From Leucobacter chinensis (GTDB taxonomy: Bacteria > Actinomycetota > Actinomycetes > Actinomycetales > Microbacteriaceae), in the NCBI RefSeq assembly GCF_019049105.1, contig NZ_JAHQZR010000003.1, positions 186,001 to 250,000 of the forward strand: 64,000 nucleotides of DNA, in the 5' to 3' direction. The notes under the pieces are model-generated. The model was given only the letters and a program-made list of their open reading frames with translations. It did not search any database and had not been told where the DNA came from. Both the position numbers and the translations under genes were made by a program. Shown one piece after another: positions 1 through 64,000 of the stretch. The stretch's first letter is position 1. The number at the start of each line of letters is the position of its first letter.

Positions 1-1024
1 GGGTCCAGTTCGGCTCGCTCATGAAGCCGAGGTACTCGATCTCGGCCTCGATGCCCTCTTCGGCGAGGATCTCACGCACGCGCTCGTTGACCTCGGCGCG
101 GCTGAGACCGAGGGGCACGCGGGTGTCGAACTCAATCACGCAGGTGTCGGCGACGACGTTCGTCGAGGTGCCGCCCTCGATCTTGCCAACGTTGATCGTG
201 ACGTGCTCGAAAACGTCGCCGATACCGGGGCCGTAGCCCTCGCGCTCTTCGGCGTACTGCTTCGAGTCGGCGATGAGCTGCTTGAGCTCTTCTGACTGCA
301 CGGGCTTCATGTCCCAAAGCTTCTGCAGCGCCATGATCGCACGGGCGCCAAGCAGGTTCGCGCTGACGCCGTGCAAGGGCTGCAGGCTGCCGTGGCCTGG
401 CGTGCCCTGGATCGTGAGGCGGAACCAGTTGCTGCCCTTCTGGCCGATCGTCGGGTGGTCGCGCTCGGCGGGCTCAGCGATGATGCCGCCGGTCGCACCG
501 TCGAGCACACCCTTCTCGAGCAGCCAGTGGGCGCCGCGGGGGCCGCCCGTCTCCTCGTCGGGTACCGAGGCAAACGAGAGCTTGCCCTTCAGCGGCACCC
601 CGAGGCGCTCAAGAATAATGTACGTGTGCATGAGGCCCGCGAGGCCGGCCTTCATGTCGCTCGCGCCACGGCCACGAAGCCAGCCGTCGACAATGTCGCC
701 CGCGAAGGGAGGGAAATCCCAGCGGTTCTCGTCGCCTACCGGTACGACGTCGTGGTGGCCTGAGAAGACGAGGTGGCGGTCGCCCTCGCCCTTCTCGCCA
801 CGGTGCGAAACAACGCTCACACGCCCCTCACCCGCGTCATGGAGTTCGGTCTCGATGCCAGCCTCGGTGAGGTAGCCCGAGATCACGTTGGCGATCTCGG
901 TGCAGTCACCCTCTGGGTTCTCGCTCGGAGTCTGGATGAGCAGGCCCGCGAGCTTCAGCAATTCTTCTGACGACTCATCGATCGCCTGAAGTACTCGTTC
1001 TTCCCAAGATGATGCGGTTGACAT
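1..1024 (-). CDS. M20 family metallopeptidase/deacylase, 3' end beyond window
   Basis: Metal-dependent M20 hydrolase of the ArgE/DapE/CPG2 type. About 341 codons from the ATG at 1022-1024 are present, and the C-terminus lies beyond position 1. Visible landmarks are the first metal-ligand motif GHHDVVP, then GRGASDMKAG, the catalytic-glutamate motif PDEETGG, and GHGSLQP in the lid domain. A purine-rich stretch (AGAAAAGAG) precedes the ATG. It follows the peptide-binding lipoprotein gene by 55 nt and is the last visible gene of a leftward peptide-transport operon. Trimming of imported peptides or N-acyl amino acids is therefore a reasonable inference, but the exact substrate cannot be read from the sequence. 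Confidence 0.85.
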   Translation of the reverse strand, partial: MSTASSWEERVLQAIDESSEELLKLAGLLIQTPSENPEGDCTEIANVISGYLTEAGIETELHDAGEGRVSVVSHRGEKGEGDRHLVFSGHHDVVPVGDENRWDFPPFAGDIVDGWLRGRGASDMKAGLAGLMHTYIILERLGVPLKGKLSFASVPDEETGGPRGAHWLLEKGVLDGATGGIIAEPAERDHPTIGQKGSNWFRLTIQGTPGHGSLQPLHGVSANLLGARAIMALQKLWDMKPVQSEELKQLIADSKQYAEEREGYGPGIGDVFEHVTINVGKIEGGTSTNVVADTCVIEFDTRVPLGLSRAEVNERVREILAEEGIEAEIEYLGFMSEPNWT

Positions 1025-1079
1025 TGAAAACTCTTTTCTGCGGTTGAGGGGCGGTGTGAACGGTGACGAGTCTGAACGA

Positions 1080-2663
1080 CTAGTCGGTTTTGCTGAGCTG
1101 TGCGAAGCGCACGAGCCCATCGGGGTATGAGGTGTAGCCCTCAAGGTTGTCGCGGTGGGTCACAGCGATGTTGTACTCATAGAGGTATCCCCACGGCGAC
1201 TCGACGTTGATGATTTCTTGCATCTCGCCATACAGCTTGTTGCGCACATCAGCATCGGGTTCGGTTGCCGCTTCAGCCCACAGCTCATTGACGCGGGCGT
1301 TGTCGTAGTTGGCGTAGTTGCTCGTACCTGAATCGACAAGCAGCAGGCCGAGGTGGTAGCCGGGGTCGTTCACGAACGAGGTCCAGCGTGAGATGTAAGC
1401 CTGGACGTTCTTCTCGGCGAGTGCGTCGAGGAACTGGGCGCGGGCCATGTTCTGAATATTCATGGTCACGCCAATCTTGGCGAGCTCTGCCTGGATGAGC
1501 ACGGCGTCGTCGTTCCAGTCAGGAAAGCCTGAGCCGAGCGTGAAATCGAACTCGAAGCCGTCTGGGTAGCCGGCCTCTGCGAGCAGCGCTTTTGCCTTGT
1601 CGAGGTTGTACTCGGCCTGGTTGCCCTTATCGGTCCAGCCCGGTGTTGACGACGCGACCGACGAGCGCATCTCGCTTGCCTGGCCCTTCATGACGTCGGT
1701 GAGCAGCTTGTCGTAGGGAATCGCCATGGTCACGGCCTGGCGCACCTTCTCGTTATCGAAGGGAGCGATGTTGTTGTTCATTGCGAAGAAGAGCACCTTG
1801 TTGCTCGGGCGCGAGTCGACCACAACGCCATCTTTTCCGTCGAGACCCTCGAGGTCTTTCGGAGCAATCTCGAGCGCCATGTCGACCGAGCCCTTGGTGA
1901 TGAGCTGCAGGCGGTTCGAAGCGTCGCCGATGAACTTGAGGTTGACCTTCTCGATGTCTGGCGCTTCGCCCCAGTACTTATCGTTGACGTGCAGCTTCGC
2001 CTCGCTCGCGGGATCCCAGCTGTCGAGAATGTAGGGGCCGGTGCCCGCGGTGTTCTGCTTGAGCCACTCGGCGCCGCCGTTCTCTTCAACGAGATCCATG
2101 TCGATGATCGAGAACGAGTACATCGGGATGATCTGCAAGAAGAGGTGGTTCGGTGCGGTGAGCGTGATCTTGACCTCGTGCTCACCGGTCTTCTCGACAC
2201 TGCCGATGGCGGCCATCTCGTACAGGAAGCTCGCCGAGGCAGAGGCCTTGATGTGCTCGAACGACTTGACGACATCGTCAGCGGTGAGCTTCTTGCCCGA
2301 CTGGAACTCGATGTCATCACGAATGGTGAAGGTGTACACGGTGTTCGTGTCGTCGACCTTCCAATCTGAGGCGATCATCGGCTCGATCGTGGCGGTGTCA
2401 GAGACGCGCTTGCCGTTCTCTTCCTTCGTACCGTAGGTCACGAGCTGGTCGTAGGCGGCAAGCACGAGGGTATCGCTGGTGCCATCGTTGGCCTCAGCGG
2501 GGTCGAGCGTCGTGCCACCCTCTGAATAAGCGATGCTGATGGCCGAGCCGGAGTCGCCGCCACCGCCAGCATTCGCGTTGTTTGCACTCTGCGCGCAGCC
2601 GGTGAAGGCCAGCATCATGCTCGCCGCAACGGCAACCGTTGTGAGCAGTTTTTTGGTTCTCAT
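1080..2663 (-). CDS. Peptide/nickel-type ABC transporter substrate-binding lipoprotein
   Basis: Extracellular solute-binding protein family 5 (DppA/OppA type), 527 residues, close to the usual family length. The N-terminus is a lipoprotein signal: positive start MRTKK, hydrophobic core, lipobox FTGC with the lipidated Cys at about residue 23, then a Gly/Ser-rich linker. The family signatures SGKKLTADDV and GTGPYIL are present. It delivers short peptides or similar ligands to the two permeases encoded just upstream (2720-4625). The operon order is permease-permease-binding protein-M20 peptidase. No ATPase genes are visible in this operon; they may lie beyond position 1 or be shared with the second peptide operon. 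Confidence 0.9.
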   Translation of the reverse strand: MRTKKLLTTVAVAASMMLAFTGCAQSANNANAGGGGDSGSAISIAYSEGGTTLDPAEANDGTSDTLVLAAYDQLVTYGTKEENGKRVSDTATIEPMIASDWKVDDTNTVYTFTIRDDIEFQSGKKLTADDVVKSFEHIKASASASFLYEMAAIGSVEKTGEHEVKITLTAPNHLFLQIIPMYSFSIIDMDLVEENGGAEWLKQNTAGTGPYILDSWDPASEAKLHVNDKYWGEAPDIEKVNLKFIGDASNRLQLITKGSVDMALEIAPKDLEGLDGKDGVVVDSRPSNKVLFFAMNNNIAPFDNEKVRQAVTMAIPYDKLLTDVMKGQASEMRSSVASSTPGWTDKGNQAEYNLDKAKALLAEAGYPDGFEFDFTLGSGFPDWNDDAVLIQAELAKIGVTMNIQNMARAQFLDALAEKNVQAYISRWTSFVNDPGYHLGLLLVDSGTSNYANYDNARVNELWAEAATEPDADVRNKLYGEMQEIINVESPWGYLYEYNIAVTHRDNLEGYTSYPDGLVRFAQLSKTD

Positions 2664-2719
2664 GGTTCCCTTTCAATAAGGAGTGTGTGGTGAGAATGGG
2701 TCAAGGTGAAAAGTGTGGG

Positions 2720-3625
2720 TTACTTCGCTGAGGTGCGAAGACGCGGATCGAGTACGTCGCGCAGCCCGTCGCCGAAGAGGTTGAAGCCGAGAATCGACGA
2801 GGCAATCGCGAGGCCGGGGAAGAAGGTCATCCACCACTCACCCGAGATGATGTAGCCGCGACCGTCTGAGATCATGACGCCCCACTCGGCGAGCGGCGGC
2901 TGAGCACCGAGGCCGATGAAGCTCAACGCTGCAGCGGTGAGAATCGCGTAGCCCATGCCGAGCGCGCAGCGCACGATGATTGGCACGATGCCGTTGGGCA
3001 GAATGTGACGGAAGAGAATGACCGTGTTTTTCAGGCCGATCGCGTGCGAGGCCTCAACGTAGTCTTTTTCTCGGAGCGAGACCGTCTGCCCGTACATAAT
3101 GCGGGCGAACTCGGGAATGCCCACGATGCCGACGGCGATCATGGCCGACGAGAGACCGGGGCCGAGTGCGACGGCGAGCGTCATGGCGAGTAGCAGCGAC
3201 GGGAATGCGAGCAGCATGTCCATGAGGCGCATGAGCACCATGCCCACGGCTCCGCGGAAATAGCCGGCAATCGCGCCGATCGGAACGCCGATCACGAGCG
3301 AGAGGGCGACCGCGAGCAGCCCCGTCCAGAGCGAAACCCTCGCCCCCGCCAGCACGCGGGAGAAGATGTCGCGGCCAAAGTTGTCGGTTCCGAAGAGGTG
3401 CTCGAAGCTCGGTGGCTCAAGCAGGGGCCCCGCGCCCGTGAGGTTCGGCGGGTACGGGCTCCAGAACGACGTCATGATGCCGCCCAGGGTCCAGAAGAGA
3501 ATCACCGCGGCGCCCACCATGGCTGATGGGTTGCGAATGAGCAGCGAGAAGGCGCTCACCGCTTTCTGCTCTGGCTTGGCCTCAAGCTTGCGAGTGTGAA
3601 TGGCAACCGTTGATGTATTAGGCAT
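2720..3625 (-). CDS. DppC-type peptide ABC transporter permease
   Basis: Inner-membrane permease of the binding-protein-dependent (DppC/OppC) family, about 301 residues with an N-terminal extension and roughly six membrane segments. The cytoplasmic EAA loop that contacts the ATPase is visible as EASHAIGLKN...HILPNG, and the periplasmic motif HLFGTDNFGRDIFSR is typical of DppC proteins. I place the start at the ATG at 3625 (MPNTSTVAIH), which overlaps the upstream permease by 8 nt; an in-frame start at 3643 is possible but would overlap by 26 nt. It pairs with the DppB-type gene at 3618-4625. Confidence 0.9.
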   Translation of the reverse strand: MPNTSTVAIHTRKLEAKPEQKAVSAFSLLIRNPSAMVGAAVILFWTLGGIMTSFWSPYPPNLTGAGPLLEPPSFEHLFGTDNFGRDIFSRVLAGARVSLWTGLLAVALSLVIGVPIGAIAGYFRGAVGMVLMRLMDMLLAFPSLLLAMTLAVALGPGLSSAMIAVGIVGIPEFARIMYGQTVSLREKDYVEASHAIGLKNTVILFRHILPNGIVPIIVRCALGMGYAILTAAALSFIGLGAQPPLAEWGVMISDGRGYIISGEWWMTFFPGLAIASSILGFNLFGDGLRDVLDPRLRTSAK

Positions 3626-4625
3626 TGCGCACCTTCGGATCAAAAATTCCCTGCGAGAGGTCGACGATGAGGTTCACGACGAGGAAGATAACGGCAGCGA
3701 GCAACGTCATCGCCTGTACCGGCGCGTAGTCGGTCGCCTCAATCGACTCGACGACGTAGCCACCGATACCGGGCCAGTTGAAGATCGTCTCGGTGATCAC
3801 GGCACCGCCGAGCAGTTGGCCGAGTTCGAGGCCGACGACCGTCACGATTGAGGGCGAGGCGTTCTTGAGCGCGTGCCCACCGATCACTCGGGTCTGGCTC
3901 ATGCCCTTGGCCTGCGCCGTGCGAATGTAGTCCTGCCCGAGCACCTCGAGCATGGCCGAGCGCGTCATACGGGAGATGATCGCGAGGGCTCCCACCGAAA
4001 GCACCATGGCCGGCCAGATGAGGTGTGAGAAGGCGCTCTTGAAGGCGATCATGTCGCCCGTGAGCGCGCTATCGATGAGGTAAAGACCCGTGATGTGCGT
4101 CGGCGGGTTGATCGCGTCATCGATGCGGCCGACGGGCGCTGGCTCCCAGCCGAGCGTGCCGTAGAAGACCGAGATAACGAGCAGGCCGAGCCAGAACAGC
4201 GGCATCGAGGCGCCGAGCAGTGAGATGATGCGCGTCGCGTGATCAGCAATGCGGTCACGCTGCGTCGCTCCGAGAATGCCGAGCGGGATGCCGACGATAA
4301 TGCCGATCGCGAGCGCCATGAGGGCGAGCTCGACGGTGGCCGGGAAGCGAGTCGCGAAGTCTTCCGCGACGGGCCTTCCGGTGTGCCAGGCAAAGCCGAG
4401 GTCGCCACGGAAGAGCCCGGTGAAGTAATCAACGAACTGTTGCCATACCGACTTGTCGAGCCCCATCTGCACCCGGAGCTTTTCAACCACGCTGTCTGCG
4501 GCATTTTCACCGGCGAGCGTGCGGGCAGGATCACCGGGCAATACGCGCGTGATCACGAAGATACTGACGATGACACCCAGCAGAGTGGGGATCATCGCAA
4601 GTATGCGCCGAACTATGGTCTGCAC
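3618..4625 (-). CDS. DppB-type peptide ABC transporter permease
   Basis: First gene of the leftward peptide-transport operon. It encodes a 335-residue permease of the DppB/OppB family. Family hallmarks are the N-terminal segment MIPTLLGVIVSIFVITRVLPGDPA, given here only as a landmark for the first membrane helix and the LPGDPA motif, the EAA-loop region RTAQAKGMSQ...HALKNA, and the C-terminal EDTIFNWPGIG-like motif (here TETIFNWPGIGG). It forms a heterodimeric channel with the next gene. Its upstream region holds a 15-bp palindrome (4738-4752) and the divergent IclR regulator, which probably controls it. Confidence 0.9.
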   Translation of the reverse strand: MQTIVRRILAMIPTLLGVIVSIFVITRVLPGDPARTLAGENAADSVVEKLRVQMGLDKSVWQQFVDYFTGLFRGDLGFAWHTGRPVAEDFATRFPATVELALMALAIGIIVGIPLGILGATQRDRIADHATRIISLLGASMPLFWLGLLVISVFYGTLGWEPAPVGRIDDAINPPTHITGLYLIDSALTGDMIAFKSAFSHLIWPAMVLSVGALAIISRMTRSAMLEVLGQDYIRTAQAKGMSQTRVIGGHALKNASPSIVTVVGLELGQLLGGAVITETIFNWPGIGGYVVESIEATDYAPVQAMTLLAAVIFLVVNLIVDLSQGIFDPKVRNA

Positions 4626-4737
4626 TTCTCTCCTCTTTGAGTTCGCCTGGGTCAGGTCGCCCTTGCGAGCCCTTCACGGGTCGCAGAGGCGGAATAAAAC
4701 CGATTATCAAGGGAGGGTTGCGAGATGCACAACTCAT

Positions 4738-4752
4738 TCTCAATATATGAGA
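4738..4752. promoter_or_regulatory. Palindromic operator candidate, dppB/IclR divergent region
   Basis: TCTCAATATATGAGA is an inverted repeat with TCTCA/TGAGA arms around ATATA, in the 184-bp gap between the divergent permease and IclR genes. Two copies of ACGGTGGT (4752-4759 and 4773-4780) lie 21 nt apart, about two helical turns, beside it. IclR proteins commonly bind palindromes upstream of their own gene. The assignment is inference from position. Confidence 0.45.
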
Positions 4753-4793
4753 CGGTGGTGCACAGCATTCACACGGTGGTTATGATTCAAAGC

Positions 4794-4812
4794 AGAAAGG
4801 AGCGTCAACATC
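4794..4812 (+). promoter_or_regulatory. Strong Shine-Dalgarno before an ATC codon
   Basis: AGAAAGGAG at 4794-4802 is followed after 7 nt by ATC at 4810-4812. ATC is in frame with the IclR gene, and no ATG, GTG or TTG lies in that frame between the stop TGA (4783-4785) and the ATG at 4921. The spacing is ideal for ribosome binding, so this site decides the proposed start. Confidence 0.55.
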
Positions 4813-5616
4813 GACACTCACACCTCGGCCTCACGATCGCGTCGCCCAGCGCTGCAGACCGTCGATCGCGCCCTCGCAGTACTGCTCTCGTTCTCAACGA
4901 GGCGCACCGAGTGGGGCGTCATGGAACTCGCAGAAGAGTTCGACCTCGACAAATCGGCAGCCCAGAGACTCCTCAGCACCCTGGCGCACCGCGGCTTTTT
5001 GTACGCCGACCCGGTGACGAGACGCTATCGCATGGGCCCCGCAATGTGGCGCATCGCGGGCACCTGGGAGCGACGCGGCGGCATGGCTCTGCTCGTCGAA
5101 CCCGTGCTTTCAGAGCTCGCCGACCGCACGAGCCGCACCGCCTCATTCAACCTCGCCGACGGCTCGTACGTGCGCTGCGTCGCCGCGGTCGACGGCGGCA
5201 ACGCCCCCATGCGCGACCACCCCCTCGTGGGCGAGCTCTACCCCGCCCACGCCGGTGCCGCCTCGCGCGCCTACTTCGCTTTTCTCTCGTCGTCGCAGCG
5301 GCAGGCACTCATGTACCACCGCCCCCTCGCGAAGTTCAGCGACCTGACATCGCAAGACGCCCACGAGATCGAACGAGAAATGCTGCTCGTTGCCGAGAAG
5401 GGTTGGGCTTACTCCGAGGGCGAGTACGACAGCAACACTCGCGCGATTTCGGCGCCCGTGTTCGTGCTCGGAAGACCAGTCGCGAGCCTCAGCCTTGGCG
5501 AAAGCAAGCGCGTTTCGCTCGGCGACATTCGCGAGCACGTCGATCCGCTCCTGCATACCGCCGCCAAGCTCGGCGCACTCCTGTCAACCCAAACCCCCGA
5601 TGCGAGGCCATCTTGA
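4810..5616 (+). CDS. IclR family transcriptional regulator, apparent ATC start
   Basis: IclR-type regulator of about 268 residues when started at the ATC at 4810. The N-terminal winged helix-turn-helix spans roughly residues 15-75 (LQTVDRALAVLLSF... then LDKSAAQRLLSTLAHRGFL), followed by the effector-binding domain (VEPVLSELADRTSRTA... and GWAYSEGEYDSNTRAISAPV). The first canonical start, ATG 4921, would remove helix 1 of the DNA-binding domain, so the true start should be upstream. The ATC is preceded by a well-placed AGAAAGGAG. It overlaps pepE by 4 nt and is divergent from the peptide-permease operon, so it most likely controls peptide uptake and breakdown. The family is certain; the start codon is not. 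Confidence 0.8.
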   Translation: MDTHTSASRSRRPALQTVDRALAVLLSFSTRRTEWGVMELAEEFDLDKSAAQRLLSTLAHRGFLYADPVTRRYRMGPAMWRIAGTWERRGGMALLVEPVLSELADRTSRTASFNLADGSYVRCVAAVDGGNAPMRDHPLVGELYPAHAGAASRAYFAFLSSSQRQALMYHRPLAKFSDLTSQDAHEIEREMLLVAEKGWAYSEGEYDSNTRAISAPVFVLGRPVASLSLGESKRVSLGDIREHVDPLLHTAAKLGALLSTQTPDARPS

Positions 5617-6314
5617 ACAACCTGCTGCTCCTTTCAAACTCGACCAACGCCGGCATGGGCTACCTCGAACACGCGTGGCAGGCCGTCCTGCCAGCACTCG
5701 ATGGGGTCACCGAACTCGTCTTCGTTCCCTACTCGCTCGCCGACCACGACGCGTACACACAGAAGGTGCGCGAGGCCTTCGCACCGCACGGCATCGCGGT
5801 GAAGGGCGTGCACGAAGACGGCGGCCCGGTCGCGACGGTGCGCCAGGCGCAAGCAATCTTCGTTGGCGGCGGCAACACCTTCCGCCTGCTCGACCGACTC
5901 AAGCAGGAGCGCCTCATCGTCGAGCTGCACAACCACGTCGCAGCAGGCAAACTCTACATGGGCGCAAGCGCGGGAACGAACGTCGCGGCCCCCACGATCC
6001 GCACGACGAACGACATGCCCATCGTCTTTCCCGAGGGCTTCGACGCGCTCGGCCTCGTACCCTTCCAGATCAACTGCCACTACCTCGATGCCGACCCGAA
6101 CTCGACCCACGCCGGCGAGACCCGCGAGCTGCGCCTCACCGAGTTTCACGAAGAGAACACAACGCCCGTCGTCGCGATTCGCGAGGGCGTGTGGATCAGG
6201 GTTCACGGCGGCGTCACCGAGATCGGCGGAGCCGCGGTCAACACGCAGTACGGCCCCGCACTGCTCTTCACGCCCGGCGAGGCGCCGCGTGAAATTTCTG
6301 GGGTACTCGGCTAA
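5613..6314 (+). CDS. pepE: Dipeptidase E (alpha-aspartyl dipeptidase)
   Basis: Cytoplasmic serine peptidase of family S51 that cleaves dipeptides with N-terminal aspartate. The length of 233 residues matches the Salmonella enzyme. The nucleophile is Ser119 in GASAG, with Asp134 and His156 (INCHYLDADP) at positions almost identical to the known Ser120/Asp135/His157 triad; FVGGGNTFRLL is the other family signature. The start is a TTG overlapping the IclR stop (TTGA), which indicates translational coupling. Its 3' end overlaps the convergent ATPase gene by 4 nt. Placement between two peptide-import operons fits a role in using imported aspartyl peptides. Confidence 0.9.
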   Translation: MNNLLLLSNSTNAGMGYLEHAWQAVLPALDGVTELVFVPYSLADHDAYTQKVREAFAPHGIAVKGVHEDGGPVATVRQAQAIFVGGGNTFRLLDRLKQERLIVELHNHVAAGKLYMGASAGTNVAAPTIRTTNDMPIVFPEGFDALGLVPFQINCHYLDADPNSTHAGETRELRLTEFHEENTTPVVAIREGVWIRVHGGVTEIGGAAVNTQYGPALLFTPGEAPREISGVLG

Positions 6315-7087
6315 CGAGCCTGTTGCTGGCCACCGGCCGGCAACCTCGGCACCGCCGCGATGAGCTCGCGCGCATACTCGCTCTGGGGTGCGCGCAAGAG
6401 CTCTCGCGTTGCGCCCTCTTCGACCACCCGGCCATCACGCAGCACCACCGTTCGCTCACACAGCGCCGCGACGCTGCCGAGGTCGTGGGAGACCATGAGC
6501 AGCGCAAGGCCCTGCGATTCTCTGAGCTCTGCGAGCAGGTCAATGATGTGAATGCGGGTCGTCACGTCGAGGGCGCTCACTGGCTCGTCGGCGAGGAGCA
6601 CGCGCGGCGACGAGACGGTGGCGCGGGCGATCGCGATGCGCTGCTGCTGCCCTCCAGAGAACTCGTGCGGGTAGCGCAGGGCCGCATCAGCAGGAAGGCC
6701 AACCGAGGTGAGCGCCTCGCGCACCCGCTGTTCGGCATCGGCCCCCGTCGCGAGCCCGAGCGAGCGCAGCGGCTCGCCAACGATGCGGCCCACGCGTTGC
6801 CTGGGGTTGAGCGACGAGGCGGGGTCTTGAAACACCGCCTGCACGGCCGTGCGAAAGGCGCGCATCTGCTCACGGTTGCGCCGCTCGAGGCGCTGCCCCC
6901 CAAAGCGCACCTCGCCCGTTTGGGGCGAGTTCAGGCCGAGCAGCAACGAAAGCATCGTCGATTTGCCCGAACCAGACTCACCGACGAGCCCCACCGACTC
7001 GCCCTCGCCAAGCGCGAGCGACACCCCGTGAAGAATCTGGTGCGAGCCGTATGCGAAGCTCGCATCGCTCAGTTCAAGAACCGTCAT
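6311..7087 (-). CDS. Peptide ABC transporter ATPase (DppF/OppF type)
   Basis: ABC ATPase of 258 residues that energises the second peptide transporter. Walker A is GESGSGKST (residues 36-44), the signature is FSGGQQQRIAIARA, and Walker B is VLLADEP with SALDV. It is shorter than many DppF proteins and lacks the C-terminal oligopeptide-transport extension. It is the last gene of the operon and starts at the same base where the preceding ATPase gene stops (7087), so translation is coupled. It would pair with the DppD-like subunit as a heterodimer under the two permeases. Confidence 0.9.
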   Translation of the reverse strand: MTVLELSDASFAYGSHQILHGVSLALGEGESVGLVGESGSGKSTMLSLLLGLNSPQTGEVRFGGQRLERRNREQMRAFRTAVQAVFQDPASSLNPRQRVGRIVGEPLRSLGLATGADAEQRVREALTSVGLPADAALRYPHEFSGGQQQRIAIARATVSSPRVLLADEPVSALDVTTRIHIIDLLAELRESQGLALLMVSHDLGSVAALCERTVVLRDGRVVEEGATRELLRAPQSEYARELIAAVPRLPAGGQQQAR

Positions 7088-7932
7088 CAGACCTCACCCT
7101 CCCCTTCGAACGCGTCGCCCAGGGCATCGTCAAACGCTCGGGCACTCGCGATGAGCTGCTCGGTGTAGGGGTGCTGGGGCGCATCAATCACGTCGCCCGC
7201 GGCTCCCTGCTCAACCACCCCGCCCTGCTGCATCACGACGATATGGTCGACCATGCCTGCCACGACCGCGAGATCGTGACTGATGAACAGCAGCGACATG
7301 CCGCGCTCGGCAACGAGCCGGTCGAGCAGCGCGAGCACCTCGCGCTGTACCGTCACGTCGAGTGCCGTCGTCGGCTCGTCAGCGATGAGCAGCGCCGGGC
7401 GCGAGGCGAGCGCAATCGCGATCGCGACACGCTGGCGCTGGCCGCCCGAGAGCTCGTGAGGGAAAGCCCGTGCGATACGCGAATCGGTGAGCCGCACCTC
7501 GGCAAGCGCATCGCTCACGACCTCGGCGAGCTCGTCGCCCCGCAGGCCCCGATGACGCTTGAGCGGTTCGGCAATTTGCTTACCGACGCGCATGAGTGGA
7601 TCGAGCGCGCTCAGCGACTCCTGAAACACCATTGATGCGCCCGGCCCGCGTAGCTTCCTGAGGCTCGCCTCGTCGGCATCGAGCGTCGCTACCCCGTCGA
7701 GCAACACACTGCCGCTGGTCGAAAAGCCGGGAGCCAACAGACGCGTCAGGGCGAGGCTCGTCACCGATTTGCCAGAACCCGACTCACCGATGAGGCCGAC
7801 CCGCTCGCCACGGCCAACCGAAAAGGTGACGTCGCTCACGAGTGTCGTACCCGAGGGCGCCAGGACCGTCAGGCCACGCACGTCGAGCAGGGCATGCTCG
7901 CCCGCAGGCCGTTCATGGGTCACGTCGTTCAT
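7087..7932 (-). CDS. Peptide ABC transporter ATPase (DppD/OppD type)
   Basis: ABC ATPase of 281 residues with Walker A GESGSGKS (49-56), signature LSGGQRQRVAIAIALA and Walker B ALLIADEP followed by TTALDV. The Q-loop segment MVFQESLSALDPLMRVG is typical of DppD/OppD proteins. The ATG overlaps the preceding permease stop by 4 nt (7929-7932). It works with the DppF-type ATPase that follows. Confidence 0.9.
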   Translation of the reverse strand: MNDVTHERPAGEHALLDVRGLTVLAPSGTTLVSDVTFSVGRGERVGLIGESGSGKSVTSLALTRLLAPGFSTSGSVLLDGVATLDADEASLRKLRGPGASMVFQESLSALDPLMRVGKQIAEPLKRHRGLRGDELAEVVSDALAEVRLTDSRIARAFPHELSGGQRQRVAIAIALASRPALLIADEPTTALDVTVQREVLALLDRLVAERGMSLLFISHDLAVVAGMVDHIVVMQQGGVVEQGAAGDVIDAPQHPYTEQLIASARAFDDALGDAFEGEGEV

Positions 7933-8759
7933 CGCCGCACCTTTCGCTTCGGGTCAGTTATGTCGCCGATTCCGTCGGCAATAAAGTTCACACCGAGCAC
8001 GAGCACGACGAGGGCAATGCCGGGCGCGATCGCGCCGGCGGGGGCCGTCATCACGGTTCCCTGCGCCTCCTGCAAGAGCCGCCCCCACGAGGCATTGGGC
8101 GGCGGCGCACCGAAGCCGAGGTACGAGAGGCTCGCCTCGGCGAGCACCGCGATGCCGAACTGCAGGGCGAGCGCCGAGCTGAGCATCGGGGTGATGTTTG
8201 GGAGCACGTGACCAAACACGATGCCCCAAAGGCCCGTTCCGCTCGTGCGTGCGGCCGTAATGAACTGCTGCTGCAAGACGCGCTTCGTGAGAATGCGGGT
8301 GAGCCTCGCGACAACGGCCGACATCCCGAGCCCGATCGCGAGAATGACCGACCAGATTGACGAGCCCTGCACCGCGACAATGAGCATCGCGAGCAACAAC
8401 ACGGGAAAGGCGATGACGACGTCAAGCCAGGCAGAGACGGTGTCGTCGATCCACGGCCTTGCAAACGCGGCCACGAGACCCACCGCGATGCCGAGCACGG
8501 CGGCGATGAGCACCGAACCGGTTCCCACGAGCAGGGCAATACGCGCGCCGACCATGAGCTGGGTGAAGAGATCGCGGCCGAGTTTATCGGTTCCGAGCCA
8601 GTGCTCGGCCCCCGGCCCCTCGAGACGCGATCCGCTCGTATCGCCCTGCGCATACGGCAGCCAGAAGAGCGAAACCAAGGCGACGAGCACCACGATGCTC
8701 ACGAGCACGACGCCGATCACGAGGGTGGCGCTCACGCGAGCGCGACGCTGGCCGCTCAT
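7929..8759 (-). CDS. DppC-type peptide ABC transporter permease
   Basis: Second-operon permease of 276 residues with about six membrane helices. It carries HWLGTDKLGRDLFTQ near the N-terminus, diagnostic of DppC/OppC, and an EAA loop ITAARTSGTG...HVLPNITP near the middle. The start overlaps the DppB-type gene by 4 nt (ATGA), and its own stop overlaps the next ATPase. It forms the heterodimeric pore with the product of 8756-9718. Confidence 0.9.
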   Translation of the reverse strand: MSGQRRARVSATLVIGVVLVSIVVLVALVSLFWLPYAQGDTSGSRLEGPGAEHWLGTDKLGRDLFTQLMVGARIALLVGTGSVLIAAVLGIAVGLVAAFARPWIDDTVSAWLDVVIAFPVLLLAMLIVAVQGSSIWSVILAIGLGMSAVVARLTRILTKRVLQQQFITAARTSGTGLWGIVFGHVLPNITPMLSSALALQFGIAVLAEASLSYLGFGAPPPNASWGRLLQEAQGTVMTAPAGAIAPGIALVVLVLGVNFIADGIGDITDPKRKVRR

Positions 8760-9718
8760 CGGTTGCCCGAAACCGTCTGGCGCAGCCGCGGGTCGACAAT
8801 GCGTTGCAGCACGTCGGCGACAAAGCCAACAAACAAGACAAAGAAGGTGCTGACCACGAGAACCCCCTGAATGGTGATGTAGTCGTGCTGGTTAATGCCG
8901 CCGAGCAGCAAGCTGCCGAGACCGGGCAGCGTAAACACGCTCTCGACCACCACCGCGCCAATGAGCGCCGTCGAGAGTTCGATGCCGAGAATCGAAATGA
9001 CGGGCACCGATGCGTTGCGCAGGCCGTGCCGCACAAAGGCCTCGGCACCCCCAGATCCGTGCGCGCGGGCCGTGCGCAGGTAGCCGCTGCCGAGCACGTC
9101 AAGCGTGGCCGTGCGCACGTACCGGGCAAGCGACGCGCTCATGACAATCGCGATCGTGAGAACGGGCAGGGCGAGCGCCGTGAAAGCGGCACCCGGGTGT
9201 GACCAGCTCGCCCGTGGAAACCCACCCGACGGAAGCCAGCCGAGCGAGAGCGCGAACAGCCAGACGAGCAAGATGCCCACCCAGAATGTCGGCACCGCGA
9301 TGCCGAGCTGCGAGAAGCCAGAGAGCACCACGCCGTACCAGCGATCGGCCTTCACCGCCGCGGTCACACCGATAATGAGCGCGAGCACGACGGCGAGCGC
9401 AAACGATAGGAGCGTGAGCGGCAGGGTGACCGAGAGTCGCGCGACGATCTCAGGCCCGACCGGCAACCCGCTGATAAACGAGGTGCCGAAGTCGAGCCTG
9501 GCGATCGCCCCCACCCATGCCCCGAACTGCGTGAGCACCGGCAGGTCTGAGCCCACCTGGCGCTGCGCGGCGGCGATCTGCTCAGGGGTCGCATTGACCG
9601 AGAGCAGCGCGTTTGCCGGGTCGCCAGGCAGGAGCCTGAGCAGCACGAAGATCACGACCATCGCTGCCACAAACGAGAGCAGCAAAAAGCCGAAGCGGCG
9701 TGTTAGGTATCGAAGCAT
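8756..9718 (-). CDS. DppB-type peptide ABC transporter permease
   Basis: DppB/OppB-family permease of 320 residues. The first helix ends in RLLPGDPANALL, the usual DppB motif, and the EAA-loop region reads RTARAHGSGG...HGLRNASVP. VVESVFTLPGLGSLLL near the C-terminus is the conserved (V/E)xxFxxPGxG motif. It lies 24 nt downstream of the binding-protein gene in a five-gene transport unit. Confidence 0.9.
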   Translation of the reverse strand: MLRYLTRRFGFLLLSFVAAMVVIFVLLRLLPGDPANALLSVNATPEQIAAAQRQVGSDLPVLTQFGAWVGAIARLDFGTSFISGLPVGPEIVARLSVTLPLTLLSFALAVVLALIIGVTAAVKADRWYGVVLSGFSQLGIAVPTFWVGILLVWLFALSLGWLPSGGFPRASWSHPGAAFTALALPVLTIAIVMSASLARYVRTATLDVLGSGYLRTARAHGSGGAEAFVRHGLRNASVPVISILGIELSTALIGAVVVESVFTLPGLGSLLLGGINQHDYITIQGVLVVSTFFVLFVGFVADVLQRIVDPRLRQTVSGNR

Positions 9719-9742
9719 GCGGGTGCGGGTTCTCCTCGCGAA

Positions 9743-11260
9743 CTACTCTTTCACAATGTCGTAGGCGAAGAACTGCGAGTTGAGCCCGTTGACGGGGTAA
9801 CCGCTGACCTCTTTCGCCGAAACCACGATTTGTGGGTAGAGGTAGAGCCACACGCTCGCCGCGTCTTCGGCAATCTGCTCGTTCACCTTCGTGAGCAGTT
9901 CGGTCTGCTCATCTTCGGTGAGCGCCTGCTCGGCCTCAGCGACCCACTGCACGACATCGTCGTTCTCGTAGCCCCAGTAGAAGTCGGGGTTGCCGTACCA
10001 GACCACGTCGCGGTCGTTCACATGCTCCTGCAGCGTCGCCTCGAAATCGCGGTCCTGGAACACCTTCGAGTACCACTCATCGGCGCTAATCGTGTTGATG
10101 TTGACCGTGATGCCCACCTTGGCGAGCTCAGACTGTACGAACTCGGCCACAACGGGGTGCGGGTCGTAGCTCGGGGTGTCGAGCGTGAAGCTGAAGCCAT
10201 CGGCGAAGCCCGCGTCGGCGAGCAGCGAGCGCGACAGCTCGGGATCATAGGGGTTCACGGCCGTGAGGTCTGTGTACCAGGGGTCGGTCGGGGGCACCAT
10301 CGAGCCAATCTGCGTGCCGTACTCGCCCCAGATCGAGGTGAGCAGCTTCTCGGTATCAATTGCCGAGTAGATCGCTTTGCGCACCTTGGCGTCGGTGAAG
10401 GGTGCAACCCGGTCGTTGAACGCGAGCAGCTCCTTGGTCGTCGAGTCGCCGGCGCTAATCGTGTAGTCGTCGTTGCCCTCGAACTGCTCGAGCAGGTCAG
10501 GGCTCTGCACGCTCGTGATGAGGTCGAGCTGACCGGTTTGCAGGGCGTTGTTCTGCGCCGTGGCATCGGTGAAGTAGTTGAACTCGACGCCCGCGTTCTT
10601 CGCTGGCTCGCCCCAGTAATCGTCCCACCGCGTGAGCGCGAGCGAGCTGCCGCGCTTCCACTCGTCGAGCACGTACGGGCCGGTGCCGTCTTCGCTCGTG
10701 TTGAGGTCGGTCGCATCGGCGTTCACGATCCACACGTAGCTGAGGTTGTAGATGAACGAGATGGCGCGCTGTGAGAGCTTGAACACCACCGTGTGGTCGT
10801 CGGGGGTCTCGATGGCGTCGATCACGGCGAAGCTCGACTTGCGTGCCGACTGCGAATCTTCAGCGGTGACGGCCTCGATGCTCGCCTTCACGTCTTGCGA
10901 GGTCAGCGCCTTGCCCGAGTGGAAGGTGACGCCCTCGCGCAGGGTCACGGTGTAGACGAGGCCGTCTTCGCTCGCCTCAAAGCCCTCGGCGAGCAGGTTC
11001 TCAACCTCGCCGTCGTCGGTGAGTTTAAAGAGCCCTTCGTAGACGTTTCCAGTGAGCGCCTCGGTCACGCCCTGACCGCCGCCAGCCGTGTTCGAAAGGT
11101 TGACGGGTTCGTAGAGCGAGCCAACCGAGATGACGGCGTCTGCCCCGCCCTCCGGGGCAGCCTGCGAAGAGCAACCGGTCACGAGCAGGGTAAGCGCGGT
11201 TCCGGCCGCGAGGAAGAAAGCGCCGCGATGTTTGCGGGCGCCACGAGATACATTGGCCAC
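9743..11260 (-). CDS. Peptide ABC transporter substrate-binding lipoprotein
   Basis: Family-5 solute-binding protein of 505 residues. The signal peptide ends in the lipobox LVTGC, with the lipidated Cys at about residue 30. The signature SGKALTSQDV and GTGPYVL-type motif are present. It supplies the complete transporter encoded by the next four leftward genes. It belongs to the same broad family as the protein at 1080-2663 but is clearly diverged, so the two systems probably differ in ligand range. A DUF1684 gene ends 53 nt upstream on the same strand and may be co-transcribed. Confidence 0.9.
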   Translation of the reverse strand: MANVSRGARKHRGAFFLAAGTALTLLVTGCSSQAAPEGGADAVISVGSLYEPVNLSNTAGGGQGVTEALTGNVYEGLFKLTDDGEVENLLAEGFEASEDGLVYTVTLREGVTFHSGKALTSQDVKASIEAVTAEDSQSARKSSFAVIDAIETPDDHTVVFKLSQRAISFIYNLSYVWIVNADATDLNTSEDGTGPYVLDEWKRGSSLALTRWDDYWGEPAKNAGVEFNYFTDATAQNNALQTGQLDLITSVQSPDLLEQFEGNDDYTISAGDSTTKELLAFNDRVAPFTDAKVRKAIYSAIDTEKLLTSIWGEYGTQIGSMVPPTDPWYTDLTAVNPYDPELSRSLLADAGFADGFSFTLDTPSYDPHPVVAEFVQSELAKVGITVNINTISADEWYSKVFQDRDFEATLQEHVNDRDVVWYGNPDFYWGYENDDVVQWVAEAEQALTEDEQTELLTKVNEQIAEDAASVWLYLYPQIVVSAKEVSGYPVNGLNSQFFAYDIVKE

Positions 11261-11313
11261 AGTAGCCTCCAGTGGGTGAAGTGGTGAGTGAGAAGAAGAG
11301 CGTTCGGTGCGCC

Positions 11314-12072
11314 TTAGGCGGCGTACAGGTCGAAACCCTCGGCAAAGAGAACCTGCTTTTCACCGGCGTGAACGGGCAGGGCGAAGCGGTTTTGGGCGGG
11401 CGGCATCGGGCAGTTGTACTGCGCCGAGAAGCCGCACGGGGGCACAAAGGCCCGGTTAAAGTCGAGAATCACGGTGCCCGCCTCGGCGTCGCTGCCGCCG
11501 TCGGGACGCTCGACGAACAGGAAGCGGCCGGCGCCATAGGTTGCGTCGGCACCCTCGGCGCCGTTCGTCGCATCACCGAATACGAGCAGCAACACACCGC
11601 CGTCATCAAAGGCCGCGAAGCGGTAGTCGACGTCGTTCAGCGTGAAGGTAATGTCTCCCGGCACCACGAGCTCTCGCGTGCCGCCGTTGTCACGAATGTG
11701 CTCGAAGGGCACGGTGCGGTCTGCTGAGACCGGCGTGAAGCTCGCGGCGATCACCCAGCCGGGGTTAAACGCGAAGGCACTGATGCCATTAAACGCGCGG
11801 ATCGCGGCAGAGTTCGCATCCCAGCGACGCAGGCCGTACTCGGCTTCTCCGGTGCTCAGTGAGCGACGCGCGAGCGAGGTCACCGTCACGCCCTCTGGCG
11901 CCGATGCCTGCTCAGCCTCGACATCGACGGTTTCGCCAGCGCCAAACCAGCGCGTCTCAACGAGAGCAAGGTTGCCGGTTGGCCCGGTCACCGCGGCGGC
12001 GCGCTCGGAACGCCACGTATCGTGGCCTTCTCGCGACTGCTCGATGGCGGTAGTCAAAACAGAATCACTCAT
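11314..12072 (-). CDS. DUF1684 family protein
   Basis: Protein of 252 residues from the ATG at 12070-12072; an upstream in-frame start at 12195 would add 41 residues that do not look like protein. The C-terminal region has the DUF1684 hallmark pattern N-x5-P-C-x7-C-P-x-P-x2-N followed by HAGEK, here FNRAFVPPCG then YNCPMPPAQN. Function is unknown in this family; the paired cysteines could bind a metal or form a disulphide. No signal peptide is visible. It precedes the peptide transport operon by 53 nt on the same strand. A second, more divergent member sits at 52599-53465. Confidence 0.8.
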   Translation of the reverse strand: MSDSVLTTAIEQSREGHDTWRSERAAAVTGPTGNLALVETRWFGAGETVDVEAEQASAPEGVTVTSLARRSLSTGEAEYGLRRWDANSAAIRAFNGISAFAFNPGWVIAASFTPVSADRTVPFEHIRDNGGTRELVVPGDITFTLNDVDYRFAAFDDGGVLLLVFGDATNGAEGADATYGAGRFLFVERPDGGSDAEAGTVILDFNRAFVPPCGFSAQYNCPMPPAQNRFALPVHAGEKQVLFAEGFDLYAA

Positions 12073-12115
12073 AATACTGTCTATTATTTTACATAAGTAA
12101 AGCGAATGCCAATTC
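12073..12115 (-). promoter_or_regulatory. AT-rich promoter region of the DUF1684 gene
   Basis: The gap upstream of 12072 is markedly AT-rich for this genome (ATAATACTGTCTATTATTTT on the plus strand) and holds a small palindrome, TTACATAAGTAA (12089-12100). A promoter for the DUF1684-peptide transporter unit is likely here; exact -10 and -35 boxes are not certain. Confidence 0.4.
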
Positions 12116-12184
12116 ATTGCAAAGAGTGACAGATCTCGGCGTTCAACCGGCGCAACTGGCCGACAAGTGAGCGTTTCGAAAACG

Positions 12185-12583
12185 CTAGCCCGCAACCGCT
12201 TCGGGCGCCGGCAGGGTGCGCAGAGCCAGGGCCTGGCTCACCGCGAAGAGCAGAATGTCGATGGCGATCGCCACCACGATGAACGCGGCCAGCATCGACC
12301 CGGCCGTCATCGAGCACGCGGCCACGAGCAGCGCAGCCACGATGTTCACGCCCATGACGAGGCGTAGCGCGATGCGCAACCGCAGCTTCGCGACCATGAC
12401 CATCACGAGTCCGGCCCACACCACAACGACGCTGCCGGCGAGCGCGAGCAGCCACGCCGGCTGCGCGATCGTTCGGGCGATCTGCGCCGAGGCCACCGCG
12501 ACGGCGCCGCCGAGCAGCACGCAGTAGATGGCGTCGATGCGCAGGCTCCAGAGGCCGAGCGCTCTCCCGTTGATGCGTGTCAT
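12185..12583 (-). CDS. Small integral membrane protein, function unknown
   Basis: Protein of 132 residues with four hydrophobic helices (about residues 16-36, 42-62, 70-92 and 97-120) and short polar ends. It starts MTRINGRALGLWSLRIDA. It has no catalytic motif I recognise. It stands alone on the minus strand between the siderophore ATPase and the DUF1684 gene, with a long hairpin upstream (12634-12689). Similar small multi-helix proteins are common and uncharacterised in Actinobacteria. Confidence 0.7.
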   Translation of the reverse strand: MTRINGRALGLWSLRIDAIYCVLLGGAVAVASAQIARTIAQPAWLLALAGSVVVVWAGLVMVMVAKLRLRIALRLVMGVNIVAALLVAACSMTAGSMLAAFIVVAIAIDILLFAVSQALALRTLPAPEAVAG

Positions 12584-12633
12584 GCCCTCATTTTCTCACC
12601 AAACCCTGAATCTCTCGTTCCCTGCACTTTCAT

Positions 12634-12689
12634 CGAAAGGTCAAAAAGTGTCGATTTCAGCGAGATTTTCGACACTTTTTGACCTTTCG
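12634..12689. repeat. Long perfect intergenic hairpin (21-bp arms)
   Basis: The arm at 12634-12654 is the exact reverse complement of 12669-12689, with a 14-nt spacer. The arm core is GGTCAAAAAGTGTCGA. It sits between two minus-strand genes, 90 nt beyond the stop of the siderophore ATPase. No U-run follows the stem, so it is not a textbook terminator, although it could end the siderophore operon transcript. Confidence 0.8.
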
Positions 12690-12778
12690 AACACGAGAAT
12701 CGATCACACGCGGCGGATCATCGCGAGCCGCAGCCCGCGCCAGAACGTCTTCGCGTGCACGGGGGCCAGAAACCCGCG

Positions 12779-13594
12779 TCACACCTTCGCGCGCGGGAGC
12801 ACGATCGGCGAGCCGGTATCGGGGTCAGTGATGACGCGCGAGACGAGCCCGAAGACCCGCTCAACGGTGGCCTCGGTCATGAGTTCGCGGGGTGAACCCT
12901 GCGCCACGACCTCGCCGTCGCGCATCGCGATGAGGTGGTCGGCGTAACGCGCGGCCTGGTTGAGGTCGTGCAGCACGGCGACGACCGTTCGGCCGGCATC
13001 GCGCAGGCGCACAACGAGCTCGAGCACCTCAAGTTGGTGGGCGATATCGAGGTAGGTGGTGGGCTCGTCGAGCAAGAGAATCGGGGTTTCTTGGGCGAGT
13101 GACATCGCGATCCACACCCGCTGTCGCTGGCCACCGGAGAGCTCATCGATGTGCCGTTCGGCGAGCTCGGTGACGCCGGTGTCTCGCATCGCGCGCTCTA
13201 CGGCGATCTCGTCATCACGGCTCCACTGGGCGAGCACGCCCTGGTGCGGGTGGCGGCCCCTCGCAATGAGCTCTGAGACGGTGATGCCCTCGGGGGCGAT
13301 CGGCGTTTGCGGCAGCAGGCCGAGCTGGCGCGCGAACTGCTTGACCGAGGTTCGGCGAATGTCTGCGCCGTCGAGCAGCACTTTGCCCTCGCTCGGCCTG
13401 AGTAGGCGCGAGAGCATGCGCAACAGCGTCGACTTTCCGCAGGCATTCGGGCCAATGATCGCGGTGAACGAGCCCGTTGGCACCCGCACGGTGACATCGT
13501 GCAAAACGACGGTGCGCTCGTAGCCGCCCGAAACGTGCTCGGTTGTCAGGCGCGCCTCGGCGGCTGCTGCGGTGGGCGTTGCGAGATCGGTCAT
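12779..13594 (-). CDS. Iron-siderophore ABC transporter ATPase (FecE/FepC type)
   Basis: ABC ATPase of 271 residues. Walker A is GPNACGKST (48-56), the form usual in FecE/FepC proteins. The signature is LSGGQRQRVWIAMSLAQ, and Walker B ILLLDEPTTYLDIAHQ is the family-specific sequence. It energises uptake of ferric siderophore through the two permeases encoded before it. It overlaps the preceding permease by 4 nt and is the last gene of the five-gene operon 18441-12779. Confidence 0.93.
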   Translation of the reverse strand: MTDLATPTAAAAEARLTTEHVSGGYERTVVLHDVTVRVPTGSFTAIIGPNACGKSTLLRMLSRLLRPSEGKVLLDGADIRRTSVKQFARQLGLLPQTPIAPEGITVSELIARGRHPHQGVLAQWSRDDEIAVERAMRDTGVTELAERHIDELSGGQRQRVWIAMSLAQETPILLLDEPTTYLDIAHQLEVLELVVRLRDAGRTVVAVLHDLNQAARYADHLIAMRDGEVVAQGSPRELMTEATVERVFGLVSRVITDPDTGSPIVLPRAKV

Positions 13595-14622
13595 GAGCGT
13601 GCACTTTCACGAAAGAGGAGCCAGATGAGGTACAGGCCGCCGAGGCACACCGTCACGGCGCCGACGGGCAGGGTCGCGCCCGGAATCGCGTGCTGGGCAA
13701 TGAGATCGGAGGCCGAGAGCAAGAGCGCTCCGACTAGGGCCGCACCCACGAGATCGAGGGTTCCCTTGCGCCCCGTGATGCGGGTTGCGATGGGCGGTGC
13801 CGCGAGCGAGATAAAGGCGACGGGGCCCGCGACCGCGGTCACGAGGGCAGTGAGGGCAACGCCGACAATGACGATGAGGGCCTTGCTGCGCTCGAGCGGA
13901 ACCCCAAGCGCCGCCGCGGTGTCGTCACCGAGTTGCAGCTGCCTGAGCCTTCGGGCGAGCATCGGCAGCATCACGACGAGCGGCACGGCGACGGCCGCCG
14001 AGGCGATGACGACCGGCCACTCGACGCCGTTAATACTGCCTGCGCCCCACACCGCGGCTTCGGCGGCCAGCTCAAGATCGACGTTCACCGAGAACCACAC
14101 GTTGACCGAGGCGAGCATTGCAGAAACCGCGATTCCCACGATCACGAGCCTGAAACCACCCATGCCGCGGCGGTAGGCGAGCAGGTAAATGATCATGGCG
14201 GCGCCGATTCCGCCGACAATTGCGCCGACGGCCTGCGAGCCGTAACCGGTGTTGCCCATCATGAGCATGACGACGACACCCGTGTAGGCGCCGGTGTTCA
14301 GCCCCACGATGTCTGGACTGCCAAGTGGGTTGCGCGTAAGCGACTGGAACATCGCGCCGCTCACCCCGAGACAGGCCCCGAAGAGCACGGCCGCGAGGGC
14401 TCTGGGAGCGCGCCACTCAACGACGACCATGCGGTCGATTCCTGTGGCGCCGGGTGAGAGCGCGTTGAACACCTGCTCGATGGAGAGCGAGCGCGACCCG
14501 AGGGTGAGCGCCGCGAGCGAGCAGGCGACGACGGCGATGACGAGCAGCACTTGCACAACGATCGCGCGTCGTGTGGTGCGGCGGCTGAAGCGACCGGCGC
14601 GAAGAACAACCGTTGCGCTCAT
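13591..14622 (-). CDS. Iron-siderophore ABC transporter permease (FecCD family)
   Basis: Permease of 343 residues with about nine to ten membrane helices. FecCD landmarks are WRAPRALAAVLFGACLG...GAMFQSLTRNPLGSPDI near the N-terminus and GPVAFISLAAPPIATRITG in the C-terminal half. In the latter, AAP replaces the more usual GLVAPH, so this is the more divergent of the two permeases. It starts inside the stop of the preceding permease (ATGA). Confidence 0.93.
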   Translation of the reverse strand: MSATVVLRAGRFSRRTTRRAIVVQVLLVIAVVACSLAALTLGSRSLSIEQVFNALSPGATGIDRMVVVEWRAPRALAAVLFGACLGVSGAMFQSLTRNPLGSPDIVGLNTGAYTGVVVMLMMGNTGYGSQAVGAIVGGIGAAMIIYLLAYRRGMGGFRLVIVGIAVSAMLASVNVWFSVNVDLELAAEAAVWGAGSINGVEWPVVIASAAVAVPLVVMLPMLARRLRQLQLGDDTAAALGVPLERSKALIVIVGVALTALVTAVAGPVAFISLAAPPIATRITGRKGTLDLVGAALVGALLLSASDLIAQHAIPGATLPVGAVTVCLGGLYLIWLLFRESARS

Positions 14623-15638
14623 AGGGCAGCCACCTTCGTACGGCGCACGAGCGCGATGAGCACGGGGGCGCCGAGAAAGGCGGTGACGACGCCGACCTGA
14701 AGCTCGGCTGGCGAGACGATCACGCGCCCAAGAATGTCAGAGGTCAGCACTAACGTGGGGCCCAAGACGAGAGAGAAAGGGAGGATCCACCGCTGGTCTG
14801 GCCCGACCATGAAGCGCACGGCGTGCGGCACCATGAGGCCCACGAAGCCGATGGGGCCGACGGCCGCGGTTGCAGCACCACACATGAGGGTGACCGCGAT
14901 CATGCCGCGAGCGCGCGTGAAGCCCACGCGTGAGCCAACCGAGCGCGCAAGATCGTCGCCGAGGGCGAGGGCGTTCATGCCTCGCGCGGTCGTGAAGGCG
15001 AGCACGAGGCCTATCGCGATAAAGGGCAAGACGACCTGCATCGTGCCCTCGGGACGGTCGGCGAGACTGCCAGCGCCCCAGAAGCGCATGCGGTCGAAGG
15101 TGCGCGTATTGAGCATCGCGAGGGTGTGCGAGAAGCCCGTGAGCACGGCGCTCAGCGCAACACCGACGAGCGTGAGGCGTAGCGGCGTTGCGCCGCCCCC
15201 GCCCCTGGCCGCCACGAAGTACACGAGCATGCCAGCGGCAACAGCACCGATAAACCCGAACCAGAGGTACTGCGAGATGCGAGTCACCCCAAAGAGCGAA
15301 ACACCGAGCACGATCGCGAAACCGGCGCCCGCGTTCACCCCGAGAATGCCAGGGTCGGCGAGCGGGTTGCGCGTGAGACCCTGCATGAGTGCGCCCGAAA
15401 CGGCGAGCGCCGCCCCAACGAGCAGGCCGAGCAGCGTGCGGGGCACTCGAAGCGTGAGCACCGTGGCGTGGTCGATACTGCCATCGGGGTCAGTGAGCGC
15501 GGCCCACACCGTACTGAGCGGCAACCTCGCCGACCCAATCGCGATGCTCGCGGCGCACACGCAAGCGAGCACGACGAGCGAAACGCACAACCAAGCGATA
15601 CGGTGCCGCGACTTCGGCACCGGCGTGACAGCTCGCAC
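14619..15638 (-). CDS. Iron-siderophore ABC transporter permease (FecCD family)
   Basis: Permease of 339 residues, polytopic, with the FecCD motifs RVPRTLLGLLVGAALAVSGA, QGLTRNPLADPGILGVNAGA and GPIGFVGLMVPHAVR. The start is a GTG at 15636-15638 that overlaps the stop of the SIP-type gene by one base (TAGTG). It partners the next permease to form the heterodimeric channel of the siderophore importer. Confidence 0.93.
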   Translation of the reverse strand: MRAVTPVPKSRHRIAWLCVSLVVLACVCAASIAIGSARLPLSTVWAALTDPDGSIDHATVLTLRVPRTLLGLLVGAALAVSGALMQGLTRNPLADPGILGVNAGAGFAIVLGVSLFGVTRISQYLWFGFIGAVAAGMLVYFVAARGGGGATPLRLTLVGVALSAVLTGFSHTLAMLNTRTFDRMRFWGAGSLADRPEGTMQVVLPFIAIGLVLAFTTARGMNALALGDDLARSVGSRVGFTRARGMIAVTLMCGAATAAVGPIGFVGLMVPHAVRFMVGPDQRWILPFSLVLGPTLVLTSDILGRVIVSPAELQVGVVTAFLGAPVLIALVRRTKVAAL

Positions 15639-17398
15639 TAGCGCCCGGCCGTCGCAATCACTTCGAGGCTCTCGATGCCCCAGCCGAGCTTTTCACGTGA
15701 AACAAGCGACCAGCCGGCAGCCTCCACGAGCGCGAGGGTCGCCTCGGGAGTACGGGTCGGCACACCGAGCGCAGCGTAATCGACGAGGGCCTGCGCGGCA
15801 CTCGCCGCGGGGCTCAGCCCGTCAGGGCTCAGCCGTTCGATAAGCACGAGTCGCTCGGCAGCACCCGCGAGCGAGCGCAGGAGCGAAACGACCTCGGCAT
15901 CGCTGCGGTGGCCGAAGGCCAGGGCCGTCGCCACGAGATCGGCGCCCTCGGGCACGCCCTGGGCAAACGCCCACGGGGCCTCGTGCCCCACCTGACGTAG
16001 AACCGCGAGCGGGCCGGTCGACTCGAACACCGTGATGCTCGCGCCAACCTCGGCCTGCAATACCTCGCTGACCTCGAGCGCCCCCGGCCCCGTCACCGCG
16101 ACCTTCGGCGCCTCGCCCCACACGGCCTGACGCGTGAGGCCCGTGAGCACGTGCGGCAGGCCGCGGGCCTCGTCGACAAGCTCTTCGTAGTATTCAGTGT
16201 TCGTTTCGACCGAGGTGCGAAGCGATGATCCGCTCACGTGCTGCCAGGCCGAGCGGTCGCTGCCGAGCGCCTCGGGCAGCGCCTGAAGCGCGAGCACCTG
16301 GTCGGCCTCGCAGCCCACGTAGTGCTCCTGCTCGTGCTCGTCTTCGCAGAGCTCTTCGCCCAGGCGGTCGAGGCTCAGTAGCCCCTGGTCGTCGCATGCG
16401 ACGAGACCCGCCTGAACGAGCAACTCGGTGAGCGCGTCGAGCTCGCCCGCGGTGGCACGCAGCCTGGCGGCAAGCGTCTCGAGCGAGATCGGCTCTGCGG
16501 CGAGCGCGTCGAGCAGGCCGATACTGAGGGCCGCACGCACGGCGAACCAGGTGATGGGCATCTCTGGCAGCGTGGGCTCGTGAGCGATCTGGCCGGGGGC
16601 ATCGGCCTCTGGCGTCTTGTGCCAGTAACCGGTGATGTTGGTGTGCGACTTGGCCGCGCCGAGCGCTTTCGCGAGCTTGCGCACCGGCAGGAGCGCGCGG
16701 CTCTCGGCAGCGGCCCAGACGTACGGGGTTCCGCCGGGCACCTGCAGCTTGGCGACCGCCTCGGCGAGCGCCCGCTCGTCGTGTTCGTGGGCGATGACCC
16801 ACTCGACCTGATCGTTCGGGCCGAGCGAAAGCGCCTGCTTGGCGCGGGCATCGGCAATCGTGATCACCGCGCGCACGGGGGCAGCGCTCGGCCGCTCGTC
16901 GAAGTAGCGACCGATCGCGGGAAGCGCGGTCTCGTCGCCCGCGAGCAGCACCCAGTCGGCGTCGTCAGGAATGACGGTCGACGACTTGGGGCCGGCGAAC
17001 CAGAGCGCAGCGCCCACGGTGGCACGTTGCGCCCAGCTCGCTGCCGGCCCGTCGCCGTGCATCACGAAGTCGAGATCGAGCTCTCCCGTGGCGGCGTCGA
17101 AGCGGCGCGGGGTGTAGTCGCGGCCCAGCCTCGTCTCGGCGGGTGCCCACTCGATCCCGTTCGCGAGCTGCTCGGGCAGCACCTGAGCAATATCGCCATC
17201 ACTCGCAAAAATGAGCTTCACGTGGTCATCGAAGCCGGGGCTCGCGAAGGCGGGCAGGTCGTGCTGCCCGTTCGAGAACGCCGCGAGTTGCTCACCCGAG
17301 AGCGTGACCCTGCGCATGCGCGGTGTCACGTCGACGATGCGCGTGACGTGCACGCACCGCAGAACGAGCGGGTGAATGATGAGGTCGTGATGTGCCAT
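15638..17398 (-). CDS. Siderophore-interacting protein fused to a methyltransferase-like domain
   Basis: Protein of 586 residues in two parts. Residues 1-290 form a SIP/ViuB-type flavin reductase: RMRRVTLSG, the flavin motif RDYTPRRFD, GDETALPAIGR, WAAAESRALLP and the closing NITGYWHK. Such proteins release iron from imported ferric siderophores. Residues 295-586 resemble a class-I O-methyltransferase with an N-terminal winged-helix dimerisation region (ALSIGLLDALAAEPISLETLAARL), but the SAM loop is degenerate (TGPGALEV instead of D-x-GGGxG). It lies between the binding-protein and permease genes, so a role in siderophore handling is clear; what the second domain does is not. Confidence 0.85.
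   Translation of the reverse strand: MAHHDLIIHPLVLRCVHVTRIVDVTPRMRRVTLSGEQLAAFSNGQHDLPAFASPGFDDHVKLIFASDGDIAQVLPEQLANGIEWAPAETRLGRDYTPRRFDAATGELDLDFVMHGDGPAASWAQRATVGAALWFAGPKSSTVIPDDADWVLLAGDETALPAIGRYFDERPSAAPVRAVITIADARAKQALSLGPNDQVEWVIAHEHDERALAEAVAKLQVPGGTPYVWAAAESRALLPVRKLAKALGAAKSHTNITGYWHKTPEADAPGQIAHEPTLPEMPITWFAVRAALSIGLLDALAAEPISLETLAARLRATAGELDALTELLVQAGLVACDDQGLLSLDRLGEELCEDEHEQEHYVGCEADQVLALQALPEALGSDRSAWQHVSGSSLRTSVETNTEYYEELVDEARGLPHVLTGLTRQAVWGEAPKVAVTGPGALEVSEVLQAEVGASITVFESTGPLAVLRQVGHEAPWAFAQGVPEGADLVATALAFGHRSDAEVVSLLRSLAGAAERLVLIERLSPDGLSPAASAAQALVDYAALGVPTRTPEATLALVEAAGWSLVSREKLGWGIESLEVIATAGR
15689..15704. other. parS-like ParB site
   Basis: CTTTTCACGTGAAACA matches the widespread parS consensus TGTTTCACGTGAAACA at 14 of 16 positions, with the right half perfect. 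It lies inside the coding region of the SIP fusion gene; parS sites are often intragenic and origin-proximal. Confidence 0.5.
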
Positions 17399-17430
17399 GG
17401 CGATATTCCTTCAGGTGCCCCGAGTGCTCG

Positions 17431-18441
17431 CTACGAGAACTGCTCTTCGATGATGTCGAGCAGGGCGAGCGCCTTGTCGTAGTCGCCGCGCACCGTCCAG
17501 TACGGCAGGTCGTAGGCGTGATCGTCAGAGAAAGCCTTGGTGCCGGCCCAGACGGGCTGCTTCGCGAGCGTCGCAACATCGGTTGTGTCGGTGTTGAAGC
17601 CCGTGATGAAGAGGGTTGGAACGTCTGCGAGCAGCTGGCCGACCTGTTCGGTCGAGAGCGTCGCCATGTCGCCACCCGGGTTGTAGGGCTCGAGGCCGTG
17701 CTCTTCAACGAGCGGTGCTGCGGTGAAGCCGAGCGCCTCAAGCTCCTGCGGCAGGCCGGTGTCTTCGAAGAGGAGGTACGGGGTACCGTCAGAGGTGATC
17801 GTGAGAACCGACGCCGGTGAGGCTGGCACGTCGATAGCTGCCTTCACCTCGGCAACACGATCTTCGTAGGCCTTAAGACGGTCGGCGTAATCGTCGGCGC
17901 GACCGAAGAGATCGTCGGCGATGAACTCGAACTGCTCCTGCCAGGTCGTGAGGTCTTTGTTCACGATAACGGTCGGCGCGATTTGCGAGAGCTGGTCGTA
18001 GCCCTTCGAAGCGAGGCCACCGGGCAGGCCCATGCCGCCGGCAACAATGAGATCGGGCTCGAGCTCAAGAATGGCCTCGAGGTCGAAGCCGTCCATGCCC
18101 CAGGTGATGAACTCGGTGTCGTTCTTCTTCGGGCCGTCGCCCCACATCTCAGAGAAGCCGGCCTCGTGGTCGAAGTCTTCTGAGGTGGTTCCGACGACGG
18201 GCACGTCAAGATCGTAGAGGTAACCGGCGAGTGCATAGTTGAGCACGACGACGCGCTCGGGAACGGCGGGCACCGTGACCTCGCCCTGTTCGGTCGTGAC
18301 CGTGCGCTCGGTAGCCTCGGCGGTTTCGGCGGCCTGGGTTTCGGCAGGCTTCTCTGACGACGAGCAGCCGGTGAGCAGCACCGAGGCGCCGAGCAGGGCC
18401 GCGATGACGGGAACGAGTGGGTTTCGGGAACGCAAAAGCAT
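17431..18441 (-). CDS. Iron-siderophore substrate-binding lipoprotein
   Basis: Periplasmic-binding-protein-like lipoprotein (FepB/FecB/FhuD fold) of 336 residues. I choose the ATG at 18439-18441, preceded by AGAGAGAAG; an in-frame start at 18480 would add 13 residues. The signal peptide ends in the lipobox LLTGC at about residue 26. Landmarks are PERVVVLNYALAGYLYDL and LEAILELEPDLIVAGG, the usual two motifs of the family. It is the first gene of the siderophore operon, with an iron-box-like site about 75-92 bp upstream. Confidence 0.9.
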   Translation of the reverse strand: MLLRSRNPLVPVIAALLGASVLLTGCSSSEKPAETQAAETAEATERTVTTEQGEVTVPAVPERVVVLNYALAGYLYDLDVPVVGTTSEDFDHEAGFSEMWGDGPKKNDTEFITWGMDGFDLEAILELEPDLIVAGGMGLPGGLASKGYDQLSQIAPTVIVNKDLTTWQEQFEFIADDLFGRADDYADRLKAYEDRVAEVKAAIDVPASPASVLTITSDGTPYLLFEDTGLPQELEALGFTAAPLVEEHGLEPYNPGGDMATLSTEQVGQLLADVPTLFITGFNTDTTDVATLAKQPVWAGTKAFSDDHAYDLPYWTVRGDYDKALALLDIIEEQFS

Positions 18442-18515
18442 AAGCTTCTCTCTTGGGATAATCAGTGAGGTGCGAGACATCTCGGGGGCAGGTCGCAGCC
18501 CCGCTTCATATGATG

Positions 18516-18533
18516 TTAGTTAGGCTACACTTA
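18516..18533. promoter_or_regulatory. DtxR/IdeR-like iron box
   Basis: TTAGTTAGGCTACACTTA resembles the DtxR/IdeR operator (TTAGGTTAGGCTAACCTAA), with an intact GTTAGGCTA core and a degenerate right half. It sits between the siderophore binding-protein gene and the divergent AraC gene, the expected place for iron-dependent repression of the uptake operon. Confidence 0.6.
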
Positions 18534-18666
18534 CCAAACCGCTCGAGAAAGGCGAAAGTCATGCTTTGCGACACCAAGCCGACACCGGGTTCGAACCGGC
18601 ACGACATCGGCACGCAAACCGGCGGTTTTAGCCCAGCAGTGGCGGCGAAACCGAGGAGCTGGGCCG

Positions 18667-19425
18667 TTGCTGCGCGCTGACCTGCTGTCGGTGGTTCCCG
18701 AGAACGCCGTGCGTTTTCTCGGCCATGAGACCCACTCGCACGAGTACCCGCATCTCATTCACGTCGTGAGCGGCGCGGCCGACCTCGTCGTCGAGGGCCG
18801 CCCCATTCGCCTCGGCCCGAAAGAAAACCTCTGGCTCGCGCCCAATGTCGAGCACTCGGCGAGATACACGCAAGAGAGCGTCGTGTTTGGCCCGTTCCTC
18901 TCGCCGCAAACGATCCCACCGAACCCCATCCAGCTACTCGGCATCGTTCCCGACCTCACACGACTCGTCGCAACGATTCTTGGCGCCGGGCCGCGCACCC
19001 GCGAAGAGGTGCACGTGTTTCGCGTCGCCATCGACGAGGTGCTGAGCACCATGCGGCTCGACTGCTTTCCGCTGCTCACCCCCGCGCACCCGGCAGCGAG
19101 GGCGGTTGCACAGGCGTGCATCGCGAGTTCCTCGACACTCAACGAGCTCGCGGCCCTCGCCGGCACGAGCCCCCGCCACATGCAGCGCCTCTTTCGCGAC
19201 GAAACCGGCCTCTCGTTCACGAGCTGGCGAGCGCGGGCAAGGCTCAACGTCGCGGTCGCGCGGCTTCGAGGGGGCACGAGCCTGCAGGCGGCGGCCACGG
19301 CATCAGGCTACGCGAGCCGGGCGGGGCTGCTCAAGGCGCTCAGTCGCGAGACCGGCATCGAGCGCGACGAGCTGTCACGCGATGCGCTCGGCGCCGTCGA
19401 GCGCTGGGCTACCACGGGCGCCTGA
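18667..19425 (+). CDS. AraC family transcriptional regulator
   Basis: Regulator of 252 residues: an N-terminal cupin-like sensing domain (HEYPHLIHVVSGAADLVVEG, residues about 25-75) and two C-terminal AraC helix-turn-helices (TLNELAALAGTSPRHMQRLF and SLQAAATASGYASRAGLLKA). No ATG or GTG is available at this end of the frame; the start is a TTG at 18667 supported by GAGGAG at 18653-18658. It is divergent from the siderophore uptake operon and, like YbtA or PchR, may activate it when siderophore is present; that role is inferred from position. Confidence 0.85.
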   Translation: MLRADLLSVVPENAVRFLGHETHSHEYPHLIHVVSGAADLVVEGRPIRLGPKENLWLAPNVEHSARYTQESVVFGPFLSPQTIPPNPIQLLGIVPDLTRLVATILGAGPRTREEVHVFRVAIDEVLSTMRLDCFPLLTPAHPAARAVAQACIASSSTLNELAALAGTSPRHMQRLFRDETGLSFTSWRARARLNVAVARLRGGTSLQAAATASGYASRAGLLKALSRETGIERDELSRDALGAVERWATTGA

Positions 19426-19442
19426 GCGCATCGACTCCTGCG

Positions 19443-21209
19443 TTACTCCCAGGCGAGCGCGAGGCCAGTAGCGGCACCCGGCAGGGTCGCCACCACTCGC
19501 TCTGCGCCGCTGCCGAGATCGATCTGCCTGATCGCACCCGACAGATCGGCGACGTAGGCCGCGTGGTGCACCGTGTCGAGGGCGAGGCCGATCGCCTCGT
19601 CGAAGCCGCGCGACAAGATCGCGGGGCGCCAGCCCTTGGCACCGGCCTCGGGAATGGGCGCGCGGTTCAGCGTGTTACCGTCGGTTCCCTCACCGCGGTC
19701 GCTCCAGTACAGCATGCGGGCCGCGGCGTCGATCTCAAGGTCGATCGGCTCGGGCAGGCCGCTCCAGAGGGTCTCGATGTCGGTGCGCGTCGCGGCCGTC
19801 TCGCCCTCGGGCAGTTCGAGTGAAGCGCGCAGAATACGCCCCTCTGCGGCCCCGGTCGCACCCTTCTGCGTCCAGAACAGCTCACCGGCCTCGGGGTCGA
19901 CGGCGATGCCAACGCACCACTCCTGCACCTCGGTCTCACCCGTTCCCCTCGTGTCGACGAGGCGCGTGAGGCCACTTCCGTCGGCCTCGGCACGGTAAAT
20001 CCCGCGGCCCTCGCGGTCGCTCCAGAAGAGGCGGCCGGTGGCCGGGTCGCTCGTGATCTGCTTGCCCGTGGTGAACGAGCCGCGCGGCACGATGACCTGC
20101 GCCGATCCGCCGCCCAGCGAAATGCGCTGAACCGAACCGTTGACGGTCGCGAATTCGGGCTCTTGGCCAGCCTTCGCCTCGCCATCGGGCTCACCCATGC
20201 AGGTGAAGGTGATGTGGCCGGCCTTCGTATCGACGACGAGGCCGTCGGGAGCCTCGGTGAGCCCCGTGTGCAGTTGCGTGACCTCGCCCGTGTGCGGATC
20301 GACCCGATTAACACTGCCCTCAAGCACGTCGAGGGCGTACAGCACCGGTCGCAATTGCTCGGCGCCAACCGATCCGCGCACGGCGCGCGTGATGCGGTCG
20401 CGGCGTTCGGCACGCGATGCGTAGGTGTCGGCGACGCCATAGGCATCTTCGACCTGTTGTACGAGCGCGTCTCGGTCGGCATCGCTCATGTCGGGGCGGT
20501 GCAGCTCGATCGCGTCGAGCGCCTTGCCGACGTGCTCGATGATGTGGCGCAGGCCAGCCGGGCCGCCGCCCAGGTGTGAAGCCTCGAGCACGCCGATCGA
20601 AGCCCAGCGCAGGCCGAGCGACTCCTGGAAGATGATGTCGAAGGCGCGCGCGTCAACGACACCGTGCTTGATGAGCCACATGGCCTCATCGAGCACGGCC
20701 TTCTGCACGCGGTTGCCGACGAAGCCGGGAATCTCGCGCTGCAGCGCAACGGGAACCTTGCCGATGTCACGGTAGATGCGCTCGGCGCGCTTCACGAGCT
20801 CGTCACGGGTTGTGGGCCCCGGCACGATCTCGACGAGCGGCATGATCTGCGGCGGGTTGTAGGGGTGGCCGACGAGAATCTGGTCGGTGCGCTCGTTGCC
20901 GTCGGCGAGGAGCGACGGGAGCAGGCTCGAGGTCGACGACGCGATGATCGTGTCATCAGATGCCGCGGCAGCGATCTGGCCGAGCAGGTCGCGCTTGATA
21001 TCGAGGCGCTCTGGGCCGTTCTCTTGCACGAGGTCGGCGCCGCGCACGGCATCTTCGATCGACGACGCAACCTCGAAGCCGCGCCCCTCGGGCACCGCGT
21101 CGGGCGAAACGTCAAAGATCGAGACCTCCCACCCGCTCTCGAGAAATAGTTCTGCCCACGACAGGCCGATGACTCCGGCCCCAATGATGGCTACGCGTGA
21201 CTCAGACAT
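19443..21209 (-). CDS. 3-hydroxyacyl-CoA dehydrogenase-type enzyme fused to a YWTD-like beta-propeller
   Basis: Protein of 588 residues with two unrelated parts. Residues 1-280 form a 3-hydroxyacyl-CoA/carnitine dehydrogenase-like enzyme: NAD loop GAGVIG (10-15), SSTSSLLPS, the catalytic-region motif GHPYNPPQIMPLVEIVPG and EIPGFVGNRVQ. Residues 285-588 form a six-bladed propeller with repeats like those of LDL-receptor class B or SMP-30 proteins: LFWSDREGRGIYRA, LFWTQKG, LYWSDRGEG and AYVADLSGAIRQID. The gene follows a TetR gene by 37 nt on the same strand. The substrate is unknown; the propeller could bind or hydrolyse a linked substrate such as a lactone. Confidence 0.85.
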   Translation of the reverse strand: MSESRVAIIGAGVIGLSWAELFLESGWEVSIFDVSPDAVPEGRGFEVASSIEDAVRGADLVQENGPERLDIKRDLLGQIAAAASDDTIIASSTSSLLPSLLADGNERTDQILVGHPYNPPQIMPLVEIVPGPTTRDELVKRAERIYRDIGKVPVALQREIPGFVGNRVQKAVLDEAMWLIKHGVVDARAFDIIFQESLGLRWASIGVLEASHLGGGPAGLRHIIEHVGKALDAIELHRPDMSDADRDALVQQVEDAYGVADTYASRAERRDRITRAVRGSVGAEQLRPVLYALDVLEGSVNRVDPHTGEVTQLHTGLTEAPDGLVVDTKAGHITFTCMGEPDGEAKAGQEPEFATVNGSVQRISLGGGSAQVIVPRGSFTTGKQITSDPATGRLFWSDREGRGIYRAEADGSGLTRLVDTRGTGETEVQEWCVGIAVDPEAGELFWTQKGATGAAEGRILRASLELPEGETAATRTDIETLWSGLPEPIDLEIDAAARMLYWSDRGEGTDGNTLNRAPIPEAGAKGWRPAILSRGFDEAIGLALDTVHHAAYVADLSGAIRQIDLGSGAERVVATLPGAATGLALAWE

Positions 21210-21246
21210 GAGTGCTCACCCTTTCTTTTCTGTGTGGTCGCCTCGG

Positions 21247-21945
21247 CTAGTGGGCCGGCTGATGGCCGGTCAACACCCCCCGAAGCGCTGTGAGTATGGC
21301 ATCTCGCCGCAGTCGCGGCGGGCTGTCAACGAATGGTCCCTGCAGCACCGAGCCGACGTGGCAGGCGATGACGATGCGGGTGGCCTCGTCGGCGTCGGGC
21401 ACGAGCGCCGCGCCCACGGCTCGGGCAACGCCCTCGAGCACCGGAACGACCTGGCGCTGAAATGCCTCGCCGTGGCCCTTCAGCACCTCGGCCATGTCGG
21501 GGTCTGACCAGGCGCGCAACCCGAAGAGCGCCCGCAGCGCATACCACTGGGTGTCTGCGGGAATGACGCGCAGCATCTCGTCGGCCGCCGCCTCAAGAAC
21601 GGCCTCGCGGCCACGCGCGGCCGCAGGAACGGCCTGGTCAAAGCTCGCCATGCCGCTCAAGACCTCTTCGGTCTTGCGCTCGTACAGGGCAAAGAACACG
21701 TCGTCGACGGTCTTGAAGTTCGAGTAGAAGGCGCCGCGCGTGAAGCCGGCCCGCTTGCAAATCTCGTCGATCGAGGCGCTCGGCACGCCCCTCGCCGCAA
21801 AGATCGCCTCGGCAGCATCGATGAGGGCGGCCCTGGTGTGCACGCGTGCCCTCGGCACCGACTGGCCCGCGCGAGACCCCTCGTTCGCTGCCGTCTGGCC
21901 AGCAGATGCGACCCCAGTGTCGCCCCGTGACTCACCCGTATTCAT
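21247..21945 (-). CDS. TetR family transcriptional regulator
   Basis: Regulator of 232 residues with a disordered Gly/Ser/Ala N-terminus of about 35 residues. The TetR helix-turn-helix follows (ALIDAAEAIFAARGVPSASIDEICKRAGFTRGAFYSNF, residues about 40-77, cited as a landmark) and then a C-terminal ligand-binding region. RBS GAGGGGA precedes the ATG. It lies between two dehydrogenase genes, divergent from 22041-22916, and a palindrome sits in the shared gap. It most likely represses both dehydrogenase genes until their substrate or its CoA ester is present. Confidence 0.88.
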   Translation of the reverse strand: MNTGESRGDTGVASAGQTAANEGSRAGQSVPRARVHTRAALIDAAEAIFAARGVPSASIDEICKRAGFTRGAFYSNFKTVDDVFFALYERKTEEVLSGMASFDQAVPAAARGREAVLEAAADEMLRVIPADTQWYALRALFGLRAWSDPDMAEVLKGHGEAFQRQVVPVLEGVARAVGAALVPDADEATRIVIACHVGSVLQGPFVDSPPRLRRDAILTALRGVLTGHQPAH

Positions 21946-21986
21946 TGCTGATTCCCCTCACAGAAACTCGATGCATAATGTACTCA

Positions 21987-21999
21987 ATACAGATTGTAT
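21987..21999. promoter_or_regulatory. TetR operator candidate
   Basis: ATACAGATTGTAT is a palindrome with ATACA/TGTAT arms around GAT, set in the 95-bp gap between the TetR gene and the divergent dehydrogenase gene. The form and position fit autoregulation by the adjacent TetR protein. Confidence 0.5.
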
Positions 22000-22040
22000 C
22001 GAGAAACCATGGTGATTGCACCAACGATTGGAGAGATATC

Positions 22041-22916
22041 ATGAAGTTTTCGCTACCGGCCAATGTTTCTGAGCGCCCCATTGTGGTCGTGGGCGCTGGC
22101 ACCCTCGGCCGCCGCATCGCAGCCGTCTTTGCCGCGGGCGGGTCTGACGTGCGCATCGCCGACCTGCAAGAGGCCCAGCGCGACGCAGCCCTCGCCTACA
22201 TCGACGAAGCGCTGCCAGAACTGAGCGAGCGCCTCACCAAGCAGGGCAAGGGCGCCACCGCGGGCAAGGTCACCGCGACCGAGCAGGTCGCCGACGCGCT
22301 GCCTGGTGCATGGCTCGTGGTCGAGGCCGTTCCCGAGCGCCTCGACATCAAGCGCCCGCTCTTTGGCCAGCTCGATGAGCTCGCCGACGACGACGCGCTG
22401 CTCGCGACAAACTCGTCGTCATACGCCTCACGCCTCGTCATCGACGAGGTCAAGAACCCCGAGCGCGTGTTCAACATGCACTTCGCGATGCCCCCGGCAA
22501 GCATGGCGGTCGAGCTCATGAGCGACGGCCAAACAACCGAAGGCCTGCTCGACGACGTCGCCGAAGAGCTCCGCCGCTTCGGTCTCGAGCCCTTCATCGC
22601 GCACGCCGAGAGCACCGGCTTCATCTTCAACCGCATCTGGGCGGCCATCAAGCGCGAGTCGCTCGCCGTTGTCGAAGAGGGTGTCAGCACGCCCGAAGAC
22701 GTCGACGCGATTATGAAGGCCAACATGGGCCTCGCGGCGGGCCCCTTCGCCCTCATGGACCAGGTGGGTCTCGACGTCGTGCTCGACATCGAGGAGCACT
22801 ACGCGGCCGAGACCCCGACCCTGCCCCAGGGCCCGCGCGACCTGCTGCACCGCTACGTCGACGCCGGCAAGCTCGGGCGCAAGAGCGGCGAGGGCTTCTA
22901 CTCGTACGACGAGTAA
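22041..22916 (+). CDS. 3-hydroxyacyl-CoA dehydrogenase family protein
   Basis: NAD-dependent dehydrogenase of 291 residues. I choose the ATG at 22041 because GGAGAG lies 5-10 nt upstream and the protein then begins directly before the NAD motif GAGTLG (18-23). Further landmarks are VVEAVPERLDIKRPLFGQL, the active-site segment NMHFAMPPASMAVEL and the C-terminal GKLGRKSGEGFYSY, which is the classic end of the 3HCDH domain. It is paired with the propeller-fusion dehydrogenase across the TetR gene. The natural substrate is unknown. Confidence 0.88.
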   Translation: MKFSLPANVSERPIVVVGAGTLGRRIAAVFAAGGSDVRIADLQEAQRDAALAYIDEALPELSERLTKQGKGATAGKVTATEQVADALPGAWLVVEAVPERLDIKRPLFGQLDELADDDALLATNSSSYASRLVIDEVKNPERVFNMHFAMPPASMAVELMSDGQTTEGLLDDVAEELRRFGLEPFIAHAESTGFIFNRIWAAIKRESLAVVEEGVSTPEDVDAIMKANMGLAAGPFALMDQVGLDVVLDIEEHYAAETPTLPQGPRDLLHRYVDAGKLGRKSGEGFYSYDE

Positions 22917-22949
22917 GCCGTCGCGGCGTAATCACGGTACCCAAAGAAT

Positions 22950-22982
22950 GATGGCCCGGCTGTTTCGAACAGCCGGGCCATC
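22950..22982. terminator. Bidirectional hairpin terminator
   Basis: A 15-bp perfect stem (22950-22964 with 22968-22982) with core GGCCCGGCTGTT and a 3-nt loop lies between two convergent genes, followed by CTCTTTGT on the plus strand and AAAGA before the stem. It fits termination in both directions. Confidence 0.75.
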
Positions 22983-22999
22983 ACTCTTTGTAAAACGCC

Positions 23000-23743
23000 T
23001 TAGAGCCTGCCAGATTCGAGTACCTGCTTGAGGAAGGCACGGGTGCGCTCCTCGCGTGGGTCTTCGAAGATTTGCGAGGGCGGGCCCTCTTCGAGAATGC
23101 GTCCCTGCTCAAGAAAGACAACCTTGTCGGCGACTTCTTTTGCAAACGTCATCTCGTGCGTGGCGAGCAGCATCGTGAGCCCCTCAGAGGCGAGTGTGCG
23201 CACGATGCTCAGCACCTCGTTTACGAGCTCTGGATCGAGCGCCGACGTGATCTCGTCGAGCAACAGCACTTCGGTCTTCATCGCGATGGCGCGAACGATC
23301 GCAACGCGCTGTTGCTGCCCACCCGAGAGCTGATCAGGGTAGTAGTCGGCACGGTGGTCGAGGTTCACCTTTTTCAGCAGCTCGTGCGCCTCTTCACGCG
23401 CGGTCGCCTTATCGACGCCGAGCAGCTTCATGGGAGCGAGCGCGATATTGTCGAGCACGGTCATGTGCGGAAACAGGTTGAACGACTGGAACACCATGCC
23501 AACCTTGCGGCGCAGGCGGTTGACGTCGATCCCGGGCCCCGAGACGACATCGCCGTCGACGATGATCTTGCCCTCTTGAATCTCTTCGAGCGCATTGACG
23601 CAGCGCAAGAGGGTTGATTTGCCCGACCCCGAGGCTCCGATGAGGCACACGACCTCGTGCTTGTTCGCCTCGAAGTTGATGCCCTTGAGCACCTCGTTCT
23701 CGCCGTACCGCTTATGGACGTTGTCAAAGGTAATAAAGCTCAT
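23000..23743 (-). CDS. Polar amino acid ABC transporter ATPase
   Basis: ABC ATPase of the GlnQ/HisP family, 247 residues. Walker A is GASGSGKST (36-44), the signature LSGGQQQRVAIVRAIAM, and Walker B VLLLDEITSALDPELV. The last has ITSALD in place of the usual PTSALD, a variant found in some amino acid importers. Translation is coupled to the permease gene through a 1-nt overlap (TGATG). It ends the operon 26580-23000. Confidence 0.9.
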   Translation of the reverse strand: MSFITFDNVHKRYGENEVLKGINFEANKHEVVCLIGASGSGKSTLLRCVNALEEIQEGKIIVDGDVVSGPGIDVNRLRRKVGMVFQSFNLFPHMTVLDNIALAPMKLLGVDKATAREEAHELLKKVNLDHRADYYPDQLSGGQQQRVAIVRAIAMKTEVLLLDEITSALDPELVNEVLSIVRTLASEGLTMLLATHEMTFAKEVADKVVFLEQGRILEEGPPSQIFEDPREERTRAFLKQVLESGRL

Positions 23744-24858
23744 CAGGCAGCTCCCCTCAGCTTCTTGCCGCGCTCAAGCCACCAGTCGACAAGACGCGTC
23801 TGCGGAATGGTGACGACGACGAACAGAATCGCGACGATCGTCACTGACGACAGGTTGTACTGCGTCGCCGAGACATACTTCGCCTGGTTGAATGCATCCA
23901 TCGCACCGATGACGTTCACGAGCGCAGTATCTTTCTGTAGCCCGATGAACATCGTGAGCAGCGGCGGAATCACCGTGCGCACCGCCTGCGGCAGCACCAC
24001 GAGGCGCATCGTCTGTGCGAACGAAAAGCCGAGCGAGCGTGAGGCCGAGAACTGCGACTGGTGAATCGACTCGATGCCAGCGCGGTAGGTCTCAGCGACG
24101 TACGCGCTGTAGGTGAGTGCGAGCGCAATGATCGCAAACCAGGTCGGTGAGAGATCTTTCAAGAACGGAATGCCGGCGAGCGGCAACCCGAAGCCAATGA
24201 GGTAGATCACGATGATCGCGGGAACCGCGCGCATCACGTCGATATAGGCAATAGCAAGCCAGCGGATCGGCGCGCCCGCCCGGCCCGGCAGCATTCTCGC
24301 GACCGCGAGAGCGAGGCCGAAGACAAGCACGATGATCTCAGCGACGACGGCGATGAAGATGTTCATGCCGAACGCCTTGCCCACGACCCCAGCAGTGCTG
24401 CTGATGATGTCCCACCTGAGGAACGTCTTCTGCACGCTCGCGTCGTTTGAGACGAGCAAGAGGAAGAACCCGGTGAGCACTCCGAGCGCAACGAGAATGC
24501 CGAGCGATGTGAGCGCGAGTTCGCGTGAACGACTCGCGTTGGCACGGGCCTTCAGCACGTTGTCACTGTTCACGAGCTTGGCAGCTTTGAACGACTCGGC
24601 GCATGCTTTGAAGGCAAAGATGACGGGAACCGCCGCGAGCACGAGGCCCACGGTCATGAAGATCCATCCCGCGGTGCGAGCGGTTGTGCCCGCTTCAGCC
24701 GCCGTGAGACCTGTAGAGGCAAGCACGCCGATTCCAAAGAATGCAGCGAGGCTCGCGACCGTCGCGGTGATGGCGAGACCCCGTGACCGGGGCGGAGGGC
24801 TAAGCCTCAGCCCCGGCATGGTCTCAAGAACCGTTGTTGAGAGAGCTTCTTTTGACAT
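23743..24858 (-). CDS. Polar amino acid ABC transporter permease with N-terminal extension
   Basis: Permease of 371 residues, much longer than the usual 220-250 for the HisM/GlnP family. The last 210 residues are the canonical domain, with the EAA-type loop GIESIHQSQFSASRSLGFS...VLPQAVRTVIPPLL. The first 150 residues add about three extra membrane helices. It is the only permease in the unit, so the channel is probably a homodimer. It starts 9 nt after the binding-protein stop. Confidence 0.88.
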   Translation of the reverse strand: MSKEALSTTVLETMPGLRLSPPPRSRGLAITATVASLAAFFGIGVLASTGLTAAEAGTTARTAGWIFMTVGLVLAAVPVIFAFKACAESFKAAKLVNSDNVLKARANASRSRELALTSLGILVALGVLTGFFLLLVSNDASVQKTFLRWDIISSTAGVVGKAFGMNIFIAVVAEIIVLVFGLALAVARMLPGRAGAPIRWLAIAYIDVMRAVPAIIVIYLIGFGLPLAGIPFLKDLSPTWFAIIALALTYSAYVAETYRAGIESIHQSQFSASRSLGFSFAQTMRLVVLPQAVRTVIPPLLTMFIGLQKDTALVNVIGAMDAFNQAKYVSATQYNLSSVTIVAILFVVVTIPQTRLVDWWLERGKKLRGAA

Positions 24859-24867
24859 TGTTGAGTG

Positions 24868-25752
24868 TTAGTTCCAAACGGGAATCGTGTTCGGGTCAAC
24901 ACCGAACAGCGGGGTGAGCCACGTTGCCGAGAGCTCGTCGAAGGTGCCGTCTTGCTTCATGTCGGCGATGGCTGCGTTCACGGCCTCGAGGTTCGGGGTG
25001 CCCTTCGGCATGATGATGCCGTACTCCTGGTCGAGCTCGAACTGCCCGGTCACGACGAGCTCACCGTTCGAGGCCGCTGTGTTCGAGAGCGCGAGCGTCG
25101 TGTCGGTGACAACGGCGTCGACCTGACCAGCACGAAGTGCCGTGAACATCTCAGTCTCTGACTGGAACTGCTGAATACCGCCCGAGGGCTTCAGCGTATC
25201 GTTCACGTACTGCGAACCCATGTTGCCCTGCAGTACACCGATCTTCTTCTCGCCAACGTTGTCGACCGTCACATCAGCGCCATCTTTAATGGCGACGCCG
25301 AGGTTCGACTGGAAGTATGCGTCTGAGAAGTCGAAGACCTCTTTGCGAGGCTCGGTGATCGTGATGCTCGCGGTACCCATGTCGTAGTTGGTGTTACTTG
25401 CCGAGATGAGCTGATCCCACGACTGGTTTTGTACGGTGACCGACTCGAGGCCGGCACGGTGCGCAACGTTCGATGCGAGGCAGTACTCAAAACCACCGTT
25501 GATCGTCTCTGGGCTCGAGCCGTTCCACCAACCGTTGCTCGGAAGTACGGCCGCGACCGTGAGGGTGCCGTCGGCAACCGTATCGAGCTCAATCGAGCCG
25601 GCCTCGCCGGTAATGGTGCACTCGCCAAACGAGCCAGAGCTGGCCTCTGGCTTCTCGTTCTTTTCAGCCGGGGCATCTGACGAGCAGGCGACAAGGCCGA
25701 GGCCGAGGGTCGCAGCGACCGACAGTGTTGCAATGAGGTGTTTACGGGTCAT
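24868..25752 (-). CDS. Polar amino acid substrate-binding lipoprotein (family 3)
   Basis: Bacterial solute-binding protein family 3, 294 residues. The lipoprotein signal ends in GLVACSS with the lipidated Cys at about residue 23. The body shows features of the fold: GTLTVAAVLPSNGWW, MGTASITITEPRKEVFDFS and FTALRAGQVDAVVTDTTLAL. It feeds the single permease downstream. Linkage to a gamma-glutamyl hydrolase suggests a glutamate-, glutamine- or gamma-glutamyl-type ligand, but this is inference. Confidence 0.9.
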   Translation of the reverse strand: MTRKHLIATLSVAATLGLGLVACSSDAPAEKNEKPEASSGSFGECTITGEAGSIELDTVADGTLTVAAVLPSNGWWNGSSPETINGGFEYCLASNVAHRAGLESVTVQNQSWDQLISASNTNYDMGTASITITEPRKEVFDFSDAYFQSNLGVAIKDGADVTVDNVGEKKIGVLQGNMGSQYVNDTLKPSGGIQQFQSETEMFTALRAGQVDAVVTDTTLALSNTAASNGELVVTGQFELDQEYGIIMPKGTPNLEAVNAAIADMKQDGTFDELSATWLTPLFGVDPNTIPVWN

Positions 25753-25794
25753 GATGTTCTCCTTTGAATGCGGCCCGGGGTCGGGCCTGACCAG

Positions 25795-26580
25795 TTAGTG
25801 TTTGCGTGCTTCTGTGATGAACGCCTGCGCGAGCAGGTTCATGTGGTGGGTATTCGCTTGGTGCTCTTCGGGGTGCCACTGCACGCCCAAGACCCAGCGG
25901 TCGTCATTCGCTTCGACCGCTTCGACGATGCCATCAGCTGCAACGGCCGAGGCGCGAAGCCCGGGCGCAACCGTATCGACTGCCTGGTGATGGGCCGAAC
26001 GAACGCTGACGTTTGCCTCGCCATAGATGCTGCCAAGACGTGTGTCCGGAGCAATCTCGATGTCGTGATTGGTCCAGCTATCGGTTGCGTCGATACGGTG
26101 CATCGTGTCAGCGCCAAGATCGGTAATGAGCGAACCACCAAAAGCGACGTTGATTGCCTGAGAGCCACGGCAAATACCGAGCACCGGCAGGCCCCGCTCG
26201 ACGGCGGCCGTAATGAGTGCCAACTCGAACTCGTCGGCCTTGGGCTGCGTCGCTTCGACCTTTGCAATCGCTGCCTCGTCACTGGTGTAGTGACTCGGGT
26301 CGACATCTGAGCCACCCAGCACCACGACGCCATCGATATTCGTGAGTGATCGTTCTACGTCGCTGCTCGGGTCGTTGGCATTCACGAACATTACCTGAGC
26401 GTCGTCGGCGGCCGTCACGATCGCACGCGCAGCGTTCGAGGCAAGCGCGTGCAATTCGTCAGCGTAATCGGCCGAGACATTCGGCGCGTCCATGACGTAC
26501 GAGGCAAGAATTCGAACGGGTCGGCTCGCGGTGCCCGCCCCCGTTACTGTTTCGGTCTGGTTCTGCAATACGCACTCCAT
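25795..26580 (-). CDS. Gamma-glutamyl-gamma-aminobutyrate hydrolase family protein
   Basis: Class-I glutamine-amidotransferase-like hydrolase (PuuD family, peptidase C26) of 261 residues. The nucleophile is Cys137 in GICRGSQAINVAFGGSL, and the catalytic His-x-Glu is in VQWHPEEH. Known relatives split gamma-glutamyl-GABA or similar amides in polyamine and amine breakdown. It is the first gene of the amino acid transporter operon, with a 42-nt gap to the binding protein, and is divergent from a LacI gene. The unit therefore probably imports and hydrolyses a gamma-glutamyl compound. Confidence 0.9.
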   Translation of the reverse strand: MECVLQNQTETVTGAGTASRPVRILASYVMDAPNVSADYADELHALASNAARAIVTAADDAQVMFVNANDPSSDVERSLTNIDGVVVLGGSDVDPSHYTSDEAAIAKVEATQPKADEFELALITAAVERGLPVLGICRGSQAINVAFGGSLITDLGADTMHRIDATDSWTNHDIEIAPDTRLGSIYGEANVSVRSAHHQAVDTVAPGLRASAVAADGIVEAVEANDDRWVLGVQWHPEEHQANTHHMNLLAQAFITEARKH

Positions 26581-26590
26581 TCATTCACCA

Positions 26591-26627
26591 TTGAATCGGT
26601 TTACCTTTATTGATTAAACCGGTTTAA
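26591..26627. promoter_or_regulatory. LacI-type operator
   Basis: TTAAACCGGTTTAA (26614-26627) is a perfect 14-bp palindrome with the central CG typical of LacI-family operators. A weaker copy, TTGAATCGGTTTAC (26591-26604), lies 23 bp away, centre to centre. Both are between the hydrolase-transporter operon and the divergent LacI gene. Confidence 0.75.
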
Positions 26628-26722
26628 CTTGTGCTGATAGTATGAAGCTCAATCTCGCCAATGTCAAACCTTGTTTTCCTTGCAAGCGCCGAGAGTGGCA
26701 CAAATCAGCGCACGGAGGTGCT

Positions 26723-27712
26723 GTGTCTCAACGCACGAAGGTTACGATTAGCCAGGTAGCCGAAGCCGCGGGAGTCTCGCCTGCAACCGTGTCGCTCGTG
26801 TTCAACAACAAGGGTAAAGTTGCGCCCGCAACCCGCGAGCGTGTGCTCGAGATCGGCAAGAACCTTGGCTATCGCCCGGGGTGGATCAGCAGGGTGTTTC
26901 GCTCGGGTCGCACTCACGTGATCGGCGTCGTGGTTGGGCACAGCGGCACACCCCTCTGGGGCGAAACCTATTTTCCCTACTACCGCGGCATCATCGCGGG
27001 TGCAGCGATGGAGGCCCTCAACTTCGGCTACACCATCACCGTCGTTCCCGTCACCGACACGGGGCAGCTCGGCGGCCCCATACGGCCCGACGGCATCATT
27101 CTCGTTGATCCAGGCCCCGAAGACAGCCTCATTGAAACCGCCCTTCACGATGGCATCACCGTCGTGACGGCCGGCGGCCACATCACCTCGTACGAATCAC
27201 CGCGTCTGCGTGGAGTCGAGCACGAGCTCAAAACCGGAGTGGGGGTCGCCCTCGACACCCTGCGAGAGCACGGCGCCACCCGCCCCGCATTCTATCGCGG
27301 CTCGGCACTCGACGCCTACACCGTCGAGTCGCAGCGCACCTACGAGCAGTGGTGCCAAAAGAACGGCATCGAACCCCTCCTATACGTGCTCCCAGCTGGC
27401 CACGACCCAGTTGAGGGGGCCCGCGAGCTCCTCGACGGCGAACACGGATACCTTGACGGTATCTACTGCATCAACGAGTCGTACTCGAGCGCGGTCACCG
27501 CCGTGGCCGAGAAGCGAGGCCTTCGCATTCCAGACGATCTGCACGTCGGCGTCGCGGGCGAGCCGCACTCGGGCGGCGTCGATCCGCGTCTGGTGTATTT
27601 CGACCTCAATCCGGTCGATCTCGGGGCAGCCTGCGCACAGGTGCTCGTGCACATGCTCGAAGCAGAAGCGGCGCAAGAAATCGCAGCGAAGCAGGCCAGG
27701 GCAAACAAATAA
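26723..27712 (+). CDS. LacI family transcriptional regulator
   Basis: Regulator of 329 residues: N-terminal LacI helix-turn-helix (VTISQVAEAAGVSPATVSLVFNNKGKVAPATRERVL) followed by a periplasmic-binding-protein-like effector domain (HVIGVVVGHSG, ILVDPGPEDS and SYSSAVTAVAEKRGLRIPDD). The start is probably the GTG at 26723 behind GGAGG (26714-26718), although spacing is only 4 nt; an ATG at 26642 would add 27 residues without a clear RBS. The palindromic operator lies upstream. It likely controls the divergent gamma-glutamyl hydrolase-transporter operon and itself. Confidence 0.88.
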   Translation: MSQRTKVTISQVAEAAGVSPATVSLVFNNKGKVAPATRERVLEIGKNLGYRPGWISRVFRSGRTHVIGVVVGHSGTPLWGETYFPYYRGIIAGAAMEALNFGYTITVVPVTDTGQLGGPIRPDGIILVDPGPEDSLIETALHDGITVVTAGGHITSYESPRLRGVEHELKTGVGVALDTLREHGATRPAFYRGSALDAYTVESQRTYEQWCQKNGIEPLLYVLPAGHDPVEGARELLDGEHGYLDGIYCINESYSSAVTAVAEKRGLRIPDDLHVGVAGEPHSGGVDPRLVYFDLNPVDLGAACAQVLVHMLEAEAAQEIAAKQARANK

Positions 27713-27717
27713 CGGGC

Positions 27718-28083
27718 CTAGTGCCCCGCGAGCACGCACCCCGCCATGGCGCCAGCGTCAATCACCGAGCCGTTTTGGCCGGGCGCGACCGGAATGTGCT
27801 CGGTGGTGAATCCCGTGAGAAAGACGCCGGCCTCTTCGCCCTCGCTCGCAAAGGCGGCCTTCTTGCGCGCCTTATCGATTTTGGCGACGGTGACCTTGAT
27901 GGGCCCGCTTGGCAACAGCAGCACGGCGCTCTGGCCGATGCGCATCTCACCGTCGGTCACGGTACCCACGAGGGCCGGGCCGCGCATGGGAATCGCGAAA
28001 ACCGTCGAAACGGTGAAGGTGAAGGGCACAAACCCCTCGGGTGCCGGCTGAGCCTTGCGATCTTTTTTGCTGAAGATTCCCAT
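27718..28083 (-). CDS. Stand-alone EF-Tu domain-II-like small protein
   Basis: Protein of 121 residues from the ATG at 28081-28083. The body resembles the beta-barrel domain II of translation GTPases: FTFTVSTVFAIPMRGPALVGTVTDGEMRIGQSAVLLLPSG. No GTPase domain is present. The N-terminus is basic and polar (MGIFSKKDRKAQ). Function is unknown; such proteins occur singly in Actinobacteria. It is convergent with the LacI gene, with 5 nt between stops, and divergent from the small membrane-protein gene at 28171. Confidence 0.7.
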   Translation of the reverse strand: MGIFSKKDRKAQPAPEGFVPFTFTVSTVFAIPMRGPALVGTVTDGEMRIGQSAVLLLPSGPIKVTVAKIDKARKKAAFASEGEEAGVFLTGFTTEHIPVAPGQNGSVIDAGAMAGCVLAGH

Positions 28084-28170
28084 GCAAAAAGCGTAGTGCA
28101 CGGGGCTGATGTGCCGCTGCGATCTCGCCGTTCGCACGAAACACCAGGGTTTTGCTGAGAACATAGAGGC

Positions 28171-28584
28171 ATGAAGAACCTCGGCCGAATTCTTGTCAGC
28201 GCCCTCGCCCTATGGCTCACCACGCTCATCGTCGGCGGCTCGGGTGATCAGGGCGTGTGGATTCGCTCGCTCGGCGACGAGACGATGGCGTCGGTCACGA
28301 CGTTCGTGGTCGTCGCGATTCTCTTCGCCGCGGTCAACATCACGGTGGGCAAGGTGTTTCGCTTCGTAGCCATTCCGCTGCGCATCATCACCCTCGGTCT
28401 CTTCAACCTCATCATCAACGGTGCCCTGCTGCTCATCGTGGGCTGGGTCTCGGGCATCATCGGCTTCGGGCTCGAGGTCGACGGCTTCTGGTGGGCAGTG
28501 CTCGGGGCGCTCGTGCTCTCGCTCATCACCTCGGTCTTGAACGCCGTGTTTGGCCTCAGCAAGAAGGAGTCGCGCAGGCGCTAG
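28171..28584 (+). CDS. Phage-holin-like (DUF360-type) small membrane protein
   Basis: Protein of 137 residues with four hydrophobic helices. The sequence FRFVAIPLRIITLGLFNLIINGALLLIVGW matches the pattern of the phage_holin_4_2 / YvlD group, named for sequence type and not for a proven holin role. The C-terminus is basic (SKKESRRR). It overlaps the convergent oxidoreductase gene by 4 nt. No phage genes are nearby, so it is most likely a housekeeping envelope protein. Confidence 0.75.
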   Translation: MKNLGRILVSALALWLTTLIVGGSGDQGVWIRSLGDETMASVTTFVVVAILFAAVNITVGKVFRFVAIPLRIITLGLFNLIINGALLLIVGWVSGIIGFGLEVDGFWWAVLGALVLSLITSVLNAVFGLSKKESRRR

Positions 28585-29561
28585 GCCCTGCGCAGCACCT
28601 GCCGCGCCTCCCCCTGCGTCACGAGCTCGGCCATCGAAACCGCCCCAAACGGTGCTCTCTCGGCCGCCCGTACGGCGGCGAGCGCCGTGAGCCGCCCCGT
28701 CGCCTCAGACTGGCCCGAACCCTCAGCCTCAAGCCGCTCCCCCGTGCGCCGGTTGCGCGCGACCACATGCCACGCGTCTGACCCCACGTGCGGGGCCATG
28801 CCGAGCACACCGCTCAGCCCCTTCGCTCGCCCAATCACGCGTAGCGCCGCGGTCATCGCCCGTGAGCTCAGCGTGAGATAGCTGCGGATCGCGGCAGAGC
28901 CGCCCCCTTGCTCTTCTCGCCCGCTCGCGGCAACGATGTGGTCGGGAAAGTCGGCGCGAAGGTAGCGCCGCGTGCGCCCGTCAGGCCCCTTCACCCGGAG
29001 GCTCTCGGCGAGGTTTCGCACCCGGCCTCCTTCTGGTGGCTGAAACACGTCGGTGCCGACGAGCCCCGCGGTCCACGCGACGGCGGCTGGACCGTGCTGC
29101 TCGCCAGCACCGAGCATGACGAGCACATCAAGCTCATCGCCGGGCCGCTGCTCGAGCGCGCTCACGAGCACCGTGCTGAGGCCCGGCACGAGGCCCGCCC
29201 CGAGCACCACCGGGCCCCGTGCCGCTGCTTTGAGCCCCGCGAGGTACGAACCGGTGGCCGAAATGTCGACAAGCGGCGTTGCCCCGGTCGCCCCCGCAAG
29301 GTCGGTTCGCTCAATGCCAGAGGCGTTGATCACGACATCGTGCGTCTCGGCGAGCGCCGCGAGGGGGCCCAGATCTCCCGAGAGGTCAACACGTTCTGAC
29401 CTCCTCGCCTGGCCTGCCGTAGCTTCTGCCGCTGCCGTGGTCTGGGCCGAGGCCGGGGCCTCACGGCGGCTCGCGGTCGTGACGCGATGGCCCTCGCGCT
29501 CAAGCTCGCGTCGAATAATGGTGCCAACGGCGCCGCTAGCGCCGAGCAGGAGTGCGTGCAT
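28581..29561 (-). CDS. NAD(P)-binding saccharopine dehydrogenase-like protein
   Basis: Rossmann-fold protein of 326 residues starting at the ATG at 29559-29561. The dinucleotide motif GASGAVG begins at residue 8, followed by HDVVINASGIERTDL and GAGLVPGLSTVLVSALEQ, typical of saccharopine-dehydrogenase-like oxidoreductases. The substrate is unknown. It is divergent from an XRE-cupin regulator and shares a 119-bp control region containing a palindrome, so it is probably that regulator's target. Confidence 0.75.
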   Translation of the reverse strand: MHALLLGASGAVGTIIRRELEREGHRVTTASRREAPASAQTTAAAEATAGQARRSERVDLSGDLGPLAALAETHDVVINASGIERTDLAGATGATPLVDISATGSYLAGLKAAARGPVVLGAGLVPGLSTVLVSALEQRPGDELDVLVMLGAGEQHGPAAVAWTAGLVGTDVFQPPEGGRVRNLAESLRVKGPDGRTRRYLRADFPDHIVAASGREEQGGGSAAIRSYLTLSSRAMTAALRVIGRAKGLSGVLGMAPHVGSDAWHVVARNRRTGERLEAEGSGQSEATGRLTALAAVRAAERAPFGAVSMAELVTQGEARQVLRRA

Positions 29562-29651
29562 CGGGGTCTCTCTCGTGAGTGGTGTACCGCGGGGTGCGCT
29601 GGTGCGATCCGCAGCACTCATCGTCGCCTGGCCGAGGCTCACGCGCCATCT

Positions 29652-29672
29652 TTTTTGCGGAATCTGCAAAAA
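29652..29672. promoter_or_regulatory. Palindromic operator next to the XRE-cupin start
   Basis: TTTTTGC and GCAAAAA arms (7 bp each) flank a 7-nt spacer (29652-29672). The right arm ends 8 nt before the ATG of the XRE-cupin gene, so bound protein would cover the promoter or initiation region. It fits autoregulation and control of the divergent oxidoreductase. Confidence 0.6.
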
Positions 29673-29679
29673 TGGCCTC

Positions 29680-30255
29680 ATGAGCCCCTCGACCGACCAG
29701 ATCATCGCCGCGATCGGCCCCCGCCTGCGCGCCATGCGCACCACCCGCGGGCTCACGCTCGAGGCGGTCGCCCACGACTCAGGCCTCTCGGTGAGCGCAC
29801 TGTCGCGCCTCGAAACCGGCAAGCGCGCCCCGAGCCTCGACGCGCTCCTGCCCCTCGCCAAGGCCTACCGGGTGAGCCTCGACCAGATCGTCGGCGCCCC
29901 AGCGACCGGCGACCCGCGCGTGCACCTGCAACCGCAGACCATGCAGTCGGGAGGCGTCGTCGTGCCGCTCACGAGCAACCCGGGCCGCGTGCACGTATTC
30001 AAACACGTCATCGAACCGCGCGAACCGAAACTCACGACGCACCAGGGCCGCGCCTGGATGTACGTGCTCGCCGGCCAACTCAGACTGCTGCTCGGTGACG
30101 AGGAGCACCTCATCGGCCCAGGCGAAACGGCGCAGTTCGACTCGGCCACCCCGCACTGGTTCGGCCCGGCCGACGACCACGCGGTCGAAATACTGCACCT
30201 CTTCGGGCCACACGGCGACCGGCCGCTCGCGCGGTTGAGCGATGCGGGCGCCTAG
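29680..30255 (+). CDS. XRE-type HTH and cupin domain regulator
   Basis: Regulator of 191 residues. An N-terminal XRE helix-turn-helix (RLRAMRTTRGLTLEAVAHDSGLSVSALSRLETGKRAPSLDAL, residues about 15-56) is followed by a C-terminal cupin (HQGRAWMYVLAGQLRLLLGDEEHLIGPGETAQFDSATPHWF, about 115-160); both are quoted only as landmarks. The start is the ATG at 29680; no Shine-Dalgarno is visible, and an A-rich stretch (AAAAAT) ends 6 nt before it, so the mRNA may be leaderless. It probably regulates the divergent saccharopine-dehydrogenase-like gene. Confidence 0.85.
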   Translation: MSPSTDQIIAAIGPRLRAMRTTRGLTLEAVAHDSGLSVSALSRLETGKRAPSLDALLPLAKAYRVSLDQIVGAPATGDPRVHLQPQTMQSGGVVVPLTSNPGRVHVFKHVIEPREPKLTTHQGRAWMYVLAGQLRLLLGDEEHLIGPGETAQFDSATPHWFGPADDHAVEILHLFGPHGDRPLARLSDAGA

Positions 30256-30276
30256 CTCGCGCGCCGGGTACAAAAA

Positions 30277-30310
30277 CGGCGGCCCAGAACCGAAGTTCTG
30301 AGCCGCCGCG
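30277..30310. terminator. Hairpin terminator between convergent genes
   Basis: GGCGGCCCAGAAC pairs with GTTCTGAGCCGCC (one C-A mismatch) around CGAA, between the stops of the XRE-cupin and Dps genes. AAAAA precedes the stem, giving a U-run for the minus-strand transcript. Confidence 0.7.
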
Positions 30311-30326
30311 CAAGCGGGTTGATGCG

Positions 30327-30824
30327 TTAGTCGTCGAGGTCGTCGAGGTGCGCGCTCAAGAACCAGCGGTCCTTGTCGAGCTCCTGCGCAACCGCGATGA
30401 CGAGATCCTGGCTCACCGGGTCAATCTCGTCGAGCGCCTTGATCGCCGTCGTCGCGTCCTGTCGGGTCGCGTCGATCTGAGCGATGATCGCGCGGATCGT
30501 TGCTTTCGCACCCTGGAAGCCAGCAGTCAGCTCGGGGGTGCGGGTCTTCTCCGCTACCTGGCCAAGACGGCCGTCAACCGGGTGCCCGAGGGCGACCACG
30601 CGCTCGGCGAGGGTGTCAGATGCCTCGCGGGCGTGATCGACAACCTCGTCAAGAAACTCGTGGGTGCGCACAAAGTTCATGCCGCGCACGTGCCAGTGGG
30701 CCTGTTTGCCGTTCACCGACAGGGCGATGAGGTCTTGAACAACCGGCTCGAGGTATCGGGTCACCTCGGCTGCAGCGCCTACGTCAGCAATGCTTCCTGG
30801 AAGAACTTCTGTCGGGGTACTCAT
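30327..30824 (-). CDS. dps: Dps/ferritin-like DNA-protection protein
   Basis: Protein of 165 residues with the four-helix Dps fold. Ferroxidase-site residues are visible in KQAHWHVRGMNF and DEVVDHAREASDTLAER, which supply the His and Asp/Glu ligands shared between subunits. The start at 30824 follows GGAGG by 6 nt; the longer frame from 30842 lacks an RBS. Dps stores iron with peroxide consumption and coats DNA in stationary phase. An inverted repeat lies 27-51 nt upstream. It is convergent with the XRE-cupin gene. Confidence 0.88.
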   Translation of the reverse strand: MSTPTEVLPGSIADVGAAAEVTRYLEPVVQDLIALSVNGKQAHWHVRGMNFVRTHEFLDEVVDHAREASDTLAERVVALGHPVDGRLGQVAEKTRTPELTAGFQGAKATIRAIIAQIDATRQDATTAIKALDEIDPVSQDLVIAVAQELDKDRWFLSAHLDDLDD

Positions 30825-30850
30825 CGTAAACCTCCACTTCATTTGGCGAG

Positions 30851-30875
30851 TAGGTGGCTAAAATTTCTCCACCTA
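30851..30875. promoter_or_regulatory. Inverted repeat upstream of dps
   Basis: TAGGTGG and CCACCTA arms are separated by 11 nt (CTAAAATTTCT) in the dps promoter region. The AT-rich spacer could also hold the -10 box. This may be a repressor site for an oxidative-stress or metal regulator; the protein is not identified. Confidence 0.45.
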
Positions 30876-31046
30876 GTCGGTACGTTACTCTCGCTGCCTG
30901 AGTCGCCGCAATGAACGTTCAGGTAGCTCACTGCTTGCTCTCAGGCCCCTTCATCGCCCTGTGCACAACCGGCCACCTGAGCCGCCAAACTCTGCGACAA
31001 TAGAGGGGTCTTGTCCCGTTCGACCCCACGTGGAGTGTTCACCAAT

Positions 31047-32435
31047 ATGTCTGAGACCACGAGTCTTCCCCCGCAGCCCATCAGCCCCCTCGACGGGCGG
31101 TACCGCGCGGCCGTCGCTGGCCTCGGCGACTACCTCTCTGAGGCAGGCCTCAACCGCGCCCGCGTGCACGTCGAGGTCGAGTGGCTCGCGTACCTCACCG
31201 AGCACTCGCTGCTGGGCGGCTCGCCCATGGGCGCCGAGCAGCTCGCGTCGCTGCGCGAGTGGGCAGCGCAGTTCGGCCAGGCCGAGATTGACGAGCTCGC
31301 CGAAACCGAACGCGTCACGCAGCACGACGTGAAGGCCGTCGAGTACCTCGTGCGCGCCCGCCTCGAGCAGCAGGGCCTCGGCCAGTTCGCCGAGCTCACC
31401 CACGTGTGCTGCACGAGCGAAGACATCAATAACCTCTCGTACGCCCTCACCGTGAAGCACTCGATTGAACAGGTGTGGATCCCCCGCTTCGAGACCGTCA
31501 TCGACGAACTCGCGCGCCAAGCCCGCGAGTACCAAGAGCTCCCCATGATGAGCCGCACGCACGGCCAGCCCGCGACCCCCACGACGCTCGGCAAGGAGCT
31601 CGCAGTGTTCGTGCACCGCCTGCGCCGCCAGCTCGACCAGATTCGCGAGATTCCGTACTACGGCAAGTTCTCGGGTGCGACGGGTACGTTCGCGGCGCAC
31701 CTCGCGGCCGATCCGCACGCCGACTGGCCCGCGATCTCACGCGACTTCGTCGAGGGCCTCGGCCTCACGTTCAACCCGCTCACCACCCAGATCGAATCGC
31801 ACGACTGGCAGGCCGAGCTGTTCACGCGCATTGCGCACGCGAACCGCATTCTGCACAACCTCGCGACCGACATCTGGAGCTACATCTCAATCGGCTACTT
31901 CAGGCAGATTCCCGTCGAGGGCGCAACCGGTTCATCGACCATGCCGCACAAGGTCAACCCGATTCGCTTCGAAAACGCCGAGGCAAACCTTGAGCTGTCG
32001 AACGCGATTCTCGACTCACTCGCCGCGACCCTCGTGACGAGCCGCTGGCAGCGCGACCTCACCGACTCGTCGGCGCAGCGCAACATCGGCGTCGGCATCG
32101 GCCACTCGGTGCTCGCGCTCGACAACATTCGCAAGGGCCTCGGCCAGATCGACGCCGCACCCGAGGTGCTCGCGGCCGACCTCGACGCCAACTGGGAGGT
32201 ACTCGGCGAGGCTATTCAGACCGTGATTCGCGCCGAGGTCACCGCCGGCCGCTCAACCATCAGCGACCCCTACGCCGCCCTCAAAGAACTCACCCGCGGC
32301 CGCCGTATCGGCCAGGCCGAACTCATCGAGTTCGTGAGCGGCCTCGACATCGGCGCCGAAGCCAAGGAGCGCCTGCTCGCACTCACCCCCGCGACCTACA
32401 CGGGCGTCGCTGCGGCGCTCGTCGACCGCGTGTAA
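31047..32435 (+). CDS. purB: Adenylosuccinate lyase
   Basis: PurB of 462 residues, which cleaves SAICAR to AICAR and adenylosuccinate to AMP plus fumarate in purine synthesis. Family landmarks are SRTHGQPATPTTLGKE and the flexible catalytic loop GSSTMPHKVNP with the catalytic serine. The start is the ATG at 31047, with GGAG 12-15 nt upstream; an upstream in-frame start at 31011 is less likely. It stands alone on the plus strand and ends at a repetitive gap before the convergent hemL gene. Confidence 0.95.
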   Translation: MSETTSLPPQPISPLDGRYRAAVAGLGDYLSEAGLNRARVHVEVEWLAYLTEHSLLGGSPMGAEQLASLREWAAQFGQAEIDELAETERVTQHDVKAVEYLVRARLEQQGLGQFAELTHVCCTSEDINNLSYALTVKHSIEQVWIPRFETVIDELARQAREYQELPMMSRTHGQPATPTTLGKELAVFVHRLRRQLDQIREIPYYGKFSGATGTFAAHLAADPHADWPAISRDFVEGLGLTFNPLTTQIESHDWQAELFTRIAHANRILHNLATDIWSYISIGYFRQIPVEGATGSSTMPHKVNPIRFENAEANLELSNAILDSLAATLVTSRWQRDLTDSSAQRNIGVGIGHSVLALDNIRKGLGQIDAAPEVLAADLDANWEVLGEAIQTVIRAEVTAGRSTISDPYAALKELTRGRRIGQAELIEFVSGLDIGAEAKERLLALTPATYTGVAAALVDRV

Positions 32436-32481
32436 CGCGGCGCCCCGCGCCCGGGCGCCCTCTCGCTAGCGCGCACTCACC

Positions 32482-32541
32482 CGTGCGCCCTCGCCCGTGC
32501 GCCCTCGCCCGTGCGCCCTCGGCACTCGGCACTCGGCACTC
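32482..32541. repeat. Short tandem repeats downstream of purB
   Basis: The 358-bp gap between purB and hemL starts with a 14-bp unit CGTGCGCCCTCGCC repeated two full times and once in part (32482-32520), followed by three copies of GGCACTC (32521-32541). No coding signal is seen. These are simple tandem repeats and not a CRISPR array. Confidence 0.85.
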
Positions 32542-32666
32542 GCTGCCTCGCCCTCGCCCGCGTCCAGCCCCGGCCCATCGGCCTGGGCTGTGGCGCGGGC
32601 GTTTGCGTTTTCGGGTGCGGTCTCAGACACGGCCGCAGGCAGGTTTTGGCTCGCCCCTATTCTCCG

Positions 32667-32690
32667 GCTCCAGCTCCAGCTCCAGCTCCA
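32667..32690. repeat. GCTCCA hexanucleotide repeat
   Basis: Four consecutive GCTCCA copies run straight into the left arm of the long hairpin at 32696. The region has no plausible gene. Repeat number is probably variable between strains. Confidence 0.85.
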
Positions 32691-32695
32691 GCTCC

Positions 32696-32768
32696 CAACT
32701 ATTGCCTGATTTTCAACGCGAATGAAGCGGTTTTGGGGGAAATGCATCGAAAAATCAGGCAATAGTTG
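32696..32768. repeat. Long intergenic hairpin (18-bp arms) between purB and hemL
   Basis: CAACTATTGCCTGATTTT (32696-32713) is the exact reverse complement of 32751-32768, with a 37-nt loop. It lies between convergent genes and could terminate both transcripts, but it lacks a U-run directly after the stem and has an unusually long loop. It resembles in design, not in sequence, the hairpins at 12634 and 56394. Confidence 0.8.
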
Positions 32769-32793
32769 CCGGTTATAGCAAAATCGGCACGGG

Positions 32794-34296
32794 TCAGGCG
32801 CGAGCCGCGGCGCGGGCGGCAGCGGGCAGGGCCTCAGCGATCCGCGAGAGGATTGCTTCGTCGTGGGCCGCGCTCACGAACCACGTCTCGAAGGGGCTCG
32901 GCGGCAAGTGCACACCGCCGTCGAGCATCGCGTGGAAGAACGCCCGGTGCTGTGCCACGTTCTGGCCGAGCACGTCATCATAGGTTCGCGGGGCGTGCTC
33001 GAAGTCGCCAAAGAGTACGCTCATGAGGGTTCCGGCGCGCTGCACCCGGTGCTCGACCCCGGCCTCGGCGAGGGCGCCACTCACCTCACCCGCCAGGGTG
33101 TCGGCGGCAAAGGCGAGGCGCTCGTACGCGGCGGCATCGGCGGCGCGCAGCGTGGTGAGGCCGGCCGTAACGGCGAGGGGGTTGCCTGAGAGGGTTCCGC
33201 CTTGGTAGACCGGTCCGAGCGGGGCGAGCAGGTTCATGAGCTCGGCGCGGCCAGCGACCGCCGCGATCGGAAGGCCGCCGCCGATCACCTTGCCGAAGGT
33301 GAAGAGGTCGGGCCGCAGCCCGCCCGCGTCAGCCCCAGCACTGCCACCAGCGTCAGCCCCAGCACTGGCACCGCCACCAGCACTAGCACCGGCACCGCCG
33401 CCAGCACCAGCCCCAGCAAAACCGCCCTGCACGGCCTCCCGCTCGAGCCCCCAGTAGCCGCCGGGGCCCGCCCGGAAGCCAGTGAGCACCTCGTCGGTGA
33501 TGACGAGCGCGCCGTTTGCGTGGGCGAGGCGCAGCAGGCCCTCGGTGAAGCCCGGTTCAGGGGGCAGCACGCCCATGTTGGCGGCGGCAGACTCGGTGAT
33601 GACGGCGGCGATCTGACCCTCGTGGCGAGCGAAGGCCTCCTCGAGAGCCGGGAGGTCGTTGTAGTCGAGCACGAGGGTTTGGGCGGCGGTAGCCTCGGTC
33701 ACTCCGGCCGAACCGGGCAGGCCGAAGGTCGCAAGCCCCGAGCCGGCAGCGGCGAGCAGCCCGTCGGAGTGCCCGTGGTAGTGCCCCGCAAACTTGATGA
33801 TGAGGGGGCGGCCGGTGTGGCCGCGGGCGATGCGGATCGCAGTCATCGTCGCCTCAGTTCCCGTCGAAACGAGGCGCACTCGCTCGGCTTCGGGCACTCG
33901 CTCGATGATCGCCTCGGCGAGTTCGGCCTCCTCAGGCACCGAGGCACCGAAGCCAAAGCCACGCGCCGCAGCACGCTGCACCGCGTCAACGACCTCGGGT
34001 ACGGCGTGGCCGAGCAGGGCCGGGCCCCAGGCTCCGATGAGGTCGACGTATTCGTTGCCCTCGACGTCGGTCACGATGGCGCCGCGCCCGCCGGTGAGAA
34101 AGCGCGGGGTTCCGCCGACAGAGCCGAAGGCTCGCACGGGTGAGTTCACGCCGCCGGGAATGACGCGCGCCGCTTTCTCGGCGAGCACAGCATTATCGGC
34201 GACGGGTGCGCCGCCAGCGGGGGCACCAGCGCCAACAACACCGGCAGCAGGGGTTCCAGCGGGTACGCCGCCGGAAGGGTTCAGGGTGTTCTTCAT
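32794..34296 (-). CDS. hemL: Glutamate-1-semialdehyde 2,1-aminomutase, with low-complexity insert
   Basis: PLP enzyme that converts glutamate-1-semialdehyde to 5-aminolevulinate. The protein has 500 residues against about 430 usual. Conserved parts include [43 protein letters not shown] and the PLP lysine K336 in [12 protein letters not shown]. Extra length comes from a Gly/Ala/Pro-rich N-terminus (residues 8-33) and a Gly/Ala/Ser/Asp insert at about 293-326, just before the PLP lysine segment. The ATG overlaps the hemB stop (ATGA). It is the last gene of the haem operon. Confidence 0.93.
33319..33420 (-). repeat. In-frame low-complexity repeat inside hemL
   Basis: This DNA encodes a 34-residue run of Gly, Ala, Ser and Asp with units such as [16 protein letters not shown]. 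The underlying sequence is a degenerate repeat of GGTGCTGGTGC-like units on the minus strand. It keeps the frame and separates the WGL segment from the PLP lysine segment. Confidence 0.8.
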
Positions 34297-35285
34297 GAGG
34301 GGTTGCTCGCAATCTCGGTGGCGAAGTAGGTCAGGATGGCGTCGGCGCCCGCGCGCTTGATGCTCACGAGCGATTCTTCGATGGCGGCACGGCGGTTGAT
34401 CCACCCGTTGGCCGCGGCGGCCTCGATCATGGCCGCCTCGCCCGACACCTGGTAGGCCCACACGGGCACGGGGCTCTCGGCGGCGACGTCTGAGAGCACG
34501 TCGAGGTAGCTCATGGCGGGCTTCACCATGACGACGTCGGCACCCTCGGCGATGTCGAGCTGCGCCTCGCGCAGGCCCTCGCGGCGGTTGGCCGGATCCA
34601 TCTGGTAACTGCGGCGGTCGCCCGTGAGCTGCGAGTCGACGGCCTCGCGAAAGGGCCCGTAGAACGCCGAGGCGTACTTGGCCGAGTAGGCGAGCACGGC
34701 GGTGTCGAGGTGCCCGGCGGCGTCGAGCACGTCGCGCACAGCGGCAACCTGGCCGTCCATCATGCCCGAAAGGCCGAGCAGCTGCGAGCCGGCCTCGGCC
34801 TGCGCGAGGGCCATCGACCGGTAGCGTTCGAGCGTCGCGTCATTATCGACGCGGGGTTGACCCGCAGCGGATCGCCCCTGAGCACCCAGCACGCCACAGT
34901 GTCCGTGGTCGGTGAACTCGTCGAGGCACAGGTCGGTCTGCACGACGAGCGCGTCGCCAACCTCGCTCGCGACGGCGCGGGTCGCGACGTTCAGAATGCC
35001 GTCGGGGTCGTCGGCAGCGCTGCCCAGGGCGTCGCGCCTCTCGGGAACGCCGAAGAGCATGACGCCACCGACGCCCTGGGCAGCGGCCTCGGCGGCGGCT
35101 GCGCGAAGGGAGTCGAGCGTGTGCTGCATGACGCCCGGCATTGAGGTGATGGGGCGAGGCTCGTTGATGCCCTCGCGCACAAAGAGTGGCAGCACGAGGT
35201 CGCCCGAGTATAGCCGGGTCTCGGTGGCGAGGCGGCGCAGCGCGGGGGTGGCGCGCAGGCGCCTCGGTCGGTTGGTCAGGGTCAT
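34293..35285 (-). CDS. hemB: Delta-aminolevulinic acid dehydratase (porphobilinogen synthase)
   Basis: HemB of 330 residues joins two 5-aminolevulinates into porphobilinogen. The Schiff-base lysines are in [14 protein letters not shown] and [10 protein letters not shown]. In the metal-site segment [14 protein letters not shown], aspartates replace most of the zinc-binding cysteines, so it is of the magnesium-dependent or zinc-independent type. The start is the ATG at 35285 behind CAAGGAGA; the in-frame ATG at 35306 is less likely. It follows hemD by 34 nt and overlaps hemL. Confidence 0.95.
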
Positions 35286-35319
35286 CGGGTCTCCTTGCGG
35301 TTGCATTGCAGCACCTTCT

Positions 35320-36141
35320 TCACGATTTTCTGCTGGTTTCGGTGAGCCTCGCGAGTGCCGTCACCGTGCCTGAGGCGGTGTGCTGGCGGGCGACGACGGC
35401 GGGGGGCATGCCGAGGCTTCTGAGTTGCCTGGCGGTAGGTTCTCCGATCGCTGCGAGACGCGCATGCTCGTGGAGCGTCGGGAACCGTGCGGCGAGTGCC
35501 CTCGCTGCCGAGGCGCTGAGCACGAGCGCGGCATCGATCGAGAGGGCGATGGCCGCGTCGGCCTCGGGGTCTCCCTCGACGGGGCTGGTGCGGTAGGCAT
35601 CGATCCGCTCGGGGCGGTGGCCGGCCGCGATGAGTCCTGTTTCGAGTGCGGTGTCGGCGATGGCCGAGAGAGGCAGCAGCACACTCGCTTTACCGTCGGG
35701 GGCCGGCCAGCTCATGAGCTCGGCGACGAGTGCTCTCGCGAGGCTCTCGCCGGTAAAGCGTTCGGGTTCGAGGGTGACGCAGAAGCCGAGTGATTCGAGG
35801 GCCGCGGTCGTGGTGCTGCCGACCGAGGCGATGCGGCCGCCGCTCGGCGTTGCCCCAGCCCGCGCAAAGGCCTGGGCGCCGCGCACGCTCGTAATGGCCG
35901 CCCAGTCGTAGACGCCAGCGTTCCAGCGTTCGATCGCGGCGGCGAAGGCCTCCTCATCGGCCGGGGGTGTGTGCTCGATGAGTGGAACCATGACGGGCTC
36001 GCCGCCGAGGCTCAGCACGAGTTCAGCGAGGTGATCGCCGCGGGCTTCGGCGCGCGGCACGAGCACCCGCTGGCCCTCGAGCGCGCCCTCAAGCGAGCCA
36101 CCGTGGGAGCCACCGTGCGCGTGGCGGTCGGCTGTGCTCAC
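35320..36141 (-). CDS. hemD: Uroporphyrinogen-III synthase
   Basis: Protein of 273 residues with the low-conservation HemD fold: [32 protein letters not shown] at the N-terminus, then [13 protein letters not shown] and the C-terminal half with [13 protein letters not shown] and [15 protein letters not shown]. It closes and inverts ring D of hydroxymethylbilane. The His/Gly-rich first 20 residues are an unusual leader. The start overlaps the hemC stop by 4 nt. The function is well supported by position between hemC and hemB. Confidence 0.88.
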
Positions 36142-37181
36142 CGCGTCGCCCCGAGGGGTGCGAGTTCGGCGGCGCCCTGGTCAAGCAGCTGTTTCGCAAC
36201 GCTCGCGCCGAGCTCGTGAGCCGTGCGATCGGTGAGGCTTGAGCGGTAGCGCGCGTCGCGATCCGCCTCGGGTGAGGCGAGGGGTGAGCGTTCGACGGCC
36301 GTCAGCTGTTCCTGCCCGTCGAGGCGGTACACGGTCGCGCTCAGCGTGAGCTCGCCGTTCGCGGCCACGGCCGTTGCGCCAATCGGGGCCGCGCATCCTG
36401 CCTCGAGTGTTGCGAGCAGGGCGCGTTCGGCGAGCGCCTCGGCGCGGGCAGCGGGGTCGTTAAGGGCGACGAGCGCGTCGTGCAGCGGCCCCGTCTCGGT
36501 CTCGGCGCTGCGCACCTCGATCGCGAGCGCGCCCTGGCCCGGGGCGGGAGGGGCGACGTCGAGCGAGAAGCGCTCAGTGATGGCGGCGTCGCGGCCAATG
36601 CGGTCGAGACCGGCGGCGGCAAGCACGACCGCGTCAAGGTCGGTTGCGACCCGGCCAAGCCGCGTATCAACGTTGCCACGCAGGTCGCTGACCTGCAGGT
36701 CGGGACGGCGAGAGAGCAGCTGGGCTGCGCGGCGCGGCGAGCCGGTGCCGACGAGCGCCCCCTCGGGAAGTGTCTCGAGGGTGAGCCCGTCGCGAGCACA
36801 CAGAGCGTCGCGCGCATCGGCACGCTCGGGAATCGCGCCGAGCGTGATTCCCTCGCACGGCCCCGTCGGCAGGTCTTTGAGCGAGTGCACCGCGACGTCG
36901 CACTCGCCGGCGAGCAGGGCGTCACGCAGGGCGCTCACGAACACGCCGGTTCCGCCGAGCTGGGCGAGCGGGGCGCGCGACACGTCACCCTTCGTGGTGA
37001 CGATGACGAGCACGACGTCGAGGCCCGTCGCCCGGGCGATGGTCTGGGCAACGGTCGTGGTCTGCGACACCGCGAGCGCGCTGCCCCTCGTACCCACCCT
37101 GATGATGCCGGGAGCAGCCTCGACAGGGCCCTCAGCCCTCGTCACGCTCGCGATGCGCTTCGTCTGCTTCGTTTCGGTCAT
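36138..37181 (-). CDS. hemC: Hydroxymethylbilane synthase (porphobilinogen deaminase)
   Basis: HemC of 347 residues, which polymerises four porphobilinogens. Landmarks are RVGTRGSALAVSQT, HSLKDLPTG, GALVGTGSPRRAAQL, LRGNVDTRLGR and the dipyrromethane-cofactor cysteine in EAGCAAPIGA. The N-terminus is about 25 residues longer than usual. Start and stop overlap the neighbouring hemY and hemD genes by 4 nt each, so translation is coupled. Confidence 0.95.
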   Translation of the reverse strand: MTETKQTKRIASVTRAEGPVEAAPGIIRVGTRGSALAVSQTTTVAQTIARATGLDVVLVIVTTKGDVSRAPLAQLGGTGVFVSALRDALLAGECDVAVHSLKDLPTGPCEGITLGAIPERADARDALCARDGLTLETLPEGALVGTGSPRRAAQLLSRRPDLQVSDLRGNVDTRLGRVATDLDAVVLAAAGLDRIGRDAAITERFSLDVAPPAPGQGALAIEVRSAETETGPLHDALVALNDPAARAEALAERALLATLEAGCAAPIGATAVAANGELTLSATVYRLDGQEQLTAVERSPLASPEADRDARYRSSLTDRTAHELGASVAKQLLDQGAAELAPLGATR

Positions 37182-38638
37182 GCTGGTCGCACCGTGCTTT
37201 CTTGCTGTGGGGTCGATGAGGGATCGGTCGTGTGGAGGGGCGCAAGCCGCCCCAGGAGGTCGTTCGCCGCGCCGCGGGCACCCGCGACAACCGAGGCGAG
37301 GCCAGTGCCGTGCACCCAGTCTCCCGCGAGGGCCACCGTCGCTGGGGTCTGCGGCTCGGGCCGGGCGCCGGGAGGCGGGCTCACCGACCAGGGCTGCCTG
37401 ACTGCGTCGGCAAGCGACTCGGGAGCGAGCTCAATACCGAGCAGCAGGCTCGCGTCGCGCAGGGCCAGCGCAAAAGCGTCGGCGTCGGCGAGCGCTGCCG
37501 TCTCGGGGGCGCTGCCCGTGCGGCCGTATGAGAGGCGCAGCACGTGCTCGCCGGGGCCGCGCACCGCCGCGCGATCGGGCCACTTCGCCGTCGCGTGCGT
37601 GAGCGCCTTCGCGGCCACGCGCGGGTCGCCGGGCGCGACAAGCACGCCGGTTCCGCGGGGAGCTGCGTCAAGCCGTTCGTCGTGCACCGCGAGGGCGATG
37701 ACCTCGATATCGCTTGGCACGGGGGCCGCATCGCGCGAGCCGCCGAGCAGCCCGCCCAACAACTCACGCGCAGCCAGCTCGGGTGCCGCGATGACCACGG
37801 CATCGGCGCTCGCGAGGCACGAGCCCTCGGCATCGTGCACCTGCCAGCTCGGCTCGGTGTCAAACGGCGGCACGAGGGCAACCACCTGCGTGCCGCGCAC
37901 GATCTCGCAACCGCGACCGAGCAGGTCAGCCTCGAGGGCAGCAACGAGCGGGGTCATGCCTCCCTCGAGGGCAGCGACGGCCCCTCCCGCGGCCGAACTC
38001 GCGGCACGAAGCTCACGGGCTGCACCCACGAGTGATCCGCTGCGGTCGAAAGCCTCGCGAAGCCCGGGAACCTGCGCGATCCGCAGCTCGGTCGGGTCGG
38101 TCGAGTAGACGCCGAGCGCGATCGGGCGCACGAGCCGCTCGAGCACGCGTGCCCCGAGACGCTCGGTCACGAGGGCCGCGACCGTCGTTTCGTCGTTTGT
38201 TGGGGTGGCTCGGCGGCGAAGGGGTTCGAGCGCGGCGCGCAGCGCGGCCCCAAAGCCGAGCACGCGCCGTGACTCGGCGCTCATGGGGCTGGCAGGAATG
38301 CCGAGCGCACCGCCCTTCGGCAGCGGCCTGGCGACACCCTCGGCATACACCCACGAGCCACGCGGCGCCGGTGGAACCACCCGCTGGGCGAGCCCCAGCT
38401 CGGTGATGAGACGCTGCACCTCGCCCCCGCGGGTCGCGAACGCCTCGGCGCCGACATCGACCGCGTGGCCGTGAAGGGGCGCTGAAGCGACCCGGCCGCC
38501 GAGCTGCTCGCCCGCTTCAATGAGCGTGACGGCCGCGCCGCCCAGGCTCAGCTCTCTGGCCGCAACGAGACCCGCGACGCCTCCGCCCACAACGACAATG
38601 CGCTGTGGGCTGGTGTCGCGGGTCTCGCTAGAAGGCAT
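37178..38638 (-). CDS. hemY: Coproporphyrinogen/protoporphyrinogen oxidase (HemY/CgoX)
   Basis: FAD-dependent oxidase of 486 residues from the ATG at 38636-38638; the open frame continues upstream to 38908 but only as an overlap with hemE. The FAD motif is GGGVAGLVAAREL with the following acidic residue in TLIEAGEQLGGR. The C-terminal motif VALAGDWVHGTGLASVVAGARGAA closes the fold. In Gram-positive and actinobacterial haem synthesis this enzyme oxidises coproporphyrinogen III (CgoX). It overlaps hemE by 11 nt. The other coproporphyrin-branch genes (hemH/cpfC, hemQ/chdC) are not in this window. Confidence 0.92.
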   Translation of the reverse strand: MPSSETRDTSPQRIVVVGGGVAGLVAARELSLGGAAVTLIEAGEQLGGRVASAPLHGHAVDVGAEAFATRGGEVQRLITELGLAQRVVPPAPRGSWVYAEGVARPLPKGGALGIPASPMSAESRRVLGFGAALRAALEPLRRRATPTNDETTVAALVTERLGARVLERLVRPIALGVYSTDPTELRIAQVPGLREAFDRSGSLVGAARELRAASSAAGGAVAALEGGMTPLVAALEADLLGRGCEIVRGTQVVALVPPFDTEPSWQVHDAEGSCLASADAVVIAAPELAARELLGGLLGGSRDAAPVPSDIEVIALAVHDERLDAAPRGTGVLVAPGDPRVAAKALTHATAKWPDRAAVRGPGEHVLRLSYGRTGSAPETAALADADAFALALRDASLLLGIELAPESLADAVRQPWSVSPPPGARPEPQTPATVALAGDWVHGTGLASVVAGARGAANDLLGRLAPLHTTDPSSTPQQESTVRPA

Positions 38639-39746
38639 GCGCGAGCTCGACGATGCGGGTGAGCACGGCCGGGTCGGTTTCGGGAGGGACCCCGTGGCCA
38701 AGGTTGAGAATGTGGGCGGGAGCGTGCTGCCCGCGCGTGAGCACGTCGGCGAGGTGCGCCTCGAGGGCTTCGTCGGGGGCACCGAGCAGGGCCGGGTCGA
38801 GGTTGCCCTGCAGCGGCATCTCGGAGCCGAGACGCTCGCTCGCCTCGTCGAGAGGAATGCGCCAGTCGACGCCAACGGCATCTGGGCCGAGCTCGGCGAG
38901 CGCCTCAAGCAGGTGCCCTGAGCCGACCGCGAAGTGGATCACGGGTACCTGAAGCGCCACGTCGGCGTAGCCGTGCCAGCCCGGGTGGTGAAAGCCCAGT
39001 TGTCTCACGAGCGAGAGCGCTCGGGCCGAGGCCGGGGCCACGTATTCGCGGTAGTCGTTCACGCTCAGCGAGCCTGCCCACGAGTCGAAGAGCTGCACGG
39101 CGCTCGCACCGGCCTCGACCTGGGCCTCGAGGAACACGGCGCTGAGGTCGGCGACCCACTCGAGCAAGTCGTGCCACACCTCTGGCTCGCTCTGCATGAG
39201 CGTGCGCGCGCGCAGGTGCTCGCGTGACGGGCCGCCCTCGACGAGGTAGGCCGCGAGGGTGAAGGGGGCGCCGGCGAAGCCCACGAGTGGCGTCTCGCCA
39301 AGCTCGGCGACCGTGAGCCTCACGGCCTCGCGCACGGGTTCGAGGGCTTCTCGCAGGCGCTCGGGGGTGTAGGTCGCGCGGCAGTGCTCGACGTCGGCCG
39401 CGGTGCGCACGGGGTGGGCAAAGACGGGACCCTTGCCAGCCACGAGGTCAACCTCGACCCCGGCGAGCAACAGTGGCACGACGATATCGCTAAAAAACAC
39501 CGCGGCGTCGACTCCGTGCCTGCGCACGGGCTGCAGCGTGATCTCGCTCGCGAGCGCGGGGTCAAGACATGCATCGAGCATTCGGGTTTCTTGGCGCAGC
39601 GCGCGGTACTCTGGCAACGAGCGGCCCGCCTGGCGCATAAACCAGACGGGAACGCGCTCTGGGCGGTCGCCGCGCAGCGCGCGCACGAGCGGGGCATCGC
39701 TGGTGACACCGGTCACGAGCGGGTGGGTTTCACTCAAAAGTCTCAT
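38628..39746 (-). CDS. hemE: Uroporphyrinogen decarboxylase
   Basis: HemE of 372 residues converts uroporphyrinogen III to coproporphyrinogen III. The signatures are PVWFMRQAGRSLPEYR near the N-terminus and GFAGAPFTLAAYLVEGG. It is the first gene of the leftward haem operon hemE-hemY-hemC-hemD-hemB-hemL. Its promoter region is shared with the divergent hemA and contains a 13-bp direct repeat. Confidence 0.95.
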   Translation of the reverse strand: MRLLSETHPLVTGVTSDAPLVRALRGDRPERVPVWFMRQAGRSLPEYRALRQETRMLDACLDPALASEITLQPVRRHGVDAAVFFSDIVVPLLLAGVEVDLVAGKGPVFAHPVRTAADVEHCRATYTPERLREALEPVREAVRLTVAELGETPLVGFAGAPFTLAAYLVEGGPSREHLRARTLMQSEPEVWHDLLEWVADLSAVFLEAQVEAGASAVQLFDSWAGSLSVNDYREYVAPASARALSLVRQLGFHHPGWHGYADVALQVPVIHFAVGSGHLLEALAELGPDAVGVDWRIPLDEASERLGSEMPLQGNLDPALLGAPDEALEAHLADVLTRGQHAPAHILNLGHGVPPETDPAVLTRIVELAHAF

Positions 39747-39767
39747 CGCACCAGATGCTAACGCATA

Positions 39768-39794
39768 GATCTGATGTATTAGATCAGATGTATT
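39768..39794. promoter_or_regulatory. Direct-repeat control site between hemE and hemA
   Basis: GATCTGATGTATT (39768-39780) and GATCAGATGTATT (39782-39794) are 13-bp direct repeats with one mismatch and a 14-nt period, in the 121-bp gap between divergent hemE and hemA. The overlapping sequence GATCTGATGTATTAGATC is also a partial palindrome. A TTGACG at 39813-39818 could be the hemA -35 box. The site could bind a response regulator or other haem or iron regulator. Confidence 0.55.
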
Positions 39795-39867
39795 CAGGTT
39801 CGGGTGATTTGCTTGACGTATTCACTGACACGCGACCCACCGAACCACCCCGGAGCACCCGCGACCC

Positions 39868-41184
39868 ATGCTTACCTCACTGTCATTCACGCTTGAGCGC
39901 ACCCCCTTTGAGACGCTCGAGCACCTCTCGCGTCACCACGAGAGCATCAGCGACGCCTTCGACGACCCCTCGCTCACCCAGGGCTCGGTCGTGCTCAGCA
40001 CCTGCAACCGCTTTGAGATTTACGCCGACACCGGCGCGGGGCAGCAGCAGGCGCTCCTCACGCGACTCTCGCGCGTGACCGGCCTCGACGCCGAGGCGCT
40101 TGGCGCGGCAGCCGACGCAAAAACGGGTCGAGAAACGGCAGAGCACCTCTTTGCCGTCGCCTCAGGCCTCGAGTCGGCCGTCGTTGGCGAGGGAGAAATC
40201 GCGGGCCAGGTGCGCCGAGCCCACGACGACGCCAGGCAGCGAGCAACGCTCACGCACGACCTCGAGCACCTCTTTCGCACCGCGACCCGCACCTCACGCG
40301 AGGTCGGGCACCGCACCGAGATTCGCTCGGCGGGACGCTCGCTCGTACGTCTCTCACTGCGCATGGCCGAGGCACGGGTGCCCGACTGGCAGGAAGCCCG
40401 CGTGCTGCTCATTGGCACGGGCGCCTACGCCGGCGCGACCGTCACCGCGCTGCAAGCCCGCGGCGTCACCCAGTTGCGAGTCTTCTCGCCCTCGGGCCGA
40501 GCCGAGGGCTACGCCGCCGAGCGCGGCCTCGAGGCCGTTGCCCAAGGTGAACTGCAGGCAGAGCTCAAGGTCGCCGACCTCGTCATCGCGTGCAGTAGAG
40601 CCGACGACCCAGTGCTCACCGCCGACCTTGTGCGCGAGGCGCTTGAAACCGAACGCCGCCGCGAGCTCCTGCTCATCGACCTCGGCTTGCCCCGCAACAT
40701 CGACCCGCTCGTCACCGAGCTTGCCGGCGCCTGGCTGCTCGACCTCGAGACCATCAGCAAGCACGCCCCAGTGACCGAGCTGAGCGCCGAGGCCGAGGCA
40801 CTCGAAATCGTGCGCACCGCAGCCACCGAATTCAGCGCCTCGCAGGCTGAGCGCGAGGCGCTTCCTGCTCTGCTCGCCCTGCGCACCCACGTCGCCGGCA
40901 TTCTCGAAGACGAACTATGCCGCGCCCGAAAGGCGACGGCTTCACTCCCGCCCGAGGCACCCCCCGGCGGGAACGAGGCCACGGCCATGGGCGACCCACT
41001 CGACAGCACCTCATCGGCCGAGATCGAGGCCGCCCTGCGCCGCTTCTCAGGCAAGCTGCTGCACCTGCCCATGACCCGCATCAGAAGCCTCGGGCGCGAG
41101 GGCAGAGTGAACGATGCCGCGGCAGCCCTCGAAACCCTCTTTGGCATCGACGCGCTGCCGTCTGATGACGGGAGCGGGGTCTAG
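39868..41184 (+). CDS. hemA: Glutamyl-tRNA reductase
   Basis: HemA of 438 residues reduces glutamyl-tRNA(Glu) to glutamate-1-semialdehyde, the first committed step of the C5 haem pathway. The catalytic cysteine is Cys46 in VVLSTCNRFEIY. Further landmarks are GLESAVVGEGEIAGQVRRA and an NADPH-binding segment VLLIGTGAYAGATV. The C-terminal dimerisation region contains an insert around PPEAPPGGNEATAMGDP. It is divergent from hemE, and its product is the substrate of hemL at the far end of the leftward operon. Confidence 0.94.
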   Translation: MLTSLSFTLERTPFETLEHLSRHHESISDAFDDPSLTQGSVVLSTCNRFEIYADTGAGQQQALLTRLSRVTGLDAEALGAAADAKTGRETAEHLFAVASGLESAVVGEGEIAGQVRRAHDDARQRATLTHDLEHLFRTATRTSREVGHRTEIRSAGRSLVRLSLRMAEARVPDWQEARVLLIGTGAYAGATVTALQARGVTQLRVFSPSGRAEGYAAERGLEAVAQGELQAELKVADLVIACSRADDPVLTADLVREALETERRRELLLIDLGLPRNIDPLVTELAGAWLLDLETISKHAPVTELSAEAEALEIVRTAATEFSASQAEREALPALLALRTHVAGILEDELCRARKATASLPPEAPPGGNEATAMGDPLDSTSSAEIEAALRRFSGKLLHLPMTRIRSLGREGRVNDAAAALETLFGIDALPSDDGSGV

Positions 41185-41289
41185 GGCGGGATCCGCCCCG
41201 GCCCCTCTTCAAGGCCTTACGAAACGACGTTCTCGCACTCGTTCACTGCGCAGTTGCGCAATCTGACCCAGCGTGCAATTCTGGCACAC

Positions 41290-41883
41290 ATGACCGACCC
41301 CCATTTTCCGCAGCCAATCGTCTTCGACACCTGCTGCAACGCCGCTCTCACCTGCTTCGCAAAGAACGGCTTTCACGGCACCTCGATTCGCGAAATCGCG
41401 AGCGAGGCGGGCCTGTCGGTTCCCGGCCTGTACCACCACTACCCGTCGAAAGCGGCGCTGCTCGAGAAGCTCTGCGAAATCTCGATGATCGAGCTACACG
41501 CAGCCCTGGTTAAGGCGCGCGATGCAGCAACGACGACGCTTGAGCGCTTCGACAACCTCGTCGCCTGTCTGCTCGAATTTCACGCCGAGTTCGGCGCCGT
41601 TGCCTTCGTGACCTACAGCGAAATTCGTTCGCTCAAGCCAGGCCCCCGCGAGGCGCACATCGAGGCGCGCAGGGGCGTGCAACAGTTCATCACCGACGCG
41701 GTCGTCGACGGCACGGCCGAGGGCATCTTCCAGGCCGAAGAGCCACGCCACGTGGCACGCGCGATCACCCACATTTGCCTCGGCGTCGCACAGTGGTTTC
41801 GGCCGAATGGCGAGCTCAGCGTCGACGATCTCGTGGCCGTGTACACCGAGATTTGCCGCGACACCGCGCGCTTCGTTCGGTAG
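41290..41883 (+). CDS. TetR family transcriptional regulator
   Basis: Regulator of 197 residues. The TetR helix-turn-helix (NAALTCFAKNGFHGTSIREIASEAGLSVPGLYHHYPSKAALLEKL) covers about residues 12-56, cited as a landmark. The C-terminal part carries YSEIRSLKPGPREAHIEAR, as in TetR proteins linked to acyl-CoA metabolism. The ATG at 41290 gives a normal N-terminus; an ATG at 41254 is also in frame, and neither has a clear RBS. It is convergent with the kinase-acyl-CoA dehydrogenase-SDR operon and likely controls it. Confidence 0.85.
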   Translation: MTDPHFPQPIVFDTCCNAALTCFAKNGFHGTSIREIASEAGLSVPGLYHHYPSKAALLEKLCEISMIELHAALVKARDAATTTLERFDNLVACLLEFHAEFGAVAFVTYSEIRSLKPGPREAHIEARRGVQQFITDAVVDGTAEGIFQAEEPRHVARAITHICLGVAQWFRPNGELSVDDLVAVYTEICRDTARFVR

Positions 41884-41916
41884 CGCGCGGCGCCGCAGCT
41901 CGTCCCTGCGAGCGCG

Positions 41917-42993
41917 TTACCGGGTGATCGCCTGAGCGCACTCGAGCACGCGCGGCACCTCGAACTCGAGCGTGTGCGCAAACTCGTCACCGGGGCGCTC
42001 CCCCGCCTGCCAGCGGCTGTAAATCGCCTCAAGAAACACCGACGACTTCCAGAGCGCGAGCGTCTGGTACCAGGGCAGGTCGCTCACGTCGAGGCCCGTG
42101 CCCGTGGCGTAGCGCTCGGCAATCTCGGCGCGGTTCAGGTACCCCTCTTCGAGCGTTGCGCTCGTGAGCTCCATGACCGTGCCCTGCGAGGTCGCGTCGC
42201 TGTAGGTGACCGTGAGGTAGCCGAGATCAGCGAGCGGATCGCCGAGCGTCGCCATCTCCCAATCGAGCACCGCGAGCACTCGCGGGTCACCCTCGGGCTT
42301 GAACATGACGTTGCCGAAGCGGTAATCGCCGTGCACCAGGGCGGGCCGCTGCGTAACCGGCCGGTTGGCCTCAAGCCAGCGCGAGAGCTCGCCGATGAGC
42401 GGCAGTTCGCGCTGTGACACCTGGCCCGCCAGCCCCGTAAAGGTCTTCACCTGGCGCTCAAGGTAGCCGTCGGCACGGCCGAACGAGGCGAGCCCAGCCC
42501 GCTCAAGATCAAGACTGTGCAGCCCAACGAGCGTATCGACGAGCGCTTCTGAGGCCTTGCGCTTACCAGCAACCGTGTCAAAGAATGCGGGCGTCTCGTC
42601 GAGCAGAATGACGCCGTCGAGATACTCCATGAGGTAAAACGGGACGCCAAGCACCGAGACCTCGTCGCACACCGCGAGAATGTTCGGCACCGGCTCGCCC
42701 ACCCGGTGTAGGCCCTGTTGTACCGTCGCCTCACGAATCATGTCGTGGGTCGATTTGGGCAGCGGCGGCCTGGGGCCTCGGCGCAGCACGACCCTGGTCT
42801 CACCCCGCTCGATGAGGTAGGTGATGTTCGACTGGCCGTCACCAATGCGTTGCCACGCAATCGGGCCCTCGCCGATGCCGCGCTCGTCGAGAAACTTCGT
42901 AACCCGATCGACGATAAGCAGCGGCGGCATCGCGAGCCCGGCCGCGTCTTCAAGGGTCGCAACGACCTCTGTTCCGTCTGGAATGTTGATCAT
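41917..42993 (-). CDS. APH-type phosphotransferase (ACAD10/11 or LvaA-like kinase)
   Basis: Aminoglycoside-phosphotransferase-fold kinase of 358 residues. Kinase motifs are the nucleotide-binding GDGQSNITYLIE, the catalytic loop HGDYRFGNVMF and the metal-binding LDWEMATLGDP. Members linked to acyl-CoA dehydrogenases phosphorylate 4-hydroxyacyl-CoAs (LvaA, and the kinase half of mammalian ACAD11). The ATG at 42991-42993 overlaps the dehydrogenase stop (ATGA). The true substrate is inferred from this context, and antibiotic resistance is unlikely. Confidence 0.85.
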   Translation of the reverse strand: MINIPDGTEVVATLEDAAGLAMPPLLIVDRVTKFLDERGIGEGPIAWQRIGDGQSNITYLIERGETRVVLRRGPRPPLPKSTHDMIREATVQQGLHRVGEPVPNILAVCDEVSVLGVPFYLMEYLDGVILLDETPAFFDTVAGKRKASEALVDTLVGLHSLDLERAGLASFGRADGYLERQVKTFTGLAGQVSQRELPLIGELSRWLEANRPVTQRPALVHGDYRFGNVMFKPEGDPRVLAVLDWEMATLGDPLADLGYLTVTYSDATSQGTVMELTSATLEEGYLNRAEIAERYATGTGLDVSDLPWYQTLALWKSSVFLEAIYSRWQAGERPGDEFAHTLEFEVPRVLECAQAITR

Positions 42994-44255
42994 CGCTGCC
43001 CCCAAATATCGTTGCCGTGCTCATTGACGGTGTCGAGCGGCAGAGCCCCGGCCTCAACCTCACGGCGCCTGCGAGACGAGGCGCGACGAGCAATGGCCCA
43101 CTTATGGGTCTCGTTCGATCCGTCATAGATGCGAAACGGGCGCACCTCGTTCGCGTACGAGGCGAGCGGCAGCGCGTCGGTCACGCCATCGCCACCGCAC
43201 AGCTGAATTGCGCGGTCAATGATGCGGCCGATCGCGTCAGCGCAGTGCACCTTCGCGATGCCAGAGAGCGCCGCGCCGGCCTTCGGGTCGTGTTCGAGCA
43301 TGGCCGCGGTGCGGTCAATGATCGCCTCTGAGGTCGCGATGTCGATCTCAGACTGCGCGAGCATCTCTTGCGCGATGCCGAGTTCGCGCAGCTGCGAGCC
43401 AAACATCTCACGCCTCGCCGCCCGGTCAAGCGCGATGTCCTGCGCGCGCTTCGCGAGGCCGAGCCAGCGCATGCAGTGCGTGAGCCGCGCCGGCCCAAGC
43501 CGCACCTGCGCGTAGGCAAAGCCCTCGCCCGGTGCCCCGAGCACCGCGTCGTCGGTCACCACACAGTCTTCGAAGTACACGTGCGGGTGGCCGCCCGCAA
43601 TCGCGGTATCGATCGCGTTGATCGCGTTGCCAAGCCGCACCCCGGGGTGATCCATGTCGATGAGAAACATCGTGGCTCCCGCGGGAAAACCCTCGTCGGG
43701 CGAGGCCTCGGTGCGCGCCATGAGAATGCAGTACGCCGCGCCCTCGGCCCCGCTGATGAAGCGCTTGTGCGCGTTGATCCGCCAGCCTCCATCGACCCGC
43801 TCCGCGGTCGATTGCAATGCGAGCGGATCAGACCCGGCCCCCGGGTGCGGCTCGGTCATGCCGAAGCACGAGCGCACGTCGCCCGACCCGAGCGGCACGA
43901 GATACCGCGCCTTCTGCTCGTCGGTGGCGATGAGCTCGAGCATGTGCATATTGCCCTCGTCGGGCGCCATGCAGTTGAGCACTGCGGGGCCGATGGGCGA
44001 GTAGCCGGCTTCGATGAAGATCGCTGGCCAGTGCTCAAGCGGCACCCCCTGGCCGCCATACTCAGTGGCGAGGTGGGGCGCAAATACGCCAGCCTCCTTG
44101 GCCTTGCTCATGAGGTCACGGCGCGTAGCCTCGGTAAGGGTCGTGCCCGCCTTCGGCTCGGCGGGCATGACGACGTCGCGAATGAAGGCGCGCGTCTTGA
44201 GCCGCAGTGTCTCGTAGGGTTCGGGAAGCATGCTTGCCTTCGTTGCTGCGCTCAT
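42990..44255 (-). CDS. Acyl-CoA dehydrogenase (ACAD11/LvaC-like)
   Basis: Flavin-dependent acyl-CoA dehydrogenase of 421 residues. Landmarks are CFGMTEPHPGAGSDP (FAD/substrate loop), WRINAHKRFISGAEGA, QLCGGDGVTDALPLA and the C-terminal FRIYDGSNETHKWAIARR. In the lva and ACAD10/11 systems this partner removes the phosphate from 4-phosphoacyl-CoA and continues toward a beta-oxidation intermediate. It is flanked by the kinase and SDR genes with 4-nt overlaps on both sides. Confidence 0.88.
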   Translation of the reverse strand: MSAATKASMLPEPYETLRLKTRAFIRDVVMPAEPKAGTTLTEATRRDLMSKAKEAGVFAPHLATEYGGQGVPLEHWPAIFIEAGYSPIGPAVLNCMAPDEGNMHMLELIATDEQKARYLVPLGSGDVRSCFGMTEPHPGAGSDPLALQSTAERVDGGWRINAHKRFISGAEGAAYCILMARTEASPDEGFPAGATMFLIDMDHPGVRLGNAINAIDTAIAGGHPHVYFEDCVVTDDAVLGAPGEGFAYAQVRLGPARLTHCMRWLGLAKRAQDIALDRAARREMFGSQLRELGIAQEMLAQSEIDIATSEAIIDRTAAMLEHDPKAGAALSGIAKVHCADAIGRIIDRAIQLCGGDGVTDALPLASYANEVRPFRIYDGSNETHKWAIARRASSRRRREVEAGALPLDTVNEHGNDIWGQR

Positions 44256-45028
44256 GCCGCACCTCCCGCGGCGAGCAGCCCGCCATCAAGCACGAGCGTT
44301 TGCCCCGTGACCCACGAGGCGTCGGGCGAGACGAGGTAGGCGACGGCCCCCGCGATGTCTTCGGGGGTGCCGAGGCGTTTTGCCGGGTACGCTGCCGCGA
44401 CCTCTTCTTCGCGCCCCTCGTAGAGCGCCTTCGCGAAATCAGTCTTGACGACGGCAGGGGCAACCGCGTTCACGCGCACCTCGGGGCCGAGCTCAGCTGC
44501 CAGCGTGGTCGTCAGGTGCATGACCGCGGCCTTCGTCACGCCGTACATGCCGATACCGGGAGAAGGCGTGCGGCCCGAGACCGACGAGAGGTTCACGACC
44601 GAACCGCCGTGCTCAGCGAAGCCGAGCCCCTCGTGATGGTAGGCAGCCTGCGCCCAGGCGAGCATCGACACGACGTTCACCTCGATGAGCTTGCGCACGG
44701 CGCCGAGGTCGATGTCGATGAGCTTGCCGTAAACGGGGTTGATGCCCGCGTTGTTGACGAGAATATCGAGCCTGCCCCACTTCGCGGCGATCTGCTGCAT
44801 CACGGCCTCGCGGTGCTCGGCATCGTCTGACTTGCCTGCCACGACCATGACGCTGCCCTCGGGCAAGGCACTCGCCACCTCGGTGAGCGTCTCTTCGGTG
44901 CGGGCGGTGATGCACACCTTCGCGCCATCGGCGACGAGCCGCTCGGCGATGGCGCGGCCAATGCCACGGCTCGCTCCGGTTACAATTGCCACTTTGCCTT
45001 CCAATGGCCTGTGGGTACTGTGTGTCAT
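44252..45028 (-). CDS. Short-chain dehydrogenase/reductase
   Basis: SDR of 258 residues. The cofactor motif TGASRGIG begins at about residue 17. NNAGINP and the catalytic residues in VVNLSSVSGR and YGVTKAA complete the classical SDR set. The start is the ATG at 45028 behind GGAG with a 6-nt gap; an ATG at 45040 is in frame but overlaps that RBS. It is the first gene of the leftward operon with the acyl-CoA dehydrogenase and kinase, in the position of LvaD, which reduces a keto acyl-CoA to the 4-hydroxy form. Confidence 0.88.
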   Translation of the reverse strand: MTHSTHRPLEGKVAIVTGASRGIGRAIAERLVADGAKVCITARTEETLTEVASALPEGSVMVVAGKSDDAEHREAVMQQIAAKWGRLDILVNNAGINPVYGKLIDIDLGAVRKLIEVNVVSMLAWAQAAYHHEGLGFAEHGGSVVNLSSVSGRTPSPGIGMYGVTKAAVMHLTTTLAAELGPEVRVNAVAPAVVKTDFAKALYEGREEEVAAAYPAKRLGTPEDIAGAVAYLVSPDASWVTGQTLVLDGGLLAAGGAA

Positions 45029-45142
45029 GTGAAACTCCATCGTCGTTGAGGGTGCATCTTCTTGCTCGTGCGCCGCGGCCGCGTGTCCGTTACGCGTTCG
45101 AGCAGGCGGCCTGTGAGAGGCCGATCAATCGGCAAACAGTAT

Positions 45143-45164
45143 GCCGACCGATCACTCGCTCGGT
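45143..45164. promoter_or_regulatory. TetR/FadR-type operator candidate upstream of the SDR operon
   Basis: GCCGACCGATCACTCGCTCGGT has arms GCCGACCG and CGCTCGGT around ATCACT, with six of seven inner positions complementary. Such ACCGA-type palindromes are typical of TetR repressors of acyl-CoA catabolism. On the minus strand a CATACT (-10-like) ends at its edge, which would place the operator over the promoter. From 45166 to 45302 I see no gene. Confidence 0.5.
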
Positions 45165-45302
45165 ACTACTCTAACCCCGGCCAGTGCTCCCTCACAAGCT
45201 ACCAAATGCCCGGGCGGGCGGGTTGGCGATGTTTCTCGTGGATCAGGGCCGTGGCACGAGTTACAGCCCATGCCGCGGTGTTCGTTGTGGGCACAACGAA
45301 AA

Positions 45303-45335
45303 GGGAGCCTTCCACTCATGGAAGGCTCCCTTTTT
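45303..45335 (+). terminator. Strong hairpin terminator with U-run
   Basis: GGGAGCCTTCCA (45303-45314) pairs perfectly with TGGAAGGCTCCC (45319-45330) around CTCA, followed by TTTTT. AAAA before the stem allows use on the minus strand too. No plus-strand gene precedes it within about 3 kb, so it probably insulates the SDR promoter region from the small membrane-protein genes, or ends an unrecognised short transcript. Confidence 0.8.
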
Positions 45336-45386
45336 CACACAGTCGGAGGGTGCGCTAGCGATAAACGCGGTGCATGCACCGGCTCG

Positions 45387-45653
45387 TTACTCGTGTGCGT
45401 CGTCGATGCTCTTGCGCGCCTCAATATCTTCGGGATTTGGCTTCATTCCGAGGCCCGCGAGTGCGAAGACCACGAGGCAGACGATGAACGCGATGACGAA
45501 GCAGATGAGCGCGAGCTTGATGTCTCGGGTCGCCATGAGAATCACGAGGGTCGCAAACACCGAGAGAACCGCCGAGAGACCGAGCAGCTCGGCTGGGCGC
45601 AAGCGATCTTTCTTCGATGGTGAGTTGGGCTGGTGCTGTTCTTCGTGCGTCAT
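45387..45653 (-). CDS. Small membrane protein (88 aa), unknown function
   Basis: Protein of 88 residues with two adjoining hydrophobic helices (about 22-42 and 47-69) between charged ends. It begins MTHEEQHQPNSPSKKDRLRP and ends with an acidic tail. DUF4229-like actinobacterial proteins have this design, but I cannot assign it firmly. It lies 36 nt downstream of the 186-residue membrane-protein gene on the same strand. Confidence 0.65.
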   Translation of the reverse strand: MTHEEQHQPNSPSKKDRLRPAELLGLSAVLSVFATLVILMATRDIKLALICFVIAFIVCLVVFALAGLGMKPNPEDIEARKSIDDAHE

Positions 45654-45689
45654 GATCCGTTTTCCGTGAGAGTGCGTGCGTAGGAGTGC

Positions 45690-46250
45690 TTAGAGCACTT
45701 CAGGCGCAGCTGCTTTGGCAGTGCGATCGAAGGCGGCGATACCGAGGTACACCCCAACGATGATGCAGTAGGCGGCAAAAAAGCCCATCACTGCGGGAAG
45801 GCCTCGCGCAGCAAACGCGAGAATGATTGCGAGCAGACCGGCAACGAGCGCGACGGTGAGAAACTCGCCCTCGCGTGTTTGTACCCACTGCCACACTGAG
45901 GCGATGGTGGTGAGTGATGCCCACACGAGCAGGAGCATCGAGAGTGCCGCGGTGCTTGGCATGAATGGCGCAGCAATACCGGTGACGACCGCGAGCGCTG
46001 CGAGTGCCAGGGTGAGCGGCCGCTGTACGGTTTCGGCCGCGGCCTTGCTCGTGGCTGCCAGTGCGACACCGTAGACGATACCGAAGACCGCGACGATCCA
46101 CCGGTTAAATGCCAGCTGATCGTGCATCTCTTGCGTGAAGGTCACCGCGAAGCCGGTGAGCAGCAAGACAATTGCCGGTACGAAAAGATTATTGCGAACG
46201 GTCGTGCGCTGCTTAGCCACCGCGAGGTCTGCGATATTGCTTCCTGCCAT
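45690..46250 (-). CDS. Integral membrane protein, unknown function
   Basis: Protein of 186 residues with about five to six hydrophobic helices, a short polar N-terminus (MAGSNIADLAVAKQRTTVRN) and no catalytic motif I recognise. It is the first gene of a two-gene unit with the 88-residue protein. The helix pattern resembles actinobacterial small multi-pass proteins of the acyl-CoA-synthetase-like or DUF308 types, without a clear match. Confidence 0.65.
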   Translation of the reverse strand: MAGSNIADLAVAKQRTTVRNNLFVPAIVLLLTGFAVTFTQEMHDQLAFNRWIVAVFGIVYGVALAATSKAAAETVQRPLTLALAALAVVTGIAAPFMPSTAALSMLLLVWASLTTIASVWQWVQTREGEFLTVALVAGLLAIILAFAARGLPAVMGFFAAYCIIVGVYLGIAAFDRTAKAAAPEVL

Positions 46251-46335
46251 GTCTAGCCACCTCCCTACAGAGACACTGCTTGAATTCCAACTTCTTATTG
46301 TAGCCGCTTCACCGTACTGGCGCCTGTGCGCAACG

Positions 46336-47244
46336 TCACCGGTTTTTGTGCACGGTTTCGGCGAAATTTGGGGGCAGGAGCGGCGGCCTCGCGCCCTGGT
46401 GCGGGCCCTGTTGCGCCCACTCGCGCGTGCTCACCCGAATGGAATGCTCGTGTTCGTCGTACACGTGCCTCGCCGCGAGGCGCCCCTCACCGAGCCGCCC
46501 GGCGATCCACGTGAAGGTGCGGGCGTCGACGTACTCGCCGCCGCGCCTGGCCCGCATGAGCTGCAGGGTGAGCATTTCGGCGAGCCTCGGGTGCGGCCCA
46601 TGCCGATGGTTTTGGCCTAGCATTGGCGGAGCTTGCCCTCCTGGCACCACCGCGAGTGACCAGAAGGTTGCCGCAACACTGACACGAGTATTTGCCGAGC
46701 GTTCGGCCCCGCTGCCCTCGGCAGCGTCGACCGCGATGGGCCACTCGAGCAGCTGAAACTCTGCGACGATCTCGCTCGAGAGGGTGAGCTTGGGGGCTCC
46801 ACCGCACCGATCGAAGGCCGCGATCCACTGCTCACTTCCCTGCCCGAGCGGCGCGAGTACGACCTCGAGCTGCTCATCGGCTTCGAGCCTCGCCGCAAGG
46901 GCGCCGAGGTCGAGGCCCTGCTCGGTCCAGTGCGCGACCGTTGGCGTTTGGAGTTCGGGCCAGAGCGCCTCGGCGTCGGCGAATGCGCGCCACACCCGTT
47001 GGCGGATCGGCTCGGCCAGATCGTCAAGGCCGAGCGCCTCGAGCGCCCCGCCCGGAGCGGTCAGGGTTTCGGCCTTCGCGTCGAGCCGTTCGGCGATGCG
47101 GGCTGCGGGATTCGTAACGCCCTCGCGATCTGCCGCGAGGAGCGCCTGTGTCATCGGGCCGCCGAGGAGCCCGGCGAGGCGCACGCCGTCTCGGTGCCGC
47201 TCGGGCTCTGAGAGCACGCGTTCTTCAACCACCATGCCTACCAT
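46336..47244 (-). CDS. Uncharacterised protein of the vWA-AAA+ module
   Basis: Protein of 302 residues that I do not recognise. It is soluble, without signal peptide or membrane helix. Features are an Ala/Leu-rich helical first half (LDDLAEPIRQRVWRAFADAEALWPEL), a Trp-rich centre (TVAHWTEQGLDLG, EQWIAAFDRCGG) and a basic His-rich end (HRHGPHPRLAEML, then HVYDEHEHSIRVS). It follows the vWA gene by 58 nt on the same strand and is probably co-transcribed, so it may be a client, adaptor or effector of the AAA+/vWA pair. An alternative start within the first ten residues is possible. Confidence 0.7.
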   Translation of the reverse strand: MVGMVVEERVLSEPERHRDGVRLAGLLGGPMTQALLAADREGVTNPAARIAERLDAKAETLTAPGGALEALGLDDLAEPIRQRVWRAFADAEALWPELQTPTVAHWTEQGLDLGALAARLEADEQLEVVLAPLGQGSEQWIAAFDRCGGAPKLTLSSEIVAEFQLLEWPIAVDAAEGSGAERSANTRVSVAATFWSLAVVPGGQAPPMLGQNHRHGPHPRLAEMLTLQLMRARRGGEYVDARTFTWIAGRLGEGRLAARHVYDEHEHSIRVSTREWAQQGPHQGARPPLLPPNFAETVHKNR

Positions 47245-47302
47245 CTTCTCACTGCCGCCTCATCTCTTGCCCGTTGCCAGACTTGCCCTCTGCCTGCCAC
47301 GG

Positions 47303-49114
47303 TCACGTCGCCGCGTCGATGATGAGGCGTTCGAGGGCCCCCGCGAGGTCTCGAGCGTCATCAACCCGCTGGGCGGTCGGGGCATACCTGGCGACGAGCT
47401 CGTCTGAGCGCATGCCGAGCCCGAAGACCGTGACCCCGCGCGCTCGCATGTGTTGCAGGAGTGCCCTGGCCGCGGGTTCGTCGTCTGAGCCGCCGTCAGA
47501 GATGACGATGATGAGGCGCTGGCGCTCGGTATCACCCGTAGCCCGCTCGATGCCGAGCTCACGCATTGCGAGTTCGAGAGCTCGTGCATCGTTCGTGCCG
47601 CCGCTTGAACTCAGAGCCTCGCCGAGGAGCCTCGCGCGCGAAGCATCGTCGTTTGCTGCCGCGAGTGGCTTGACGAGCACGGGCTCAGCGTCGAACACGA
47701 TGAGCGCGGTGCGAAGCCGCATATCGAGGTCGATACCGAGGCGGCGTTCTTCGGTCTCAACGTCTCTCGCTACCGCGGCGAGCGCCTCAATGACGACGAG
47801 AGCGGCGTCGGCGGCGACCGGAGCCACATGACGCATTGAGCCCGAACGGTCGATGAGCAGCACGATGTCGAGGTTGCCGGGCTCTTCACGGCGTCGAATG
47901 ACGCGCTCCCTGCGGGCATAGGCTCTGGGCCTCGCAACGCCCGAGAGCGCTTCGGCGACGGCGCCGGGGAGCGCCTGCCGCATGAGCGTCTCACCCTGCG
48001 TCTCAGCAACCCGGCTCTCGCGCCTGAGCGGCGTTTTTCGCTCGGCGATCAGCTGCTCAAACACCGCGCGGAGTGCTTCAATATCGCTTTCACGCGACGC
48101 GACGCGTTCTCGGTAGGTCGCAAGCCGCACTTGGCCGAGCGCCCTCGCAGCAGCGACAGACTCTCGTTGCCCGCCCTGGCTTTGCGCCTCTGCGCCGCTC
48201 GCCTCCCACTCAGAAAGCGCTCTCGCGGCTTCGCTCGACAACGACATTGGGGTGTCGAGCATCGCTTTCACCTCACCCGCCTTCTGCGCCTCGAAGAGGT
48301 CGGCACCCTCGGCCTGTTCTGGGCCTTCGCCGGCCCTCGCCTGCTCGTTGCCCTCTTGCGCGCTCGCGTCTTCTGAGGCCGAGCCTGCGTCACCCTGCAC
48401 GGCGTCGGCATCGTCACCCTCACCGCCCTGCTCCAGCCCTTCACTGCCAATGTCGCCTTCAGATGCCTGTCGCTCGGCGTGCTCACCGTGGGTCGCAAGG
48501 CCTCGCGAGCGTGAGACGAGCAACTGCTCGAACGGCTCGAGCGTCAGGGCGAGCAGCCTCGCAAAGGTCTGTTCGGGATGAGGTTCGGCGAGTGGGGTTA
48601 TCGCGACCCACAATGTCTCAGCACCAATGCGATGCTCGAGCACATCGCCGCTCACCACGAAGGTCGCGTTTGACGCAAGCGCATCACCGAGCAGCATCAC
48701 AAGCCACTGCAGCTCGGGCGTCGCCTCGCGCAGATCGCGTGCGAGCATGACTGCCGTACTGGCTTCAAGACCTGCCCGAAAGCCAGGAAAGGCAGTCAGC
48801 ATTTCACCCGCCGCCTGAAGCCGGTCGAGTGTCACGAGCAACGGCTCAAGCTCGGGGCGCGTTGCTTCGAGCGTCAAGCGCTGCTGCGTTCTGCGCTCTG
48901 AGCCGGCCGGCCGCCGCCCCACGACCCAGAGGTCGAGCATGATGAGCGCTGTGAGCGCATCGTCGCTCAGCTCGGCCCCCAGAGCGCCGTACGCTCTCGT
49001 ACCCACCACGACTGCGCCCTCGTGAACACCCCAAGCATCGGCCTCGGTCACCTGAACCGAGACCCCGAGCAGCTTCGCAGCCGCTGTAACCCTTGCGTGA
49101 ACACCCTCTGTCAT
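47303..49114 (-). CDS. vWA-domain protein with acidic linker
   Basis: Protein of 603 residues from the ATG at 49112-49114. An N-terminal helical domain (1-205) is followed by an acidic, Gln/Gly-rich linker (208-275). A basic stretch PRAYARRERVIRRRE leads into a C-terminal von Willebrand A domain (about 415-600) with a complete MIDAS: DRSGS, then T in SGGTND, and D in VISDGGSDD. The design resembles CobT/CoxE-type vWA partners of MoxR ATPases. A TACAGT lies 6 nt before the ATG, suggesting a leaderless mRNA. It is divergent from the AAA+ gene. Confidence 0.85.
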   Translation of the reverse strand: MTEGVHARVTAAAKLLGVSVQVTEADAWGVHEGAVVVGTRAYGALGAELSDDALTALIMLDLWVVGRRPAGSERRTQQRLTLEATRPELEPLLVTLDRLQAAGEMLTAFPGFRAGLEASTAVMLARDLREATPELQWLVMLLGDALASNATFVVSGDVLEHRIGAETLWVAITPLAEPHPEQTFARLLALTLEPFEQLLVSRSRGLATHGEHAERQASEGDIGSEGLEQGGEGDDADAVQGDAGSASEDASAQEGNEQARAGEGPEQAEGADLFEAQKAGEVKAMLDTPMSLSSEAARALSEWEASGAEAQSQGGQRESVAAARALGQVRLATYRERVASRESDIEALRAVFEQLIAERKTPLRRESRVAETQGETLMRQALPGAVAEALSGVARPRAYARRERVIRRREEPGNLDIVLLIDRSGSMRHVAPVAADAALVVIEALAAVARDVETEERRLGIDLDMRLRTALIVFDAEPVLVKPLAAANDDASRARLLGEALSSSGGTNDARALELAMRELGIERATGDTERQRLIIVISDGGSDDEPAARALLQHMRARGVTVFGLGMRSDELVARYAPTAQRVDDARDLAGALERLIIDAAT

Positions 49115-49120
49115 GATCAC

Positions 49121-49206
49121 ACTGTATCGAGAGCCACCGACATCGCAGGCGCACCGACACAGTCATTCCCCGCCAGCCTCTCTCTGTCGGTGCCCCGTGC
49201 TAACGT
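49121..49206. promoter_or_regulatory. Divergent leaderless promoters of the vWA and AAA+ genes
   Basis: On the minus strand TACAGT (49121-49126) is 6 nt before the vWA ATG. On the plus strand TAACGT (49201-49206) is 6 nt before the AAA+ ATG. Both fit the TANNNT-N6-ATG arrangement of actinobacterial leaderless transcripts, so the module is expressed from one 98-bp control region. Confidence 0.5.
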
Positions 49207-49212
49207 GACCGC

Positions 49213-50781
49213 ATGGTGTCAGATCAAGCCAACCCGGTTCTTCTCGAAGCCCTCGAACTCGCCGAGGCTCTTCGGGTCATTCGACGAGCTGCGGTGCGCG
49301 ATCACCGCACCCTCTCTGGCCATACCGAGACCCCTGAGCACTCCGCGCAGCTTCGAACCGCGATCGCTTCTGCACTCAAAACCACCGAAGCGATAAGCCA
49401 CACTCAAGCCACCGAAGTGCCCCACGCACCGTTTGCTGAGCCGGTACGTGAGCACCTCCGCGAGCTCGCCGATACCGCCGCACGCTGGAACACGTTGTGG
49501 CGCGATCACCACGGCATGCTGGCTCCCGCATTCGACGCGCACCTCGCCGCTCTTCGCCAAGCCATCGCCCTACACAAGCTCGAAGACGCTTCGCGCGCGC
49601 GCTCACAAGGCCAAGACGAGGTACGCCAGCTCGCGGCCGCGAGCGACCGAGTACTCACGCCCGCCGAACGGCACCGACTCGCAAGCGATGTTCCACGTGC
49701 AACATCGCTGCCCAAAGCAAGCGAATCAGCTCACACGCTCATCGCTGAGGCCGCCAACCCCGAGGCCGTCGCACGCGCACTCGGCCAGATCACGCTCAAG
49801 CGGGCGGCCAACGAACTCAGTCAAGGGCTACTCGTCACCGACCAGATGCGAGACATCATCACCGAGGCTGTGCCCGTGCTGCACAGGGGCGATCCGCTAC
49901 TGCTCATCGGCGAAACGGGCGGGGCAAAAACCGCACTTGCCGAGCACCTCGCCCGTACAGTAGTGGCCGGCGAGCCAGAGTTCGTGTCGGGCTACGGCGA
50001 CATCACGAGCGCCCAGGTCATTGGCACGCACGAACTGCGAGCGGTCGACGGGGCAACGCTCACCGAGTTCGTTCCCGGGCCGCTTGTGCGGGCAATGACG
50101 CTCGGAAAGCCGATTATTCTCGACGAGATCAACGCAATGCCACCCGAGTTCTTAAAGCGACTCAACCGTATTCTGCAGCTCGGGCCCGGCGACCTCTTCA
50201 GCGTGCAAGAAAACGCAGGCGCTCAGGTTCGCATCGCCGAGGGCTTCGTTATTCTGGCCACAGCCAATGAGCAGTCACGCAGACGCTACCGCGGCATTGA
50301 GCAGCTGAGCGCAGAGCTCGTGAACCGCTTCGGCGCCAACACGTTCAGGGTGCTCTACCCCGACGCGCAGCGCAGCTTCCACGAGACACCCACCGAAAAC
50401 CTGCTGCTGGCCTCGACCGCGGCGAGTGGACCCGATGGGCGTCTGCTGCCAGGCATGTCGTCTGAGCTCCTTGAGCGAGTTGCCCGCGTAGCTTTCGTGA
50501 GCCAGCAGGTCTTTGCCGGATCGCAGGCCGAGGGGTTCAGAGACTACGTGAGTACCGAGCACGCCGTCGACGGGCGCCCGGGGCTCGAAGAGTCAGTCAT
50601 TGCGCCCCGCACGCTCGTGTCGATCGTGCGCAAGGTCTCGCGCAGCGCAGGTGCGCTCACCCTCGACCACGCGCTCTCACGCTTCGTCTCGGGCGTCATG
50701 CACAGCGAAGACCGCCAGGTCCTGACCCTCATTCTGCACGGCCAGGGTTTCGGCCTCACCGAACTCGCGGCTGGGCGCTGA
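49213..50781 (+). CDS. MoxR-type AAA+ ATPase with long N-terminal helical region
   Basis: Protein of 522 residues. The first 200 residues are helical and unlike common MoxR proteins. The AAA+ domain carries Walker A GETGGAKT (233-240; Ala before Lys, as in MoxR/RavA variants), Walker B IILDEIN (301-307), sensor-1 ATANEQ and an arginine-finger segment ELVNRFGAN. MoxR proteins with vWA partners remodel or activate target complexes and load metals. It is divergent from the vWA gene; TAACGT lies 6 nt before the ATG, so the mRNA is probably leaderless. A parS-like site lies inside this gene. Confidence 0.85.
   Translation: MVSDQANPVLLEALELAEALRVIRRAAVRDHRTLSGHTETPEHSAQLRTAIASALKTTEAISHTQATEVPHAPFAEPVREHLRELADTAARWNTLWRDHHGMLAPAFDAHLAALRQAIALHKLEDASRARSQGQDEVRQLAAASDRVLTPAERHRLASDVPRATSLPKASESAHTLIAEAANPEAVARALGQITLKRAANELSQGLLVTDQMRDIITEAVPVLHRGDPLLLIGETGGAKTALAEHLARTVVAGEPEFVSGYGDITSAQVIGTHELRAVDGATLTEFVPGPLVRAMTLGKPIILDEINAMPPEFLKRLNRILQLGPGDLFSVQENAGAQVRIAEGFVILATANEQSRRRYRGIEQLSAELVNRFGANTFRVLYPDAQRSFHETPTENLLLASTAASGPDGRLLPGMSSELLERVARVAFVSQQVFAGSQAEGFRDYVSTEHAVDGRPGLEESVIAPRTLVSIVRKVSRSAGALTLDHALSRFVSGVMHSEDRQVLTLILHGQGFGLTELAAGR
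49689..49704. other. parS-like ParB site
   Basis: TGTTCCACGTGCAACA matches the parS variant TGTTCCACGTGAAACA at 15 of 16 positions. The palindrome extends to 24 bp (49685-49708) with a single mismatched pair. It lies in the coding region of the AAA+ gene, about 2.5 kb from the dnaB DnaA-box cluster. Confidence 0.55.
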
Positions 50782-50790
50782 GGCGCTCGG

Positions 50791-52167
50791 CTAGATGCCG
50801 CTCGGCATATCTTGAAAGCGCGAGAAGTGGCCTTGAAAGGCGACCGTGACGGTGCCCGTGGGGCCGTTACGCTGCTTCGCAAGAATAAAGTCTGCCTCGC
50901 CAGCGCGCGGGTGATCTTTCTCGTGAACCGCCTCACGGTGCAGCAAGATCACCATATCGGCGTCCTGCTCCAGTGAGCCAGACTCACGCAGGTCACTGAT
51001 CGCGGGAAGCTTATCGGCACGCTGCTCAGAGGCACGGTTCAGCTGCGACAGGGCCACGACCGGCACATCGAGCTCTTTCGACAACAGCTTGAGCGCACGC
51101 GAGAACTCACTGACCTCTTGCTGACGGCTTTCAACCTTCTTACCGCTTGTCAGCAGCTGCAGGTAGTCAATGACGATCATGCGCAGGTTATCGGTCTGCT
51201 TCAGCCGGCGACATTTCGCGCGGATCTCAGCGAGCGTCATATTCGCGCTGTCGTCGATGAACAGCGGCGCGTCGTGAATGCGGCTCTGCGTCGCAGCAAG
51301 CTTCGTCCAGTCACGCGGCTCAAGATTGCCCTTGCGCAACACCTGCATAGGAATCGAGGCCTCAGCGGCGAGCATACGCGTCGCGATCTCGGCGCGGCCC
51401 ATCTCGAGTGAGAAGAACACCGTCGCGGCGCCGTGACCCACCGATGCGGCCCTCGCCACGTCAAGAGCAAGCGTCGACTTACCCATCGCGGGACGAGCGG
51501 CAATGATGATCATCTGGCCGCCACCAAAACCGTTCGTGAGCTCGTCGAGCTCCTGGAACCCGGTGGGAACACCGGTCATGCCGTCTTCGAGCGTGCCAGC
51601 GCGTTCGATCTCGGCCACGGCATCATCCATGGCAAGCGACAGCGGCACGTAGTCTTCGCCGGCGCTACCACCGGCAACGTTGTAGACCTCGGCCTGCGCG
51701 TTATTCAGCAGGTCGACAGCCTCGCCCTCGCCCGAGTAGCCCATCTGAGCAATGCGGGTACCCGCGTCAACGAGCCTGCGCAAGAGTGCCTTGTCGCCGA
51801 CGATCTCGGCGTAGTACCCCGCGTTTGCCGCGGTAGGCACAACTGCGGTGAGCGAGTGCAGGTACGCGACACCACCGGCGCGCTGCAGATTGCCGAGCTT
51901 GGTCAGCTGATCTGAGACCGCGATCTCATCAGTTGGCTCACCGTGCGCGTAGAGATCCATAATCGCGTCATAGATCACCTCGTGCTTTGGCACGTAAAAG
52001 TCAGCACCGCGCAGCAAGCCGTACACGTCGGCAACGGCGTCTTTCGAAAGCATCATGCCGCCGAGAACACTCTGCTCAGCGAGCAAATCGTGCGGCGGTG
52101 TGCGCTCTGCCCCCTGTTCGAAGGCGCCTTGCGATGGGTCTGTAGCGCTGATGTGCGCGAGTGACAT
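50791..52167 (-). CDS. dnaB: Replicative DNA helicase
   Basis: DnaB of 458 residues, the hexameric fork helicase. The N-terminal domain begins PPHDLLAEQSVLGGMMLS. The RecA-like motor has Walker A ARPAMGKST, then FFSLEMGRAEIATRMLA, the Walker B region MIVIDYLQLL and SQLNRASEQRADKLP. No intein is present. The ATG at 52167 has GGAGG 5-9 nt upstream; the longer frame from 52203 is less likely. In many Actinobacteria dnaB follows rpsF-ssb-rpsR-rplI; here about 4 kb of other genes separate them. Upstream is the DnaA-box cluster. Confidence 0.96.
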   Translation of the reverse strand: MSLAHISATDPSQGAFEQGAERTPPHDLLAEQSVLGGMMLSKDAVADVYGLLRGADFYVPKHEVIYDAIMDLYAHGEPTDEIAVSDQLTKLGNLQRAGGVAYLHSLTAVVPTAANAGYYAEIVGDKALLRRLVDAGTRIAQMGYSGEGEAVDLLNNAQAEVYNVAGGSAGEDYVPLSLAMDDAVAEIERAGTLEDGMTGVPTGFQELDELTNGFGGGQMIIIAARPAMGKSTLALDVARAASVGHGAATVFFSLEMGRAEIATRMLAAEASIPMQVLRKGNLEPRDWTKLAATQSRIHDAPLFIDDSANMTLAEIRAKCRRLKQTDNLRMIVIDYLQLLTSGKKVESRQQEVSEFSRALKLLSKELDVPVVALSQLNRASEQRADKLPAISDLRESGSLEQDADMVILLHREAVHEKDHPRAGEADFILAKQRNGPTGTVTVAFQGHFSRFQDMPSGI

Positions 52168-52278
52168 GGGGCCTCCGAACAGTGAATGCTTCGTGAACGA
52201 CAATCACGAGTATTGCCGAAACTACTGACACAACCGTAGGCACTTTCAGGCGGTTGATCAACTCGCCGTTTTCCCACC

Positions 52279-52523
52279 TGTGGATAACTATGTGCATAAG
52301 GCACCAATACAGTGGGGACTTTATTCACACAAGCTGTTAGTAACTGTGTATAAGTTTTTTGTTCGAAAAATCTTTAATGTCCTGACCTGCGGTTTTCATA
52401 TTTTTATACTGTGCACAACAAGAACCTTTAACCACAGGTTCAACCTTAAACAGCTGACTTGACTGTGGAGAAAAGAGGGGGTAAGAGGCAGTTTTAGACC
52501 CTTTTTCGAAGGGGTTTTCCACG
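52279..52523. other. AT-rich DnaA-box cluster upstream of dnaB
   Basis: The 431-bp gap before dnaB is AT-rich in an otherwise GC-rich window. Relative to TTATCCACA it holds one perfect reverse box (52279-52287). One-mismatch boxes are at 52291-52299 (reverse), 52321-52329 (forward), 52345-52353 (reverse), 52428-52436 (forward) and 52464-52472 (reverse). Two-mismatch boxes are at 52410-52418 and 52515-52523. AT-runs at 52351-52380 and 52391-52410 could unwind. The site could be a DnaA-titration or dnaB-control locus, or a replication origin. Confidence 0.75.
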
Positions 52524-52598
52524 TCTTTTTTCGTGACATAAACACCCCCGATCCCACTCCCGCGTAGGGTAGAGAGGTAACGCAGAAGGGAACGTTCA

Positions 52599-53465
52599 AT
52601 GTCATTCGATGAACATCTTCACGCACACTGGAGGGTGTGGCGCCACGCCCGACACGCCGAGCTGACACACCCGTACGGCTGGAGTGCGCCAATTGCTCAA
52701 CACTGGCTGCCCGATGGCTCGGTCGATGTCACCCTGCCCGACCTGCCGGGGCTGTGGAGCGCACTGAATGGCGAAGTAACGCACACACCCGACACCGTCG
52801 CGCTCTCGGCAAACGGACCCCTCGACGCCGCCACGGCCCAACCGCTCACAGTGCAGGGAGCCGCGATCACCAGGCCCACCGTCATCGAGAGTGGCCGCTA
52901 CCTCATGAGCGGCCACCCCGAGGCACAGCTCATTCTCTCCGGCGAACGGGAAGTCGAGACGATCGTTCGCCGCACGCCTTCCGGCGGCAACATTTATGCC
53001 GTGCGCGTGCGCGATCCCAGATCGGCCGCAACGGCAGAGACGTTGCCCATCACGAGCTACGAGTACGACACCGCCTGGCGCACCCCGGCCCACTTCGAGC
53101 CCCACGCGGCCACTGAGGTGGTGCGTGAAACACTCGCCGAGGGCGTCATTGACATCGTACGAAGCATCGGCACCCTGAGCTTCACGCTCGGTGAAGGCCT
53201 GGCACCTCACCAGCTTGTCGTGTTTGGCACGCCCGACCGCGCCTTCACGCACTTTCGTGACGCCACCAGTGGAGCCGAGACGCACGGCAATGGCCGAATG
53301 ATCGAGCTCGATATCGCCGATGTTGCTGAGCCCGCCGACATCATTGTCGACTGGAACTACGCCTACAGCATGCCCTGCTCACTGACCCCTTACGTGTCGT
53401 GCCCGGTGCCCATCGCTGAGAATACCCTCGACGTAGCCGTCACGGCGGGCGAGCGGCTGCGGTAA
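52599..53465 (+). CDS. Divergent DUF1684 family protein
   Basis: Protein of 288 residues. The C-terminus keeps the DUF1684 pattern in altered form: VDWNYAYSMPCS then YVSCPVPIAENTL and TAGERL, matching the P-C-x7-C-P-x-P-x2-N layout of the copy at 11314-12072. The N-terminal half is specific to this copy (HWRVWRHARHAELTHPYGWS). An AAGGGA stretch precedes the ATG. Function is unknown. It is divergent from dnaB across the DnaA-box region. Confidence 0.78.
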   Translation: MSFDEHLHAHWRVWRHARHAELTHPYGWSAPIAQHWLPDGSVDVTLPDLPGLWSALNGEVTHTPDTVALSANGPLDAATAQPLTVQGAAITRPTVIESGRYLMSGHPEAQLILSGEREVETIVRRTPSGGNIYAVRVRDPRSAATAETLPITSYEYDTAWRTPAHFEPHAATEVVRETLAEGVIDIVRSIGTLSFTLGEGLAPHQLVVFGTPDRAFTHFRDATSGAETHGNGRMIELDIADVAEPADIIVDWNYAYSMPCSLTPYVSCPVPIAENTLDVAVTAGERLR

Positions 53466-53490
53466 CCACACACTCGTTCGCCCGCTCCCA

Positions 53491-54723
53491 TCACGCCTTT
53501 TCAACACGACCGTAGGTCAGCCTGCGCAGAATCGCCTCAGCCGGGCCTCGAAGCTGACGACGCTCAAGGATTATCGCGGCGATAAGCGACGTGATCCACA
53601 CGAAAAGTGCGATCGCGAATGCGTCGCTTGCACTGACCGTCGCTCCGAGCCCCAAGCCCCACGGCGCCAGGAGCGGTGCAAAGATGAGCGACTGCCACAG
53701 GTAGCAGCTGAGTGAGCGCTTGCCGACGGCTGCAATTGCGGCCGTCACGTGACCGTGCGGCTTTGCCTGCAGCTTCGCGCCAATGACCCCGCAGAGCGCC
53801 ACGTACCCTAGCCCGCCCGCGATGCCGCCGAGCTGCGCAAGGAGCATGAGCGCTGCACCGCCCATGGTTCCGGGATCGAGCACACCGAGATGCATGAGCG
53901 CCGCTGGTAGCGAGAGCACTGTCGCAATGGCGATGCCCCAGAGTGCTACGCGCTGCATGGTGAAACGCCGTGTGTGTCCCTCAAGAAAGCGATAGCGTGC
54001 CGCATAGCCGCCGAGCAACACCGCAAAAGGAACGATAAGACTGACGACCGAGAAGAACGTTGCCATAAGCCAGACGCCCAACCGCACCAGCATCGTCGCG
54101 CCGTAGCCATGGCTCGTACCAGCCAATGTTTCAAAGTCGGCTTCGAGTTGGCCGCCCTGCGTGAAATCAAAGACGCCGGGAGCGGCGAACGAAACCATGG
54201 TGAACACACCCGCGAGAAGAAGCATGAGGCCAGCAATGATGCTGCCGCTCACGATGAGCAGCACGCGGAGCGTTTTCTCACTGCCCTGCAAGAGCAGCGG
54301 TGCGACGATAAGCCCCGTGAGTGCGTATGCGCCCAGAATATCGCCCGAGAACAGGAGCAGTGCGTGCACCGCACCAAAGACGAAGAGCCACAGATGACGG
54401 CGCAGCAACATCGCGCCAACCTCGTTCGGTGAAATGTTTCGCGCGATGCGCGATTGAGCAAACTGCGTAATTCCGTACCCAAACAGAAACGCAAACATCG
54501 GGTAGACGTGGCCGTCGATGAAGAGTAGCGCGAACGACGAGAGCGCCCGGTCGATCCCGCCCTCTGCCGCGGGGTGAAGCGAATAAGCGCTGAGCTCACG
54601 CCCCCATATATGTCCTGAAACATTGGCCAAAGCGATGAAAAGAAGCATCATTCCTCGCGCCAAATCGGGTGCGAGCACTCGCCTGCTTGTCGTTGCCTTG
54701 CCGGGATATTCTGAGGGATGCAT
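53491..54723 (-). CDS. DUF418 family integral membrane protein
   Basis: Protein of 410 residues with about ten hydrophobic helices. It starts at the ATG at 54721-54723; the open frame runs further upstream, but that part overlaps the divergent ArsR promoter and looks non-coding. DUF418 features are the N-terminal APDLARGMMLLFIALANV, the segment MFAFLFGYGI and a C-terminal SLSCYLWQSLIFAPL. Relatives such as YeiB are uncharacterised or linked to acyltransferase-like membrane proteins. No operon partner is evident. Confidence 0.82.
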   Translation of the reverse strand: MHPSEYPGKATTSRRVLAPDLARGMMLLFIALANVSGHIWGRELSAYSLHPAAEGGIDRALSSFALLFIDGHVYPMFAFLFGYGITQFAQSRIARNISPNEVGAMLLRRHLWLFVFGAVHALLLFSGDILGAYALTGLIVAPLLLQGSEKTLRVLLIVSGSIIAGLMLLLAGVFTMVSFAAPGVFDFTQGGQLEADFETLAGTSHGYGATMLVRLGVWLMATFFSVVSLIVPFAVLLGGYAARYRFLEGHTRRFTMQRVALWGIAIATVLSLPAALMHLGVLDPGTMGGAALMLLAQLGGIAGGLGYVALCGVIGAKLQAKPHGHVTAAIAAVGKRSLSCYLWQSLIFAPLLAPWGLGLGATVSASDAFAIALFVWITSLIAAIILERRQLRGPAEAILRRLTYGRVEKA

Positions 54724-54789
54724 ATCTCTAGGTATAGCGCATGCCACCGACAACCGCAGAAGACCCTTGCACTCATCTACGTTATTACG

Positions 54790-54795
54790 TACTAT
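54790..54795 (+). promoter_or_regulatory. Leaderless -10 box of the ArsR gene
   Basis: TACTAT (54790-54795) followed by 7 nt and ATG (54803) fits a leaderless promoter. ACGTACTATCGTAC around it contains repeated GTAC half-sites that could be the binding site of the ArsR protein itself. Confidence 0.45.
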
Positions 54796-54802
54796 CGTAC
54801 TC

Positions 54803-55405
54803 ATGACGAACGCGAGTAATTCATCGGCCCCGAACGACACCAAAGCCACAAGCCCGGTAACCTCGACGCCCTCAATCGCCGACCTCACAGCAACGCTGCA
54901 CTCGGTACTCGAACGCCTCGATGCCCTCGAAACTGCGGCGCCGACTCCCCCCGCTTCGGCGCACGACGGGGTGCATGCCCGAGCTCACGACGCAGACACG
55001 TTCTGGGCCCTCAACACCCTCGCCGCTAGCCGCACCGAGCACCCGCTCACCGAACAGGGCGCTGTACTCGTGGCTGGTTCACTCTCGCTCCCCACAGGCG
55101 AACCCATTGCCTGGCAGGTCACAAGCGGAACCGCGCAACTCTTCGAGCTCGACTGGTCACACCGAGCAAGCGCCCTCGCGGCCCTCGGCAACCCCGTTCG
55201 TCTCGAAATACTCAGGGCAATACTGAGCGGATCACGCCTCACCAGCGAACTCGCCGAACTCGAGGCGCTCGGAACGACCGGCCAACTCCACCACCACCTA
55301 CGCCAGCTCGTTGCAGCGGGCTGGGTGCAGCAGACCGGTCGGGCGCACTACGAGGTGCCGCCAGCCAAGGTCGTTCCTCTACTCGCGCTGATCGCAGAGG
55401 CCTAG
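54803..55405 (+). CDS. ArsR-like winged-helix regulator
   Basis: Protein of 200 residues. The N-terminal 110 residues are low-complexity and helical (SIADLTATLHSVLERLDALE). The C-terminal part is an ArsR-type winged helix: RASALAALGNPVRLEILRAILSGSRLTSELAELEALGTTGQLHHHLRQLVAAGWVQ (cited as a landmark, residues about 127-185). No cysteine metal sites are visible. It is followed after 3 nt by an M23 peptidase gene, so the two form an operon and the regulator probably controls the peptidase. Confidence 0.85.
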   Translation: MTNASNSSAPNDTKATSPVTSTPSIADLTATLHSVLERLDALETAAPTPPASAHDGVHARAHDADTFWALNTLAASRTEHPLTEQGAVLVAGSLSLPTGEPIAWQVTSGTAQLFELDWSHRASALAALGNPVRLEILRAILSGSRLTSELAELEALGTTGQLHHHLRQLVAAGWVQQTGRAHYEVPPAKVVPLLALIAEA

Positions 55406-55408
55406 CTC

Positions 55409-56266
55409 ATGAGGCCCACCGCGCGCGCACTGTACCGCTGGCGCTACCCCCTGATGCTGTTCGCCTGCGCCCTCCTGCTCGGGCTCGCATTCGCGCCAGC
55501 ATCGCTCGTTCCACGCCCTGCCCGAACGATTATCGCGTTTACTGGCATGGCTGCTCTCGCGCTCGCGCTCGCAATCACTGCCCTTCGCCGCTTCATTACA
55601 GCCCCAGCCGGCGAGGCACTGTCGGTTACCTCGCCCGTCGCGGGCCGCTGGCTCGTGCTCAACGGCCCCTCGTCGGCCGTGCCGAGCCACGGGGTTCGGC
55701 TCTGGGGGCAGGCCTATGCGGTCGATCTCGTGGCGGATCCGCTGCCCTCTTCACCCACTCCAGAGCCCGCGGCGACTCGCCCCGAGTTCGGGTCGACGGC
55801 CTTTCGCGATGCGAAGGCCTACCCGGCATTCGGCCAACCTGTGTATGCGATGGCGAGCGGTGAGGTTGTGGCCGTGCACAGGGCCAGGCGCGATCACCGC
55901 GCTCGATCTTCGCACCTTGCGTTGCTTTGGCTCATGGCGGAGGGCTTTGTGCGGCAGCTGGGCGGTACACGCTGGCTGCTCGGTAATTACGTGACGATAC
56001 GCGCCGAGGGAGTGGGCGATCGGAGCGTGTATGCGACCGTCGCGCACCTGCAGCACGGGTCTGTGCTCGTGCGGCCGGGCGAGCGCGTTGCTGCCGGGCA
56101 GCGCATCGCCTCGTGTGGCAACACCGGTAACAGCTCCGAGCCGCACGTGCACGCGCAGTTGCAGGACCACCCGCGGGCGATGCTCGCCGAGGGAGTGCCT
56201 ATGACGTTTGCGCCACTCACTGCGCTACCTGTGAACGGCGAACACCTTGAGGTGGGGGCGCGGTAG
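55409..56266 (+). CDS. Membrane-anchored M23 family metallopeptidase-like protein
   Basis: Protein of 285 residues with two N-terminal membrane helices (about 13-31 and 40-59), which anchor an outward peptidase-like domain. The LytM/M23 pattern is visible as PSHGVRLWGQAYAVDLV, YAMASGEVVAVH and the zinc-binding GNSSEPHVHAQL. A second zinc His lies in SHG; the exact first motif HxGxD is not kept, so activity is uncertain. M23 enzymes cut peptidoglycan cross-bridges. It is co-transcribed with the ArsR-like gene upstream. Confidence 0.82.
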   Translation: MRPTARALYRWRYPLMLFACALLLGLAFAPASLVPRPARTIIAFTGMAALALALAITALRRFITAPAGEALSVTSPVAGRWLVLNGPSSAVPSHGVRLWGQAYAVDLVADPLPSSPTPEPAATRPEFGSTAFRDAKAYPAFGQPVYAMASGEVVAVHRARRDHRARSSHLALLWLMAEGFVRQLGGTRWLLGNYVTIRAEGVGDRSVYATVAHLQHGSVLVRPGERVAAGQRIASCGNTGNSSEPHVHAQLQDHPRAMLAEGVPMTFAPLTALPVNGEHLEVGAR

Positions 56267-56393
56267 GCGGGAGTGCCGCGGTACGCCGGTGGGATGCGGT
56301 AGGGGGAGGCTGCCGCAGTTCGGCTGCGGCTCGATCGGGCTGTCGCGGTTCGGCTGTGGCCGGCCCGGGGCTCGTGCACGCGTTTTCGGGGTT

Positions 56394-56447
56394 TACTTGA
56401 CAGAAAGCAGGGTGTTTCGGTGAAAACACCCTGCTTTTCGTCAAGTA
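56394..56447. repeat. Long hairpin between M23 peptidase and rplI genes
   Basis: Arms 56394-56417 and 56424-56447 pair over 24 positions with one mismatch and one wobble, around a 6-nt loop (core AAAGCAGGGTGTTT). The gap 56267-56524 has no gene. The position between convergent genes and the T-rich right arm suggest a two-way terminator for the ArsR-M23 unit and the ribosomal operon, but the stem is longer than usual. Confidence 0.8.
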
Positions 56448-56524
56448 GATCCAGAACCAGCCCGAAACGCCACAGCGGCCGGCCCCCGAGGGGAACCGGC
56501 CGCTGTGTGCGTGCGATGCGCGCT

Positions 56525-56974
56525 TTAGCGCTGGCTGATGACCTGAAGCGTGAGCTTCGCGTCGACACCATCGTGAAGGTGTGCGACGGCCTTGTACTCG
56601 CCAGTCGTCTTGATGACGGGAAGCGTCACCTTGCGCTTGTCGATCTCGCCGAGACCCTGCGACTGTACAGCGTCTGCAACAGCTACGGGCTTGACCGAGC
56701 CGAAGAGACGGCCGCCAACGCCAGCCTTGACGATGAGACGAATCTTCTCGCCCTCGAGCTTCTGCTTGAGCGCTACTGCGTCTTCGTGGTTTGCGATGGC
56801 ACGTGCCTCGCGTGCTGCACGAATGTCAGCAACCTGCGATGCGCCGCCACGGGTCCAAGCAACAGCGAATCCGCGGGGAACAAGGTAGTTACGTGCGTAA
56901 CCGTTCTTGACCTCTACGACGTCGCCGGCTGAGCCGAGACCCTGAACTTCATTGGTAAGAATAACCTTTGCCAT
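56525..56974 (-). CDS. rplI: 50S ribosomal protein L9
   Basis: L9 of 149 residues, which binds 23S rRNA at the base of the L1 stalk. The N-terminal domain [30 protein letters not shown] is diagnostic, with the long connecting helix after it (quoted as a landmark). It is the last gene of the rpsF-ssb-rpsR-rplI operon, 11 nt after the rpsR stop. A long hairpin lies downstream. Confidence 0.97.
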
Positions 56975-56985
56975 GTGAGTGCCCC

Positions 56986-57243
56986 CTAGCGGCCTGAGCC
57001 GGAGTAAGGGAGAAGGGCCATCTCGCGGGCGTTCTTAACTGCCTTTGCGATGAGACGCTGCTCCTGGACTGAAACACCAGTGATGCGACGTGAGCGAATC
57101 TTGCCACGCTCTGAAACGAACTTGCGAAGAGTCGCAATGTCCTTGTAGTCGATAACACCGACGGTAATTGATTTTGCGGGTGCGACGGGCTTTACGTTCT
57201 TGCCACGACCCTTGCGGCCTGCGCCGCTTGCCTTGCCTGCCAT
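56986..57243 (-). CDS. rpsR: 30S ribosomal protein S18
   Basis: S18 of 85 residues; the core [27 protein letters not shown] is the S18 signature. It has a basic, Gly/Lys-rich N-terminus and lacks CxxC zinc cysteines, so it is a C-minus form. It sits with S6 on the small-subunit platform. It follows ssb by 48 nt in the operon. Confidence 0.97.
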
Positions 57244-57291
57244 GTACTTTTCTTTCGTGAGAATTCAGGGGACGAGCCCCCAAAACAATGC

Positions 57292-57834
57292 TTAAAAAGG
57301 TGCTTCGTTGTCGAATGACTGGCCGGGGTTTGCCCAACCGTCGTTCGATGAAGCTCCGCGCCCCCAGGGCTGGTCTGACTGAGTCTGCTGCTGCTGAGGC
57401 GCCGACATGTTGTCGCCGCCCTGCTGCTGCTGACCGCCACCGAAACCGCCTCCGCCGCCCGCGCCACCGCGGGGCGGGGTACGCGTGACCTGTGCGGTCG
57501 CGTACCGGAGCGAAGGACCAATTTCGTCAACGTCGAGCTCGTACGAGGTGCGGCGCTGGCCTTCAACCTCGTAGTTACGCTGGCGAAGTGAACCGGTCAC
57601 GATAACGCGGGTGCCCTTCGTCAGAGTGTTTGCAACGTTTTCTGCAGCTTCGCGCCACACCGTGCAGCGCAGGAACAATGCCTCGCCGTCACGCCACTCG
57701 TTCGCCTTGCGGTCGAACACGCGGGGGGTTGATGCTACTGAGAACGATGCGAGAGCGACGCCATTGTTGGTCCAACGCAGCTCGGGATCGGCAGTGAGGT
57801 TGCCAATCACCGTGATAACGGTCTCGCCTGCCAT
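57292..57834 (-). CDS. ssb: Single-stranded DNA-binding protein
   Basis: SSB of 180 residues: an N-terminal OB fold ([22 protein letters not shown], residues 3-110), a Gly/Gln-rich linker ([19 protein letters not shown]) and the acidic C-terminal tip DNEAPF that binds partner proteins. It follows rpsF with only 2 nt between, a conserved arrangement, and is likely transcribed with the ribosomal genes. Confidence 0.97.
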
Positions 57835-57836
57835 GG

Positions 57837-58196
57837 TTAGGCGCTCTTCGCTGCTGCGCGAGCTGCCTTCGCTGCGTCACGTGCCGCCTGGGCGCCGCGC
57901 TGAGCGATGAGCTCGTCTGCACGGAGAACCTTCGTGCGCATGATTGACTCTGCAAGGCCAAGCTGACGATCAAGCTCAGCGGTTGCTGCGGGGGTTGCCG
58001 TGAAGTTCACGACGACGTAGATGCCTTCGTTCTTCTTATCGATCTCGTAGGCCAGGCGACGCTTGCCCCAGATATCGGTGTTCTCGATGACGCCACCATC
58101 AGCGGTGATGACCGTGAGAAACTTCTCCATCGTCGGAGCGACGGTGCGCTCATCAACTCCGGGATCAAGGATCACCATGAGTTCGTATGGATGCAT
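57837..58196 (-). CDS. rpsF: 30S ribosomal protein S6
   Basis: S6 of 119 residues, starting at the ATG at 58194-58196 behind GGAGGTGGGTCA. The open frame extends upstream to 58325, but the sequence there is leader. [12 protein letters not shown] and [13 protein letters not shown] are S6 landmarks; the C-terminus is Ala/Arg/Lys-rich ([21 protein letters not shown]). It is the first gene of the operon and, with S18, may bind its own leader RNA. Confidence 0.97.
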
Positions 58197-58224
58197 TATT
58201 GACCCACCTCCTTCGGACTCTTCG

Positions 58225-58243
58225 GCTACAGCATTTCTGTAGC
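58225..58243 (-). promoter_or_regulatory. Leader hairpin upstream of rpsF
   Basis: On the minus strand GCTACAG-AAATG-CTGTAGC forms a perfect 7-bp stem and is followed at once by CCGAAGAGTCCGAAGGAGG, with two CCGAA copies before the RBS. S6:S18-binding leader motifs in other bacteria use a hairpin with an exposed CCG. The match here is suggestive only. Confidence 0.4.
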
Positions 58244-58304
58244 AGGAGGGTATATATGCAGTGCTCGCCCATAAAAACAGACGAACAAACGTCGATTCTA
58301 GCAG

Positions 58305-58351
58305 AAAAACGCCTCGACCCCGCACCTTTTCACAGGAACGGGACCGAGGCG
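58305..58351 (-). terminator. Rho-independent terminator of the HdeD-like gene
   Basis: On the minus strand CGCCTCGGTCCCG (58351-58339) pairs with CGGGGTCGAGGCG (58322-58310), then TTTTT. It is placed directly after the stop of the gene at 58373-58957 and insulates it from the rpsF promoter. Confidence 0.8.
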
Positions 58352-58372
58352 ATGCTGGCGAATGCTACGTGA

Positions 58373-58957
58373 CTAGAGCACGTGCGCATCAAGCGTCTTG
58401 GCGCGCATCGCGCGAACGACCTGAATGAGGCCGAGCACAACGAGTGAGACCCCGAGAACCCACCACAGAATAACCGCGCTGTAGAGCGGGCTCATCACGA
58501 GCACGATACCGGCGATGAGGCTCAAGATGCCCGAGATGATGGTGATTGCCTTGTGATCGGTCTTGCCGACGAACGCAAATGAGACGAACGCTTCCATGAT
58601 CCACAGCACGCCTACGGTAATCGCAATGAAGACGGTGACCGTGAGTGCGGCGAACATGAGGTTCGAAAGGATGGCGATGCCACCGATAATGAAGAGCACG
58701 CCGAGCAGGGTGTAGCCGGTGCGCGCCCAGCCGCCGCGGCTCTTCGAGAAGAAGCCGACGCCAATGTTGATCGCGCCGTTGACGAGCACCCAAAAGCCGA
58801 GAATCGCGGCGACCGCCGTCATGACGGTTTTGCCGCTCTTGTCTGGCCAGATAAGGATGAGCAGGCCCATCACGATCGCGATGAGCCCGGCGGTCCCGAA
58901 CAAAAACCTCGATGTCTCATGAATACGCTGTTCTTCTGACGGCGTTACATACGTCAT
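58373..58957 (-). CDS. HdeD-like (DUF308) membrane protein
   Basis: Protein of 194 residues with six hydrophobic helices in the pattern of the HdeD/DUF308 family: FGTAGLIAIVMGLLILIWPDKSGKTVMTAVAAILGFWVLVNG then TGYTLLGVLFIIGGIAIL and a final LGVSLVVLGLIQVVRAMR (landmarks). The start at 58957 follows GGGGGAA; an in-frame ATG at 58984 is less likely. E. coli HdeD is linked to acid stress; the role here is unknown. Confidence 0.85.
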   Translation of the reverse strand: MTYVTPSEEQRIHETSRFLFGTAGLIAIVMGLLILIWPDKSGKTVMTAVAAILGFWVLVNGAINIGVGFFSKSRGGWARTGYTLLGVLFIIGGIAILSNLMFAALTVTVFIAITVGVLWIMEAFVSFAFVGKTDHKAITIISGILSLIAGIVLVMSPLYSAVILWWVLGVSLVVLGLIQVVRAMRAKTLDAHVL

Positions 58958-59078
58958 CGCGTTCCCCCTAATTACTCGTTCCAAAAATGGTTCTTACGTA
59001 TTCACTGTAGCTCTTGGGCGGTTTACTGTATAGACTCCGGTCGACCACGGGCCTCCTGCACTTGCCTACACTTGAGAT

Positions 59079-60380
59079 ATGCGCATCGGGCTCGTATCTC
59101 TGCACACCTCGCCCCTCGAAACCCCGGGTGAGGGCGACGCTGGCGGTCTCAACGTTGTTGTGCGCGAGGCCGCCCTCGCGCTCGAAGCGCTCGGCCACGA
59201 GGTCACGATCGCGACCAGGGCATCGCTCAGACAGCCGGCGGGCACCTTTCCACTCTCCGGCGATTCGCGAGTAACGGTTGTCGCGCTTGAGGTGGGCGAC
59301 CCCGACCTCGAGAAAGAAGCGCTCCCTGCGCATACCCGTGAGTTTGGCCGCGCACTTACCGCGCACCCGCTGCTCGCCAAGGTCGATGTGCTGCACGCAC
59401 ACTACTGGCTGAGCGGCATCGCGGCACTCGAGGCGGGGCATGCCCCCGTCGTCACTACGCTGCACACGGTTGGCGCGCAGAAGAACGCTCACCGTGCGGC
59501 CGCCGATGCTCCCGAGCCTGACGCCCGGCTCAACGCTGAACGCCGGCTCGTCGCCGAAACCGCGCTCGTCGCCGGCAGCAAGAGCGAGCTCACGGCGATC
59601 ACCGAGGCTTACGGCAGCCCTGGCGGGGCGCCAATCACATCGCGGATCATTCACCCCGGCGTCGACACACGCCTCTTCGCACCCGAGAGCCAGACACCTC
59701 CCGAACCCCACCAACAGCCGGGGCAGGGAGCGGGAACTGTGGCAGCAGCGACCCGAGACACAGACACAGAGCCGAGGCCCCGAGGCGAAGCCGCTCGCGG
59801 TGCGGCATTTCTCGTGATCGGGCGGGTGCAGCCCCTCAAGGGACAAGATCTTGCCGTCGAGGCCTTCATTGCCTTTACTCAGCTCGCGCCGGGGCTTGCG
59901 CAGGGAGCGCGTCTCACGATCGCGGGGCAGGCGACGCCGGGGCAGGAGTCTTTTTTGGCAGCGCTTCAAGAGCGGGCGAGCGTCGCGGGGCTCGACATTC
60001 AGTTTTTACCGGCCCAGTCCAGGGAGGGCGCAGCTCGCCTCATGCGCGAGAGCACCGTGACCCTCATTCCCTCGCACTCTGAAACCTTTGGTCTCGTCGC
60101 GCTCGAATCGGCGGCGTCGGGCACCCCCGTGATCGCCGCTCACACCACCGGTCTCGTCGAATCGGTACGTGAAGGTGTGAGCGGTGTACTCGTGAGCGGG
60201 CGAGATGCGCTTCACTGGGCTCAGGCGATGGCCCACACGGTGCACGACACCGCGGCGCTTGATGCGCTTGGCCGCTCTGCGCGCGCATACGCACAGAGGC
60301 ACGACTGGCACGCGCACGCACAGTCCCTTGAAGCGTACTTCACTGAAATCGTCTCCGTGCAACGAAAGCGTAACGTATGA
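59079..60380 (+). CDS. mshA: MshA-type glycosyltransferase (mycothiol synthesis)
   Basis: GT4 glycosyltransferase of 433 residues. The N-terminus LHTSPLETPGEGDAGGLNV is close to the conserved start of D-inositol 3-phosphate glycosyltransferases (MshA), which begin mycothiol synthesis. Further landmarks are HAHYWLSG, TLHTVGAQKNAHRA, FLVIGRVQPLKGQDLAVEAF and the donor-site motif SHSETFGLVALESAASG. A 40-residue Pro/Gln/Thr-rich insert (about 202-241) separates the two Rossmann domains. TACACT lies 6 nt before the ATG, suggesting a leaderless mRNA. Confidence 0.8.
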   Translation: MRIGLVSLHTSPLETPGEGDAGGLNVVVREAALALEALGHEVTIATRASLRQPAGTFPLSGDSRVTVVALEVGDPDLEKEALPAHTREFGRALTAHPLLAKVDVLHAHYWLSGIAALEAGHAPVVTTLHTVGAQKNAHRAAADAPEPDARLNAERRLVAETALVAGSKSELTAITEAYGSPGGAPITSRIIHPGVDTRLFAPESQTPPEPHQQPGQGAGTVAAATRDTDTEPRPRGEAARGAAFLVIGRVQPLKGQDLAVEAFIAFTQLAPGLAQGARLTIAGQATPGQESFLAALQERASVAGLDIQFLPAQSREGAARLMRESTVTLIPSHSETFGLVALESAASGTPVIAAHTTGLVESVREGVSGVLVSGRDALHWAQAMAHTVHDTAALDALGRSARAYAQRHDWHAHAQSLEAYFTEIVSVQRKRNV

Positions 60381-60391
60381 CATTTTGTGAA

Positions 60392-60425
60392 GATATGCGT
60401 GCGATTGCTTATGAGATCGCGTATC
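60392..60425. promoter_or_regulatory. Imperfect inverted repeat upstream of the methionine-type importer
   Basis: GATATGCGTGCGAT (60392-60405) is partly complementary to GATCGCGTATC (60415-60425). It lies in the 130-bp gap before the ATPase gene and may be an operator. I see no SAM riboswitch or T-box core in this gap. Confidence 0.3.
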
Positions 60426-60510
60426 GTCGTAACCGCGCCCAGCACCCCGGGCATCACCGACCCGCGCATCACACCCGAGCGCGCGGGCACCCACAGCACA
60501 GGAAGTTCGC

Positions 60511-61263
60511 ATGACCGACCGCGATGCGGCGCTCACGTTTACGAAGGTGAGCAAACAGTACGAAGGCCCCGAGCCCGTTCTGGCTTTAAACAACGTTTCT
60601 CTTGAGATCAACCCCGGTGAGATCTTTGGCATCGTGGGGGAGTCTGGGTCAGGTAAATCGACATTCCTTGACCTGTGCGTTGGCCTCCTACAACCAACGA
60701 GTGGATCGGTGCGGGTGCTCGGAACCCCCGTCGCAGGCCTGTCTGACCGTGCGTTGCGTGAGCTGCGCCGCACCATCGGGGTCGTGTTTCAGGGCAACAA
60801 CCTGCTCAGCAACGAGACCGTCGCAGACAATATCGAGCTGCCGCTCAAGCTCACGGGAGCCAAGAACCCGAAGCGCGTCGCCGAGCTGCTCTCGTTCGTG
60901 GGCCTCGCGCATCGCGCCAAGCAGTACCCAGGGGCCCTTTCAGGCGGTGAGCGGCAACGCGTCGCGATCGCGCGGGCTCTCATGACGCAGCCGAGCATCG
61001 TGCTCTTTGACGAGCCAACCTCGGCGCTCGATCTCTCAACGCGCGACGACATTCTGCGACTCATTCGAGCAACGAACCAAGAGTTTTCAACCACCTGCGT
61101 GCTCGTTTCACACGAGCTCGACGCGGTGAAAGCCATCTGTCAGCGGGCAGCCCTCTTCGAGAAAGGCAAGCTGCGCGAGATCGTAGAGGTTGCGACCTCG
61201 TTTAACGGCGATGACGAGAAGCCGCCGTACCTCGACTACGCGAAAGGGTACCTCGGTTCATGA
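60511..61263 (+). CDS. metN: Methionine-type ABC transporter ATPase
   Basis: ABC ATPase of 250 residues with Walker A GESGSGKST (43-51), signature LSGGERQRVAIARALM and Walker B IVLFDEPTSALD. It lacks the C-terminal NIL domain of about 90 residues that gives methionine feedback in E. coli MetN, so it should not be trans-inhibited in that way. The next gene overlaps it by 4 nt. Assignment to methionine uptake rests on the MetI and MetQ homologues. Confidence 0.82.
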   Translation: MTDRDAALTFTKVSKQYEGPEPVLALNNVSLEINPGEIFGIVGESGSGKSTFLDLCVGLLQPTSGSVRVLGTPVAGLSDRALRELRRTIGVVFQGNNLLSNETVADNIELPLKLTGAKNPKRVAELLSFVGLAHRAKQYPGALSGGERQRVAIARALMTQPSIVLFDEPTSALDLSTRDDILRLIRATNQEFSTTCVLVSHELDAVKAICQRAALFEKGKLREIVEVATSFNGDDEKPPYLDYAKGYLGS

Positions 61264-61922
61264 TTGACGCCATTGTGAGTAACTGGCCCGCGCTCGCCAC
61301 TGCGCTCGCCGAGACCGGCATCATGGTGTTTTTTGCATTGCTCGCGGCAGTGCTGCTCGGCCTGCCGCTCGGCACGGTCATCTTCCTCACCGGGAAAGGG
61401 GGGATCAGACAAAACCGCTTCGTGTGGCTCATCGCCGACTCGTACGTCACGGTCGTGCGCGCCTTCCCCTTCTTGCTCTTCATCATCTTCCTCATCCCGT
61501 TCACTCGCCTCGTGCTCGGCACCTCGTTCGGAGTGGCGGGGGGCACCTTCCCGCTGTTATTCGTAGCCATCGCGATTTTCGCGAGACTCACCGAGCAGAT
61601 TCTGCGAGAAATACCCCCGGGCATTCTTCACGCCGCGCAGGCGATGGGGGCGAGCACCCTGCAAATCGTCACTCGCTTTCTCCTCTCTGAGGGCCGCCCC
61701 GGGCTCGTCTACGCTCTCACCTCAGCGACCGTGACCCTCGTCTCGTACTCGACAGTGCTCGGTGTCGTCGGAGCCGGCGGCCTGGGCGACTTTGCCATTC
61801 GATACGGCTACCAACGCTGGGACTGGGCACTCATGTATACGGCGGTTATTGTGACCGTCGCCTGCGTACTCATCATCCAGTTCGTGGGCAACCGCATCTC
61901 AGCAGCACTCGACAAGCGTTAG
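61260..61922 (+). CDS. metI: Methionine-type ABC transporter permease
   Basis: Permease of 220 residues with about five membrane helices, the normal MetI size. Landmarks are LIADSYVTVVRAFPFLLFIIFLIPFTRLVLGTSFG and the EAA loop ILHAAQAMGASTLQIVTRFLL. ATP-driven transport uses a homodimer of this protein with the MetN ATPase. It overlaps the ATPase stop (ATGA) and precedes two binding-protein genes. Confidence 0.88.
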   Translation: MIDAIVSNWPALATALAETGIMVFFALLAAVLLGLPLGTVIFLTGKGGIRQNRFVWLIADSYVTVVRAFPFLLFIIFLIPFTRLVLGTSFGVAGGTFPLLFVAIAIFARLTEQILREIPPGILHAAQAMGASTLQIVTRFLLSEGRPGLVYALTSATVTLVSYSTVLGVVGAGGLGDFAIRYGYQRWDWALMYTAVIVTVACVLIIQFVGNRISAALDKR

Positions 61923-61986
61923 CAGAGCCGGTCCCGGCGACGCTCCTTAACCACCCCGCAACACCACATCAATAAAGGAGATTCTC

Positions 61987-62820
61987 TTGAAGTTCTCACG
62001 CCGCCTCACCGCTGTGGGCGTCATCGCGATCGCAGCCCTCGGGTTGAGCGCATGCGCGCAGTCTGACGACGCCAACGGCAGCGACGACACACAGTCGAAA
62101 GACCCGGTCGTCATTCAGGTTGCCTCATCGTCGACACCCATGACCGACGTTGTGCTCGCCGCTGCTGAGGCCATTGAAGATGGCTACGAGGTGAAATTGG
62201 TCGAGACCTCGGGAGTGTTCACCCCAAACGTCATTCTCAACGACGGCGAGGTCGACGCAAACTTCATTCAGCACCCGCCACACATGGAAGACTTCAACGA
62301 GGGTAACAATGGCACCCTCGCCGTCGTACAGCCCATCTACTACGTCGTCGGCGGCTTCTATGCGAAAGACCTGAAGTCGCTCGACGACCTCGCCGACGGT
62401 GCGAAGGTCTCGATTCCCAACGACAGCAATCAGGGTAGGGCGCTTGGACTGCTCGAGAGCGAGGGCCTCATTACTCTGAAAGACGGGGTCGACAAGTTTG
62501 ATGCGATGGTTGAAGACATCGACGAGAACCCCAAGAACCTCGAGTTCATCGCTGTCGAGCTCGCAAACGCCAACGTCTCGTACGACGAGGCCGACCTCAC
62601 GTACCTGCTCGCCTCATACGCCCGCCAGCTCGAGCTCTTTCCCGATACCGACGCGCTCGCAACCGATCAAGATGAGCGCTTCGCTGTTTCGCTCGTCGCT
62701 CGCGAAGACAACGTCGATAGTCCAGAGATCGAGGCGCTGAAGCGCGCCTTCACCTCAGAAAAGGTACTCGAGACACTCGAAAGCTTCGACCAGCCCGCGG
62801 CCTTCACCCCCGCGAAGTAG
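61987..62820 (+). CDS. metQ: MetQ-type (NlpA family) binding lipoprotein, copy 1
   Basis: Lipoprotein of 277 residues; the start is the TTG at 61987 behind AAAGGAG. The signal ends in LGLSACAQS with lipidated Cys at about residue 23. NlpA-family landmarks are VILNDGEVDANFIQHPPHMEDFN and VSIPNDSNQGRALGLLESEGLI. It supplies ligand, probably methionine, to the MetNI pair. A second MetQ-like gene follows after 75 nt, with visible sequence similarity. Confidence 0.88.
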   Translation: MKFSRRLTAVGVIAIAALGLSACAQSDDANGSDDTQSKDPVVIQVASSSTPMTDVVLAAAEAIEDGYEVKLVETSGVFTPNVILNDGEVDANFIQHPPHMEDFNEGNNGTLAVVQPIYYVVGGFYAKDLKSLDDLADGAKVSIPNDSNQGRALGLLESEGLITLKDGVDKFDAMVEDIDENPKNLEFIAVELANANVSYDEADLTYLLASYARQLELFPDTDALATDQDERFAVSLVAREDNVDSPEIEALKRAFTSEKVLETLESFDQPAAFTPAK

Positions 62821-62895
62821 TTACAGCCCCCAAAGCCGGTCACCACCCGGTTACCGGCGTTCACAACACCCAACCATCACCAAACAAGGAGAACC

Positions 62896-63714
62896 ATGAC
62901 GTTCACAAGACGACTGCTCACCGTAGCCTCGGCCGCCATCATCGGCCTCGGCGTTACGGCGTGTGGGGCCTCCGAGTCACCGGAGGCAGGGAAGTCGGGC
63001 GACGAGTCCGTCACAATTCGGGTCGCAGCGGTTTCAACACCCATGACCGACGTGGTGCTCGCGGCAGCCGACTCCATCGAAGAAGGGTACGAGATCGAGC
63101 TCGTCGAGCTCGGTGACTATCCAATCGTCAACAACGCGATCAAGGAGGGCGAGGTCGACGCGAGCTTCTCACAGCACATTCCGTACATGGAGGAGTTCAA
63201 CGAGGCCAACGGCGCCGACCTCGTCGCGGTGCAGCCCGTGTACGACGCCATCGTGTCGTTCTACTCGCGCGAGTTCCGCTCGTGGGATGAGCTGCCAGAG
63301 GGTGCAAAGCTCTTCATTCCCGAAGACACCTCAAACACGGGGCGCGCGCTTGACCTACTCGAACAGGGCGGCGTGCTGAAGCTTGACCCGAAGGTCGAGC
63401 GCTTCGAGGCTGACCTCGACGACATCGTCGAGAACCCGAAGAACGTCCAGTTCACCCAGGTCGGCTTCTCTGAGCTGCCGGCCGCATACCCCGAGGCCGA
63501 TGCGGTGTTCATGTACTACGCCTTCGCCCGCATGATCGACCTCGACCCCGAGAAAGACACGATCGCCTCAGAGACCGACGGTCCCTTCACCATTCAGCTC
63601 GTCACCCGTGCCGAGCTCGAAGATTCTGACGAGATCGCCGCACTCAAGAAGGCGTTCACGAGCGACAAGGTTCGCGAGGTCACCGAAGAGTCGGGCAACA
63701 CCCCAGCGTTCTAA
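62896..63714 (+). CDS. MetQ-type (NlpA family) binding lipoprotein, copy 2
   Basis: Lipoprotein of 272 residues, RBS AAGGAGA before the ATG. The lipobox is GVTACGAS. It shares STPMTDVVLAAADSIEEGYE and GEVDASFSQHIPYMEEFNEANG with copy 1, so the two genes arose by tandem duplication, but diverged enough to bind different ligands. It probably uses the same MetNI translocator. Confidence 0.87.
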   Translation: MTFTRRLLTVASAAIIGLGVTACGASESPEAGKSGDESVTIRVAAVSTPMTDVVLAAADSIEEGYEIELVELGDYPIVNNAIKEGEVDASFSQHIPYMEEFNEANGADLVAVQPVYDAIVSFYSREFRSWDELPEGAKLFIPEDTSNTGRALDLLEQGGVLKLDPKVERFEADLDDIVENPKNVQFTQVGFSELPAAYPEADAVFMYYAFARMIDLDPEKDTIASETDGPFTIQLVTRAELEDSDEIAALKKAFTSDKVREVTEESGNTPAF

Positions 63715-63831
63715 AGCCCAGCGTTCCGCGGCCCGGCGCTCCAAAGCCCGGCACCGCTCACGCACCCGGCCAACGCCGCCCGACCAACACAACCGGCCAA
63801 CGCGGCCGGCTAACACGGCCTGCTAACGCCC

Positions 63832-63865
63832 GCTTGGCCCGAGCAATGTATTACTCGGGCCAAGC
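63832..63865. terminator. Hairpin terminator overlapping the end of a convergent gene
   Basis: GCTTGGCCCGAG (63832-63843) pairs with CTCGGGCCAAGC (63854-63865) around a 10-nt loop. It contains the stop and the last four codons of the minus-strand gene entering from the right. The preceding 63715-63830 is a run of degenerate GGCCAACGC/CCCGGC repeats with no gene. Confidence 0.65.
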
Positions 63866-64000
63866 ATCAAATGATCCCTCGTACTCAAGCACCGTTCCGA
63901 GCAGCGGGTTGCGCACGCGGGCCGCAACCGTCTGCAGGCCGCCCCGCTCGTCATACCCGTGCAGCACGTGAACCGACACCGAGGCAAACGACGGAAGCCT
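63851..64000 (-). CDS. C-terminal fragment of an unidentified protein
   Basis: The last 49 codons of a minus-strand gene whose start lies beyond 64000, ending in TAA at 63851-63853. The readable end is VHVLHGYDERGGLQTVAARV, then RNPLLGTVLEYEGSFDAWPE. I do not recognise the family from this fragment. Codon use is like the neighbours, and the frame is open to the window edge. It is convergent with the MetQ genes, and its stop sits inside a hairpin. Confidence 0.6.
   Translation of the reverse strand, partial: RLPSFASVSVHVLHGYDERGGLQTVAARVRNPLLGTVLEYEGSFDAWPE

What the first reader, a model, noticed from the sequence alone, without database searches (positions are those of the whole stretch)
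52204..52598. DnaA-box cluster in an AT-rich gap upstream of dnaB
Seen: one perfect TTATCCACA and five one-mismatch copies between 52279 and 52472, plus two weaker ones at 52410 and 52515, in mixed orientation beside AT-runs (52351-52380, 52391-52410). Known: clusters of this kind mark origins, DnaA-titration loci or DnaA-regulated promoters. Inference: in this genome dnaB, the gene for the fork helicase, may be controlled by DnaA, or the gap may be an origin or datA-like DnaA sink. dnaA is not in the window, so it need not be oriC.
Basis: partly seen in the sequence, partly recalled or inferred. Interest (0 to 1): 0.78.

Follow-up and report, generated by a model that had tools for sequence, protein, structure and literature searches.

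The report
DnaA-box array driving helicase gene dnaB
A rigid row of binding sites for DnaA, the protein that starts chromosome copying, sits just upstream of the promoter of the fork-helicase gene dnaB; it is kept across a large bacterial group at distances that change only by whole turns of the DNA helix, which suggests DnaA switches on helicase production by touching RNA polymerase.

Summary
It is not oriC: dnaA/dnaN and the GC-skew minimum lie 30 kb away, and that origin carries a different unwinding motif. The array stays with dnaB when upstream genes change and when dnaB lies 454-566 kb from dnaA. It recurs across Microbacteriaceae (158 of 178 loci have at least 2 boxes) and in many other actinobacterial families (37 of 62 genomes; shuffles 0).

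In Leucobacter the array is rigid: boxes at -185, -120, -66, -55, -42, -12 and 0 in an ungapped alignment. It ends in a perfect TTATCCACA followed by a sigma-70-type dnaB promoter. The distance from that box to the -10 takes only the values 30-32, 40-43 and 51-52 in 144 non-redundant sequences: zero, one or two extra helical turns, reached repeatedly on the tree.

Best reading: DnaA bound here activates dnaB by contacting RNA polymerase on a fixed DNA face. Published mycobacterial data show DnaA binding upstream of dnaB, and a DnaA mutant that binds less there makes less dnaB mRNA. The kind is therefore known; the rigid, helix-phased architecture and its spread appear unreported in the papers searched. 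No binding or expression was measured in this organism.

The parts
50791..52167 (-). dnaB, replicative DNA helicase (start corrected to ATG 52167; GGAGG at 52172-52176)
   Evidence: TIGR00665 DnaB 501.9 bits, over cut-off; homologues begin at residue 13 of the longer ORF
52233..52238 (-). predicted -10 hexamer TACGGT of the dnaB promoter
   Evidence: 17-bp spacer; TAnnnT, usually TAnnGTG, in 144 non-redundant upstream regions
52256..52261 (-). predicted -35 hexamer TTGATC
   Evidence: TTG at fixed helical phase from box A
52279..52287 (-). box A: perfect TTATCCACA (GG follows), 17 bp upstream of the -35, about -53 to -61 from the predicted start of transcription
   Evidence: nearly invariant across the family
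52291..52299 (-). tandem box TTATGCACA, 12 bp upstream of box A
   Evidence: position -12 conserved
52321..52329 (+). inverted box TTATTCACA (array position -42)
   Evidence: inverted box at exactly -42 in 40 of 50 Leucobacter-group sequences
52345..52353 (-). box TTATACACA (array position -66)
   Evidence: -66 occupied in 22 of 50
52383..52395 (-). conserved non-DnaA motif AAAnnCSnGnTCA (here AAACCGCAGGTCA)
   Evidence: conserved column block; 31 of 79 loci upstream of dnaB vs 12 hits in 1.53 Mb elsewhere
52428..52436 (+). inverted box TTAACCACA
52464..52472 (-). distal box TTCTCCACA, array position -185
   Evidence: box at -184 to -186 in 46 of 50 Leucobacter-group sequences

Best explanation
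The gap holds the promoter of dnaB and a DnaA-binding array that activates it. DnaA molecules bind boxes spread over about 190 bp (positions -185 to 0 relative to box A) and assemble a nucleoprotein complex of fixed geometry. Its promoter-proximal end, box A, lies just upstream of the -35 element on one face of the helix, so bound DnaA can contact RNA polymerase (like a class I/II activator) and raise dnaB transcription. Helicase supply would thereby follow DnaA availability, and possibly its ATP state. Shown here by sequence: the boxes, the promoter-like element, rigid spacing, helical-turn-only offsets, linkage to dnaB, conservation. Shown elsewhere: DnaA binding upstream of dnaB in mycobacteria, and lower dnaB mRNA in a DnaA mutant that binds there less. 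Inferred: binding in this organism, the sign of regulation, the RNA polymerase contact, any cell-cycle role.
For: Six boxes in 194 bp against 2.8 expected in 64 kb. At least 2 boxes within 400 bp of dnaB in 158 of 178 family-set loci and in 37 of 62 genomes from other actinobacterial families, against 0 in shuffles of the latter. Box end to -10 distance is 30-32 (80 sequences), 40-43 (47), 51-52 (17), none at 33-39 or 44-50; periodicity R at 10.5 bp is 0.96-0.97 for box to -35 against 0.12-0.45 for -10 to start codon. At least 10 class changes on a dnaB tree; well-supported branches force 6 for the +1-turn class and 3 for the +2-turn class. Shuffled sequence gives a promoter within 60 bp in 1.6%, at 6-8 bp in 0.09%. 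Rigid array over 185 bp. Array stays with dnaB when rplI is replaced as neighbour and when dnaB lies 454 or 566 kb from dnaA. M. tuberculosis IDAP-seq and M. smegmatis ChIP-seq: DnaA binds upstream of dnaB; DnaA I282T binds less there and under-expresses dnaB (PMC7738170). Caulobacter dnaB has predicted boxes and is in the DnaA regulon (PMC8203912).
Against: No binding or expression data exist for this organism. The promoter is predicted, and the generic scan with stricter -10 rules did not list it. Three of 56 Leucobacter-group, 19 of 103 other Microbacteriaceae and 4 of 11 further non-redundant sequences lack a box-plus-promoter match, some because hexamers are weak. Helical phasing would also fit a repressor that contacts RNA polymerase. 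Four of the +12-bp cases are the tandem box 12 bp upstream of a degraded box A, not true shifts.
Confidence: 0.72

Rival explanations
1. DnaA bound at the array represses dnaB, as at dnaA itself, so that dnaB is expressed only when DnaA is scarce or ADP-bound.
For: DnaA autorepresses dnaA in several bacteria (PMC8203912); the box lies close to the -35.
Against: The box lies upstream of the -35 and does not overlap it, and moves by whole turns; simple occlusion needs no phase. In M. tuberculosis less binding goes with less dnaB mRNA.
Confidence: 0.15
2. The array is a DnaA sink or nucleotide-exchange element (datA- or DARS-like) that happens to lie by dnaB.
For: Rigid spacing of several boxes over about 190 bp resembles such elements in general form; it lies 30 kb from oriC here.
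Against: It follows dnaB 454-566 kb from dnaA and keeps helical phase with the dnaB promoter. In some families only one or two boxes remain.
Confidence: 0.1
3. The gap is the chromosome origin or a second origin.
For: Rigid array about as long as the oriC array (185 vs 191 bp), AT-rich centre.
Against: Cumulative GC skew turns at about 270 kb of contig C17, at dnaA-dnaN (268 kb), not at 238 kb. The dnaA-dnaN gap carries paired boxes followed by TTAACACTGTTAACA-like AT-rich DNA (AT 0.69), not seen in the dnaB array.
Confidence: 0.03

Closest known systems
DnaA site upstream of dnaB (Rv0057 region) in Mycobacterium tuberculosis and its M. smegmatis homologue (PMC7738170)
   Same: DnaA bound directly upstream of dnaB; one of the five most enriched DnaA regions, oriC included; linked to dnaB expression
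   Different: Box positions in M. tuberculosis itself were not compared here; other Actinomycete families sampled carry fewer boxes in other arrangements; no rigid spacing or promoter phasing is described in the passages read
Caulobacter crescentus dnaB in the DnaA regulon (Hottes et al. 2005, via PMC8203912)
   Same: Predicted DnaA boxes upstream of dnaB and dependence on DnaA
   Different: Distant phylum; architecture not compared
E. coli nrdAB promoter regulated by DnaA (via PMC8203912)
   Same: High-affinity DnaA boxes near a promoter, activation by stabilising RNA polymerase
   Different: Other gene; repression at high DnaA-ATP; no helical-turn series in the passages read
oriC of the same genomes (dnaA-dnaN gap)
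   Same: Rigid array of DnaA boxes, about 190 bp between outer boxes
   Different: Has a conserved AT-rich unwinding motif and no dnaB promoter
datA / DARS of E. coli
   Same: Non-origin DnaA-box cluster
   Different: Here tied to a promoter and to one gene rather than to a chromosomal position

Membership tests
DnaA-regulated dnaB promoter (mycobacterial/Caulobacter type) | DnaA boxes immediately upstream of dnaB, above chance | tested here: met
DnaA-regulated dnaB promoter (mycobacterial/Caulobacter type) | Promoter for dnaB adjacent to the boxes | tested here: met
   Conserved TTGnnn-N16-18-TAnnnT at fixed phase; sequence prediction only
DnaA-regulated dnaB promoter (mycobacterial/Caulobacter type) | DnaA binds the site in vivo or in vitro | not testable with these tools
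   Shown in mycobacteria only
DnaA-regulated dnaB promoter (mycobacterial/Caulobacter type) | dnaB mRNA depends on DnaA | not testable with these tools
   Shown for M. tuberculosis I282T
oriC | At the GC-skew minimum | tested here: not met
   Minimum at about 270 kb of C17, dnaB gap at 238 kb
oriC | AT-rich unwinding element beside boxes as in this clade's oriC | tested here: not met
   TTAACACTGTTAACA-like block present at dnaA-dnaN, absent here; some AT-rich DNA in the array
oriC | Replication starts here | not testable with these tools
   needs marker-frequency sequencing
datA/DARS-like element | Fixed arrangement of several DnaA boxes | tested here: met
datA/DARS-like element | IHF or equivalent site within the array | tested here: inconclusive
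   Conserved AAAnnCSnGnTCA and TTGAATAACTTT blocks of unknown binder
datA/DARS-like element | Independent of a neighbouring gene | tested here: not met
   Tracks dnaB through rearrangement
datA/DARS-like element | Promotes DnaA-ATP hydrolysis or exchange | not testable with these tools
   biochemical assay needed

The most novel reading that the evidence does not exclude
An orisome-like DnaA assembly of fixed geometry, conserved across Microbacteriaceae and in looser form across Actinomycetes, acts as a helix-phased activator of the replicative helicase gene. Bound DnaA would touch RNA polymerase on a defined face, and its ATP state would set helicase supply at initiation. Further proteins at the conserved CGGCGTTTY, AAAnnCSnGnTCA and TTGAATAACTTT blocks may take part.
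Probability: 0.4. Interest if true: 0.75.

Novelty: new variant of a known kind. Interest (0 to 1): 0.62.

Why it matters
How DnaA activates transcription, and what separates its activating from its repressing role, is listed as an open question in the review read (PMC8203912). Here evolution has in effect run the classic spacing experiment many times: the DnaA array has moved relative to the dnaB promoter by one or two whole turns and apparently never by half a turn. That makes a DnaA-RNA polymerase contact directly testable with a 5-bp versus 10-bp insertion. It also suggests that supply of the fork helicase is tied to the initiator across a large bacterial class that includes mycobacteria and streptomycetes.

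Tried and rejected
Rfam scan of the gap: only a chance HOTAIRM1 hit below its gathering score. The generic sigma-70 scan missed the conserved promoter because it demands a stricter match. Idea that the array belongs to the divergent 288-aa ORF: rejected, because most relatives have rplI reading toward dnaB instead. Idea that the array is a copy of oriC: rejected, different motifs. Idea that it marks oriC proximity: rejected by the genomes with dnaB 454-566 kb away. Apparent shifts of +12 bp in Rathayibacter and relatives turned out to be tandem boxes upstream of a degraded box A, and are not counted as true shifts. Literature searches for helicase-promoter DnaA boxes in Streptomyces or Corynebacterium gave nothing specific.

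Full report
Observation. The window has six matches to TTATCCACA with at most one mismatch at 52279-52472 and three others in the remaining 63.8 kb; shuffles expect 2.79 in all and never reach nine. The gene on the minus strand is dnaB (TIGR00665). Homologues begin at residue 13 of the longest ORF, where an ATG (52167) follows GGAGG, so the gap is 52168-52598.

Where it lies. The window is part of a 305-kb contig of a 2.94-Mb genome. The dnaA C-terminal domain is at 267.9 kb of that contig and the dnaA-dnaN gap has its own boxes at 268157-268353. The cumulative GC skew of the contig reaches its minimum in the bin ending at 270 kb, and the skew is negative in every bin from 230 to 270 kb. The dnaB gap (238.3 kb) is therefore not the origin at this resolution.

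Conservation. In 79 usable named loci of Microbacteriaceae and neighbours, nearly all carry boxes within about 400 bp of dnaB and few elsewhere in 20 kb. Pooled, 158 of 178 family-set loci have at least two boxes in 400 bp (mean 3.3; four have none). In 62 genomes sampled from other families of the class 37 have at least two, mean 1.92 against 0.03 in shuffles. The relatives are not all independent, but the family search drew on 85 genera.

Architecture. Read in the dnaB sense, box A is a near-invariant TTATCCACAGG, often with a tandem box 12 bp upstream, followed by TTGnnn-N16-18-TAnnnT, usually TAnnGTG. In 50 non-redundant Leucobacter-group sequences an ungapped alignment anchored at box A keeps boxes at -185 (46 sequences within 1 bp), -120 (inverted, 14), -66 (22), -55 (22), -42 (inverted, 40), -12 (11) and 0, although much of the DNA in between is not conserved. 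Two further blocks are conserved: one ending TTGAATAACTTT and one reading AAAnnCCtGaTCA. Other Microbacteriaceae keep the second block in place and add CGGCGTTT next to the tandem boxes.

Helical phase. Over 144 non-redundant sequences with both elements, the distance from the end of box A to the -10 is 30-32 (80), 40-43 (47) or 51-52 (17); no value from 33 to 39 or from 44 to 50 occurs. Within Leucobacter only 17/18 and 28/29 bp to the -35 occur; most other Microbacteriaceae have 7/8. Micrococcaceae and neighbours show the same series (31, 42, 52). The untranslated leader shows no such strong period (R 0.12-0.45 against 0.96-0.97). On a dnaB tree the classes change at least ten times, and well-supported branches force six changes for the +1-turn class and three for the +2-turn class. 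Four +12-bp cases are tandem boxes upstream of a degraded box A and are not evidence for phasing.

Linkage. In most relatives rplI precedes the array; in many Microbacterium and in the window's genome other genes lie between rplI and the array, and the array stays at dnaB. In two genomes of one genus dnaB lies 454 and 566 kb from dnaA, and the box-promoter unit is intact at 7 bp. The array therefore belongs to dnaB, not to the origin or the upstream gene.

Comparison with oriC. The dnaA-dnaN gap of the same genus also has outer boxes about 191 bp apart, but it ends in paired boxes followed by an AT-rich TTAACACTGTTAACA-like block and has an ACAACTCACAnnnnTGTAGTT block upstream; the dnaB array has neither.

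Known background. DnaA binds upstream of dnaB in M. tuberculosis (IDAP-seq) and at the homologous site in M. smegmatis (ChIP-seq); [quoted passage not shown] Caulobacter dnaB has predicted boxes and responds to DnaA (PMC8203912). The same review gives precedents for activation by stabilising RNA polymerase and for contact with its beta subunit, and names the activator/repressor question as open.

Conclusion. The array most likely activates dnaB through a phase-dependent contact of DnaA with RNA polymerase. Presence, rigidity, phasing and linkage are shown by sequence; binding in this organism, the sign of regulation and the contact are inferred. The kind is known; the architecture and its depth appear undescribed in the library searched, which lacks most subscription papers.

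Noticed in passing
L034:8686-8711 and L034:12275-12300 (contig C17 294686 and 298275, outside the window): Two near-identical elements, TTACACMGGTGTAATTTrTCCACA-N8-TGTGGATAAGTTGATAACTT: palindromic DnaA-box pairs beside a TTACAC palindrome, 26 and 30 kb past dnaA. They recall the palindromic DnaA site Rv0010c-Rv0011c of PMC7738170.
   Followed up: partly
contig C17 266477-266485 (outside the window): A perfect TTATCCACAGG box lies about 110 bp upstream of the likely dnaA start, fitting DnaA autoregulation.
   Followed up: partly
upstream of dnaB in L047-L106: Conserved CGGCGTTTY block next to the tandem boxes in 45 of 79 loci, 22 hits in 1.53 Mb elsewhere; missing from the core Leucobacter group, where the array sits one or two turns further from the promoter. 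Its binder is unknown.
   Followed up: partly
window 47303-50781: An AAA+ ATPase (weak GvpN-like hit) and a protein with a weak von Willebrand A-type hit lie divergently next to the 3' end of dnaB.
   Followed up: no
L094, L100, L021, L322: A few family members have no one-mismatch box within 400 bp upstream of dnaB, so the array can be lost.
   Followed up: no
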